A model generated the notes under the pieces. It saw only the letters and a list, made by a program, of their open reading frames with translations. It made no database searches and was not told where the DNA came from. Positions 1-64,000 of a stretch of 64,000 bases of DNA are shown piece after piece (positions within the stretch are counted from its first letter, which is position 1; each line of letters begins with the position of its first letter). Made by a program: the position numbers and the translations under genes. This DNA comes from Rhizoclosmatium globosum (lineage: Eukaryota > Chytridiomycota > Chytridiomycetes > Chytridiales > Chytriomycetaceae), in the NCBI GenBank assembly GCA_002104985.1, contig MCGO01000163.1, forward strand, positions 1 to 64,000, read 5' to 3'.

Positions 1-3000
1 TTGGTGTTAGTATCTTAAATGAAGACCTATAAAGTTGATTACGTCATTAATTGCTTCAATAACCCATCGTGGTATACATTCATGGAGTCGCATCGCTTCT
101 CGGACCCAACCAATCTGCCAACAGTATCCTGACTGATCCAGGTAACAAGCAGCCTCTGGTATCTTCACAAGACACCAACAAAGAAACATCAGAGGGATTC
201 GAATTACAGGCAATTCATCGGGGTTTGGTGCATAAGGAACAGGCTATTCACAAATGTCAACTCTTCTAAAAGCATAAAACAAATACAGAGCCCAAATTAC
301 CTTCTTGATAATCTGTTGAACATGGCTTAAGCTGATTCAACCATCATGACGGACTCAGCCTTGTCCGGGTATCAAAGGCCTTGGCCGTAATCGTACAGGC
401 TTTTCTGTCCTGAGCATTGTCGGAGTCTCAGTTCCAGTCTGTTCTCCACTCTCACTTCCCTTTCCAAAGCTACGGATTCAGTCTCTGCAGCTGCAATGGA
501 TATTCCAGCGTAGAACCATCTCGCGTAAAGAATCAAACCGTGGTTTCCGTTCCAGTCCCGGTGAGGTGTTTGCGCTGCTTTCTTTCGCAGCCGCATTCAT
601 GTATGATGGATTTAAAGGAGACCCGGGGAACTGTTCCTTGTTGTTGTTGGATTTGCATCTGAAGCAGAACTTCTGCACTTGAGTTGGTAAAGACAAGATC
701 CGGAGGGCCGTAATACACAGTTTGTCCAAACAAGTAATGCGAAGTGGAGTCAGTGGTGCTGCCAATTGGTATATGTCAATGCCCCGAAGTATGATCGTGG
801 TACATGACGGCAGCAGGTGGAATCTGTTGTCGAAAGACGTGCATATAGCTGATGAATAAGTAGGAGAGGACCCATCTTCCAATGTTCACTAAAGCATTTC
901 AGAAGCGTTGTTGAAGCAAATTAACCCCCACCTCGTTGATCTTCCATCGGAGGAACTTGCCCAACACTTTCATAATACACTTCCGCTTCATAAAACTTGG
1001 ACTCATCCAAATGAACAGTCAACACCTGAGAAAACGTTTAACTTTGATTCACCCCAATCTCATATACGACTTACCCCATTCTTGGTATCAATCGTACACC
1101 AATTCGCAATCCACTCAAAAGTATTCACTTCATCACAACACTTCTTGAAAAAGTCGACACCATCCTCCAACTTTGCCGGTCTCTCGAATCCTTCAGTTTG
1201 ACACACAACACAATATCCCATAAACAAACAAGACCACTAGAATCCTCCGTGACAACATGCATACGGTTATTCATGAGCATATACTTGACAATCCCTGCAC
1301 TTCCTTCGATTGTATAGTCAGGGTGTTCCAACGGGAATAACTTTCGCCTCCTCCTCTTCATCGTCTCCTTCATTGTCGAGATCATTAAAAGATGAGTTGA
1401 GGACACCACAGCAATGCTGAAGCTCAAGTTTGCGGCGTTGGAGAGAGAGAACCCGTCTTTGGAGAGGATGGAAGCGCTGCGGGAGAGAGAATCATCCATG
1501 GTATAACTTCCTGCAATTTCTTGCCGTCCGTTGGTAGTGTTGACCGTTTGATGATGGTGAGATAAGGTACTATCTTTGCGGAATGGGTTTCCTCTTCCAC
1601 CACCTAACACAGCGCGTTGTTGCTGAATGATAGAGTCCGCAGGGATATAGATACGGTCTCCAGGTTCTTCCGGTATAGTGTTACGGTTCGGCACAACAAT
1701 CGCCTGACGGAATGGAATATCACGCCATCGGTTGATTGATGACTTGTTGGTAGCCGTCCATACAAACATGTCATCCACAGCCACAATCTAGTCATCATCA
1801 AAGTTAACACCCGCTTGGTAGTAGAGAAACAACCACCAAACCTTATGAACAGGCCCATCCTCTCTACAAATCGCCACACAATCCACCAACTCATCCTCCA
1901 ACCTCCCGCCCTTCTTCCTTTCCCAGTCCCTCCACCATTCACACCACCAGTCCCACTCCGCTCCCCAACATCCCCACCCCAACCCTCCGCCTCGACATCT
2001 TCGTAACAAGCCCCTCCTTCCCCCCAGCCCAAAACGTATCCAAATCCGGATGATTCGAATACAAACACCAAACACTCTCCTCAAACTGCGTATACGTAAC
2101 CATACACCGCTGCGGGTGTGCAAGGCTCCAGAGCTTGATTGTCGTGTCGCTTGAGGCGGAGACGACCATTTGCCGTCGTCGGAGACGAGGAGACCGCGGA
2201 TGTTGTCGCGGTGCCCGCGGAGGCCTATGGCTTGCTTTCCTGAGCGCGGTCCCAGACGCGGATTGTTTTGTCTGGGGAGCCGGAGACGAGGGTTGTTCCG
2301 CTGGGTTTGTGGCGAGGGCGTAGATGGAGGATTGGGGGATTTGTCGTGGCAGAATACTGTATATGGATTTAGAGATGGTGTTGAGTTTTGATTGTGGGGA
2401 ATGGTTTGTTGATATAGGAATGATGATTACACCCTTATTTCTTGTACTAGATGGTCATACTCGTTTTTGAATCACTTCAGGACCGTTCCTTCACTGCACT
2501 TAATATGGTTTTGTTTTCCTTTGCTTGCTTCGCTCGCTACTCGTCTCTTTATGCCTGTTTCAACACAAACTAGAGTCCCCCTCACTACCTTTGTGTGGGT
2601 AGTCATTTTTCTCCTAAGATTCCTACTTGAAGACTCACCAGAACTACTGACGGAAAATCCGACAATCTCCCTATCCCGTCCTTCCATGGTATCCCAAATC
2701 ATGACACGTCGATCTAATCCACCTGACGCAACCCAACCACCAATACTACTGTACGCAAGACATTTCACATGATCTGAGTGGTACCCGAGACGCATATACA
2801 TGTTTGTTTGAGTTGTAGACCATAGATAGACCATTCGATCGTTACTGCAGGTTACGACTGCGAATGTTTTTTTTTAACAGGATCAAATACAATTATGAAT
2901 TAATAGTAAAGTGAGGGTGTCAACTAACTGCTTTGGTTTCTGTTGCAGAGAATCACATCATTCACCCAGTCGCTATGGGCTTGGAAGGACCGCATATGAA

Positions 3001-3831
3001 CAGTGGGATGTATTTTCCTCTGGTTGGAGATGGGAGTAATCGATTGAATACGTGTGCCGTGGCGTCAGCCAAGAATACCTACCGCCCAGTTGGTTGAACC
3101 AAAAGCGCTCCCGCCACTCGCAAAACTGGCACCAGACTGACCACTGAATGTGCGATTCCGCAGGTTATCATTTGAGTATTCGGTCACGATTGGAGAGGCC
3201 ACTAATCTAAGTGCAAGCTATAAGTCCCTAGTACCTACACAAGCACAAGGTATCCGAAGCAACACTCAACTGATCCCTGAAAGACACGCTTCTCGCCGTT
3301 GATGATGAATTAATGATTTGCTGGTGCAGAAGCGATGATTGTTTGAGTGGCAGTGATTGAGGCGGGGCAATGTTTTCCTGTTGATTTAGTTGGTTGTCAC
3401 TCTGGCTTTGATTCGCAGCGCGTGGTGGAATTGAAATGTGGTCCGAAAGAACAGAGAACTTTTTGTAGTTTGAGGAAGAGTTTGATTTGAGGGTAGTTTT
3501 GATAAGGTCGTCTTGTGAATCCGAATCGAAAGTGAGATTGTGGATAGACTTGATTGAATGTGTTTAACGATACAGCAACAAGTAACTAAACAAACAATCA
3601 AAACAAAGAAAACAAACCAACATTCGCATCAATGTTCTCTCTCAACGAGGCAAAGTCCATCTTGACGTCCCAGGCATGCACCCGCGCATCCCGGCCGCCC
3701 GAGTACAGCACCGCAGAGGGAGACACAAAGTCGAGGGCGAGGCCGTTGACGCCGGAGCTGTGCGTTGTTGCGGGCTCGTTGGCGCTGGCGAGCGTGTACG
3801 ACACCCGCTGCTTCTTCGCGTTGTTGCTCAT
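1..3831 (-). CDS. WDR48: WDR48/UAF1-like WD40-repeat protein (3' end outside window; frame-broken)
   Basis: Homologue of WDR48/UAF1 (fungal Bun107), the WD40 partner that activates USP1/USP12/USP46-type deubiquitinases. It starts at 3831 with a SGVNGLALD strand and a YSGGRDARVHAWD blade. Spliced segments then give HSDWVNDVILC (about 2975), VVTCSNDRMVYLW, VKCLAYSSIGGWVASGGLDR (2700-2830), DKTIRVWD, VVSASSDTTIKLW (2130-2169), the CREDGPVHK strand, then FVWTATNKSSINRW and the post-propeller NWCTIDTKNG / LTVHLDES elements. Near the left edge, LHECIPRWVIEAIND matches the family's ...VPQWVID segment, and a TACTAAC branch site lies in the last bases, so an intron crosses the edge. Introns are about 40-60 nt. 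One-base breaks are needed near 1190, 2166, 2229 and 2303. About 215-530 is unresolved. It is either a pseudogene or an intact gene with sequencing indels; family identity is secure. Confidence 0.85.
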
Positions 3832-3846
3832 TTTATTGTAGAGAAA

Positions 3847-4740
3847 CTAAGAGAGAAAGTAAAGAAAGAATAGAGAAATGAACCCACACTCTCTTCTTCT
3901 ACTGTCACTGCTACTGGCCGTTGCTGCCATACTGGCACTGCTCTTATTGGTCACACCTGCTGCTGCTGCTCCAACTGTGCTTGCCGTTCTTACACCTGAC
4001 TCCACTATTCCTGTCGTTCCTGCAATTGACACCAATGTTGTTGGAGACGCGCTCACTTGCTCATTCAATACCATGGAAGTGATGGTATTTGCACACAAGG
4101 TCGTCAGGGCTTTTGTGGTGCTTTCAGATGGAGGTGCAGCCGTCATGTTGCAAGAACTAATCAAACACGCTTGCACTGTCAACGGAGGGCCTTTGGATTC
4201 AAGATTCCACATGCTGCAGGGTAGTTGGTTTCTGTCACTGGCGTTGGATATCCAAAACACTTTGGGTAACATGAAGGGAAACTCGCGAAAGCTGCCAGCC
4301 CATCTTTGATTTGATCTGATTCATGAGTATATTTTTGCCTTTCAGTCTTTGAATTTTGTTATGAAACCCTTCAAACATATACCTGAAGTCACAGAGGGCA
4401 TCCCAGCTCCAGTCAAGAGCATACAAGCCTGGACAAATCATGTCTGCGCTTCCTGTCTTGCACTTGGAAATACACGTCTGGATTTGTTGAGCATTGGTCA
4501 TGGTCAATGTCAACAAACAGAATGCCGTCGCAGTAGCTTGTGTCACGGTAGTGTTTGCCGCGTTTCCGTTGATGCATCCGATGGCAAGAGAGGCCTTTTA
4601 ATGTTTTAAAGAGCACGTTATTTTACACCCAAGATCAAGACATCTCAAATGAGTACGCGTTACTTACACCAGCTCCTTGAACCCTGTCCATAAACAGCGA
4701 TGGCACAGAAAGCTGTGATCAAAAGTACAAACTGTGTCAT
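3847..4740 (-). CDS. Secreted cysteine-rich protein, member 1 of a local family (frame break)
   Basis: Small secreted protein of unknown function. Exon 1 starts at 4740 with a signal peptide (MTQFVLLITAFCAIAVYGQ) and ends at a GTGTAAGT donor near 4673. Exon 2 carries a GCINGNAANTTV start and paired cysteines (CISKC). Exon 3 carries FPSCYPKCFGYPTPVT followed by an ACLISSC pair and a Ser/Thr/Ala-rich tail. The same order of modules occurs in the genes at 6525-9658 and 9926-10849. The frame changes by one base at about 4184-4190, in a C/G run, between the PVT segment and ACLISSC. The tail ends in a short hydrophobic stretch, so a GPI anchor is possible but weaker than in the 9926 gene. It lies 15 bp from the WDR48 start. 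Confidence 0.6.
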
Positions 4741-4869
4741 TTGAGTGATGGTTTTTTCGTTTTCAATGACAATTCTTCCATCAAGCCCAAGGTAAACATC
4801 AATAGACGATACCATATATTCCTTCAATAAGAAACCAATTTTTTTTAAAAAACAAAAACAAAAACAAAC

Positions 4870-6318
4870 ATGGATGACTGGACTCTTCATGGAGACACTC
4901 TTCAAATGGTTGCTGCCTTTGATGTTATAACTTGTGAGGGACCAACTCTTGGACTGCATGCTAATCTGTTTAAATGTGAAGTATATTGGCCAACTTTTGA
5001 CCCTCGAAGAAGCCTGTTCCCTCCAGGTATCATCCAGGTCCAGCCAGAAAGTGGTGTCAAGCTTCTTGGTGGGGCAGTGTCTGGAAACTCTTCGTTTTAT
5101 GAGGCTCAGTTTTGCCGTCGTGTATCCAAATGTTCCTCTGCAATTGAGTCGCTAGTTTCCCTGCATGATCCACAATGTCAGCTTCTTTTGCTTTGTGCTT
5201 GTTTAGGGATCCCTAAGCTGGTGTATGCATTGTGCACAATGCACCCTTCTGTAGTATCTAGGGGAGTCTCAGACTTTGATTCAGTTCTTCGTAAGGCTCT
5301 GACAAATATTGTTGGGTGCAGTCTTTCTGATTTCCAGTTCTTGCTTACCAGTTTACCTCTGTCATCTGGGGCCTTGGAATCTCTCAGGCTTCTCACCTTG
5401 TTCATTATGCATATGTTGCTTCTGTTCTGTCTGCAGCCCCTCTTCAGTCTGCCATCTTGTCATCATCTGGTCTGTCTCCTTTTGGTCCTATGTTTGATTC
5501 AGTACTTGTCTCTTTCATCCCGCTTGTCTCACCCCTCTGTTGATGTTCTCCGTAATGAAGTCTCATCCTCCACCTCTCCAACACAAAAACATTTGGCAGG
5601 AGTCTTCAATTCAGTTCTTCACAAGGAGTTCTTGGCAACATCTGGAAATGATTTGCGTTGGTTTGACAAGTCCACAGGACAGTTTCTCCCTCTTCATCAA
5701 GCTTTACTTCAATCATTTACCCAGCAGTATGCATCATCGTTCTTGTTGGCTCTTCCAATGGAAGGTCTGCACTTGGTTATGTCTCCTGTAGAATACCGTG
5801 CTATCCTCCGCTATCGCCTTCTCATGCCGCTCTATACAGGCCGTCGTCGTTGTCGTCATTGTGAACATGTGATGGATTTGTTTGGTGATAATGCTTTCTG
5901 CTGTGGGGGTCACTCAGGCTCTTGGAGTAGACATAATTTCTTAAGAGGTACTTTGGCTGCTCTGGTTCGTCAAGTTGGAATTCTTTGTCGGGAGAATGGC
6001 GAAATTCGCCTGCCTTCAAGTTCAGGAGATCTTTGGCCAGCTGATCTTCTAGTCTATGACTTTTATGATGGGAAAACTGTTTGTGTGAATATCAGTGTTG
6101 TTCATCCACTTACCTCACGTGGCCTGGTGGGATTTAAGGTTGGAAACGCTGTTTGTGGACAGGAATCTACAAAGAATGAAAAGTATTTGTCGGGTTGTCA
6201 GTCTATTGGTCTAGAGTTTGTCCCCTTTGTATTGGATACTACTGGTGGGTTAGGCAAGAGCTCTATACGGTTTTTAGAAAAGTTGCGTGGCTTGATGATG
6301 CAGCGGGAAGTTATTTGA
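4870..6318 (+). mobile_element. 5'-truncated non-LTR (LINE-type) retrotransposon remnant
   Basis: Reading begins exactly at the catalytic DD of a reverse transcriptase palm (MDDWTLHGDT), followed by GLHANLFKCEVYWP, GVKLLGGAV and the thumb region typical of LINE-type RTs. The C-terminus has the usual CRHCEHVMDLFGDNAFCC zinc-binding segment and a terminal domain with PADLLVYD and VNISVVHPL. Everything upstream of the DD, including endonuclease and fingers, is missing, as expected of 5' truncation during target-primed reverse transcription. Between about 5368 and 5540 the true frame shifts: GGLGISQASHLVHYAYV lies in another frame, entered at a GGGG run (5368-5371), and the first frame resumes after about 5535. 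An A-rich stretch (4838-4869) abuts the truncated end. No poly(A) tail or clear target-site duplication was found. It cannot encode an active enzyme. Confidence 0.8.
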
Positions 6319-6524
6319 GAATCTGTGTCGGTAGCTGTTGTTTATTGTCGTATACTATTTGCGCTTCAGCATGCTTTGGCTCGTAATATAGTCAGCAAAA
6401 TGGAGGAAGATTTTTACTATTGAGGATTATTTAATATTTAGATATATTTGAGTTAATTCGATAACTAAACAAAAATTTAAAAAAAAGAAAAAAAAGCACA
6501 AAAAAATGCTTCCCCAACACCCCT

Positions 6525-9500
6525 CTAAAATCTTCGAACAAGTTTCAAGCTCCGAGACAAATGCACCAAAAACGTAGACTTTGTACGAGGCTGTGCAATC
6601 ACAGACGAACAAGCAGTCTGCATAGTCTGCATCACAGAAGACATATTCTTATTCGCCATCATAGTTTCCAACTGTGGACACTCCTTCTGAAAGCAATCCC
6701 ACGTCTGTGATGACGCTGCCATAAACCCAAGACACGCCTGCGCCAAGTTCTGTCTCGTAACCGGCGTTGGATAATGCGCACATGCTGGAGCACAGTCAGG
6801 CAACATCGAGAAGGCTTCAACAGCTCCAGTCACGACATCAAGCGTTGCAGGGGGAGTCAGTCGTACACACGCGTCAACGATTTCAGGACGCAATGTGGCG
6901 TTTACTACGCTCTTGAATTCGGTCTTGTTGCATTGATTCAAGCAGCTGTAGATTGCTGTTTGGGAGGTTTGATCTGGGATGGGGACTGTGAAGGCGCAGA
7001 AGCTTTTGACGGTTGAGAAAGATAATGTCGAATCATTTGAGCTGCCGCCGTTGATGCAGCCGATGGAGCAGTTGGATAGCTTTTATGGAGGGAAACCCAC
7101 AGTTAGTATTTTGTTCACTGAAGAATATACTCACATTCATATTGTCGAGCGCCGTGTATACAGTCGCTTGTCCATTCGATCCAACTTGAGAGGACGCGTG
7201 TTGTTGAAGTAAAGCAGGTGTACATACAGTTTCAACAGCGTTTGAAACAGTGTTGTTAGATACCAAGGTAGCCATAAAGTCCGGACACGTGGATAAACAG
7301 GAAAAGTCCGCAGTCTGTCCATAAAGAGAAATACAAGTGGATGCAAGGTTGGTTGTAGTCACAGGGATGGAGAATTTCGCTAAATCCTTGAGTTTAGTAA
7401 TCCAAAGTGGAAAACCCAAAATCATACCGCAGCTTGCTACACAAGGCGAGACATTATTCAAGACTTCAAACGCCAAGGCTGTATCATCAACAGGAGAAGG
7501 TGGTGTAGTCAATGTCAAACAGGAGTGGATCAACGACTGGTCAGACATCATGGTCGAGAGTGCTGTCATATTTACGTCTGGACAACTGAACATACAGCTC
7601 TGAATGCTTTGAATTTGAGTGACTTGGCTGGAGTTTTGAGGTATCGCCATGCTACAAAGCGACAGCGCCGTCGCGTCGGAAACAGTGGAATTTGTTCCGT
7701 TATTAATGCACTCGATCACACAGTCGGAAATCTGACATAATTAATCAGTTATCACGATAATAAAACGTATTTGACCTACGTTAGCCACTTTCAACGCCGA
7801 TACAACAACACTGACGCTAATGGCGAACGGGTCAACGTTCACAGTAGGAATGGTTGTGTTCGAGTTACTGGTATTATTTCCGACAGCAACAATGGCTGGA
7901 CCACAAACGGGGGTCAAAGTTGCCATTTGGTTTTGGTGTTCATGAATGACAAAGTCGGAACATTGGGAAAGCACTGTTTGCGAAGTAAGAACATCAAAAA
8001 TTTCATTCGACAGAGAACTTACGGCAATTTTCGGTCTCATTGTTGGCTGAAAATAGCTTGAAGCATGCATCGTTCACGTTGCTGGCTGGTATGGTATTCC
8101 AACAGTTAATATCACCGTCACTCTCTTTAGAATACTTACGCGTAACTGGAGTTACATACGAAGCACACTGAGAAACACAAGGTGGAAACTTATTGAAAAC
8201 TCCGACTGCAGCTGCAAGAGTCCCTTGCTGATTAGGCGCGTTCAACGAAGTGCATTGTTCCAAGACGCCTGGTGCCTGACTGATACTAGCGATAGTACGA
8301 ATGTCTTCGGCACCGCGATCACCCCTGTAAATACAGTTTTGCGCCGATTGGAGTTGCCATGGAGTTGCAGGAACAATGAATCCACAGAACGACGCGGAGA
8401 CGGAGCTGAGCAGGTAAGATTGCGTGAGGCATTCAATTGCATGATCCGATAACTATCCTACAGTTAGCAATGTTCAATAACCAAAGATATCACTTACTGT
8501 TGAAGCTCGAATAGCGACATGCACAACGTCAGAAGCATCTGCTGTAACAAGATCCATACACGTGTTGATATATTTTTGAGAAACAGTCATGAGTCCTGTG
8601 AAATCGCCGGCAATGTTGCAGTTTGTCACGCAGTCGCGCACGCTGTCAGCCACAGTTTGTATGGAAGATGGTGGATGGTTGTATGATGTTACAGCAGCAC
8701 AAAAGTTAAAGGCGGTGACGTTCGTGATTACGGGAAAGACTTTGCTGGTGTTGTTGGCGTTGTCATTCAGGCAGTTAATGGTGCAAGCAGAGAGCTAGCA
8801 GTTTGGTGAGATAAGAATCGGAATGTGATAGCTTACAGTGACATTCTGCAATGCGGCGGTCACAAGATCAATCGAGTCGGATTGATTACGTGGGATGGCT
8901 GGCGACGATGGCGCAGATGGAATGAACGATAAGGAGTAGTCGAATGGAATGTATTGGCAGATTCTATCAATAGCGCGAGCCTTGTTGCTGTCAAAAGACA
9001 AACGGAGGATAGCCGCCATGTCATTTAGTGAGCATCTACTCGCGGCACACGAGATCAACTTTAACGGACTGGAGTATGGTGCATTGCAGAGTTTTTGAAT
9101 GTTTGAACGCGTTATAGGCTTCTCGAATCCTAAGCAGTACGCGTAACATGATGGAAAGTAGCTGGCTGCTTTAAGAGCTGCTCCAAGTTCGTCTGGGAGA
9201 AGACACGTTAGCTGTCAAACTGTAAGAAAATTTTTAATGAACCTGTTGAAGGAATGCTGTAGTTCGATTGACAGGTGGACACCACATCTTGAGCGTTACT
9301 GTACGTCATGACTGAGCTAAATTCAGCTAAATCCGCAGGAGGACATTGCATGACACATGCTGTCATGTTCTTGTCTTCAACGTGGGAGTTGATTGTGGAA
9401 CAGAGTGCTGTCACAGTGGATTGTGAGATGACTGGATCTCCGCCGTTGGCACAGGATAAGAGACAGAGAGGAATCTAGCACAAAACTTTGTTAATAAGAC

Positions 9501-9658
9501 GTACTCCGTGGAATAAAAGACTTACACTCTGCAGAGTCATAAGCAACGTGCCCAAGTTTCCATATCCGTGAACAGTAGGCGTGACAACCGTCGAGTTCAG
9601 TACCTGAGCCGCGACCAAGGTTACCGTAGCGAAGGTGAGAAGAAGATGTGATTGCATT
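6525..9658 (-). CDS. Large secreted protein with repeated cysteine-rich modules
   Basis: Multi-exon gene starting at 9658 with a signal peptide (MQSHLLLTFATVTLVAAQ). At least five exons repeat two alternating modules. One is an 'SC-NGG-N-TV...C...CVMQCP..DL' type (about 9215-9480, 8590-8790 and 7530-7720). The other is a 'P.C...C..Y.TPVT..N...ACL...C...CP' type (about 8950-9170, 8140-8200 and 6570-6800, for example LPDCAPACAHYPTPVTRQN). Many N-x-S/T sequons and the signal peptide indicate an extracellular glycoprotein. The cysteine spacing recalls fungal CFEM domains but does not fit the eight-cysteine CFEM pattern well, so that link is only a suggestion. No GPI signal is evident at the C-terminus. 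Exon limits are approximate. Flanking paralogues share module order. Confidence 0.65.
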
Positions 9659-9925
9659 TCGTGGAGGAAGTTGTGGTCGCCGATTTTGGCATTCAGCGAA
9701 GCCGCATTATGAGCGCTCGGCATCAAAATTTCAAACTCCGCTCCAGGAGATTATTACTTCATTTGCAGAATATCTTTTCCAGTTAGGCTGTGGCCTTTGT
9801 CGATAATTCGATGCTTTCATACTTAATAAATCGACATCAATGGGGAGTTCTTTAGAAATTAAATATATTATACGACTCTCATTAAAAAGAACAGACAGCC
9901 TAAGTCTATCACCTCACATATCACA

Positions 9926-10849
9926 TTAGAGTGCAAACAATCCAACAAAAACGCCCAATACTCCCACAAAAACGGTCTCAGCCCCGCTTGTGGATGTGGC
10001 GGTACTCAAAGGCTTCGCATTGTTCTGGACAGTTGTGGCCTTGCTAACAACACTGGGCTGCGACGCACTGCTAACAGCAACAGTGGGGCTACCAGTTGGA
10101 AGTGGTCTCAACATAGCCTGATACAAATACCACGCGCACACAGGCTGTAAGCTGGCAGTCAATGCAGCACTAGCGGATCCATAAGCAGCAACATCATTTG
10201 TAGAGCACTTTTGGGAAATACAGGCGGGGATCGACGCGTCAACAGAAACCTGAGCAAGGCAGATGGGAGTCAAAGACTCTTGAGTGATTTGGTTAGGAGT
10301 TGTGGAGGGAGCCCAGCAAGTTGGGTAACAGGTTGGAAGCGCGTTGAGGGAGGAAATGGCGACAGCAAGTTGAGCTTTGCTTAAAGTTAGAAACATCGCG
10401 TTTTTAATATGGAAAGAGACTGTATTTACCAGCAGTTGGAATTTTCGGACCCAAAGGAGTTTGCTGGAAAGTAGCAGCACAAGAAGCAGCGACAGTTTGG
10501 TCTCCCAAAAAGGAGTTGAGAGCCTGAATATCTGCGTTTGCAGTGCACGATTTTGTCCAACACGCGTTGAGGGCAGGATAGTTTGTGAGGAGGACTGCAG
10601 CCTGACAATATGTGTCCGCGGTAGATTGATAAACAGTGGAGTCAGAGTTTCCGTTTAAGCAGGTGATAAGGCAGGATGGAGCCTAATGAGAAGGTGCGGT
10701 TAAGTTTTGACAGGTTCGATGAATGCTCCAAACACATGCGAATTCTTAAAAGGGGAGGTTATTACCGAACTCAGAGCAGTAAGAACGATAGACTGAGCGT
10801 TAATTGCAGATGCCAGGAAGTAAATAGCCACCAGCGAAGGGAACATCAT
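9926..10849 (-). CDS. GPI-anchored cysteine-rich secreted protein, same local family
   Basis: Exon 1 (start 10849) encodes a signal peptide, MMFPSLVAIYFLASAINAQ, and ends at a GTAATAACC donor. Exon 2 (about 10435-10680) gives PSCLITCLNGNSDSTV followed by CWTKSC and an Asp-Ile-Gln module. Exon 3 (about 9926-10380) gives LPTCYPTCWAP, QESLTPICLAQ and IPACISQKCSTND, then a Ser/Thr-rich stalk. It ends in TSTSGAETVFVGVLGVFVGL, a hydrophobic GPI-attachment-type tail. One copy of each module type is present, making this the simplest full member of the family and the best template for defining it. Role unknown; a cell-wall or plasma-membrane surface location is inferred. All three exons read cleanly. 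Confidence 0.72.
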
Positions 10850-11019
10850 GTTTTGATTTGTTTTTTCGGTGTTTTTCGTTCCACCAGAATTGACAATTAG
10901 TCTTCGCGATTTAAACATCGACTCACAGCTCCACTACGTCCTCGCCACATTATATCCTAAGCTTTGAAATATCGAGGGCCATTGACTTAACTGTTGCCCA
11001 ATCCAAACGTGTTGGAACG

Positions 11020-13789
11020 ATGGCACCTGACTTTGAGTTAGACCAGGTACATTATCATGACCTTTCATAGCATCTCCTAGATTCATAATGAGATTCATAA
11101 TGCTCTATTTTAGATTCAGCAATATGTACGAGAAACCTTCGACAAACACCGCGATCAGTTCCCTGACATCAACGACGCGATCTTTGAGTTTACCGTTGAA
11201 AGATTCATCTATATTCTTTCTCTCCACAAGTCCGAGTCTGTTGTAACGAGGAATAAGTTTCTGTCCCGCCAAACCATCCGAAAAGTTATTTACAAATCCA
11301 TTGTGGGTAAAGACCCTGGCCATGTCGCCAGCCGAATCCTGGATCTTTGCTTTCCTCATACTCAAGGTATCCTGATGCCAGGTTATAACCCATATTACGT
11401 TCCACGGATTGAAAACCACACAAGTGATTCACAAACGCCGCGTTTGAAAAATGAGATCCCGCCTGCTTTCCAGCAAGCAAAAGCAGACTTAAATTCTAGC
11501 TTTTCACAAATGTGCAATGTTTCGGAATATGGAAAGGCGAATATTGAAGAAATCTCTACGGCTGTTGAGAAACTGGAGCAAACGACGAAACGACGCGATA
11601 GCTCACCTGATGTATGGTTTTTGGCTGATGAAGAAGTATGGTATGAGTCTGAGATGGGTTATGATGATGTGATTCTCTCATTCTCAGTACCTTCTGGTGA
11701 CATTCGGAGTAGGTTGGAACGGGAATGGGCTCAAGTTACAACAGCTGACTTCTTCCAGTGCCTTAAAAAGTGCTTGGAATGGTTAAAAGATTCTACTGGA
11801 TCGGAGGAATCATATAATCTATTGAGGCTTCCCTTCTCATCGTTCTTCCAACTTCGCTTCTGCCCGATCGATGCCGAGCAGTACTCAACGAGCACACAGG
11901 CGTGCTCTCTATCTATATTTAAAACGTTTAAGTCTTGGACTCTTGAGCAAAACATTTATATCGGCAGCAGTGGAGGCCAAGGCTCTGACATGTCCAAAGG
12001 GATTCAAAACCTTATTATCATGCTTAATTACTTTCAAACTGAATCGCCATCAGTTTGGGTCGATTCTACATTACTGTCACAGTTAGAGGTGGACCTAGAG
12101 GCAAAGGCTTTACCCAAACCCCTTTTGACGGAACTACTCAGTCAACAACATCACCTTTCTGCACCATGCCTTCTTTCTTTAAAACATAGAGTTGTTACAC
12201 TCAGCGAGTTAGTATCAGGAGATGCCGTCTATACTTGCCGGGAGATAGGGTTCATCGCTGAAACAAGATTGGGTTCCAACACTTTCTCACCTACATTCAA
12301 TCTTTCAAACAAGGAGCACCGAAGTGATCTCATTTCACGTTGCCGACAGGTAGTTCCCGTTCTAGATTTTTTTTTCTCCTGTTTTTGACAGCCAAACAAT
12401 AGGCTCCATGGCAAATCCAACTCATTGTTTTAACAAAGTGCGAGATAATCAGCAAGATTGATGAAATTGCCGAATTGCTCTCATTATGCCCGAATGTCAT
12501 ATTTATGATCCCAGTTGGATTTGATTTTGAAAGAGTCACCACAGAATCAGAAAGACTCTGCCAGACATTGAAGCAAAAGGGATGGAAACATATGCATTTA
12601 CCTTGTCTCAGCTCATCAGAAAGAAAGAATTTGCTGGCAGGTTTGTAATGAAACCTCATCAAGAGGTGTAGCTTAATCTCAGATTAACAGGTTCAGGCTC
12701 GTTATCGCTGACGACAATCAACAAAATTGTGAAAGCCACCACGAACTGGCCCCGTCCATCGTTTGCAAAACTGTCAAGTCAGCTTTCGAACCATCCAACT
12801 TCCCTCGACATAAATGAGTGTCTTCAAAACTGTCAGCCGTCTTCATTTCTCACTAAAACTGTCGCCAAGTATATATCAAGGGTCAATAGCGGCTCATTTG
12901 AAATACTAGACAACTTAACATTGTTGACGAATCAACATGCCGAAATGGTCCAGTTTTCAAATACCTTCCGCAATTTCGCCAAAGACTGCATGGCTCTCCT
13001 CAACTCGAAACCGGGAGAATATGGAACAAATCCCAAAGCACTACAAACCTTCCAAACAATCTTCGTAAACATTGAGAAAGACGATGAAACAAACTGTCGT
13101 TCTATTGAAATAATTAGGATGGAGGACGTTTTGTATTCCTTGGAATGGAGAGCTTGTGGTATTCGAGTGCTTGAAGTCTTATCTGAAGCAGAACAATCAG
13201 ATGAAGAAGATCAAGGAGCTTATTGGAATCTCGTTATCGATTCGTGCCAGTCTCTGTTAAGTCTTATCACTGCAATCGAACTTGAGTGGAATGCGACTGT
13301 TTGTTGTGGATGTGAAGCTGTTGCGAGGTTGAAGCTTGCCTTGAACAGTGTGATTGATGGTTGTGGTATCAATGTCGCGACGGAGTTAAGAGAAGCTGTT
13401 TCTAAAATACTTCGAACAGTGCACAGGCACGAAATTGAAGCGAAAGTAGAGTTTCATGAAAAGTCGATCACAAGCGAAATCATCGCCATACTAATTCACA
13501 CAATTCTTGGATTTCCTAATGGATGGATTGAATTTTACAATCATACTTTAGCTGAAGTTAAATCGATGGTAAGTTTTTAGAATCCTCATTATGTCATCTA
13601 ACGGTTATATAGAAAAACCCGTCAGCTCATCTGGATGATAGGCTCAAAATTTTGAAGAAAGAAAGCGTTGCGCCAATTTTTGTGATTGATGTTGGATCAT
13701 TTGATGACGCAGAACGAGCAGAAGTGCAACAGTGGATCACGAAAAGGTCGAAGGGTGAAAATGTACTTGTTATACCAATCGTATATTGA
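11020..13789 (+). CDS. Unrecognised 851-aa protein, five exons
   Basis: I do not recognise this protein. Exons 11020-11046, 11114-12349, 12403-12640, 12691-13569 and 13614-13789 join without any frame break (2556 nt, 851 aa); every junction is GT-AG. Exon 1 codes only MAPDFELDQ. The N-terminal part has YVRETFDKHRDQFPDINDAI and a charged helical region. The centre reads IQLIVLTKCEIISKIDEI then LCPNVIFMIPVGF, an alternation of hydrophobic strands and helices, followed by LPCLSSSERKNLLAG, which is loosely like the segment after the core of STAND/NACHT-type NTPases. No P-loop is visible, so that idea is weak. The C-terminus has another strand pattern (APIFVIDVGSFDDAE). The 3' end is 36 bp from the convergent next gene. 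Confidence 0.6.
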
Positions 13790-13824
13790 ACTTCAACAGC
13801 AAATAAACAAGCTTCAATAACCAT

Positions 13825-15094
13825 TCATTCCACCACATTCTCGGACCCCATACCGATCTCCGCAAGCGTGCGACGAGGACGTTTCCTAAACCAGTTCTTC
13901 TTGATACCATACTGATTCTTGTCGGATCCAACCTTGATCGAACTCTTGACAAACTCGCCACCTCGTGATTCCACTCCTCTCTTCTTGCACACAGAGGCGG
14001 CATACTTGACGGCTTCCGAAATAAACGCACGTTCCGAAATGACACGACTCACAGCCTCCATCCATCCCATTCCACCTCCAAACACAAGCTCCCTCACCTC
14101 CTCCTCCTTCTCCTCGCGGAATTCAGACCATACAGTGTGGTGATACGCGAACAAGGTGCACGTCAATTTGGTGATTGCAACGACTTCGGCAAGTTCCACA
14201 CAGACAAGTCCACGGATGTATTCTTCACAGAATTTGCTATCGTTGCGGAGAGTCAGGTTCTGCTTTTCGAGCGCTTCACGGAGTTCGATGCGGCGTCCAA
14301 CGCTCGTCTTTTTGGATGATTCGGCATATTCAATGAGAACGTTGGTCCAGTGGTGTGGACGTTGAAGGTATGCAGGGTACAAGTGCAATCTCTGGAGGAG
14401 GGGAGCGTATATTTCTTGGTTCAAGAGATCGAGAATTTCCTTGCGCGTTGGCTTTGGCGTCTCGTGACGTGGATTGTTCTTGCTCCAGACATGAAGGAAG
14501 CCATACACAAGCCAGTGATTGAACTTTTCATCTATCAAAGAAGAAGTCAACAGAGAACAGCGGTTGCTCAAAGATATACATACCGTCTGCGATTCTCTTC
14601 ATTTCCTCCAGTTCTTGGTCGGTTGACTCAACAGCTTTTCCAGTCGCGGCAACCAACGCAAAACAATCCTCCACTGAATCAGCCGCTGCTACGATATTTC
14701 TCCAAATAGCATGATTTCCAAAAACATCCTTCAAGAAAGCCGCACAGCTGAGAGTGTCGCGTACTAACATTTGAACGATGTTCTTGCTTGCTCGATCGTC
14801 CTCCGACAAGTCCGCAAACCAGCCCAAACGCGATGCCGTGACAGCAATACACGGATTGACCGTGGACATGAAGTGAACAGCGATAGTTGCAGACTTTGTG
14901 ACAGCAAGCACTTTCTTGCGTGGATGCTTATTCACAAGCCAGTCACCGAAGATCCATTCCATAGCACCAGGCTCAATACAGCGTTGAGTTTTCTTGCCCT
15001 TGTTCGGAAACACGAAACCTGTTCGTTTCGTCATGACAGCCTTGCGTTCTTGAACTTCTTGTTGCGAGAGTTTGATTGGAGGAGGAGTGGGCAT
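13825..15094 (-). CDS. Unrecognised 405-aa protein, two exons
   Basis: Exon 1 (14584-15094) and exon 2 (13825-14531) join across a 52-nt intron (GTATGT donor, GATAG acceptor) to give 405 aa with no break. The start MPTPPPIKLSQQEVQ is the first ATG and fits a compact divergent promoter shared with the glycosyltransferase gene at 15241. The sequence is soluble and largely helical, with a basic N-terminus (KRTGFVFPNKGKK) and a basic C-terminus (KKNWFRKRPRR). No signal peptide, membrane segment or known catalytic motif is visible. Function unknown. A lineage-restricted protein is possible. Confidence 0.6.
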
Positions 15095-15240
15095 TTTCAG
15101 AGAATTATTGACGTAAATGGGCGCAAAGAGATGGCGTATTTGAGTCGATTTGGACAGTGTGGGAAATGCTGCATGGGTTGTTTTGGTTTGTTGGTGTTGT
15201 GTTTTTGGATGTTCCCACAGCAGAGCCTTTTGCTGTCAAA

Positions 15241-16731
15241 ATGGAACTTGAGCACATTCTCTTTGCGCTTGCCGCCCTTTTAATTGTCCTAATTTCGCAG
15301 CTTCATCTTCTTATTCACCAATCAAGTTCAACTCGTTCAGAGCCCCGTCAATCCGATGCCTTACCCGTTGCTGTTACTTCGAAGGACCTCTGTTTCCGCC
15401 AGCAACCCCGGCCTTGCGACTTTGACTACCAACGCCGGCCAACACCCTCCATTTTTATGCTTCCACGATCACGCAGCCCAGAAACAGGTCACTGGCTGCC
15501 TGTCACTCAGAAGCTGCCAATCCCAATCCAACTCCGGAAAATCAATGTTCTCTACTTTGCCGAACGCGAAAGATACCTCAAAAACATGGATCGGTTCTTT
15601 TATGATGAAGCGGAGGCTGCACTGGAACACCCGGATTTGAATGTCTTCTTTTGGGGCGTTAACTTCACTGGCTGGAACAGTGCCCTGTCGTCAACTGAGA
15701 ATGTGCAGCAACAGTTTCCAGATGTTCGATTTGATATAGTCTATTCCATGAATCAGAATTGGGGCTTGCATATTCCATCTGCTGTTTCGGTGTTGACTAT
15801 TGGCGACTGCCACCATCCCAACAAATGTACGAGCTCATTGGAACCGTATGATGATATTGTCGCCTTGCGTTATGCTGGAGAGCTCATTGACTTGTTTCGC
15901 TATGACCAGTGGAAGTCTTATACCCATTCAAAAGCCATGGAATTAAAACGGCAAGGAGATATTGATGCCTACTATTATATTTTAAGCCGAAAGATGCCTT
16001 TCTTTTTTCATCACACGGATTGCGCGAATGAAAATGTATTCTATCCGTCAAAGTTCACTGAAGACTGGCAAGAATCACGACCGATTCCTGCGCAGTTGTA
16101 TGGGTTTACATGGGATATATTGTACCCTTTAAGACATACTGTGAAAGAGGGAATCACTCATGGAAAGATATTTAATGCTGTTGTCTACAAACATCCTGGA
16201 TATGATCTTGAATCTGACGAAGATTTACCACCACCCATCTCAGAGCGTAATGGTAAATATGACTCTCAAGATGCGCGTGTTGGGCATTTGCGCAAACAAC
16301 AACAATCATACGCTCAATCGATGCGAGAAACACAAATCTGTATATTTGACTCTAGCGTTCTCAAAAAAGCTATTCGAAAGTTTCATGAAGCCTTTTTAAG
16401 TGGATGTGTCGTGGCCTCTGATATTCCTATTGAAATGGAATCTATGTTTCGCGATGTTGTGATACCGCTGCGATTAGATATGACAGCTCACGAAGTCAAT
16501 TCAGTATTGGAAGACTATTTATCGAGGCCAGAGCGTTTGGCGTGGATGGCTCGCGAGGCTTTTTACAGGGCGAGGCAGCATTGGACATGTCGCAACAAGG
16601 TTGATCGATTGTTGGAAGCTTCTGAAAGGGTTTTGAAGGGCGAGAAGGGATACTGGTTTCCTTTCGGTTTTAGCGCAACCTGTAGAAAATACCCATTTGC
16701 ACCAGATAAAAACTCGGAATGGTGTACTTGA
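15241..16731 (+). CDS. Type II membrane glycosyltransferase-like protein
   Basis: Single-exon ORF of 496 aa from the ATG at 15241. An in-frame ATG at 15157 would add 28 residues, but the shorter start places the membrane anchor (HILFALAALLIVLISQLHLL) right after the N-terminus, as in Golgi type II proteins. The lumenal part begins with NVLYFAERERYLKNMDRFF. It ends with a region typical of group-1 GT-B transferases: IFDSSVLKKAIRKFHEAFLS GCVVASDIP..., a spaced run in which a helix, a Gly-Cys turn and an acidic residue are followed by LEDYLSRPERLAWMAREA. It is therefore likely a nucleotide-sugar-using glycosyltransferase of the secretory pathway. Donor and acceptor cannot be told from sequence. 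The next gene starts 23 bp after the stop. Confidence 0.65.
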   Translation: MELEHILFALAALLIVLISQLHLLIHQSSSTRSEPRQSDALPVAVTSKDLCFRQQPRPCDFDYQRRPTPSIFMLPRSRSPETGHWLPVTQKLPIPIQLRKINVLYFAERERYLKNMDRFFYDEAEAALEHPDLNVFFWGVNFTGWNSALSSTENVQQQFPDVRFDIVYSMNQNWGLHIPSAVSVLTIGDCHHPNKCTSSLEPYDDIVALRYAGELIDLFRYDQWKSYTHSKAMELKRQGDIDAYYYILSRKMPFFFHHTDCANENVFYPSKFTEDWQESRPIPAQLYGFTWDILYPLRHTVKEGITHGKIFNAVVYKHPGYDLESDEDLPPPISERNGKYDSQDARVGHLRKQQQSYAQSMRETQICIFDSSVLKKAIRKFHEAFLSGCVVASDIPIEMESMFRDVVIPLRLDMTAHEVNSVLEDYLSRPERLAWMAREAFYRARQHWTCRNKVDRLLEASERVLKGEKGYWFPFGFSATCRKYPFAPDKNSEWCT

Positions 16732-16754
16732 TTTGTTTGTTATCCAAAACCAAA

Positions 16755-17291
16755 ATGGCTGCTGCTTCGCCACCCAGCGCACAGATCCTTGCACACAACA
16801 TTCACCATCACCTTCTCAAAAGTCATTTGAACAAGATTCCATCAATCCACAGAATCCTTAAGCCCCAATCGAATCCGTCAATCGTCCAAGAATATCTGCA
16901 ACAACACCCACTACCCATCCTTGCCCACTCTTACCATCATTCCGCACTTCCTTCTCATGATCCTAAATTTACCTACGCCAATTTGGCAGCGCAACGTCTC
17001 TTTCAAGGTTCCGTAATCGGAACTCCCACACGTTCCATTCTTGCCCCTCATCACGCCAACTCCGAGCATAAAACACGTCGAGAGCTTCTTCGCGGTCTCG
17101 AAGACCGCGGGTTTTGCGTAAAGGCTTGTCGTGGCGAGATGATGAGTAAGGAGGGATATGTGTTTCGAGTCGAGGATTGTATTACGTGGGTGATGGAAGG
17201 AGAAGAAAATGAGTTGTTGGAAATATTTCGTTTTAAGAATGCGCCTTGGTACTTTACTGACCCGTATCATGTTTTGCACCTTGATTCTTGA
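16755..17291 (+). CDS. MEKHLA (PAS-like) domain protein
   Basis: Single-exon 178-aa protein made almost entirely of a MEKHLA domain. Visible family hallmarks, in order, are SHDPKFTYANLAAQRLF (the 'F.YAN.AA...F' motif), TPTRSI (the 'PSR.S' position), a long helix, GFCVKACRGEMMSKEGYVF (the 'G....Y.G.R....G..F' motif) and ITWVME (the 'VW' strand). MEKHLA is a PAS-related small-ligand sensor fold known from plant HD-ZIP III factors and as free-standing bacterial and algal proteins. Here it stands alone without any effector domain. The start was chosen as the first ATG after the upstream gene's stop in this frame. Ligand unknown. Confidence 0.75.
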   Translation: MAAASPPSAQILAHNIHHHLLKSHLNKIPSIHRILKPQSNPSIVQEYLQQHPLPILAHSYHHSALPSHDPKFTYANLAAQRLFQGSVIGTPTRSILAPHHANSEHKTRRELLRGLEDRGFCVKACRGEMMSKEGYVFRVEDCITWVMEGEENELLEIFRFKNAPWYFTDPYHVLHLDS

Positions 17292-17382
17292 TGATTTTGT
17301 AAAAGCATTTCTTTATGTGAGAGAGAATCCGTGTCATCAATGAGATTTTCATCGAGTACCAGCACATCATTTTCAAATCGAA

Positions 17383-18015
17383 ATGGAGTCCCTTTCGGCG
17401 CCACGACGCGTTGAAACCAGTCGCATGATACTTCGAAGTATGACGAAGTCAGATGCTTCAGTAGTACAAGCTGCAATAGCTACTGGACTCGAGACACAGC
17501 GGCGCTGGATGCCTTGGACAGCATCAAGCAACTCTTACACCACAGTGGCTGAACGTATCCGTGCACACGAGGCTGACTGGGACGCAAAACGGAATTTCTG
17601 CTATTTGGGGCTTGATATTGCAACAGGCGAAGTGGCTGGACTGTTTGGACTGTATGGTGTGAACATCCCTTCCAGATTCGCTCAACTTGGGTTTTGGGTT
17701 GCACCGCGTTTCGCTAAAGAAGGTCGCGCAAAAGAAGCTGCTCTTTGCTTGTTGGAAATAGCTGTGGATATGCTTCGTTTGGATAGAATCACGATTATGA
17801 ATGATACGCGGAATATTGCGACGGCGGCTGTTGCCCGAAGCCTTGGATTTATACATGAAGGAACTTTACGGAAAGATTGGCTCGAAGAAGATGGCAGCCT
17901 CAGCTCGACGATGGTGTGGAGCAGGGTACGGGGAATAGACTTCGATGTTGATGGAGAGATGGAAGAGCAGACAACGACTCAGTCCCAAACGCAGTCACAA
18001 ATTGCCAACGAATAA
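17383..18015 (+). CDS. GNAT-family N-acetyltransferase (RimJ/RimL type)
   Basis: Single exon, 210 aa. It has the RimJ/RimL-type plan: an N-terminal strand (VETSRMILRSMTKSDA), the W-containing helix (RRWMPWTA), the central GEVAGLFGLYGVN hairpin, LGFWVAPRFAKEGRAKEA (the acetyl-CoA-binding motif A, with G/A substitutions), the RITIMNDTRNIATAAVARSL helix and the GFIHEGTLRKDW strand. Predicted to move an acetyl group from acetyl-CoA to an amino group, possibly of a protein N-terminus; the substrate is not predictable. A close relative lies at 22823-23395. The Gln/Glu-rich C-terminal tail is specific to this copy. Confidence 0.85.
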   Translation: MESLSAPRRVETSRMILRSMTKSDASVVQAAIATGLETQRRWMPWTASSNSYTTVAERIRAHEADWDAKRNFCYLGLDIATGEVAGLFGLYGVNIPSRFAQLGFWVAPRFAKEGRAKEAALCLLEIAVDMLRLDRITIMNDTRNIATAAVARSLGFIHEGTLRKDWLEEDGSLSSTMVWSRVRGIDFDVDGEMEEQTTTQSQTQSQIANE

Positions 18016-18059
18016 AATAGACATAAGAAAAGCTTAAAATTTATACACTTGCTAACATT

Positions 18060-19157
18060 TTAGCTTTTATTAGCGTCATTTGGATACAGTCCAAGCTCTT
18101 TCAGCGCTGCCACCATTCGCGGAATACGTTCATTGATCCATTGCCCCCAAACATGTCGAAAGTCTCCATGATCTTTCCAATGCATCTCCGAATAGCTATA
18201 TACACTTGAAACATTCATATATCGCTTAAAAAGCGCGTAATTCAGCACACGCTGTTCATATGCAAAAACTGTTCCAGCCGTTCTCAATACCTCTTTCTCC
18301 TTGTGAGTATAATCTGCAGCCCCATAAATCCAATCATGAAGAAGCTTCCTACCACCTTCACTATTCTTGACGAAAAACAATCCAGAACATAAATAATCTT
18401 GTTGCTTATTCAAGAACTGTTTTGGAGACCCAATCCGCGTTGGTTCCACATCACCATTCAATCCCACCAAAAACACTTCTTTTTGCATATGCCAAGGAAA
18501 GTATCCCTTATGAGTATGGAGCTGGAACTTTCGTTCAACATAATTTGATGACGATCTTGATACCATTTGAGTTGAAAAGTAGTCATCCAAGGAGAGCTCG
18601 TGATTATGCATCCATGGATAGTTATCAGAATCCAGGTACGCGTACCAATCGCATTCTGGGGCTGTATCCATTAGATCTAATACAAAGTGCAAACGCGACC
18701 AAAAGAACTTTTGCCCGTTCGTCTTCAAAACCTCTTCATACTTCCGTCCATTCGAGACAAATACTTTATATCCATGTTTAATGGAGTAATGTTTCGTAAG
18801 CAGTACTGATAACGTTCTGAAGGAGTTTAACGCCGATTTGTTGTTCGGCTTCATCAGTTCATTCGCAATGAAGTCTTTTATCTGAGATATATCCGTGTAG
18901 TTTGCAATCTCTTGGCTGTGCATCTTATGGCGGTTGTCTATCAGAGCGAAACAGACTTGTGTGTGATGCGAAGGAGATGAATCATTGTCAGGTGACTTGG
19001 AGAACGCTGAATTCGACACAGGATTGGTATCATCTCCCTCTGGACGCATTGTGGGCTGCTTTCGCATGTAGAAAGCACTGAGCAGTAGGACCGCACTGAT
19101 ACATGAAAGCAGCGCCACGAAGAGGAAGTGTTTCTTGGCCGCTGCAGACTTTTCCAT
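18060..19157 (-). CDS. GT34-like (GMA12/MNN10) galactosyl/mannosyltransferase
   Basis: Single exon, 365 aa. It has a short cytosolic tail, a type II membrane anchor (HFLFVALLSCISAVLLLSAF, about residues 10-30) and a Ser/Pro stem. The lumenal catalytic domain includes SRLHFVLDLMDTAPECDWYA followed by the YLDSDNY acidic triad (a DxD-type metal site), DYLCSGLFFVKNSEGG and a C-terminal EQRVLNYALF helix. This order fits family GT34 of fungal Golgi alpha-galactosyl- and mannosyltransferases. The acceptor is presumably a cell-surface glycan. It is convergent with the GNAT gene, with stops 44 bp apart. Confidence 0.75.
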   Translation of the reverse strand: MEKSAAAKKHFLFVALLSCISAVLLLSAFYMRKQPTMRPEGDDTNPVSNSAFSKSPDNDSSPSHHTQVCFALIDNRHKMHSQEIANYTDISQIKDFIANELMKPNNKSALNSFRTLSVLLTKHYSIKHGYKVFVSNGRKYEEVLKTNGQKFFWSRLHFVLDLMDTAPECDWYAYLDSDNYPWMHNHELSLDDYFSTQMVSRSSSNYVERKFQLHTHKGYFPWHMQKEVFLVGLNGDVEPTRIGSPKQFLNKQQDYLCSGLFFVKNSEGGRKLLHDWIYGAADYTHKEKEVLRTAGTVFAYEQRVLNYALFKRYMNVSSVYSYSEMHWKDHGDFRHVWGQWINERIPRMVAALKELGLYPNDANKS

Positions 19158-19263
19158 TTGAAATCAGAATCTCAACAACCGAGAAGCTGGTGTAAGTAGC
19201 TATCTATAAACTGACTGTGAACTGTTTTTGGCTTTGCACAAATGCTGACAATTCTGAGACTAT

Positions 19264-22200
19264 TTACTTTCGAGCTCCTCCCAACACCCAAGATGTCGTT
19301 TTCTTCCCAACAGCTTTCGCGTTCCCTGCATTACTCCCACTCGCAGTTGCCGCCGATCCACTTGCAGCAGGATTCGGACTACCAGGCAAATTCGCAAGGC
19401 CACCCGTCGAACTCGTAAAACTTGAACTCAACGCAGTTGCTGAACTCCTATTCTCCACCATTATCCTACCAGCCAGATTCCCTGTCCGTCCCATGCTTCC
19501 TCCATCATAAACCCCACTCTGATCCAATCCAACGCCTTCACCTCCAGTCGAAGTCTCCAAACTCAACACCGACAAATTCGGACTCTCATTCAGAAGCTGC
19601 ATCCTTGCATTCACAGCAGAATGTCCCATAACTCCAGACGCCAGCAAAGGACTCGCCTCGTCCATAGCTTCGCCCACAACCTCTTCCATTCCAGATGCAG
19701 TTCGAGAAACGCGGTTAGAGTTAACAAGAGACGGACTAGAAGATCCTGTGGCCGTCGCAGTTGTCGTGGCACCGCGAGCCACCCTTCGCGTTGACCCAGC
19801 ACTAGAAGCCCGTGCACCAACCCTTCGCGACCTTTCATGGCGATTCTGTACAGCTCTAAAGTGCAACAAAAGCTCATTCCACTTCAACCCGATGCTATCA
19901 TTCGTACCACCACCACCACCATTCACACCGCTAGATCCACTCGACGTACCAGACCCTTGTGGTTTCGTTGTGCGTCTAAAACGAGTCATATTAATAACGA
20001 CATTACTGTTATCTCAAAGAAATACAAACGTTCGAGGAGCAGGACTTGCACCAACACTGGGTCCAGGAACACTGCCACCCCCGTTTCCTCCACTCCCACC
20101 AGAGAAAGGACTGCCACCAACACCATATAGTGCAACAAGACTCTGCACACATCCCAACCGGTTTCTTAAAGTTGCAAAGGCACTACTCTGCGGCAACAAC
20201 ATCAAAACACCGTACAAGCACTTGTACAACCACGGAAACCGTTCCGGCTCTAATAACTGTAATCGAAGGTACGTAAACACGGGGCTTTCAATGAGTTGCA
20301 CAAGCTTGTCGACTTGGATGAGGAACTGGATTGTTATTTCAAGGTCTGTGAAGTGAGTTGTGATGAGATGGTATGCGTGTTCGTATGCTTGGGAAAGGAG
20401 GCAGAGAGTGAATGTTGAGATTGGGTTGTGACACCAGCAGCGGTAGAGGACGGCAAAAAGGAGGAGACCATCCTATGAAGGTTTGTCGAATCAGTTCAAC
20501 CCCAACGTGGAAATGAAATACGCGTACCCTCGTTTCCAAATTCTTTAACCGCCGTCTAACATCCGCCAACTCAGGCGCCGTTACAAGAATAATATTCAAA
20601 TTCTGAACCATCGTACTCGCAAACTCCAACTCCTCCTCCCTCTCCAGAATCTCTGCAAACGCACGAAACATGCGTTCCGGATTCAAACAGAGACACAAGT
20701 GTCGCAATATCAAACTACCACGACTCTCCAACACCCGTCTATCCCTCCGAAACAGATCCAACAACAACACAAGAAACCGCGTGAAATACGCATCATCCGA
20801 CGAAATACTAATTTGCGCGAGAAGCTGTAAATCTTTCTTCACAACTTCTTCGGACGGATCGCTGAGGAGTTTGAGGAGGCTTTGGACGAGGACTGAGTCT
20901 TCGGATGTCGTGTTTGCGACCACGACTACTTTTTTGGGAGACTTCTTGTGCAGCATTAGGAGCCAGTCTAGACTTGCTACGCGGGCTTCTTCGTTCTCGT
21001 CTTGGAATTGGGCCGTTAGGGCGTCGACGGCTGCTCTGACGTCGAATGAGTCTGTTCCGCCTGGTGGGGATATGACGGCACAGTCGGAGACGAGGCGGTA
21101 TAGGCCTGTGTTTACTTCTATGGCGAGGTTTCGAATGGGAGTGATTAAGGCTCGGTGCGAAAGGCATGGTAATATTGCGGCGATAAAGTCGGGTGTGAAG
21201 GGGACCATGATTACGCGGGGTTGTAGGTGAGTCACGAATTCATGGATCCAGCGAAGGGCGGTGGCTTGAGTTTCTTCGTCATGGGCTGAAAGGTATGGTA
21301 GCAAAATTGAAATAAGTTTTGGAAAGTCGAGAGTTGGCGGAGGGGTTGGATGAATGTGATGTTGAAGATTTGATGTGGATGTCATTGTCGTAATTGTAGT
21401 TGTAGCTGTCGTTGCGTGGTTCTGCTGGTTGTGCTGAGGTCGAACGATTTTGCCGCCTTCTGCAAAAAATGTACTGGCGAGGGAAAGAGAGCTGACGGGT
21501 CGACGAACAAGAGGTTCCTCATCAAAGTCTGGAGAAGAAGTGGATTTGTGTAGAGGAGAGGTTGTGGGTGCCGCCAGAGTCTCTGGCTGATGTGGTTGCA
21601 GTTGAATTTGCTGTTGCTGTTGCTGGTTTGATAAAGATTGAGAATGAGAATCAGCAGACGCGCTGTTGGATCGTTTTCGAGAGACAGAATGCTTTAAGGC
21701 GCCACTAACACCAGGTGTATATCCATGTACAGTGAGAATATCATGAATTTCTTTCAAGAATTCGCCCAATAGATTTAGCGCAGCTGTCCGCACATCTGCA
21801 TTCACATCACATAGATATCCAAACAACCCATCCAAAAACTCTGGCAGATATGAAACCATTTCGAGAAACGGGATAGCATCAAGTGTCGTGATCCATTGAA
21901 TGAGAAACATGCGCGTGAATGGATTCAACGCCTTAATTCGTTCCGCCAGGAGAGGAATGAAACGGGGAAAGTTGAATATCGCAGCGTCACTTGGATCAAT
22001 GAGAGGTATGGAACCAGGAGTGGCAGGAAATGCAGGTTCAGAAGGAAATCTAGCGTGTCCAGCTGAGGACGATGTTGTGGCAGTTGATTGAATTTGGAGT
22101 TGCTGGTGTTGATGCTGAGACACAAAGGCAGCATGTTCACAGACAATGTCTTTGATAAGGCGATCGAGCAGTTCAGCTCCGTTCTTCACAGATATATCCA

Positions 22201-22799
22201 AGTCTGCCACGAGCTGTTTTGAAGTAGGGTTTGAGCAAGGTTGATGAAGGAGAGAACCACGAACCCGTGACACGGCATCAAATATCTCGTTGAAGAAGAC
22301 GAGCAGATCCCTCCGCGCCACCTTTCCGACATTGTACATGCTCTCACAGGCATAGTATCGGACGCGGGTGTCCGGATCGGCGAAGCAGGCAAGGATGGGT
22401 GGGACAACCTGGGCCAGGCGTGGCTTGAGAGCCTGTGAGCCCAGAGCGATTGCTGTCGTTGTAAAAGATAGACAGAGTTGGTTTAATTTGGTGGTTATTG
22501 ACAGCAAGAAAGAAAGAGAGGAAGGTACCAACAGCAGCCAGTGCAATCAAACCACCGTTTCGCGCATTTGAAACGGGAGAGGAAGCAAAGTCCCGCGCAA
22601 TTGAAGTGACAATTTGAGACACGCGTCCAAAGTTGTTTGCGAGAACGGCATCGCGAACCAGTCTTTTAAACCAGGTTAGTAGTTACCTAGGCAGCAAGTA
22701 AGCAGCCTACCGTTCGACTTCCAAGGCAGCCTGCTTTCGCTTGTCGTAGAGTTTCTCCTGGAGTTGTCGGGCGAGGACGGGTCCTAGGACATCACTCAT
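19264..22799 (-). CDS. VAC14: VAC14, scaffold of the PI(3,5)P2 kinase complex
   Basis: HEAT-repeat scaffold that holds Fab1/PIKfyve and Fig4 on vacuole/endosome membranes. The start [20 protein letters not shown] at 22799 fits the family. Exons are separated by small introns at about 22666-22711, 22452-22531, 20466-20529 and 19979-20029, and all joins keep frame. Clear family segments are [92 protein letters not shown] and the C-terminal [13 protein letters not shown] helix. A low-complexity insert of Gln/His/Thr runs lies between HEAT blocks (about 21350-21720). A Gly/Ser/Ala-rich C-terminal extension of about 190 residues goes beyond usual VAC14 ends. Confidence 0.95.
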
Positions 22800-22822
22800 T
22801 TGTTTTTAACTTTACTTTTTAA

Positions 22823-23395
22823 ATGGCTTCTCCCAAGGCTCCAATTCCCACCGAAATGCACACTTCCCGTCTTATTCTACGCGCATTCGAAGACGCCGAT
22901 GCCTTGCCATTCCACGAGGCAATTGAGCCCGCCCTGCCAAGTCTGCGCAAGTGGATCTCATCAACCACCGAACAAAACACTCTTCAAACGCAGCAGGCTC
23001 GCATCAGGAAAGCGCAAAGTGACTGGGCTGCAGGAACGAGATACAACTACTTGGTTATTGAACGAGAGACGGGCTGCATCGCTGGTCTCGTTGGAGTCTT
23101 CAACGTCAACTGGACAAATCGGAACTGCACCTTTGGGTACTGGCTTGTACCTTCCTGTGAAGGAAAGGGCTATGCTGCTGAAGCTGTGCGCCAATTGGAG
23201 GCGGTGGCGACAGGCGAGATGGGTCTTGATCGAATTGCAATCATGTGCGATGTTCGGAACGAACGAAGTGCGCGATTGGCTCGCAAGTTGGGCTATGTCT
23301 ATGAAGGTACTCTGCGGAAAGAGTACGTCGGACCTCAGGGTGATCTCACAGATACTCTGGTGTTTAGCAAAGTCCGCGGCGAAGAATATCAGTAA
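22823..23395 (+). CDS. GNAT-family N-acetyltransferase, second copy
   Basis: Single exon, 190 aa, RimJ/RimL-type. It begins with METSRL-like strand residues (MHTSRLILRAFEDADA), then the W-helix (LRKWISS), a YLVIERETGCIAGLVGVFNV hairpin, FGYWLVPSCEGKGYAAEA (canonical acetyl-CoA pyrophosphate-binding loop, G-K-G-Y-A), RIAIMCDVRNERSARLARKL and GYVYEGTLRKEY. It keeps a better motif A than the copy at 17383-18015. Its start codon is only 23 bp from the divergent VAC14 start, so the two genes must share a bidirectional promoter with overlapping 5' regions. Confidence 0.87.
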   Translation: MASPKAPIPTEMHTSRLILRAFEDADALPFHEAIEPALPSLRKWISSTTEQNTLQTQQARIRKAQSDWAAGTRYNYLVIERETGCIAGLVGVFNVNWTNRNCTFGYWLVPSCEGKGYAAEAVRQLEAVATGEMGLDRIAIMCDVRNERSARLARKLGYVYEGTLRKEYVGPQGDLTDTLVFSKVRGEEYQ

Positions 23396-23505
23396 AGAAC
23401 ATCTTTCTCCCACTCTTCCATCGTTTGTTTTACCGCATTCTGATGTTGAACCAAATAAGAATTGTCAGCTTTGTCGAAAAACAAAGAATCCCGAAGAAAC
23501 GTGCA

Positions 23506-24488
23506 ATGAAAGTCTTGGCTTCACTCCTCATCCTTCCAGCTGCATCACGAGCTCTTCATATTCCACCGAATCAGGTTCCTGGATTCCAAGCCATCCAAAA
23601 CATATCTGGACCAGCAGGTTCACCACAAATATCCCAATCCAACGAATTTACTCAAAGTTCTGTACTTCTCGGAACTGACTTGCTAAATTACTTGCAGCAA
23701 AAGCTTTCACCAAGTCTTATTTCATGTTTGAACGGAGGTATTTAACTACCGTCACCTTGGATTTGACATAACCGACAAAGTGCTAAAACGCGCTGATATG
23801 TAGGTGTCTCAGCATCGTCTCTTGTATCAACTTCCACACTTCAATCCATATGCGCGACACTGACCAACGCCAAAGACGATCCACCAAGTCAAGAGATCTT
23901 GGACTGCATCATGAGTAGGCCCCAAGACGAACAAACCATTTTATATAACCTCGTTTATGATAATTCAATGAGGACATCTTTCACGGTTGGATGTGTGATT
24001 TTGGGACATGTTGGTAAAAGTATGTGACGATCACACTCTTTCTTCCTTTCTTTCCCTCTAATAACAACAAATTAGCCGCAATCACATCGAGTATCTCTCT
24101 TATCAGTCAAGCACCTCCCTGTCTCTCGTATTGTTTCACAAACTCCTCTGCTCCATTTGCTGAAGATGGACTTGTGTACTTTTGTCACACAGCGATGGCA
24201 TTTACACAAGTAAAAGACGGAATACTCGCGTTCCCGTCGTGGATATCGAGTTGTCTTGGAAGTAGATGTAGTGACCCGGATAACGCGGCGTTGACACCCT
24301 TTCTTTCAAATCGCAACTTTTCTAGCTCACTGCAGCTGGCCTGTCTTGCAGAAGCGTTCCCGGACCCGTTTCACACGTGGAGTACCAGGCTTGTTAATGC
24401 TTTTATTCATTCTACGCCATCTGATGCGTTGAGTCGGGATATTGTGCCTTTTGTATTGGCCTCTATCTTGTTTATTTTGATTCTTTGA
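23506..24488 (+). CDS. Secreted, GPI-type cysteine-containing protein
   Basis: The start at 23506 gives a signal peptide (MKVLASLLILPAASRALH). Exon 1 runs to about 23740. Exon 2 (about 23804-24018) contains LISCLNGG at its junction, LQSICATLTN and ILDCIMSRPQDEQTI. Exon 3 (about 24076-24488) contains APPCLSYCFTN, LVYFCHTA and WISSCLGSRCSDPDN, and ends in a hydrophobic tail (VPFVLASILFILIL), which suggests GPI anchoring. Cysteine pairs in similar order to the 3847-10849 family suggest distant membership, but the PVT motif is missing. Role unknown. Confidence 0.6.
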
Positions 24489-24586
24489 ATTATTTCTAGC
24501 CAGTCGTTCATATAAAATACCCGAATTAAACTAGACTTGATGCGTTTGCCCCCACGTTCTGCGTCTTTAACATATTTTTAGAACAG

Positions 24587-26319
24587 ATGGCCTCACAAAG
24601 CAATCAAGTCTACATCGATGATGATTCACTTTCGTGCATTCTCGAACATCTTGCTGTTATCTCTCCGAAGTCTCTTGCGCGTTGTCTCTCTGTGTCTCAT
24701 CGATTCCATGATCTTGGTGTAGCCTTCTTGTACAGAAATATCACACTCGAAACGAAAATACCTGGTAGATTAGGATACCAAATCAACTATTAAGCTCACT
24801 AAAATTCGTGTTTTTTGGATATATAGGAGGCCATGCAACTTCACATGAAGCTATCCCAGCTGCATTTTGCCAAGCCCAACATCGTAACCGCCTTGAAACA
24901 TGGCTTCACTCAATACCTTCCTCAAATCTATTCCACATTCGACAGTTAACCATCAGATTCCAATTCAACCCCGAAATAACAATCACTCCTCCCTCCCCAA
25001 CCCGTTCCACAACATTCCCAACAACAACAACCGCTATCACAATCACCAATTCGATCGAAATTGATCAAGATGATTTAGAAAACATGTATCCAACATTGAT
25101 TCCGGATGCATGGGCAGAGTTTATATCAAGATGTCACTTAATATCCCAAATCATCGATAAACTCGTCCGAGAAGCTCCAAGACTACACCAAGTAAACTAC
25201 ATCCTCGACGCAGACCTAACAAGCGGCGCAAACGCCCGCGAATTCTACCTCGCCCTCCGTAAAATCACCCACTGCTTCTCCCCCAAATCCGCAATCCTTC
25301 AAACACCAGAAAATGAACCAAAAATGGATATCGATACAATACACCCAGAAATAACCACCGTCGGGCTACACGTGACGAAAAACTGTCACCTTGGACATCC
25401 ATTATACCTCAGCCCTATTATAACCGTTCACGCCTCCCATATCCGTCACCTCCGAATCGACGACGCGGAAATGTGGGTCGACGCGCAGTTGACTGAACTT
25501 ATGGGGATCGGGGCGTTGGATACGTTAGAAGTCCATGGGGCTATGGGTCTATCTGAAAAGTTTTTCGAGGAAGTGGCGGTGAGACATGGCAAGACGTTGC
25601 AGACATTGAAGTTGACGGGTGCACGACGGATGGATGATATTGCGCTTATGTCGAGAGTTGTTCCGTGTGCGCGGGGGATGAGGGTGTTGGATTTATCCGG
25701 GTCGATTCGGACGTGGAGTCGGACGATGGAGGAGTATTCCTTGTTTCAGCAGGGTGGGAGGGCGTTGGTTGAGTTGGATGTTTCGCAGTGTGTTGGGCTT
25801 CCGGCACAGTTTTTCCATGTTCTTGCGAGAGTGAGTCCTCGGCTTGAGAGACTTGTGGCGAGTGAGACTTGCTTTGGAGATGGTGAGATGGAGGCGCTTT
25901 TGCATCCGGCCAACAGATTGAGCTCACTCAAGGTAGCGAATTGCAATAATCTAACTCTTGGATTCTGGACAGTCCTTAAATCAGCTGCATGCTGCTATCT
26001 CAAAGATTTAGAAGTTCAAGGAAGTCGCGGAACGATTGAAGATGTGATGGCGCCGATTCTTGTCTTCCATGCACTCAAGAAATTATCTCCGACGTTAACT
26101 ACAGTATCAGTCGGACCCATTGTGCATGGAAAACCAAGTTTCTCGCATTGGTGTATACTTGCCCATGCCGAAAAGTACGTTGCCGTCAAAAGAGGGCTTC
26201 TGGACGGATTCATTCCAAATAGCTGCGGACGATACTTGGAGCTCCCAGTCAAGCGATTAATTCGCGCGATGGAGTCTCTGTATGGAGATTATTTGGTTTC
26301 CCCTTTCTTTTCGACCTAG
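24587..26319 (+). CDS. F-box/LRR-type protein
   Basis: Two exons around a 62-nt intron (about 24765-24826). Exon 1 encodes an F-box-like helix set: DDDSLSCILEHLAVISPKSL, RCLSVSHRFHDLGVAFLYRN. Exon 2 encodes a long leucine-rich region (LTELMGIGALDTLEVHGAMG, RGMRVLDLSGSI, LVELDVSQCVGLP, LERLVASETCFG, LSSLKVANCNNLT) with the roughly 25-residue period of cysteine-containing LRRs. Predicted substrate receptor of an SCF (Skp1-cullin-F-box) ubiquitin ligase; the target is unknown. Exon 2 reads 490 or so codons without a break. Confidence 0.75.
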
Positions 26320-26492
26320 ACTTGTAAATTACATTCCTTTTCAGCTTTTGGTTTCCAATTTTCTGCTCTAAGCTTCTCAACAGCTTCCTTCACTTTGACC
26401 AATAATCGATTAGCCCCATTCAACCATATCATTTTTGCTTCATGGTTGAAAACTCCTTTCAAACGCCCAACTTGGAATATCAAGATCTTCAT
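26316..26492 (-). CDS. Possible 58-aa small protein
   Basis: Short minus-strand ORF from an ATG at 26492, with the stop overlapping the stop of the F-box gene by a few bases. The peptide starts MKILIFQVGRLKGVFNHEAK and continues with a helix rich in Lys/Glu (VKVKEAVEKLRAENWKPKAE). The amphipathic pattern looks protein-like, but there is no homology I recognise and no clear upstream exon. It could be chance, or the 3' exon of a gene whose upstream exon I could not find. Confidence 0.2.
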   Translation of the reverse strand: MKILIFQVGRLKGVFNHEAKMIWLNGANRLLVKVKEAVEKLRAENWKPKAEKECNLQV

Positions 26493-26543
26493 ACCTTTAT
26501 TTGATTTCTACACGACTCAATGTTTAAAAAGTAAAGTCATTCT

Positions 26544-27014
26544 GTAACAACCTTAACCTTCATCTCTACTCCAACCTCACTACTAACAACAACCCAGCCA
26601 CGTTCCAGGTTGTTATGCAAACTGTTGATGGCGTTTTGTATGTCTGCATCGATGTGGTGAGTTCGTCTTGAAATTGTAGGCTGGCAAAGGGACTAACTTG
26701 TGTCCTTTTAAGAATCTTGTTGCTAGTTCAATTTCCCAGCCTGCCGCTACAACTGCTGCTGCTCAACTGCTGCTGCTCCTCCTGTTATTCAACCAGAGCA
26801 AAATGCAACAGCTGCTGTAGTTCCTCCGGTAGATACTCCTGCCGCTACGGGTGCTACTCCTGCCCAAACTCAGGCTACTTCCGCTGTTGCAGTCTCGAGC
26901 AAGACAGCCTCAGGGCCTGCAGCAGCAGCAAATACTACTGTTTCAACCACGACCAAGTCTTCCGCCGTTTCGGTCTCCTTCGGTTTCGCAGCTCTCCTTT
27001 CTCTCATTTTCTAA
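26544..27014 (+). pseudogene. Truncated BIM1-like copper-protein relic
   Basis: C-terminal part only of a gene like the intact one at 27284-28147. It retains QVVMQTVDGVLYVCIDV (matching QVVMTTVDGTLFVCMDV), a GTGAG donor at the same place and a following Ala/Thr/Pro-rich stalk. It ends in a hydrophobic GPI-type tail (VSVSFGFAALLSLIF). The signal peptide, N-terminal His and three upstream exons are absent: the region before 26544 shows no similarity. The stalk frame also shifts by one base at about 26764. Partial tandem duplication or decay of a former full paralogue. Confidence 0.65.
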
Positions 27015-27201
27015 ACCAATCCAGTCTTGGCAATAATAAAACATATAGTTAACTTTTAATTCTCAAGTCAGAGATAAGAGCAAAGCATTTGAAGAATAAC
27101 AACGTAATCTTCTCAGAACCGGCCAAAGTATGAGAAATGCGGTAAACGGCAGCCCCCAACAAAAGAAGAGATTCACAAGCCCAATCAATTTTTTCGGAGG
27201 A

Positions 27202-27231
27202 AGCTTGCATCAGCTTGCATCAGCTTGCATC
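27202..27231 (+). repeat. Three tandem copies of a 10-bp unit upstream of the BIM1-like gene
   Basis: AGCTTGCATC occurs three times head to tail about 50-80 bp before the start codon of the BIM1-like gene. It could be a regulatory array or simple slippage. Confidence 0.7.
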
Positions 27232-27283
27232 GCAAAAACAGCGCAAACTGCAAAAACCGCTCTTCTAAAAAAGCACCCATCAA

Positions 27284-28147
27284 ATGCAACTCTCATCTGC
27301 TGTATCTCTCATCGCTCTTGCTTCGACTGTCTCGGCTCACTTCCTTGTGAGTCTTTGCTTCTGCTCTCCTATTCACACCTGACTGTTCATCCCTCAGGTT
27401 GGAGCGCCACCAAGTAGACCATTTGACGACGACGGAGAGCTCATTGCCCCATGTGGAGGACAGGCTCTTGGTGCTCGTTCCCAGTTCCCTATCAGTTGAG
27501 TGTCTTGAACCCACATCTTCTTGGCATTTCCATTTTTCTAATACCAAACATCAGCCGGAGGTGTTGTCTCTGGAGGCCTTTACCACCCAACCGGAACCGC
27601 AAACTTCTCTTTAGTTGTCTCTAATGTTGACCCAACTGCCGATCGTGAGGAACTTCTAAAAATAGGTCCCCTCTGTCCCTGAAGCTAACACTGTCAAAAC
27701 TGTTTTGCAGAATTTGGTCAAGTCCCCTTTGGTCCTGGCTTCAATGTCAAGTTTACCGAAGGTCTTTGGAGCACTGATAAAATTGACTTGTCCCAAATTC
27801 CTGGATGCGTCGATGGTGCAAACGTAACGATGCAAGTCGTTATGACGACTGTGGACGGAACTTTGTTTGTCTGCATGGATGTGGTGAGTTAAACCCCAAT
27901 GTTCAAGCAGATGACACCTTATACTTCTTATTAGACTCTGGATAAGACCCTCACTGCAGACCCAATTTCATCTCCAGTTCCAGCAAAAGCCGGTGGTGGG
28001 TCAGCTGCAAACATAACCGCCACTGCAACAACTGCCAAAGCTGTTGTGCCAACCAGCGCTGTTACAACCTCTGCCAAAGGCTCTAACGGATTTGTGAGCT
28101 CTGTTAGTGCTACTCTTTTTACAACTCTCCTTGCTTTCTTGTTTTAA
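27284..28147 (+). CDS. BIM1-like (X325) copper-binding GPI-anchored protein
   Basis: Five exons (27284-27346, 27398-27494, 27555-27644, 27711-27883, 27935-28147) join without a break to 211 aa. A signal peptide (MQLSSAVSLIALASTVSA) is followed directly by His19, the expected N-terminal copper-brace ligand after cleavage. Then come a PFDDDGELIAPCGG segment, ARSQFPIAGGVVSGGLYHP, an immunoglobulin-like strand set and VTMQVVMTTVDGTLFVCMDV. The end is a Ser/Thr/Ala stalk and a hydrophobic GPI tail. This is the layout of X325/BIM1-like proteins, which resemble LPMOs but are linked to copper uptake (Cryptococcus Bim1). It is expected at the plasma membrane or wall. Confidence 0.82.
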
Positions 28148-28239
28148 AGGGGTAATTCATATTCATTGATTAGTAAACAATTCATTACCTCCCACTTTGT
28201 TTACTTCTCTTTTTTCTCCAATTAATTAGTTGTATCAAC

Positions 28240-29054
28240 TCATAACAACCCCATCAATTTTAAATACTCTTGAGTCCATTCCAATCCATCTACCATATTT
28301 CCTCCATCTCCAGCACTTGCTCCCAGCCACTTTGTCTCAGGAACTTCCATACATAGTCGAGTAACATTCCTTGCCTTCTCTAAAGCACCAAGTTCTCCTT
28401 CTACCGCACCCTTTATATCAAGACTATTTAAAATACTTTCAGGTACCTCAACTCCTTTCCAACACCTATTCCGATAAGAGAAAGACAACACAGCTGTCCA
28501 CAATGGATCCAAACACAACGTCTTGGGGTCCCCTACCACAACCAGCAACGCCTGTGCACGAGTCAATGCGACATTCAATCGGGCCGGAAAGTGAATGAGT
28601 CCAAGGTCGTTGCGAAGATCGTGAGGAAGATGAAGCCGGTTGCTTCGGACTGTCTTCAACTGTTCCTACATCCACCGTTCCGAGATTATTTGCGCGAAGA
28701 AGAGTTCTAATAACCTGTGGGCTGTTATGAAACTAAAACAACAGTAAAGAACACTGTACCTTGACCTGAAGGGCGACACAACTCCAAAATCAAAATCTTT
28801 TTGAGTAACGCATTCCACTGTCATAAGCATTTGCACAGTTTCCAAGATAATTGCTGCTTCGGATGAATTATACCATGCGGCAGAAGAAGACTTGCTCTCA
28901 TTGAGTATGAAGGGCTCAAATATCGTTCGTCAGATCCGCGAATTCCATGAAATACTATCGAAATCTCCGGGTTTGGAAGAAAGTCTGATCCAATAAAAGA
29001 GTCGGTGATGCTTTCCAGTGCCGGTGAAGTAAATAACGTGTAATTGTAAAACAA
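28240..29054 (-). pseudogene. Decayed MOV10/SDE3-like RNA helicase fragment
   Basis: Only the C-terminal RecA2 part of an SF1 helicase is left. In order: ISIVFHGIRGSDER (about 28935), NSSEAAIILETVQML, FGVVSPFRS, then a 43-nt intron, QVIRTLLRANNLGTVDVGTVE, and STVRSNR / LGLIHFPARLNVALTRAQAL followed by LLVVVGDPKTL and FSYRNRCWKG. The motif V segment that should stand between GTVE and TVRSN (FQGQE...VIIIS) is deleted with a frame change at about 28640. There is also a one-base break near 28916. Everything upstream of RecA2 is missing. Intact relatives act in RNA silencing and transposon control. This copy cannot be functional. Confidence 0.78.
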
Positions 29055-29571
29055 GTGAGAGCCCCTCCCTCACCAGTAAAGCATACGTATAAATCTTCCA
29101 AAACTCACGAATAACATAAACAGCCCAGAACCCACACAAGAAGAATGAAGCCACCCCTCCAAAAACGGCAGATTGAATGGAAACCACACCAGCAATCAAC
29201 ACCACAGCCTTGATCACATTCCACCCCGAATAAACCCACATAAACACAGCAATCTGCTCTGGAACCAATTGTTGCACCGTCTTGTACGCATGCAAATGAA
29301 GAAGCGATATGAACGCAATATCAAACACGAGGAACACTTGGAACCAGACCGCCACGACATGCATATTCACGGCATTGAGAGTGATGATGACGGTTGCCAT
29401 GATAAAGAGGAAGGCTGAGACTGTAATTGAGATCTGGAGCACTGTTTTGGGGATTGATTGGGACTTGAACGGTTCTGGGGGGAGGTTTGGAGTGGATGCG
29501 AGGAGGGTTGGGGTTATTGGTTTGGCGGAGCTGAGTTGCTCGCGAGAGGGCCATGGCGGAAGCAACTGCAT
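28930..29571 (-). CDS. Four-pass small membrane protein with possibly altered C-terminus
   Basis: Single ORF, 213 aa from the ATG at 29571. A Pro-rich N-terminus is followed by four hydrophobic segments (VLQISITVSAFLFIMATVII; VWFQVFLVFDIAFISLLHL; a third around VIKAVVLIAGVV; a fourth around FFLCGFWAVYVI) and an amphipathic FWKIYTYALLVREG. The plan resembles fungal MARVEL-like or uncharacterised four-TM proteins. After about residue 165 (29080) the reading frame runs through DNA whose other frame encodes the helicase relic. The last 40-50 residues may therefore be acquired junk, or a splice donor at CTGGTGAGG may end the exon. Function unknown. Confidence 0.55.
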   Translation of the reverse strand: MQLLPPWPSREQLSSAKPITPTLLASTPNLPPEPFKSQSIPKTVLQISITVSAFLFIMATVIITLNAVNMHVVAVWFQVFLVFDIAFISLLHLHAYKTVQQLVPEQIAVFMWVYSGWNVIKAVVLIAGVVSIQSAVFGGVASFFLCGFWAVYVIREFWKIYTYALLVREGLSLVLQLHVIYFTGTGKHHRLFYWIRLSSKPGDFDSISWNSRI

Positions 29572-29899
29572 TTTTTGATTGGGGGCAAAAGGTATTTAAA
29601 TTGGGAGAAGTGGCGCAAAAGCAAAGTCAAAATGCATCTCCTCCATTGGCTGTGCCAATAGCCCCATAAAATATTTCATCTTAAATGAACAAGAAGTTTT
29701 TAAGAAATGGTGTTGAACCTCAAAGAACAGAGAAGCAGCACTCTCGTCGACTTGACAGCTGGAATGATTACAGTAAATTGTAATTATGAAAACTCTTTCA
29801 ACTTTATGTATGGATTTTCTTTCCTTCAGTTTTTACTATTCAAAAAAAACAAAACACACACAACACACAAAAAACTAGAAACCCAAAACCCCATAGAAA
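29572..29899. other. Intergenic, no gene seen
   Basis: Holds the 5' region of the four-TM gene and the 3' region of the cyt b5-ACAD gene. An A/C-rich stretch lies at about 29840-29880. No convincing ORF or RNA. Confidence 0.6.
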
Positions 29900-31690
29900 T
29901 CAGAGTCGAGCGTCACGAGGGAACGCCTTCATCGCCTGTCGCACACCAAGATCAACCATAATCTCCTCAGATCCACCCAACACTGCCAAATGCTTATGCA
30001 CTCTCTGATAATTCTCAATCAATCTTCCCATTCCTGTACGCGTAATCGCACGACCTCCAAAGATCTGCACAGCGTTATCAGAAATCAGACTCGCCATTCT
30101 AGTCGACTTGTACTTCAGAAGCGCGATTTGTCCTCCAAGGTACTTTGTCTGTTCCGCATAGTTCATTTTCGACATTTGGTAGGTTGTCAAGTCTGCCCAG
30201 CTTTGGACGGCTTCAAGTTCAGCAATCTGAGAGAAATTATAGAAGGTATTAGTATAGATAGACAAAACGCTGTAGGTGTTTTTTTAGTGACGCACCATTT
30301 GGCCGAGCTTGAATCTGATGACTGGTTGTTCAATCAATGGCTTTCCAAAAACTTTGCGTTGCATCGCCCACTTGAAACATTCCTCAATGATTTGTCTCTG
30401 TATGGTCAAATAAAATAAGCGGTTTCTCTCAAAAGAAAAGGATACTCACGGCAGTGGAACATCCTCCAACAACCATAATCCAACGCTCGTGGTTGAAGTT
30501 GGACATGATGACAGGGAATCCTTGACCTTCTTTACCAATCAAGTTCTCGACGGGGACCTTGACGTTTTCAAAAGTGACATAGGAGGTTCCAGAAGTGGTG
30601 GAACCAGAAGTTTTGATTACGTCAGTAGAGACACCAGGGCCGCGTTCAATCAACAAGACAGAGTATCCCTTTCCAGTGCGAACGGCAGTGGTAAAGTAGT
30701 GAGAGAATGCACTGTTTGTGATCCACTTCTTGGTTCCATTCACAATGTAAAACTTGCCACATGGGGTTCTTTTCAAGGAGGAAGTCAGAAAGAGATGGAG
30801 TCAGTATGTGCAGTCCTTTAGATAACAGGAACTCTTACTTGACAGCTTCACATTGAATACCAGCAACATCCGATCCCGCGCCAGGCTCAGTAATAGCAAG
30901 ACAAATCATTTTCTCGCCGTCCAACACTTCCTTCAACACTTTCTCTTGCATCCATTTTGGACCAAACTGAATCACCGGTGGAAGACCAATGACCATTCCT
31001 GATCCAATGGCTTCACCGTATCCGTACGCGCCGACCCTCGCAAACTCTTCGTGAACAATCTGCTCGTGGAAGTACGTAAACTCGTGTGGGGCCAGGCCGG
31101 CAAACAAGGTACGGCCCTTCAGGTGTGGACCAGGCCCAAGACGGCAGGCAGTCAGACCGGCAGCACCCATTTTGCGGAAGACCTCTGGATCAGGCAGTTT
31201 ACCCGATGAAGCATAGTATTCCGCATCTGGAAGCAGGTGTTCTTCGACAAACTGGCGGACCTTCTTCTTGAATTCGACATGTTCTTTTGAGTGAAATGGC
31301 GATGGTTTCTGCAGGGCGGCCAGGGACTCGGCATAGGGCACGTCCGAGAAGGCGCCGTTCGAAGGCGGGGCAAGTTGTTGTTTCTCTGAGGCGATTGAGC
31401 CAATCGCCAACTTCGAATACTTTGACAGCACGTCGCGGCGGTGGAGCCCGAAGAACTGCTCAGTGGCGTCGGTGCCGGCTACTTTGATCAGAACTAGGGC
31501 TGATCCAGGGTGTGCATCGGCGAAGTCTTGGTTGTTGGTTGGTTGGTTTGATTATTAAAGCTCACTACTAGGGACACAAACCTGTCAAGTCATACACAAT
31601 ACTGTCAATAATGATCCACAAGGACGTTGCTGTGTTGTGCTGCGCAACTTCCGCTCGCGTGTACTGCTTAGTGATTGTGGATGTAGCCAT
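29900..31690 (-). CDS. Cytochrome b5 / acyl-CoA dehydrogenase fusion
   Basis: The start at 31690 (MATSTITKQYTRAEVAQHN) begins a cytochrome b5 domain: SLWIIIDSIVYDLT, then after an intron DFADAHPGS (HPGG-like haem ligand His) and EQFFGLHRRDVL (second haem His). The acyl-CoA dehydrogenase part follows: the helical domain with LPDPEVFRKMGAAGL, ICLAITEPGAGSDVAG (FAD/substrate motif), NGTKKWITN, VKVPVENLIGKEGQGF, NHERWIM, the middle helix after an intron, and a C-terminus with NAVQIFGGRAITRTGMGRLI and HLAVLGGSEEIM. At least four short introns. Likely an FAD enzyme oxidising acyl-CoA thioesters with electrons routed through the haem domain. This fusion is known in fungi and other eukaryotes. A start at 31783 is also open. 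Confidence 0.9.
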
Positions 31691-32091
31691 GTGGCGCCGA
31701 TTTGCTGAGAAATGCAATGTGAACGGATGAATCAAATGGGAGAAATACCGATCTCTTATGAAATCACTTGGAATTAAACTCATGGTCGTTTGCTTACCAA
31801 TAAGAGACTTTACTATTTATTCAATTGTTCAGTGTTGAGTGGGGTCTTTGTGAGAGAGTGGATGGGAGGCAGGCACTGTAACTGTAGGACAACGAGAAAT
31901 AATGGGATCACTCTATTCTTAATAAATCAATTTAATTACTTCATCAAACTTCCACGTATCGCGTCAATTCTTCCATGCCGTGCCACCCAATTGTGCCTCG
32001 TTTGTGTGGTCCCCAAAGTCTGTTTCTGGACCTGGATTCGAGAACAAATTCCCGAAACTATCCCCCCAACAAAGTTACCCCCCGGATAAAC
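31691..32091. promoter_or_regulatory. Divergent promoter region between cyt b5-ACAD and the hydrolase gene
   Basis: About 400 bp between two divergent start codons. No gene is visible. No specific element is claimed. Confidence 0.45.
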
Positions 32092-33774
32092 ATGACATCT
32101 GCCTTATCAGCAAAGATACTATTACCACAGTCTGTTTCAAACATCTGTGCTTCTGCTTCAGCTTCAATTGTGAATGATCTTCCTCGTTCACTGAGTCCTG
32201 CCAGTTCATTGAGTGGCACTTCTCCACCAAAACTCACAGCTATATCCCCAACCACTCCTGTAGTGGCTACAAAACCTAAATGGTCTCGACAAATGGTGCG
32301 TATCCTTCCCTTTGAGTATATCCCACATTATACAAGACATGAAGTTGACAGCATCACTTAGAGTTTCCAAGTCCCAATGTACCGTGCAGCCTTAGAAGCC
32401 ACAAAAACATCTGTACGATATTCCCGATCCCTGCTCTCTCTGATCCCTACATCCGTCCCCGATTCCATCCAAGTAAATCACGTCAAACTGCCACGTCGAT
32501 CCGACATCCTTCTAGACGGCATGACTGCAGAACAAGCGCAAGGTGACGTTGATGCAGAATGGGTTGTCCACGGACCCGCCGTCAATGCCGAATGGAAACG
32601 GTTACGAGGGCTCAAGGTTTCCAAGCCAAAAGTGGGGCGACAGGATTGTCACCCCCATCCCCGACAGCAACTGTATCCTCTTCAGCATTGCCGAAACTAC
32701 TTCAAGAAACTATTGTTTTGTATTTCCATGGTGGCGCCTACTTTATGGGGTCACCGGCAACAACAAGGAACCTGACAACACTGTTTTCGGAGCACAGTGG
32801 TTGTAGAGTGCTTTCTGTTGGATACAGACTTGCGCCTGAGAACCCATACCCTATTCCTTTGTTTGATGCCATCTCGGCGTACCTGGCTTTAATTGACCCG
32901 CCGGCGGGAAGTGGTATGCCTCGTTACAAACCTGAACAAATCGTATTCGCTGGTGACTCTGCCGGTGGAGGGTTAGCCATTGCACTTGCCATCTGGATCA
33001 GAGACAACGGTGGAACCAAGTGGAAGAAACCCGCTGGAATCGTAGCTCTTGCCCCATGGGTAAGTTTTCACCCCTCTATCTCTCTCTCTCTTTCGTGAAT
33101 ACCCCATGTCTAATTCAACAAACCAGCTCGACCTAACACACTCACAACCCTCCTTCCACCTAAACACACTCGACTACATCCCCCCAACAGTCGCCGACCC
33201 CTCCCACATCACACCCCGCCGCTCCCACTACTACACAACCGACGACGCCCAAAACTCACACCCATACGTATCCCCCCTCTTCGCCTCCGACAACCCCCTC
33301 GACCCATCCACACACCTCCCACCAACCCTCATCCAACTCGGATCCCGCGAACGGCTACGCGACGAAGGCCTCATGTTCGCGGCGGACTCGTTTTCGGGGA
33401 GCCCCGTCCGTGTGGAGGTGTATCAGGACATGGTACATATCTTCCAGGCGTTTGCGGCGCGCGGGGAGGAGATTGCTGTTAAAGCTTTGAGTCGGGTTGG
33501 AGAGTTTATTCGGAATGTTGCGAGCACTTCGACGGCTGGTGAGGTTGAGGCGGAGGGGGAGGAGGAAGGAGTTGTTTCGCATCCTACGCGGAAGGGGTTC
33601 TTGTATGTGTCGGAGGGGAGTGTTACTGAGATTGGGAGGGATGGGGCGTTGGAGATTGTTGAGGAGGCGAGGGAGCAGCTGTTGAGTCAGAGTTTGGAGA
33701 AGGAGAGGGAGAAGAGTGGGAGAGGGTCTTTGAGTGAAGTGGAGGAGAAGATTCAAAGGGAGATGGAATTTTAG
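32092..33774 (+). CDS. HSL-type alpha/beta hydrolase (one frame break)
   Basis: Esterase/lipase of the hormone-sensitive lipase group (Abhydrolase_3). Exon 1 starts at 32092 with a Ser/Pro-rich leader. Later exons give YFHGGAYFMGSPAT (HGG oxyanion motif), VLSVGYRLAPENPYPIPLFD, IVFAGDSAGGGLA (nucleophile Ser in GDSAG), then after an intron at about 33061-33120 LIQLGSRERLRDEG (acid region) and VEVYQDMVHIFQAF (catalytic His). A charged coiled C-terminal extension of about 90 residues follows. The frame changes by one base at the GGGG run 32634-32637, just before the conserved core. Otherwise all three catalytic positions are kept. Substrate unknown; a lipid or other ester. Confidence 0.85.
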
Positions 33775-34422
33775 AGCGTCTCTTTTTCGTTTTATTTAAT
33801 TGGTGTGTGAAAAAGTAAATATTGGAATGACAGTGAAGATATATGGGTCAAACTATACAAAAGGACAGAATTGCTGATCTCACATCTGTATTCTGTCAAA
33901 ATCAAAAGAGCAGAATGTATCCTTGAATACTTCACTAAAATGTTTTTGCTTTATGAACTTATCGGCTTGATGTCAAGGTGGTCTTTCCTTGTCGAAACGG
34001 TTGAAAGACGATTCGAGAGGGGGAATGACAATGGAAAGAAACAGAACCATTGAAGTTGACTTCGAGGGCGCATATCATTCCAGGGCGTTCAAGATACCTG
34101 TCCTCAAGAATTTTTAATAAAGCAATGCTGTCAGTTTCTTGACTTTATACGCAATGAATGAATTGAAAGTTGGGCTAGTTGCCAAATGCTGGCATTTTTT
34201 TTGGTTGAATAATGCAATTGCAATAAAAGGAAGTTTGAGAAAATGGAGAAAAGGTAGATGTGAGGAGGCTGAAGACCGATAAGCTATCGCGGTATCTTGG
34301 TCTTTCGCTGTGGATGAGTCATCGCGAGCCGGAAACGCCCGAAGTCGGAATGCAGTGAGGGTTGAGGCCATGTGGTGCAACCTTCTCTGGAAATCAAATG
34401 AAAATCTTTTTTTGATTCGCGA
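33775..34422. other. Intergenic, no gene seen
   Basis: A 648-bp stretch holding the 3' region of the hydrolase gene and the 5' region of the kinase gene. Short ORFs here show no protein-like pattern. Nothing else recognised. Confidence 0.55.
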
Positions 34423-37286
34423 ATGCAGCGAAGCGATGGAAGCAGCTCACCACGGACACCACGCGCACCGCCAAAGTCTAAGACAAAGACAAAGAACAGT
34501 CTTGGTGGAATTGGATTAGACGGAAGCAGAAGCGGAGGCGGAAGAAGTGCAACTGGATCCGGGACTTTGATCGCGGCTTCTTCGGCCGTGTCAGCGCTGT
34601 CCCTCCGACTGTCGCGGCAACAACAGAGCGACAACCAACGCAGAGACAGAGAAGCTTCGGACTCGGACACACCGCGCCTGTCAAGGCCTTCCCAGCTCGA
34701 ATTGGATGTATCAACAACGAGCCTCGAAGACAACCTGGGCCGCCTCCTCAAACAAACTTCAACTTCAAACTCGCAATCGACGCCTAATTATAAGCCCAGT
34801 CTCGAATCGGAACGGGACGGCCCAACGGATGCCTTTCTCTCGCGAACACCCGCCGTTTCAATCCCCGCGGGCTCCTCCTTCCACAGGCATCACATTCACT
34901 CAACTTCACCACCTGCGAGCTCAGTAGACTCGTCGGAAGTGGGCTTTCAGATGGACCGCGGTGCCTCGGATCCAGCTCTGAGTCTGCTGCCGATATCGCT
35001 CGATGAACACAAAACCCCGTCAACTCAACTAGTAGAATTAGATACCCGTTCTTCAACTGACACAGCAAACGAGCTGCATCTTAGTATACCTTCTTCTTCC
35101 TATGTCGGGCGCAGTACTGTTCAGACTGAACCGAAGCCGCATCTTAGTATACCTTCTTCTTCCTATGTCGGGCGCAGTACTGTTCAGACTGAACCGAAGC
35201 CTCTGAGTTTTGATGCCTCAGTGTTTGGCCGTGGAATGTCTCTCATCAAACCCATTGCTTCATCAAACGGTCTTCAATAATATCACCAGAACTGCAAAAG
35301 GATCAAGATCAATCAGTGGCAACACCGAACCTGTCACTCTTTTCCCCCTCAGTTCCTTCCACGCAATACCATACCAACGACTCTGAGGCCCGGAATTCAA
35401 CTAATTCGATTGACTCTGAGTCAAATGATGACGACTATGACGATGATGAAGGACAAATGTTCACAACACATGTCTCGGTCAAAGTCCCACCACCCACAGC
35501 CAATACCACAGTCCAACCAACACCCCAGCGATCACCAGCATCAGGAACTTCACCATCTCGTATCATTACAAATCGCGATATCCGAAAAGTAACCACCACA
35601 GACGCAAAAGTAAACGCCTCAATAGGATCACCGCGTACAGGTCTTCGTCGAGACTCTCGAGGCAACTCGTCCTCTCCATTTCAAAGAACACCGTCATATG
35701 TTGGAATGTCCGATGTTGCTCGAAAACCGTCCTTCCCATCGTTAGGTCGAAGTTCAGTCACAGCCTCTCCATTCAGTACGGTGCAAGCCAACAACCAGTA
35801 TCCCATACCACCGCGTTCAACAACTCCAGGTGTAGATGTTGTCACACGTCCTCCAATCCGTAACGTCAGTTTCGGTGATGTTGCTTCACTTCAGCGTCAA
35901 TACCATTACCCAAGTTCACAAGACTCCTCTGGATTCATTCATCGTGCGTCGAGTCCGTTTCCAGGCGGATCGTCTTCTATCCTTGGAAGCAGTGTCGGCT
36001 CGTTTCGACGGAATTTGTCTGGAGTTGCAGTGAAACGAAAAGATTCTATCGTTAGTGCTTCGTCTGTGGGTGCACCGGGAAGTCTGGCGAGTAGCTATGT
36101 GATGCAAAGTCCTGCCATGAGTTATTTGAGTATGTTGGCGGAGAAGATGGCCGAGCCATGTAAGTTTCATTGTAATCTCTCGATTAAACAGTGAATCTAA
36201 GCCTCGCTTCACATTTCAAAACAGCTCGAGGCGTATATAACGACGGCGATCAAGTCGGAGACTGGGTCCTCGGCAAAGAAATCGGACACGGCTCCTTCTC
36301 CCGCGTCTTTGAAGCAACCCCAGCCGCCGAAAGCGAACTCGGCCAAGCTCTACCAACCTCCACAAAAGTCCGCTGTCAAAATCGTTGCGAAATCCATCCC
36401 GGACTCAGAAGCAGACAGCGCCCTCCTCGCATCCCGACAAGCCTCCTTCGCCTCCCTCACCAGCCTCATTGCAACCCCCGGCGCAATGTCCAGCCCGGTT
36501 TCCTCATCAACAACAACAACAGAACTTGGGAAAGCAGACCAAGACGACGTTCGACGACTCCTCGACCACGAAATCGCCATCTGGGCGAGCCTGGAACACC
36601 CACACCTCCTCGGCATGATCCAAATGATGGACGTTGACGACGCGGTCTTCATTGTCTCTGAACTCGCGGAAGGCGGGAACCTTCTTGACTACGTGTCAAA
36701 GTACGGACGGTTGAAGGAACACGTTGCTCGGAGCGTTATTGCGCAGGTTGTTGACGCGCTTGTCTACCTGCATACGATTATTCGGGTTGTGCATCGGGAT
36801 GTTAAGTTGGATAATGTTCTTGTGATGGAGAAGGTTGAGGTTGTGAGGACGGGGGAGGAGTGGGTTCCTACGGTGAAGCTTGCGGATTTCGGGCTTTCGG
36901 AGAGGTTGGAACGGGGGAGTGGGGAGGCGGGGAGTCCTTGTGGTGCGGGTAGGGAGGATGGGTATTGTGTTGGGTCGTTGCATTATTGTGCGCCGGAAGA
37001 GGTACGGGCTGTTGGGTCGCCTTCGCCTGCAGCTGATGTGTGGAGTTTGGGGTGTGTTTTGTATACCGTGTTGTGTGGGGCTTTGCCTTTCAATGATGAC
37101 TATTTGCCAAGGTTGCAAATGGCCATTATGAAAGGAGAGTATGACGAAGGGCGACTAGAGAGGTGTGGGGTGAGTGAAGTTGGGAGGAAGCTTGTTCGGG
37201 AGATGCTAGAGGTGGATGTTGAAAAGCGATTGACTATACAGCAAGTATGGAGTCATCCATTCTTTAAAGATGTAGATACTTTGTGA
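34423..37286 (+). CDS. Ser/Thr protein kinase with long disordered N-terminus (two frame breaks)
   Basis: The first ATG is at 34423. About 580 residues of Ser/Thr/Pro-rich, probably disordered sequence precede the catalytic domain, which begins after an intron at about 36162-36224. Kinase motifs: IGHGSFSRVFEA (Gly loop), SAVKIVAKS (VAIK Lys), a long insert, HEIAIWASLEHPHL, IVSELAEGGNLLDYV, VVHRDVKLDNVLV (HRD loop), LADFGLSE (DFG), SLHYCAPEEV (APE), ADVWSLGCVLYTVLCG and WSHPFFK. It resembles CAMK-group kinases. The frame must shift once at an AAA run (35265-35267) and again at an AAAA run (36364-36367), both within otherwise coherent protein. Regulation is probably through the phospho-rich N-terminus. 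Substrates unknown. Confidence 0.82.
35077..35202 (+). repeat. 63-bp in-frame tandem duplication
   Basis: Two adjacent 63-bp copies (35077-35139 and 35140-35202) in the kinase N-terminal region, identical except for the last codon base. Each encodes 21 residues beginning HLSIPSSSYVGRS. Recent slippage or a duplicated linear motif. Confidence 0.95.
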
Positions 37287-37375
37287 CTAATTTGAGATAA
37301 TACGCAATAATTGAATTTCATTGGCTCATTCATTTCAATTTGAAAATTCCCCACATATTCTGCAACTGCCAAAAT

Positions 37376-40290
<2,915 letters not shown>

Positions 40291-40467
40291 TCACTTTGGC
40301 AAAGATCCTGGCACCAACAACACACACGCGTTTAAGTTGGAATACGGTCTGGATTTAATGCATGACGATCTTTGTGTGTGTTTTATTTTGAACTTTGGAG
40401 ATACAGGTACAAGGAAGTGATTTGCAAGATCGCCATTTGAAACCCAGCCCCTTTCGTTACTGCAAGG

Positions 40468-42777
40468 ATGAGGGGTGGTCTCAATGTTCCAGATTACATG
40501 AAGCGATATGTGATTCTGGTTATATCAGTATTCTGTATGATTGGAGCCGGCTCGGTTTTTGCATTCTCAGTGGTTGCAAGTCAACTTCAAACACAGTTCA
40601 ACTATTCTTCGGGTGACTTAAACGTCGTTTCCGGTGTCGGATTTGCAGCACTGTACCTTGTAAGTCCACTGAGTTGTTTGCAGGTATTCCTCATACACAC
40701 ATTGCACTCCAGCCATTCTTATTTATTGGGCCATTCTATGACATTGCTGGGCCGCGATGGACTCTTTTACTTGCAATTGTAACATATTCTGGAGGCTACT
40801 TGCTGTTATGGGCTGCGTATATTGGGAAAATTGCAGGATCGGTTTTGGCCGTTTCAGTTTACTATTTCATTGTCGGAATCGGTTCTACCGCAGCGTATAT
40901 GGCCGTAATCGGGGTCAATGTTGGAAATTTTACTCCTAAAGCGGCAGGAAAGGTGTGAAGTGCACGTTCATCGCAGCTATACTAACAAGTGGTGATAGGT
41001 TACTGGTTTCTTACACTTATTTTACGCTATCGCCGGAAGTATATATAGTTCAATATTTAGCACGTATTATTTCACTGATGTTCCCGGATATATTGTCTTC
41101 TTGGCCTACTCGGTGGGCCTAACTGCGTTATTGAGTGTGGTTACACTCTTCCAAGTTCCACTGGATGAGGAAAAGAAAGTTTGCGCAACGGAAGAACAGA
41201 CACCAATAACAGTAATTACTGTGGCGCCAAAAAACTCCGATCGCATAGCTACAATTGGTTCACCACTTGAAGAATCAGTAAATACATTCTCAGCTACTTC
41301 GATTTCTCCGATTTCGAAAAAGCCAAACTATCGAGACATGTCACCTTTGATCCACTCAAATCACAATTCAGTTAGATCTCTAAGAAACGCAACCTTGAGC
41401 CCAGAATCAAAACAACGCCCTTCTGGTTCCACAACAAACAAACGAGCACAAAACGGACGCCTCATGGCGAAAAACGATAAAAAGCATTCAAATCTCTCTC
41501 AAGTATTCTCTGTTGACTCCTTAATCGATGATAACATCATAATCGAATCCATGACAGCATTGGACATCAAGGAAGAGGAAGACAGAAAGAAAGTCAAATT
41601 CCAAGAAACCCAAGCCGTACATAAAAAACGCGGATCCTTAGATCCAAACAAAGCCCGAATCAGTCGCCCCACCACCAGCGAAAGCAAATACCGTACGGGC
41701 GGCTCAACACAAATCCTATTTGGATCCCTCCAATGGCTCTACGACGACCCAAAAAGCAAAAAAGGAACCATCGATGGAAAAATACACCCAGTCTCTGGAA
41801 AACAAACAACCAACGCGAACGCTTCAAAATCAAGTGTCTCGTTCCTTGCTAATAGTAAACGCACAGATTCACTTCGACCTCATTTGCCTGGCTGTCATAA
41901 CGCTGAAACTGTTAGCACTATGACATCATTGAAGAAGGCTGTAGCTGGAACGGCTGATGGAGAGGACAGCAATGATACATTGATGAACCCAGAAATGACT
42001 TCTGCGTGGGATATTCTCAAATCCCCTGTTTTCTGGCTATATGCTTGTACATGTATTTTCCAGCAAGGTACCGTGTATATGACAAATGTGGGGACGATTC
42101 TGTTGTCGACATATGGTCAGACCTACACAACTTCTCAAGTAGACAATATGACTTTGACGCATGTTACATTTATGTCAATGTTCCAGGCGGGGGCTATGTT
42201 TGGGTTTGGTGTGTTGAGTGATTTCTTGGAATCACTCAAGGTTGTGTGGTTGGATCGAACTGCCTTGATGTTCATCTCGCAGATTGTATTGTTGTTTCCT
42301 GTAGTTGCGCTGAGTACAACTGATAGTAGTGCTAGTACGTTGTTATTTTGTTCCATTTGCACGGGACTTGGGTTTGGTGCGAGTAGCTGTCTGCTACCAA
42401 TTTTGACCCAGGATTTCTTCGGGCTTCAGTTCTTTGTGAGTGTTTTCCGCGTGTTATCAACAATATTAATTAATTTTTTGCGGCAACAGGGAACAGCTGT
42501 CGGATTCGCCATGACTGGTGTTCCAATTGGGATCCTTGTGTGTAATTCTGTATTTGGAGCTATGAACGACCAACAAATGAGGGCACAAGGATCTGCAAGC
42601 GCGTGTTATGGAACCGTGTGCTACCAAAAATCATTTCAAATATTTGCAGGTATTCAGGTTGTAGCTGTTGCGACCTCTCTTGGGCTTTTAATTTTGAGAC
42701 TTCGTCAGAGGTATGCCCATTTGGAGGAGCACAAGAAAAGTACATCTATGTTAGCAGGTCTGAATGGAACTGCTTAA
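40468..42777 (+). CDS. Nodulin-like MFS transporter, copy 1
   Basis: About 12 predicted membrane helices in two halves. The first half has FCMIGAGSVFAFSVVASQLQ, FNYSSGDLNVVSGVGFAALY, then after an intron FIGPFYDIAGPRWTLLLAI (the nodulin-like 'YD..GPR' loop) and GSTAAYMAVIGVNVGNF. A very long hydrophilic central loop of about 300 residues (41160-41990) is Ser/Lys-rich. The second half has AWDILKSPVFWLYACTCIFQ, FGFGVLSDFLESLKVVWLDR, LLFCSICTGLGFGASSCLLP and, after another intron, GFAMTGVPIGILVCNSVFG. Four short introns keep the frame. This resembles nodulin-like/monocarboxylate-type MFS proteins. Substrate unknown. Start at 40468 or the ATG at 40498. Confidence 0.82.
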
Positions 42778-42868
42778 AATAAAGATCAAATGAATGCCGA
42801 TGTATCACTATTTCATTGTCGTTTCAACAAGGATTTACATTCAACTCACCCATTTCCCATAACCTGTC

Positions 42869-45156
42869 ATGATGGAAATCTGGCTCCCCATCTCAGATAC
42901 ACTGAAACGATACTTGATACTATGGCTTTCTGTCTTCTGTATGGTCGGGGCAGGCTCGGTGTTTGCCTTCTCAGTGGTGGCAAGTCAGCTGCAAACACAG
43001 TTCAACTATTCTTCGGGTGACTTAAATGTTGTCTCTGGAGTTGGATTCGCGGCTCTTTATTTGGTATTTTCGTGGTTGAACTCTGAAATGTACTGATTTC
43101 TGACCAGCCCTTTTTGTTTATTGGACCTTTTTATGACATTGCTGGTCCGCAATGGACTCTCGTACTTGCCATAATTACTTATTCTGGAGGATATCTACTC
43201 CTATGGGGTGCGTATGTAGAGCGAATATCAGCAAGCGTGTTTGCAGTTTCCGTGTACTACTTTTTTGTTGGAATTGGGTCTACAGCAGCATACATGGCTG
43301 TGATCGGAGTGAACGTCGGCAATTTTGCTCCGAAATCAGCCGGGACAGTACGTTTCTCGTTTTATGTCGCCTTGTTGAATGATGTGGTTAGGTTACCGGT
43401 TTTCTGCACTTCTTTTATGCTGTTGCGGGAAGCATATATAGCGGAGTGTATCGCAGTTTTACGAATGTTCCGGGATATATTATATTCTTGGCTACATCAG
43501 TCGGTGTTACAGCCTTCGCAAGCATTTTTATCCTCTTTCAAGTCCCAATCAAGGACGAAGCGAAGACGGTGCCGAACGAAAATGAGAATAAGACTGCACG
43601 CTCACTCATTGATGAAATAGGGAGTTCTGAGAAAGTGGTGGAGAATGGTTTTCAAAGTGATGAGAATGTAATGTCTGCAACGTCAGTCACAAAGGCGGCG
43701 GCCACCGAACTACCAAATTATCTCGAAATGCCTGCACTGATACATTCCGACCAGAACTCTCTCACATCAATTCAAAAAACGATTCGACGGAAGGACACAA
43801 AACTCCCTCGAAATACACTCGTTGCACCTCTTCCACCCCTTCCACCCCTGAATGAAATTGACACGACAACAGACCAATTCACCCACACTAAAGCAAAGAA
43901 AAATCGGAAAAGTTCGCATCTCGTTCAAATTCAAATAGACACTCCTATAATAGATGAAAGAAGGCAAGTCAAATCAAAACGTGAATCCATGGACACAAAC
44001 CTCACTAGCAATCGGCAATCAATAGCTACCGGCTCGAAACGTGAATCCGTCAACTGCCTTTCAGACAAATCCCTGCCATGGGTCTACAACGACATCAAGT
44101 CTCCGCCAAGAACAAGCAAAGTTCGCGGATCCGATGAAAAGACTTTGTCTATCGACATTGGAACATTGAAATTGAAACCAACTGTCTGGATCCGTGATAT
44201 GAAACGCACGCAATCAATTCGACCGCATATGCCTGGAGGTTACAACGCAGAAATCCTACGTACAATTGCGACGATCAAGAGCAGAAACACACAAAGGAGT
44301 AAAGAAGTCGGCAACGAAAGTGAGGAGACTTTGGGGAATCACGAGTCGATTGGTTTGGATGAACATGAACTTACATCTGCGTGGGATATTCTTAAATCAC
44401 CTGTGTTTTGGTTCTACGCGTGCACGTGTATATTTCAGCAAGGGACTGTGTATATGACGAACGTGGGGACGATTTTGATGAGTGCTTATGGAGGTATTGG
44501 AGGAAAGAGTGGTGCCGACATTGATAGTATGATTTTGATGCATGTTATGTACATGTCAATGTTTCAGGCGAGTGGTATGTTTGGGTTTGGTGTGTTGAGT
44601 GATTTCTTGGAATCACTCAAGATTGTGTGGTTGGATCGGACAGTGTTGATGGTTATTTCGCAGATTGTGTTGTTGTTTCCTGTGGTTGCGTTGAGTACGA
44701 GTGATACTAGTGCGAGTACGCTATTATTTTGCTCTATTTGTACGGGTCTTGGATTTGGAGGAAGCAACTGCCTGTTACCTGTTCTGACGCAAGATTTCTT
44801 TGGGTTGCACTTCTTTGTAAGTGTAGAATATGCTTCATTCCTCCATTTGCTGAATCCTAACGTGCAATCTCTATCAGGGAACAGCTGTTGGATTCGCCAT
44901 GACCGGTGTACCAGTTGGAATTCTCATCTGCAATTCGGTGTTTGGAGTCTTGAATGACCAGCAAATGCGGACACAGGGATCTGCAATCGCGTGCTATGGA
45001 GCGGCATGTTATCAGAAGTCATTTCAAATCTTCACAGGAATTCAGGTTGTAGCTGTTGCAACGTCTCTAGGGTTATTAATTTTGAGACTGCGACAACGGT
45101 ACGCGCATTTAGAGGAGCATAAGCAAAGTCTTTCGAGTCTTCCAATCGCGGAATAA
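42869..45156 (+). CDS. Nodulin-like MFS transporter, copy 2
   Basis: Tandem paralogue of the preceding gene, same strand, 91 bp after its stop. It begins MMEIWLPISDTLKRYLILW and keeps SVFAFSVVASQLQTQFNYSS identical to copy 1, then after introns (about 43063-43108 and 43349-43392) FIGPFYDIAGPQWTLVLAII, GSIYSGVY and VPGYIIFLATSVGV. The central hydrophilic loop (43540-44370) has diverged strongly in sequence but not in length. The C-terminal half (AWDILKSPVFWFYACTCIFQ, FGFGVLSDFLESLKIVWLDR) is again very close, and the last intron (about 44818-44878) sits at the same position. Divergence concentrated in the cytosolic loop suggests different regulation more than different transport. Confidence 0.82.
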
Positions 45157-45233
45157 AATAAACACTAATGTATTTACTATGCATACTAATCTCCTTTCTT
45201 TTTTCTTTTGTTCAAGAAACGATCAACCAAACA

Positions 45234-46550
45234 ATGTCAATGGGAGACAGCACCAACACCACCCAACCAGAAGCAGCACCACCACCGATCCGCGCCCTTG
45301 AATTCTTTTGCGGCATCGGCGGACTCCACTACGGCCTCCAACTCAGCCAAACGCCTCTCTCAGACCAAGTCCAAACACCGCCAACCAACGGCAACAACTC
45401 AATCAAAGTCGTGGCCGCATTCGACATCAACCACGTCACAAACAACGTCTACAAACACAACTTTGGAAACCCGCCAATCCAAACAGCAATCGAAAAACTG
45501 TCGCCAAAAGACCTCGACAAGTACAACGCAAACACGTGGCTGCTCTCGCCTCCCTGCCAGCCTTTTACGCGCGGTGGAAAGAAGCTGGATGACTTGGACG
45601 CCCGCTCAAAGGGCCTCCTGCATCTCATTGGCGTCTTGCCCAAACTGGAACGCCCGCCAAAGTGGATCTTGCTCGAAAATGTGCTCAACTTTGAGGTGTC
45701 GAGGAGCAGGGATTTGTTGGTGCGGTGTTTGGAAGGGATGGGGTATGAATTTGAGGAGTGGTTGTTGAGTCCGTTGCAGTTTGGTATTCCGAATGATCGA
45801 AAACGGTATTATTTGACGGCTCGGAGGAGAGAGTCTGGTGCGTCCGAGAGTAGTGAGAAGGAATTGAAGAAAGACACGGAGACGACAAAGGAGGAAACTG
45901 AAAAAGGTGACAACGAGGAAGATGACGCGACAATTGACAAAGAGAAGGAAGAGGCTCCTCCTTTGGACTTGAAGACAGAGTGGGATTTTCCTGTGCCAGT
46001 CACACGAGAACTCTCGCATTATCTCGACCCAGGACTGAAGGGCAAGATTGGAGGATCGACGCCCCACATGCCATCATCAGATAAATCAGCTGCTGCAAGG
46101 ATACCAAAAGACGCGGATGCCTGCAATGACGTGGAAGCACTCAAGATTCCCGAAGCATTTGTCAAGAAACGCAAGTTTATTTCGGACGGATACGTGGTGG
46201 GTCCAGCGGAAAAGAAGTCAGCATGTTTCACAAAAGCGTATGGACATCACGGCATTGGAGCTGGGTCTTTCCTAATGACAAAAGGGTTTGATGTGGAGAA
46301 GGGCAGTGAAATGCCGGAGGAAGCGGTTGAGACTTATGGGTTACGATTTTTCAGTCCAACTGAAGTTGCGCGATTGCATGGGTTCCCAGTTCCAGACACA
46401 GTCGATAGAACGCTATTGGAACAAGATGGGTTCAGGACATTCACGTTCCCACAGGAGACAACGCTTATTCAGCGGTACCGAGTTCTTGGAAATTCATTGA
46501 ATGTTGTTGTTGTAGGAGAACTACTTCGACGAAGAGTGTTTTGTGAATAA
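45234..46550 (+). CDS. TRDMT1: Dnmt2/TRDMT1-type tRNA cytosine-5 methyltransferase
   Basis: Single exon, 438 aa. Methyltransferase motif I is [14 protein letters not shown], motif IV is [15 protein letters not shown] (catalytic Cys in PPCQPF), motif VI is [10 protein letters not shown], and motif VIII is [12 protein letters not shown]. The Dnmt2-specific CFT signature is present as [17 protein letters not shown], and motif X is [14 protein letters not shown]. Family members methylate C38 of tRNA-Asp and a few others rather than DNA. Between motif VIII and the target-recognition part there is an acidic, Glu/Lys-rich insert of about 60 residues (45840-45960). An ATG at 45168 in frame would add a hydrophobic leader and is less likely. 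The Aurora kinase ATG is only 12 bp after the stop. Confidence 0.92.
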
Positions 46551-46562
46551 AACGAGTGTTGG

Positions 46563-48204
46563 ATGCAGAAGCAGTCTCCAAAAAGTCCGAAAGGGAATCT
46601 TTCGAACGAAATGCACAGCACAACAACCGGGGCAGCCAAGGTGAGTTCTCTGCTGCCCACCACCACTACCAGTTCCAACCACCCAATTCACCCTCTATCC
46701 AGCGCGTCGTTCCCGTGGCAAAGACCGGCGCCGGAGTTGGAACTGGTTCCGGCACAGGCAAAGCACAACTCGTCGCATCCGCCGCGTCAAAGGCCGCGTC
46801 CGTCGCAAACCTTAGTTCTGCCGCCGCCGCGAACCACTCTTTGTCAAAGTCTGGCGCCCAATCAAAAGCTTCTGCCGCCGCGAAAGCCGCTGAGCCATCC
46901 GAGGCGACGTCTTCCTCGGTCGCTTCGTCTGTCCCAAAACAGAATTCAAATCAATCAACGGCCCTTCCTCCTTCAAACCAACAACAACAACAACAGCCTC
47001 AGAAACAAGAGGACCGTCGCTGGTCTCTCCAGGACTTTGACGTCGGTCGTGCTCTTGGAAAGGGAAAGTTTGGCCGCGTTTACTTGGCACGTGAAAAGAA
47101 GTCTGGCTATGTCGTGGCCCTCAAAATCTTGTTCAAGGCGGAGCTCATTGAGGCAAAGGTGGAAAAACAGCTTAGACGGGAAATTGAGATTCAGTCGCAT
47201 CTGAGGTATCCATCAGCTTATTTATCACCCCTCTTTTACTCATCCATGTCTTTGCATATAGGCATCCTAATATTCTTAGACTCTACGGCTACTTTTACGA
47301 CGCGAAACGCGTCTATTTGATTCTAGAGTACGCTGCAAACGGCGAATTATACAAGCAGCTCAAAAAGTGTAACCGTTTCTCAGAAGACCTTGCCTCCAAG
47401 GTATGCATGCTTTTTATAATTCACGTATCTCACTAACCACTCTCCCATCAAGTACATTTGCCAAATGGCTGATGCCCTCCATTACCTCCACAAGAAACAC
47501 GTTATCCACAGAGACATCAAACCTGAAAACTTGCTCATTGGTATAAAAGGAGAACTCAAAATTGCTGATTTCGGATGGTCCGTCCATGCCCCTAACACCA
47601 GGTACCTACCTCCATTCACCATATCCCTGCAAACGTTTTAACTTTCTTACAAAAAGACGGCAAACCCTCTGCGGAACCCTCGACTACCTCCCCCCTGAAA
47701 TGGTGGAAGGCAAAGAACACACGGACGCGGTGGATTTATGGTCTCTCGGTGTCCTTTGCTACGAATTCCTTGTGGGTGTTCCGCCATTTGAAGACCGGTC
47801 TTCGTATAAGGCCACGTATCGTCGTATCGCGCAAGTGGATCTTAAGATTCCAGAGTATTTGTCAAAGGAGGCTGGGGATTTGATTACAAAGGTGAGTCAG
47901 AGAAGAGTTGATGGTGTGGAGAGAGAGTGAATGGATGGAGTTGGACGGCGTTGGATGAGGATCTTAAGGAAACGAATTTGTGGAAGCAGATTCACTTACT
48001 ATTACGCCACAGCTTCTGCAGTACGCCCCAGAGAAACGTATGCCCCTAGAAAAAGTCATGTCGCATCCATGGATCCTCAAACACAATCCTCCAAAACCTA
48101 CTGCTCCAGAAGTCTCATCTGGATCAGAGTCTGGCGTCGCGTCTGTCACAAGTGGTGTCAAAGATATGTCTGTCAAGGCATCGTCCTCTGCATCAACCGC
48201 GTAA
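46563..48204 (+). CDS. AURK: Aurora-type mitotic protein kinase
   Basis: Exon 1 (46563-46640) starts [20 protein letters not shown] and joins across a 62-nt intron to a Ser/Ala-rich N-terminal region. The kinase domain has [28 protein letters not shown], then across introns [58 protein letters not shown] and [20 protein letters not shown]. The last is the Aurora activation segment, with the activating Thr in [34 protein letters not shown] follows and a short Ser-rich tail ends at 48204. Introns lie near 47203-47262, 47401-47453, 47602-47655 and 47892-48011. Expected in the chromosomal passenger complex or at spindle poles. As the only Aurora seen here, A/B type cannot be assigned. Confidence 0.95.
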
Positions 48205-48395
48205 GGAAAGTGGGTTGGGAGAAACGAAAACGACAGAATTTAGTCTAGTGTTTTAATTTATTGTATAGCACGAAAAGGAAAAACAAACAAACAGAAAAAA
48301 GTCTACTTCTATTCCCATAATTATTACTGTTCTCATGTATTTGATTATTCTTTTGGTTGGAGCACATTGTAATTCTCCTCTTGTAATTAGTGTTT

Positions 48396-49123
48396 TTACA
48401 TTGGAATCGTTCGACGTTGTTGTTGGCCTCCATTTATAATACTCCAAATATCCAGATCCTGACGTGTCCATTTGCCATACTTTTGTGATTCCAAGTATTG
48501 ATATTGTAGGACAAGAGCAATTACAAGAAGAGTGATCCAGCTTGCAGTTACTGTTTTGTAGTTTGATATAAGCTGGGTTTTGAGCGTCAAAGGGATTTGT
48601 TCTTGTGACTGCTTGACTGGGTATTCGTTCACAATTAACGTTGATAGAGTTGACAAGCTTTCGTAGGAACCAGTTGGAGATTCTGCCGCGGGAGAGAGTG
48701 GTGGAATTACGGATGCTGGTTGGTGTACCGTTTCTTTCAGGTATATTACGAGACGGCGGGGACTACGACGGCGTCGAAGCTTCTTGGTACGTGGTTTATT
48801 GCTATTTGGCTGGTCAGATGGCTTTTCGGATAGCTTGGAATTGTTGTGGGGAACAGGTGTTGGTGTTGTTTCAGAATCGGGAGTTGTTTCAAGGGGCGCT
48901 GTTTCGGGCGTTGGGTCTGTCTTTCTTTGGAGGGATTTAGTTGCTTTTGCAAGGGTGTCTGTTATGGGGATGTTAGTATCTGGTTGATGGGGGTGAAGGG
49001 GGTGAAGGGTTTTTTACATAGTCCAATGAGGGAGCCAGTCACGGCCATGAAAGTTGCCACATTTCGTTTGTGTCCTGGCCGAGAGGCGAGATTCTTGAAG
49101 GCCTCTCGTGTGGGTATAGACAT
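48396..49123 (-). CDS. Small membrane protein, unrecognised
   Basis: Two exons joined across an intron of about 60 nt whose 3' end has a TACTAAC-like branch site. Exon 1 starts at 49123 (MSIPTREAFKNLASRPGHKR) and contains a first hydrophobic stretch (FMAVTGSLIGLYTL at the join). Exon 2 has a Pro/Thr/Lys-rich linker (KTDPTPETAPLETTPDSETT) and a basic run, then SYESLSTLSTLIVNEYPVKQ. A C-terminal membrane segment (VTASWITLLVIALVLQYQYL) and a short polar tail end at 48396. I do not recognise the family. Two membrane passes with a disordered linker would suit a tethering or adaptor role, but this is speculation. Confidence 0.55.
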
Positions 49124-49400
49124 CTTTTGTGTTGTGCGGGGATGGGATTTGCTGTCAAACTTGACAATTCGTCGCAGATTCTAGTATCAGAAGAAGATAA
49201 CCAGAGAGGATGCTGAAAAGATCTCATTTTATTTAATACAACTTCATTTACAACTCCGATTTACAACTCAATATACAAACATTTACAAACGAAAAGGGAA
49301 AGAGTAAAAAGAAAAGAAAAAGAAGATTCGTTCAATAATTATGCGTGGCTTTGTCTTTTAACTGGTGGTTATTGATGGGTTGATAGTTTGGTTGCTTGGT

Positions 49401-50265
49401 TCATTGGTTATCCACCAAGATCTCAGCACCCGAACAGGGGCCAGTACTTTGATGCCTCTTGACATCAAATCGACGAGTGAATTTCTTGCTGCATCCTTCG
49501 CAAGTGAAGTACTTGATACCCATATGTGTTGAATAATGAGCACGGAGATTGAATGAGCGATCGAACGATCGAGAGCAACCGGGGAACGGGCAAGAAAAGA
49601 TTGTAACAGAGCCTGAAAACAAATACATTGTAAGTTAGTATTTAAAAAGATGAATGTGAGTGAGAGTGAGTGAGTGAGTGTGATAGCAAGGGCTTGGCTG
49701 AAGTAGACACCGTACATACCTCGTCGATGAGTCGCAGGCTTCTTTGTCTTTTTGCATGAGGAGATATCAATGTCCTTGTAGAGAGAGCTCAGTGAGTTTG
49801 AGCGGCCCTTTCTGCGTGGCATGTTGTCTGAATCTGGAGATGAAGGGGATGAAGGGATGAAGGGGATGGTGAAGATTCCAGCTTGACAGGCTGCCACTCA
49901 ATAGCCTCTGCATCTGAAGGTGCATCCATGACAGCATCCGCCAAGATACTCTTATTAGTCACTGGCACGGGCTTCTCCAGTCGCAGCGAAGTGTCAATAT
50001 GGAGGCCAGTTGGAGTTGACGGTGGAAGCGTTGCTGCTGCCGACACGGGCGAGTCTGAGTCGCTCGAGTATTCCTCTGACGTCAAAGGCGGAAGATCGAG
50101 GAGAAACAGCGGAGTTTCAAAGTGGGTGTGGATGTGCAGGTTGGGAGGCTGCCCTTGCACTTGCACTTGCACTTGGAGGGAAGTGGCGGAGGCACAGCTG
50201 CCAAACCACCATTCGTATCCTTCAAGGCCAAGGTCGTGGCTGAACACTGCTGCTGATTCACTCAT
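49401..50265 (-). CDS. C2H2 zinc-finger transcription factor (one frame break)
   Basis: The start at 50265 (MSESAAVFSHDLGLEGYEWW) opens an acidic, Ser/Pro-rich N-terminal region with a basic MPRRKGRSNSLSSLYKD segment near its end. After an intron at about 49619-49720 the last exon encodes two C2H2 fingers: FSCPFPGCSRSFDRSFNLRA followed by HYSTH, and YFTCEGCSKKFTRRFDVKRH with the second His/Cys provided by QSTGPC. A one-base shift is required at the GGG run 49854-49856, within a CCCCTTCAT-type tandem repeat. DNA-binding residues of finger 2 (R, D, R at helix positions) resemble fungal stress-type regulators. Target genes unknown. Confidence 0.75.
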
Positions 50266-50667
50266 AGCTTGATGGGGAGTTGCGTTGTGGTTGTGATTTC
50301 GGTGGAGAAAGTGATTGCCAATTTATCGTGCTTTTGCGATTTTGAGGGGAAAAGGGTGGCTTGCTTGGCGAAACCAATCAAGTACGACTTTGTGACAGGT
50401 TTGGAACAAGCTTTTCCCTTCTTGGAACTTTCAACGGAGGCTGAAACCTTATTCCTCACACGCTAAGAATGCCCGTTGGACGTTGCCACCCGTGCCTCTG
50501 TTTCAAGGTTTCAAGGCACATAAATTCTTTGATGTATCTCGCTAAAATCAAAGGGTGTCTTCTGTTTGGGGCCTCTTTTCAAATAAATTAAAATGATAAT
50601 ATTTTGCTGAGATTTGGAACGCCATTGTTTCTCAGCCCATTCTGGAAGCGACCAAATCAAAAACGAA
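50266..50667. promoter_or_regulatory. Divergent promoter between the zinc-finger gene and the MARK kinase gene
   Basis: About 400 bp between divergent start codons. ORFs on both strands here are complementary shadows with no protein-like pattern. Confidence 0.45.
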
Positions 50668-52857
<2,190 letters not shown>

Positions 52858-53008
52858 TTTTTCCTTCTTTCTTATCCTCTTGACTTTACTATTTTTAAAT
52901 TAAAGGACCGTAATACTCTCGGGAACAAATTGCAGTTGTTAAATTCAGTCTGCTTCCTCCCCACTAACGTCCATGAATACCTTTAAAAAGCTTTTCACTT
53001 GAATTATT

Positions 53009-56000
53009 TTATTTACTAAACACTAATACAACAGGATACGCTCCGGTCACAGCCTTGAAAGTCCCCCGAGAATTTCGCCCACCAACCCATCCAATTACAG
53101 GAAACAAAGACTCCTGATCTGCATCTGCTCCAATAATCGTAATCTGATCTGTTTTCGGTATTGTCTCAACATAATATTTCCCCGTGAATCCTTCGACGAC
53201 TGCAGTGATTCCGTAATCCGAAGAGAGTTCAGTTATTGAGTCAACAACAGGCGAGTATATTGCTGCAGTAATTACGCACGTGCGACACTTTGCATGAAAT
53301 CGCTTGTAGGAATGGATCGCAGTACGAAGAGAACCTTCGCCAGTCTCGATTTGTACTGATTGAGTTGCTGTTATATTTGATGTCTCTATCTGACCCCATT
53401 CTGTGGACACTATGAAGTTATTGAGAGTAAGTGGGTTAATGAAACGGATGGAACCGCCGCTGGACTTGATAGATACAGAGTCAGTAATTGGCGGTCCTTG
53501 ATAAATAACATGTATCTTTGTTCCCGTGATATTGAGAGCAGTTAATGGCGACGGAAGAGTGACGTAGAGGACAGTTGTGTGGCTTCCAGAGTAGAAAGGT
53601 ACGTCAAATGAAACGGTAATTTGCAGTGAAGAATCAGTTGAAATCAAAACGGGCTCGACAGTGATTGAAGGATGTGATACATCCCAAGCGACCTTCTCTT
53701 AGCACTGAGTGAGTCGGGGATTCGAGCCCAAAATCGGAAATCCCGGCCCACCCGAAATAAACCAATTTTCCACTTAACATGCTTCGTGCTAAACTCACCA
53801 ACTCCAACAGCCATCCAGCGAGCAATAGAGCTCAGTACTCCAGTTTGGCAAGATTCCAAGGCTCGGCCTTGCAAAAGACTCGAGTTTTATCAGATATGAC
53901 AGAGCAATTCAATAACACCCATTCTGTTCGAAAGGCGGCAGAAACAGTAGCCAAAGAGCACGGTTTGAGCAAGGATCAGGTGCGAGGATTATATCGCAGA
54001 AGTGAGAAGAGTGCGGGACGATCGCACGGGAACCGACGGTTCTCTGATGAGGAAGAGGAAACTTTCGTCGCCTTTCTTGAGGCCCGATCAATATGTCATC
54101 GACCCATGGCACGTTTAGACTTTATTGAATTGATTACAGCATACGATCATCAGGCTCGGGGACCGTCGGAATGGACGGCTCGGGCGTGGTATGATGGTTT
54201 CAAGGAGAGACACAAGGATCGCATTAACACTCGAACTACGAAAGCTATCAGTCCAGCTCGCACGTCACCGCTTACTGAAGCTGAGGTCAATGACTGGGTT
54301 GATCGCTTTGAGCGTTGGATGACTGTTGGCCGCTACAGCTGGAAGAACTTGGTCAATGTGGATGAAATGCGCTTGAAGCTCTTCAACAGTTCCTCTAGCT
54401 CCAAGGCAATTGTTAGCAACCTTGTATCCCGCCCAAATGAGCTTACTGGCACTCGAGGCAAGATGGCTAGCTTCATTCCTTTTGTCACTGCTTCTGGCGA
54501 GCGCATTCTTGATGTTTTGGTTTTGCCAATCAGCTTCGGAAATCTGCAAATCCACGATCCTGATGCTGGAAAGCGGCAGAAAGATGCCATTCCTATAAGA
54601 CTAGTCTTCAGTGAGACTGGATTCTTGACAGAGGAACAATGGATTCCGGTTCTTGCTGAGTTTAAAGCCTCGTGGAACAGTTTTCATCCAAGTTTGACTC
54701 CTGTACTCTTAATGGACAACCTTGGCGTCCACAAAACAGCTGATGCTCTGGATTCTTGCCTCAAGCTTGGCATACAAGGCTTTTTCTTACCTGCCAATAG
54801 CACACACTTCTTGCAGCCCTTGGATGATGCTATTTTCGCGAATTTGAAACGCAAAATTGTGCGCCTATTCCAACACAAAAGAAGCTTTCACAACTGTACC
54901 TTTGCGAGTCTAGGCTCAGAAATGATACCAATCGTTCTGGAGGCACGTAAGTCTTTATCTAAAAAGTGGATAATGGATTCATTTAGACACACCGGAATTT
55001 ATCCGTGGTCAAAAGAAACTATTCGAAAAAATGCCCTCCTCAACATTGCCGACGCCCCCTCCCTTGAAGGAGCTCTCCCACAAGTTGCCACCCAGCTACT
55101 CAAAGTATTTGACTCTCGGACTACCGGATCATTGGTCAATAAGGTCTCAGGCAACATGCAAAGTGTCCTTAAGTTGAACAAGACATACTCAATCCAAGAT
55201 CTTCATCAAACACAACAGGAAGCGGTGGAAACGAAGGCTGCAAAGCGGAAAGCCATTGAAGAGTCTAAGGAAAATCGAAAGCGTGTGAAGGAAGCAAAGG
55301 ATGCAGCGGATATTGCGAAGAAAGAGGCTAGTTTGTGTCAGGCAATAACAAACAACGACCGCTGCGCAACATTCTGGAAGCGTAGCACTGCCTGGCTCAA
55401 CTGTGACATATGCGGAAAGTATCGAATTTGTCCAGCGCACAAGTACAAGTTTGAGGAACAGTTTATGGCACATGTAGAGGCTCATGATCTTGGTTCTCAT
55501 TAGACTCTCTATATCTTCCTTATCTTTTATTCTGAAATCGTGGAACTTTGAATAGAGCATAAACGAATAAAGAACATATGTTTTACGAAGATTCAAGGAA
55601 CTCGGAGCAATATTGCAGAAGTAACAGGCCAATGAACCAAATTTGAGGTGGGCCGGGATTTCCGATTTTGGGCTCGAATCCCCGACTCACTCACTTAGTT
55701 TTGAAGTGAACTGGCGCCAATCAAACCTTTGCCATGTTTCCCTCTCCTTCAAGAACCACCACACTTGTCTCGCCTGGGCCCGCAGTTATCACTCTCAGAC
55801 TGTTGAAGGATACGGACGGAACCATTTGAACGCCAGATGAGTAGTCTGCCTTGAATGGAAACAGGTATGCTATAGCCAATAGGGACACTCCAATAAAGAG
55901 TGCTATTTCAACAAGCCAAGTTGCCCATGTCTTTGGAAGTCGTTGAGGCTGTTCATGGACTGCTTCTGCTTCGAGAAGGGGTGCACTCTCCAGTGAACCA

Positions 56001-56020
56001 GAGTTCGAATTTAATGACAT
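53009..56020 (-). CDS. Single-pass adhesin-like (DUF4097-type) protein A, with a transposon in its intron
   Basis: Exon 1 (55727-56020, 98 codons) has a cytosolic head with ESAPLLEAEAVHEQ, a membrane helix (WLVEIALFIGVSLLAIAYLF) and the first extracellular strand. Exon 2 (53009-53695, 229 codons with stop) has repeated beta-strand units such as VLYVTLPSPLTALNITGTKI and FINPLTLNNFIVSTEWGQIE, and ends AVTGAYPVVLVFSK. The join keeps frame and yields 326 aa, matching paralogues B (334) and C (332). The intron (53696-55726) consists of 35 nt of original intron plus a 1,991-bp transposon and a 5-bp duplication. The gene may therefore still be expressed if the long intron is removed. Surface role inferred only from topology. 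Confidence 0.72.
53706..53752 (+). repeat. Left terminal inverted repeat of the DDE transposon
   Basis: 47 bp, exact reverse complement of 55647-55693. Contains a GGGGATTCGAGCCC core that resembles a tRNA B-box. Confidence 0.95.
53779..55503 (+). CDS. DDE_1-type transposase
   Basis: 574 aa from the first ATG. An internal ATG at 53896 (MTEQFNNTHSVRKAAETVAK) begins right at the DNA-binding helix-turn-helix region and may be the real start, since the 39 residues before it are not family-like. The catalytic core has the expected acidic triad: NVDEM (first Asp, about residue 195), LLMDNLGVHK (second Asp, about 313) and FLQPLDDAIF (third Asp, about 350), with a STHFLQPLDD context typical of the pogo/CENP-B-like DDE_1 group. 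The C-terminus has a coiled, Lys/Glu-rich segment and a Cys/His cluster (NCDICGKYRICPAHK). No stop or frame break interrupts it. Confidence 0.92.
   Translation: MLRAKLTNSNSHPASNRAQYSSLARFQGSALQKTRVLSDMTEQFNNTHSVRKAAETVAKEHGLSKDQVRGLYRRSEKSAGRSHGNRRFSDEEEETFVAFLEARSICHRPMARLDFIELITAYDHQARGPSEWTARAWYDGFKERHKDRINTRTTKAISPARTSPLTEAEVNDWVDRFERWMTVGRYSWKNLVNVDEMRLKLFNSSSSSKAIVSNLVSRPNELTGTRGKMASFIPFVTASGERILDVLVLPISFGNLQIHDPDAGKRQKDAIPIRLVFSETGFLTEEQWIPVLAEFKASWNSFHPSLTPVLLMDNLGVHKTADALDSCLKLGIQGFFLPANSTHFLQPLDDAIFANLKRKIVRLFQHKRSFHNCTFASLGSEMIPIVLEARKSLSKKWIMDSFRHTGIYPWSKETIRKNALLNIADAPSLEGALPQVATQLLKVFDSRTTGSLVNKVSGNMQSVLKLNKTYSIQDLHQTQQEAVETKAAKRKAIEESKENRKRVKEAKDAADIAKKEASLCQAITNNDRCATFWKRSTAWLNCDICGKYRICPAHKYKFEEQFMAHVEAHDLGSH
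55647..55693 (-). repeat. Right terminal inverted repeat of the DDE transposon
   Basis: 47 bp, exact reverse complement of 53706-53752, followed by CTTAG (55694-55698). Confidence 0.95.
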
Positions 56021-56084
56021 TTACTAGTTACATTTACTTCTTCCTCTCCTCTCATTTCTTCTCTCTGTTCTTCATAATAAAAGA

Positions 56085-57089
56085 ATGGAAGTAACACCTC
56101 TACTGCCTCATCAATCACCAGCCCACCCTCTGGCCCTACAAGATCCACTCAAACATAAAATATGCTTGAAACGAACAACTTTGATTGGCATTTCCCTTCT
56201 CCTCCTTCTCATCATTATCTTCGAATCATCAAAGTTTGCCGTCACTTTCCGATTCCCAGCAAAGTTGGCCAACGAGGCAGCGTCTCTCAAATCAATCCGC
56301 TTTTCGTATGAAGGTGTTGGGACTGTGAAAGTGATTGCCGTGCGGGGAAAGGACATGAAATATACGATGTTGGAAGCCGAATACATCACCACCGATTGGA
56401 CTCGTCTCTTTGGAACGACAATGGACGCACTGGTAGATCAAGAGGACCCTACTTCTATCCGGTTCATTGCCAAATTCCCTCCCCTCAATACACTCTTCAG
56501 CCCAAGGATCACTGTCACAATTTATGCATACCTGCCACTTGAAGTCGAAAACTTATCTATTCAAGGCGAAGATATTGATGTGATATACATGGGTCCCAAC
56601 GTTTCAAAGACCTTAAGTGTCAAAGTTCAGCGAGGAACTATCCAAATCCTCACCCCGATTTCATTAGTAAACGTTGCACTATCGACAACAAAGGGAACTT
56701 TAAGGATAGAAAACGCGAACGCCACAACGTTTGAATTGGCAGCTCTAGATTTATCCTCGTCAGTATCTGTGACTGGCCGAATAGGAGGTTTCAAATCAGC
56801 TGTAATCACTACTAAAAGCGCTTCTGTCAATATGTTTCTCTACCCAGACGTATCCGCGTCTATTAAAATGAAATCTATAAAGGGGAGCTACAAGTTGGGG
56901 ACCTATGGATTCAAAGGGAATGTGTCCTTCTCAAGTCAAAGACATGCTGGATTATTTGATGGAATTGACTGGCCCTTGCTGGGAATCTTACCGACACGAG
57001 CCACTGTTGGAGGAAAGGATGGGAGAGGCGTAATGTCAATTGAAACCCAACAGGGTATAGGGCAGTTCATATTTGCAAAGTTTTTATAA
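56085..57089 (+). CDS. Single-pass adhesin-like protein B
   Basis: Single exon, 334 aa. Short cytosolic head MEVTPLLPHQSPAHPLALQD (with an acidic/dileucine-like TPLL), a membrane anchor (TLIGISLLLLLIIIFESSKF), then an extracellular region of repeated beta strands: YAYLPLEVENLSIQGEDIDV, ILTPISLVNVALSTTKGTLR, IGGFKSAVITTKSASVNMFL. The repeat of 'short polar turn plus V/I/L strand' resembles the DUF4097 putative-adhesin fold seen in bacteria and fungi; that assignment is by pattern only. It ends with FDGIDWPLLGILPTRATVGG. The start is 64 bp from the divergent start of paralogue A. Confidence 0.75.
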   Translation: MEVTPLLPHQSPAHPLALQDPLKHKICLKRTTLIGISLLLLLIIIFESSKFAVTFRFPAKLANEAASLKSIRFSYEGVGTVKVIAVRGKDMKYTMLEAEYITTDWTRLFGTTMDALVDQEDPTSIRFIAKFPPLNTLFSPRITVTIYAYLPLEVENLSIQGEDIDVIYMGPNVSKTLSVKVQRGTIQILTPISLVNVALSTTKGTLRIENANATTFELAALDLSSSVSVTGRIGGFKSAVITTKSASVNMFLYPDVSASIKMKSIKGSYKLGTYGFKGNVSFSSQRHAGLFDGIDWPLLGILPTRATVGGKDGRGVMSIETQQGIGQFIFAKFL

Positions 57090-57149
57090 AATAGTTTCGT
57101 TTCTCCTAGCTGTTGTTCATGGCTGTTGTTCGGAAATAATTATCAAATA

Positions 57150-58148
57150 ATGGAGTCATCACCTCTGTTGGAAGAAACGATTTCCCAATCACTTCCACCA
57201 CTACAAAATACCCAACCTCGAAGGACATTGTTTCACCGCACAATCACAATATGCATAGCAATACTACTTGTCGTCATCCTCCTCTATGAACCGTCAAAGT
57301 ACATGATCATGTTCCGCTACTACGGCCGCATCCAGAACAAAGCCGAAGCTCTCAAAGCAGTTTATTTCACAAGCGAAGGAGCTGGAACAGTCAAAATCAT
57401 CGTTTTGCGAGGGACGCAGCCACAGTCTGCCGTCCTCGTTTCTGAATATGCATCGACAGACTGGACTCGCTTGTATCAAACAAACATTGAGACAACACTT
57501 GATGAAGATGATCCAACTGTTTGTCGGTTCCGTGTCCAGTTTGCACCTCTCAATCGAGGTTTCAATCCCAACATCAAACTCACCATCTATGCGTACCTTC
57601 CCCTTGAACTTAAAAATGTATCTATTCAAGGCAGCTATATTGACCTTATGTATTTGGGTCCCAATGTGGCTGATACTCTGAACGTCGAAGTGCAACAGGG
57701 ATCTGTCCGCATACTCACCCCCATTTTAGCCAAGCGAATCACGCTCTCAACAACAAAAGGAAATCTTAAGATGGATAATGTTCATGCAACCACAATTCAT
57801 ATTAAGTCATTGGATCAGGATTCGGTCGGTACCATTTCTGGTACTATAGGAGGATTCAATTCCGCAATTCTAGAAACTCGGAGTGGGGACATTCGAGCAA
57901 TCCTGAACCCAATAGCAAATGCATCGATTTTTATGAGATCTATCTCTGGTAGTTATTATCTTACTACGTATGGTTTTAAAGGAAACCTTACGTTTTCGAG
58001 CCAAGTACATCCCGGATTGTTCGATGGCATTGATTTTCCCCTTCTTGGCCTTTTTCCTACTCGTGCAACTGTAGGTGGAAAAGATGGGAAGGGTATCATG
58101 TATGTAGAAACTCAAACGGGATTAGGACAGCTCTTTTTTAAGGAATAA
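57150..58148 (+). CDS. Single-pass adhesin-like protein C
   Basis: Single exon, 332 aa, tandem paralogue of B, 60 bp after its stop. It has MESSPLLEETISQSLPPLQN, a membrane anchor (TITICIAILLVVILLYEPSK), then strands AYLPLELKNVSIQGSYIDLM, ILAKRITLSTTKGNLKMDNV and TISGTIGGFNSAILETRSGD. It ends FDGIDFPLLGLFPTRATVGG, almost the same as B. The shared STDWTRL / TTDWTRL and the conserved C-terminal block define the family; A lacks the exact C-terminal block and is the most diverged. Confidence 0.75.
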   Translation: MESSPLLEETISQSLPPLQNTQPRRTLFHRTITICIAILLVVILLYEPSKYMIMFRYYGRIQNKAEALKAVYFTSEGAGTVKIIVLRGTQPQSAVLVSEYASTDWTRLYQTNIETTLDEDDPTVCRFRVQFAPLNRGFNPNIKLTIYAYLPLELKNVSIQGSYIDLMYLGPNVADTLNVEVQQGSVRILTPILAKRITLSTTKGNLKMDNVHATTIHIKSLDQDSVGTISGTIGGFNSAILETRSGDIRAILNPIANASIFMRSISGSYYLTTYGFKGNLTFSSQVHPGLFDGIDFPLLGLFPTRATVGGKDGKGIMYVETQTGLGQLFFKE

Positions 58149-58208
58149 TTAAAGCTAAATCGATCTTTATTGTGCTCAAAAAGAAAAAAGATAGACGGAT
58201 ATGCTTGT

Positions 58209-60002
58209 TTACTCCTCGCGACGCTTTGTGACCTTCAACTCCAGCCCGTTTGGCAAGTGGCAAACGATTCCATCAACAAGTTCAAGCTTTTGTCCAGGAA
58301 TAAGCTCAAAATCAAAGGTTCTAAGCAATTGGATCAAAACAACCTAAAGAAAATTCAAATGAGTAAAAACCATCATTTTACAAACATATCAAAATAATTC
58401 GGTACCTTGGCCTCCATAATAGCCATTTTCATTCCAGGACACATGTGCTGACCTGCACCGAATGGCATGAAAGTTCCATCCACAACTTCCTTGTTAATCC
58501 AGCGCTCAGGCTTGAACTCTTCCGCATCTGGGCCCCAGTATTGAGGATCTAAAAACACAGTCTGTAAGTTGGCGCTGAAATAGTCCTAGATAAAATATAA
58601 GTTATAGCCCCAAAAGCATCAGAAACGATACAAACATTCTTCTTAAACTTGTAGCCCAGCATTTCCATATTCTCGGAAGCAACAACACGGTCCAGTCCCA
58701 TAAGGATGTTTTTGGTTCTTTGGGTCTCCTTGAAAACGTAGTCCAAGTATTCAAACTTGGAGAGTTCGTCCAAACGCGGGAATTCAGTAGTTCCCGGAGG
58801 GTAATTTGCATCAATTTCGTGACGAAGAGTTTTCAAGGCATCTGGGTGTTGGCACAACTGGAGGAATACGTTGGTAATTGTGTTGGAAGTAGTGTCGTGA
58901 CCTGCAAACATGAGAGCCATGCATTCATCACGAATTTCCTTATCGGAAAAGAGCTGAAACAAATAGATTACTACTTCTTTCTAACGGAAGTGTTATATTT
59001 ACCATTTCCCCGTCTTCGGTCTTCTTGAGAAGTGGAGTCAACAAATCAGATTCACTTTCTTCTTCTTCCCCTTCTTCAGCCTTCTGTCTACGAGGGGCCA
59101 AAAACTCATTGATCATAGGATCAAAGTAAGTTGCAATCGGGACCACATCCGTCTCCGAAATTTTGAAGAATCCCCAAAGGAACTTTGGCACAAACGTACG
59201 ATAGATACCGATACGGCCAATCTCATCCACATACGTTCTCAATTGAACGCTTCTTTTGTCAACAGAATCCTTTCCTGACTTGAAGTCGTCGAAGCCTTGG
59301 AGGCAGTTCATGTCGTGCGAGAACGCCACGCGGGTGAGAACGTCGAGAGTCAAGAGAGACAAGTATTCACGGATATTCATGACAAATGAACCGTCTTCTG
59401 AGTTTGCAATATGGGTGTCGAACATACGGGTGAGGTCTTGAACCAGGTCCACAGTGACACCATAAGCCTTGCGCACGAATTGAGGACCCATTCCACTAAC
59501 AATTGCCTTGCGGTGCTTTTGCCAAACTGGTCCAGTCTCCATGGCGAATAAAGCTTGAATTAAAGGTTTAAGGTAAGGTTCAGCATAACTGATATCACAC
59601 TTAAAGAATTCAAAAAAGACTCACCATAACCGAAGACGTCCGGAGTCACCTTCAAGAAGAAATCGTTACGTCTAAACTCTTTGGATGTCAAGATGCGCTT
59701 CATTTCCGTTGGATCGGAAACATAGTTCTCAACTCTATCAAAGATAAAGTGTGTCATGATTGGCCCAAGGGTACGATTGAGCTGTATGGAAAGAGATAAC
59801 GTAAGATACTATGTTCACCGCTCGAGTAAGGGTTTACATTGCGGTAGTAAAGATAGAAAGTGTCTGTGAGAAGCGGCATAAGGAAGTCAGGCATATTGTG
59901 GATCAAGGGCCAGTTAGTCAGATGCGGAGGAGTTCCACTCTTGGCAGGCATAGCTGGCACAGGTTCTCTGGCAGGAATAGTGACAGTGGGTTCGGTAGTC
60001 AT
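58209..60002 (-). CDS. Cytochrome P450, copy 1
   Basis: Haem-thiolate monooxygenase. The start at 60002 (MTTEPTVTIPAREPVPAMPA) lacks an obvious membrane helix, unlike copy 2. Exons then give PIMTHFIFDRVENYVSDPTE, WQKHRKAIVSGMGPQFVRKA (C-helix WxxxR), the I-helix LMFAGHDTTSNTITNVFLQL (oxygen-binding AGxDTT), the KETQR ExxR motif, FKPERWI and the haem loop FGAGQHMCPGMKMAIMEAK (Cys ligand). The last exon ends LELVDGIVCHLPNGLELKVT. All core motifs are intact. Fungal substrate unknown; the first-part sequence is CYP4/CYP3-like only in general plan. Confidence 0.92.
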
Positions 60003-60126
60003 ATGTCGTTCAGGATCAAGAATTGCAGCAAAAAAACGTGCCTCAGAAAAAATTTCATACTTGGTGAAGGGTTCAGCCCAGTCCCCAACAAATCAAGGCA
60101 AGTTTACAAGCTCAGCCCTGTTTTTC

Positions 60127-61908
60127 TTAGGCTGCAGTTACCCATTCCCTACTATTCTCTGACCCTCTCTTTGTCACTCTCAGCTTCAATCCTTCCGGCA
60201 AATGATTCACAACACCATCCACAAGCTCCAACTTCTGACCATCAACCAACTCAAAGTCGAAAAACCGCACCAGCTGAATCAAAACAACTTTGGCTTCCAT
60301 CAATGCCATCTTCATTCCAGGGCATGCGTGTGGTCCTGCAGAGAAGGGATAAAATGTTCCGTCGACAACTTGATGATTGATCCATCGTTCAGGTTTGAAT
60401 TCTTCTGAATCAGGACCCCAAATTTCAGGATCTAAAAGGATGGCTCTGTTATTGGCCATGAAGTAATCCTGACGTCAATTGTAAGTTTCAAGTTTTGATT
60501 TGATCTGAGGGAAAATTACTCACTCCCTTTTTGAATTTGTATCCCAGAACTTCAATCTCATCTGCGGCCACTTCACGATCAATACCCATTATAATAGGCA
60601 TAGTTCGCTGAGTTTCTTTGATTACATAGTCAACGTATACGAACTTAGTCAAATCATTGAATGCAGGACAGGTTTCGTCGTTGGGAGAAGTCAGATCATC
60701 AATCTCGGTACGCATAGCAGCTAAAGCATGTGGATTTTTGCATAGTTGCAAAAACACGTTCGTGATTGTGTTTGAGGTGGTGTCGTGGCCGGCAAACATT
60801 ATGGCGAGACATTCATCACGAATCTCCTTGTCTGAGAATAACTAAAAGGTGTATAAATACTAAAGAACTGAATAAAACGATGGATACCATTTCTCCGTCG
60901 TCTCCACGTCCCAGTAACACTGTTAGCAAATCGTTGATTCCTTCCTCTCCATCCGTCCCTTCTTCAACTGCCTTTCTTCGAGGACCCAGGAATCCCATAA
61001 TCATATCATCAAAGAACTTGTTTTGTGGAGCAATGTGGCGCTTTGTCACCTTAAAGAACCACCACAAGAAGGAAGGGATAAGCAATCTCGTAACACCAAC
61101 GCGACTGACTTCATCGATATTCTTTCGCAGATTTCCATTTCCTGATGCAGATTCTTCCCTTCCCAACCGTCTATCGTCATCATATGTTTGCAGGCAGTTC
61201 ATGTCATGCGTAAAGGCAACCCTTGTAATGACGTCCAAGGTGATGAGCGATAGATACTCCCGAATATTCAATTCATAGGACTTTGAAGGAGATGTGTCGA
61301 TATGAGCGTTGAACATCCGAATCATATCATCCATTAATTCCACAGTCACGGTATAAGCTTTACGCACAAATTGGGGACCCATCCCACTAACAATTGCTTT
61401 CCGATGCTTTTTCCAGAGTGGTCCGTTCTCCATTCCAAAAAGTGCTGTCAAACAGTGTTCAGCAGTTAGTGAGAACATTCAGCCACGTACCGAACCCAAA
61501 CACATCCTGATTCGGCCGCAAGAGAAAGTCAGTGCGCACAAACTCTGGTGATGTTGCAATGCGCTTGCAGGTGTCTGGATCGGACACGTGGTACTCAATC
61601 TTGCCCACGAGGTTGTTGGTAGTGATGTGGCCGAGCTTCAGCTGAACCTGTGCATTGGTTAAAGCATTAGAAGGCCCTTGAGTAAGAGTGAAGGGTGTAA
61701 GAGAAAGCGTTACCTGTCGAAGGTAGATGTAGAATGTTCCGTTGATAAGGTGTTTTGCAAAGTATGGAAGGTGGCCAATCAGAGGCCAGTTTGGAAGCGA
61801 TGGAGGCCGCTTGGACTTGTCGCTTTTACTTGACAATGTGAAGAGGGCGGCGGCAGCGATCACGGCAACAGAGACTCCTCCGAGAACCTGGGGTGTTGTC
61901 GCTTCCAT
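60127..61908 (-). CDS. Cytochrome P450, copy 2
   Basis: Tandem paralogue of copy 1, same strand. The start at 61908 gives an N-terminal membrane anchor (GGVSVAVIAAAALFTLSSKS) and a PSLPNWPLIGHLPYF proline hinge, so it should sit in the ER membrane. Motifs: WKKHRKAIVSGMGPQFVRKA, the I-helix segment IMFAGHDTTSNTITNVFLQL, ETQRTMPI (ExxR), FKPERWINHQVVDGTFYPFS and the haem loop FSAGPHACPGMKMALMEAK. Exon limits match copy 1, with introns of about 45-60 nt. Lack of the anchor in copy 1 could mean loss or an unfound first exon. A PAPS-like redox partner is not nearby. Confidence 0.92.
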
Positions 61909-62061
61909 GATAAGGTTTTGCCACTGATTTTCTTTCTTATTTATTATCGCATCTTATGGAAGAACCGTCGAATATTGTTTATTGCATATTTATGATTAAG
62001 ATCGCTCATAACATTCTCATTTGAGTTCTTTCTTTCTTCGCTTTTCTTTGATTCAAATCAA

Positions 62062-62340
62062 ATGACTGTGGAAAAGGACACAACAGCTGTGAGGGACATC
62101 GATTGCTGGCCTTGCCGACTGACTGGAGGAGGAGTGATGCTGGGCGTATCAGGTTATCTTGCATATGAAATGCGGATAGCTCACCAGAATGGGCTCAAGC
62201 TCCCCATCAAGCAATACCCAAGGCTTCATGTTGGTCTCTTGAGTGGAATGAGCTTAGGTATGGCTGTTGCTCCCAACGATTACCCTGACATTTACTGTTT
62301 AGCATTCGGTGCCGCTGGATTGGTTCGTCTATTTTGGTGA
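62062..62340 (+). CDS. DMAC1-like (DUF4536) small mitochondrial membrane protein
   Basis: Single exon, 92 aa. The N-terminal DIDCWPCRLTGGGVMLGVSG has the DCxxCRxxG motif of the DUF4536/DMAC1 (TMEM261) family, and the spacing to the first hydrophobic segment fits. A second hydrophobic segment follows near the end (YCLAFGAAGLVRLFW). Animal DMAC1 helps to assemble the distal membrane arm of respiratory complex I. A similar mitochondrial inner-membrane role is inferred here, not shown. Confidence 0.65.
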   Translation: MTVEKDTTAVRDIDCWPCRLTGGGVMLGVSGYLAYEMRIAHQNGLKLPIKQYPRLHVGLLSGMSLGMAVAPNDYPDIYCLAFGAAGLVRLFW

Positions 62341-62634
62341 CTTTGAATCAAAGAAGACTTTGGAATCATCAGGGAATCCACTATTCATTCCTAATAAAAC
62401 ATAGCAACACAGTAGTTTGTTTCTTTGTTTGTGTCGTAGGATACTAGAAAACGGGGGTTATGTGATTCAGGGGAGGCTTGCGACCAATAGCACCGTGATA
62501 CAAATAATTCCAACGTTGTAGTAACAAGATATCGCGCATGGGATTTCCAAGGTGAAGGCAAGCCTCCGATTGCACAATTGCATTCCTCTGCCAAACATCT
62601 TCCCCCGCATCTCCCTTTAGTCCAAACAACGCAA

Positions 62635-63773
62635 ATGACGATCCCGCTCCAACTGAACTACCTCAGCCTCAGCAAGGAAAGCGAAAAGGAAGTAGACCAG
62701 AAAGAGGGCACCCGTTCGCAAGAAGAAGAGTCGATTGAATGCGAGTTGTGTTTTGAAGTGCCCAACCGAGCCAAGGTTATTCCCCTTCATTGATTGCTTG
62801 AAGCAGCTAACAAGGCAGCAATCAGGAGCTTCCGTGTTGCCGCCAGAATGTGATTTGTTCGTTGTGCGCCCGGGCCTGGCTCGCGAAGCACCGCAGCTGT
62901 CCCTTCTGCCGCAGACACCTTTCGTCACAGGTCCGCCACCTCGGAATCGCTGACTCAGCCGTCCAGAAAGTTTGTTTGTCTCTTGAACTGGTTACTGCTT
63001 GCTTCTCATCAATAACCTTGGTTCAATAACCTTAGGTCGTTGATACGCTCAATGTCGCTTGTCCCTTCTCGGTTGCTTCGTGCCCTTGGACTGGTCGGAG
63101 GGATCAACTGCCTTCTCACTTATCAAACGAATGCGTCGTTGCTAAAGGTTTGCATCATCGTGGGAACCCTCGCCACCCACCCAATTTCTTGCTTACCAAA
63201 CCCGATATTGATATCCCCTATTCTACATCAGAACCTACTTCAAACATTCCAAACATTGCAGACTTTGCTCTAGACGAAAAATGGTACTATGTGGATCGCC
63301 GCAGCAGACGCTTCTCCACAGCTTCGGATTCCGTGCATTCTCAAACTGCAATTGATATTCCGCAACGAGCTATTAGTGCTCGCAGCAGTCTCGTTCATGA
63401 TCATGGAATGTCTGATCAACTCAGTGCTGTTGGGAGTGCGGTTGGATTGGTCCGTGATCGATCTACTGGTGCAGCTGGAACTCAGGAAGATAATGGTTCT
63501 GAGACGGGTAGTGAGGCGGAACGGATCAATCAAGAACGGGAACGTGCTCTTCATGATCATACACCGCTATGGGAACAAGTTCAGAGTTATGTCATGACTC
63601 CTGAAGAAGTGGAAGCGCGTCAGCGGCGTAGGGAGTTGGCTGCGCAACAGCTCGAAGCTGATCAAGTAGAGCAAACTTGGCTTCAGAGGAAACGCAGCAT
63701 GTTGATTGGACTTGGAATCATTGCACTTCTCATCATCCTAATTACCGTTGGATACTTCCTCAAAAGTAGATAA
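62635..63773 (+). CDS. Tail-anchored RING + TRAF-type zinc-finger protein
   Basis: Exons 62635-62775, 62826-62969 and 63036-63773 join cleanly to 340 aa. A RING finger spans the first intron: SIECELCFEVPNRAK then ELPCCRQNVICSLCARAW and HRSCPFCRR (cysteines and the central CC/C pairs in RING order). After the second intron a TRAF-type zinc finger follows: VACPFSVASCPWTGRRDQLP with SHLSNEC. A disordered region then leads to a coiled Glu/Arg-rich helix (PEEVEARQRRRELAAQQLEA) and a single C-terminal membrane helix (MLIGLGIIALLIILITVGYF) with a short basic end, so it should be tail-anchored. Predicted E3 ubiquitin ligase at an organelle or ER membrane. Confidence 0.8.
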
Positions 63774-63944
63774 CCTTCTCCATGAACTTTTTATAAGCAG
63801 ACACATGCACTTTGATACATCTCAAAACGAAGGAATTAAGAATTATTACGTTCGTTGTTACCTATTGTACAAAAACACAACAAATAAACTGCTTTATGAT
63901 TCTTTTATTTAGATAATGAACAACGATATCCCACTTATTCTCTT

Positions 63945-64000
63945 TTAATCAGTATCATAAGCCAAGTTTGGAGCCAACCAACGCTCAACCACATCCAAAG
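63945..64000 (-). CDS. C-terminal end of a gene running off the right edge
   Basis: The minus strand reads LDVVERWLAPNLAYDTD and a stop at 63945, open to the window end. Too short to identify. Confidence 0.35.
   Translation of the reverse strand, partial: LDVVERWLAPNLAYDTD

What the first reader, a model, noticed from the sequence alone, without database searches (positions are those of the whole stretch)
53009..56020. An intact DDE transposon sits inside a 35-nt intron and the host gene still reads through
Removing 53696-55726 as one intron joins 98 and 229 codons in frame to give 326 aa, close to the two neighbouring paralogues (334 and 332 aa). The element landed on CTAAG, the branch-site region of the original intron, and the duplication (CTTAG on the plus strand) leaves that motif and the acceptor AG next to exon 2. 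The insertion may thus be spliced out like an intron, a very precise neutral landing site in a gene-dense genome.
Basis: partly seen in the sequence, partly recalled or inferred. Interest (0 to 1): 0.85.

Follow-up and report, generated by a model that had tools for sequence, protein, structure and literature searches.

The report
Young transposon inside a tiny intron
In a water fungus, one of the two copies of an ordinary membrane-protein gene carries a freshly inserted jumping gene inside a very short intron while the other copy is still empty, so existing RNA data could show whether cells can still splice the gene correctly.

Summary
The insertion is real and the same assembly holds an empty copy of the locus, most likely the other allele. 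The genome is Rhizoclosmatium globosum (chytrid). Contig C357 matches the window at about 97% over some 16 kb and lacks the element. Its deposited 325-aa protein fits removal of a 46-nt intron at this place. The element is 53707-55692 (1,986 bp, ~52-bp inverted repeats, intact 574-aa DDE_1 transposase), identical base for base to a copy on C113. Two details are wrong: the duplication is ACT (3 bp), not CTTAG, and the intron was 45-46 nt, not 35. 'The gene still reads through' is not shown. This haplotype has GAAG where the empty copy has TTAG, and the insertion creates a better-scoring CAG acceptor 12 nt upstream that leads to an early stop. I expect mostly truncated product, though the inverted repeats could loop the element out. 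The element itself is unusual: 12 of 12 complete insertions examined have exact, variable 3-bp duplications, none TA-based, unlike published pogo (DDE_1) elements. Public RNA-seq (PRJNA789147) could decide.

The parts
53707..55692 (+). DNA transposon, 1,986 bp, identical to C113:31475-33460
   Evidence: 0 of 1,986 differences; absent from the matching contig C357
53704..53706 (.). target-site duplication ACT, left copy
   Evidence: 3 bp shared by both flanks on the empty copy; 3-bp duplication at 12 of 12 complete insertions examined
55693..55695 (.). target-site duplication ACT, right copy
53707..53758 (+). left terminal inverted repeat, begins GAGTGAGTCGGGG
   Evidence: 96% match over 53 bp (53706-53758 with 55641-55693) to the right end
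55641..55692 (-). right terminal inverted repeat
   Evidence: paired with the left repeat in the predicted minimum-energy fold of the transcript
53779..55503 (+). transposase ORF, 574 aa, DDE_1; D195, D313 and D349 invariant against two relatives
   Evidence: (PF03184, 31.8 bits, cut-off 22)
55727..56020 (-). host gene exon 1, 98 codons
   Evidence: 99.4% identical to the empty copy over 331 bp; deposited model P0001
55693..55726 (-). 5' part of the host intron, donor GTTTGA, 34 nt including one TSD copy
   Evidence: identical in the empty copy; donor score 5.3, range of 16 CCT introns 4.9-11.0
53693..53703 (-). 3' part of the host intron, 11 nt, GCTAAGAGAAG; acceptor GAAG stands where the empty copy has TTAG
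   Evidence: acceptor score -0.7 against 5.5 in the empty copy
53705..53707 (-). new CAG acceptor made by the element's last C plus AG of the TSD; its use leads to a stop after one codon
   Evidence: score 4.9; predicted product 99 aa
55685..55694 (-). two overlapping GTGAGT donor-like sites at the junction and inside the TIR
   Evidence: scores 4.8 at 55694 and 3.2 at 55690
53009..53692 (-). host gene exon 2 with stop, DUF4097-like
   Evidence: against the empty copy dN 0.037, dS 0.244
56085..57089 (+). neighbouring paralogue, one uninterrupted ORF of 334 aa
57150..58148 (+). second paralogue, one uninterrupted ORF, 332 aa from its first ATG

Best explanation
A pogo-like (DDE_1) cut-and-paste transposon inserted very recently, with a 3-bp duplication, into the 3' part of a pre-existing 45-46-nt spliceosomal intron of a DUF4097-like, probably membrane-anchored gene, on one of two haplotypes. 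Shown: the element, its ends, its duplication, its identical second copy, the empty copy of the locus, and the intron position in that copy's deposited model. Inferred: the two contigs are alleles; host donor GTTTGA is still usable, but the acceptor side is weak (GAAG) and overshadowed by a new CAG at the junction, so most spliced transcripts of this allele should end after about 99 codons while the empty allele makes the protein. A minority of full-length mRNA is possible because the two inverted repeats can pair in the transcript and bring the host donor and acceptor back to about 48 nt outside the stem.
For: Empty copy on C357, syntenic over 16 kb; deposited 325-aa model of it; exact TSDs and identical copies; intron sizes 44-65 nt in CCT genes; splice-site scoring and enumeration; TIR-TIR stem in the minimum-energy fold. 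On the gene strand the element also holds acceptors up to 8.2 (54958) and a donor of 7.9 (53798), above the host sites, and two AATAAA motifs at 55531 and 54126, so exonisation or early ending is possible too.
Against: The scoring matrix rests on 16 introns picked by hand from 32 gaps in nine CCT genes and scored on themselves; one of them has two equally scored readings (61 or 40 nt). One of the 16 uses an AAG acceptor, so AAG can work. No RNA data were available. Branch points were not scored. Exon 2 of the insertion haplotype shows dN/dS about 0.15, so that haplotype probably had a working gene, perhaps with the same GAAG acceptor, for much of its history; this suggests GAAG may function. 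Ploidy was not measured, and one of five insertion sites searched (C157) gave no full-length second copy.
Confidence: 0.78

Rival explanations
1. The element is spliced out precisely together with the intron and the insertion is neutral. TIR pairing loops the element out, hides the TIR's own donor and branch-like motifs in the stem, and leaves host donor and GAAG or GAG acceptor at native distance.
For: Host donor is unchanged and in range; full-length pairs exist (312, 326 and 325 aa); the TIR stem forms in the predicted fold, with the host donor unpaired; an AAG acceptor occurs in one of 16 CCT introns; exon 2 was under purifying selection.
Against: GAAG and GAG acceptors score -0.7 and 0.1, below all 16 training acceptors (4.3-7.6); the new CAG at 53705-53707 scores 4.9 and lies upstream; stronger splice-like sites lie inside the element. 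No deposited 325-aa model for this allele.
Confidence: 0.25
2. C72 and C357 are a segmental duplication rather than alleles, so the intact gene is a paralogue and the interrupted one is a free copy.
For: Ploidy was not measured; two of the sites searched occur three times, and for C157 no full-length second copy was found: the other matches cover about 245 of 600 bases or are 71% alike.
Against: Synteny over 16 kb at about 97%; three further sites (C113, C79, C1) have a matching copy without the element; several loci of unrelated families recur in pairs, as expected of an assembly that keeps both haplotypes.
Confidence: 0.1
3. There is no intron: the insertion hit a gene already broken by a frameshift, and in-frame joining is coincidence.
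For: The donor is weak and the insertion haplotype lacks a good acceptor.
Against: The empty copy has GTTTGA...TTAG of 46 nt, the deposited model splices it, and the join gives a protein 94% identical over the whole length.
Confidence: 0.03

Closest known systems
pogo superfamily (Fot/Fot-like, Tigger) of the IS630-Tc1-mariner group
   Same: DDE_1 domain with three invariant D in DE / DNxxxH / QPLD motifs (35 residues between the last two), 1.99 kb length, ~52-bp TIRs; most Fot and Fot-like TIRs are 40-60 bp in PMC7386202 (passages seen)
   Different: TSDs are variable 3-bp sequences (ACT, GCT, ATC, TTT, ATT, AAG, CTT, AAT, AGT), whereas the same paper's passages report TA, TAA or TAAA
Introners / TIR elements that become introns (PMC9860276, passages seen)
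   Same: TIR element with a short TSD; splice sites can come from element or TSD; the TIR carries GTGAGT and its complement ACTCAC, a branch-like motif
   Different: It fell into an existing intron rather than making one, is autonomous and low-copy, and splicing is untested
Tc1 insertions removed by splicing in C. elegans (Rushforth and Anderson 1996; only its reference-list entry was seen; content recalled)
   Same: A DNA transposon within a gene whose transcript may be rescued by splicing
   Different: There the splicing was measured (recalled)
Zator and CACTA elements (3-bp TSDs recalled, not from a call)
   Same: 3-bp duplications
   Different: Different transposase families (recalled); Pfam reported DDE_1 here as the only family over its cut-off

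Membership tests
pogo superfamily | DDE_1 transposase | tested here: met
   PF03184, E 1.3e-07, 31.8 bits over cut-off 22; D195, D313, D349 invariant with two relatives
pogo superfamily | TA, TAA or TAAA target duplication | tested here: not met
   12 of 12 complete insertions (11 independent sites) have exact 3-bp TSDs, none TA-based; both flanks share 3 bp on each of four empty sites read; published range from PMC7386202 passages. Only 2 of the 12 are autonomous copies
pogo superfamily | psq/CENP-B type N-terminal helix-turn-helix | tested here: inconclusive
   No Pfam HTH above its cut-off; by eye the N-terminus resembles one (recalled)
pogo superfamily | Transposase falls in the pogo clade of a tree | not tested
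   Only two relatives found; no tree built
Introner | Element sequence repeated as introns of many genes | tested here: not met
   The TIR search gives 39 matches, about 25 elements by my grouping, a lower bound; of 11 independent sites examined, 2 lie in introns, one of them by eye only
Introner | Element is spliced precisely from mRNA | not testable with these tools
   No RNA reads held
Spliceosomal intron (host) | GT...AG, in-frame join, size typical of the genome | tested here: met
   46 nt in the empty copy, deposited model; 16 CCT introns 44-65 nt

The most novel reading that the evidence does not exclude
This family is a DDE_1 transposon lineage with variable 3-bp targets whose inverted repeats carry a splice donor (GTGAGT) at one end and hence a branch-like ACTCAC at the other. 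In transcripts the repeats pair, hiding these signals when the element sits in an intron, and they could act as an intron when it sits in an exon: with an AGN duplication, splicing from GA|GTGAGT to CAG|N would add exactly one codon (worked out by hand), as could happen at the C1 exon insertion, whose TSD is AGT. It would be an introner precursor caught while still an autonomous transposon. Against it: ACTCAC then lies only about 5 nt from that CAG, so another branch point would be needed.
Probability: 0.1. Interest if true: 0.72.

Novelty: new variant of a known kind. Interest (0 to 1): 0.42.

Why it matters
Both versions of the locus, with and without a 2-kb insertion in a 46-nt intron, lie in one sequenced genome of a species with public transcriptomes, so the question whether a short-intron fungus can skip a long hairpin insertion can be answered without new cloning. 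The element also seems to widen the target rule of pogo-like transposases.

Tried and rejected
A TA duplication (usual for DDE_1 elements) was tried first and rejected: empty sites show 3-bp overlaps without TA. An unsupervised splice-matrix fit gave coding artefacts and was replaced by 16 introns chosen by hand from 32 gaps in nine CCT loci; the other 16 gaps, without one clear candidate or repeating a near-identical intron, were dropped. The structure prediction was useless (mean pLDDT 39) and no fold search was made. Transposase homology searches gave two distant relatives; a profile of the three returned only one of these again. Rfam gave no match at gathering scores in the window. An intron preference of the family was considered: 2 of 11 independent sites is not enough to claim it, and one site (C1) is in an exon. 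Second copies were sought for five sites: C72, C113, C79 and C1 have one without the element; for C157 none was found. I looked for papers on DDE_1 or pogo elements with 3-bp duplications, on fungal transposons spliced from introns and on chytrid heterozygosity, and judging by the listings found none on point; one listed paper that holds '3-bp TSD' (PMC6850418) was not opened. These searches cover open PMC text only.

Full report
What it is. The window lies at C72:1-64000 of a 56.9-Mb assembly. A joined host protein finds one relative, P0001, named BCR33DRAFT_853784 of Rhizoclosmatium globosum, on a contig of 375,936 bases, the length of C357. So the organism is that chytrid.

The empty copy. 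C357:117000-133000 matches window 43409-61465 at 97-98% for most of its length and has no element. Window 52318-53710 and 55692-56022 match adjoining stretches of C357. On the gene strand the empty copy reads AAAG|GTTTGATTGGCGCCAGTTCACTTCAAAACTAAGTGCTCATGATTAG|GTTGC: a 46-nt intron with an in-frame TGA. P0001 is 325 aa and continues NMAK-VAWD across it. It is the deposited model of the empty copy; whether RNA backed that model I cannot see.

The element. It spans 53707-55692: 1,986 bp, identical to C113:31475-33460 with 0 differences. Its ends match each other at 96% over 53 bp. The ORF of 574 aa has DDE_1. Two relatives from short contigs, 24-25% identical over about half the length, keep D195, D313 and D349. 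The left flank ends in ACT and the right begins with ACT. The empty copy has one ACT there, so the duplication is 3 bp. The C113 copy has GCT; its flanks overlap by 3 bp on C51. Twelve complete elements all have exact 3-bp duplications and no longer match: two autonomous and ten of about 1.43 kb (the two read in full, C1 and C290, are 1,430 bp with no open stretch above 94 aa). C79 and C68 have identical flanks and count as one site, so there are 11 independent sites. These 12 are the ones whose two ends I held, out of 39 TIR matches; the rest were not examined. Second copies of the locus were sought for five sites. Four have one without the element: C72 on C357, C113 on C51, C79 on C9, C1 on C67. 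For C157 no full-length second copy was found.

Is the intron ordinary? From nine CCT loci I took 16 clear introns out of 32 gaps: 44-65 nt; acceptors TAG 8, CAG 7, AAG 1; donors include GTTTG once and GTTCG twice. A 46-nt intron with GTTTGA and TAG is therefore normal here; 35 nt would be outside this sample.

Does the interrupted gene still read through? On a matrix from those 16 introns the host donor scores 5.3 (range 4.9-11.0). The empty copy's acceptor scores 5.5 (range 4.3-7.6). I enumerated pairs with donors at about 55661-55820 and acceptors at about 53561-53770: the eight best give 89-115 aa; the best full-length pairs give 312, 326 and 325 aa. Sites inside the element were not paired, but some score higher than the host's: acceptors up to 8.2 (54958), a donor of 7.9 (53798); the host donor ranks eighth of 174 GT sites in gene plus element. 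The element also has two AATAAA on the gene strand. The GAAG difference need not be the element's doing; it belongs to a stretch that differs between the haplotypes. The exon-2 frame is intact, with dN 0.037 and dS 0.244 between copies, so this haplotype was under selection and GAAG may work; this speaks against my reading. In the predicted minimum-energy fold of the 2.1-kb transcript the two inverted repeats pair end to end, covering nearly all of the two GTGAGT junction donors and the terminal CTCAC, and leave the host donor unpaired, with host donor and acceptor about 48 nt apart outside the stem. So precise removal is possible, but it is a prediction only.

Age. Identity of the two element copies against roughly 1-8% divergence of the flanks means the insertion is young, probably younger than the split of the haplotypes.

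Known or new. A transposon in an intron is common (general knowledge). The element resembles pogo/Fot by domain, size and TIR length, but published pogo duplications are TA, TAA or TAAA (PMC7386202, passages). I do not file it as a pogo member. Introners (PMC9860276, passages) are the nearest known link between TIR elements and introns, but this family is not one by copy number or position.

Verdict. Observation partly confirmed; interpretation partly supported. The value lies in the natural pair of filled and empty copies and in the odd target rule.

Noticed in passing
window 52800-53703 against 55693-56022: Divergence from C357 changes abruptly at the insertion: 92% identity on the exon-2 side, 99.4% on the exon-1 side; dS 0.244 against 0.028. 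It may be a recombination or gene-conversion boundary at the insertion, or chance; similar divergent blocks lie at 45900 and about 59700-60150.
   Followed up: partly
window 56023-56067: About 45 bp of the short divergent promoter between the host gene and its neighbour is missing from the empty copy on C357.
   Followed up: no
L011:1281-2710 (C1:778280-779709): A 1,430-bp non-autonomous element with the same ends lies in a coding exon of a CsaA-like tRNA-binding protein (name by eye); the matching copy on C67 is empty.
   Followed up: partly
L048/L068 (C79:440652-442076) and C68: Another copy lies in what looks by eye like an intron, 9 nt before its acceptor (TTTTCTCAG); the copy on C9 is empty. 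C79 and C68 flanks are identical, so a duplicated contig is possible.
   Followed up: partly
window 53707-53716: The TIR begins GAGTGAGTCG: GTGAGT equals the donor of several CCT introns and its complement ACTCAC resembles their branch region.
   Followed up: partly
window 58373-61908: Two tandem cytochrome P450-like genes on the minus strand, apparently with short introns (by eye).
   Followed up: no
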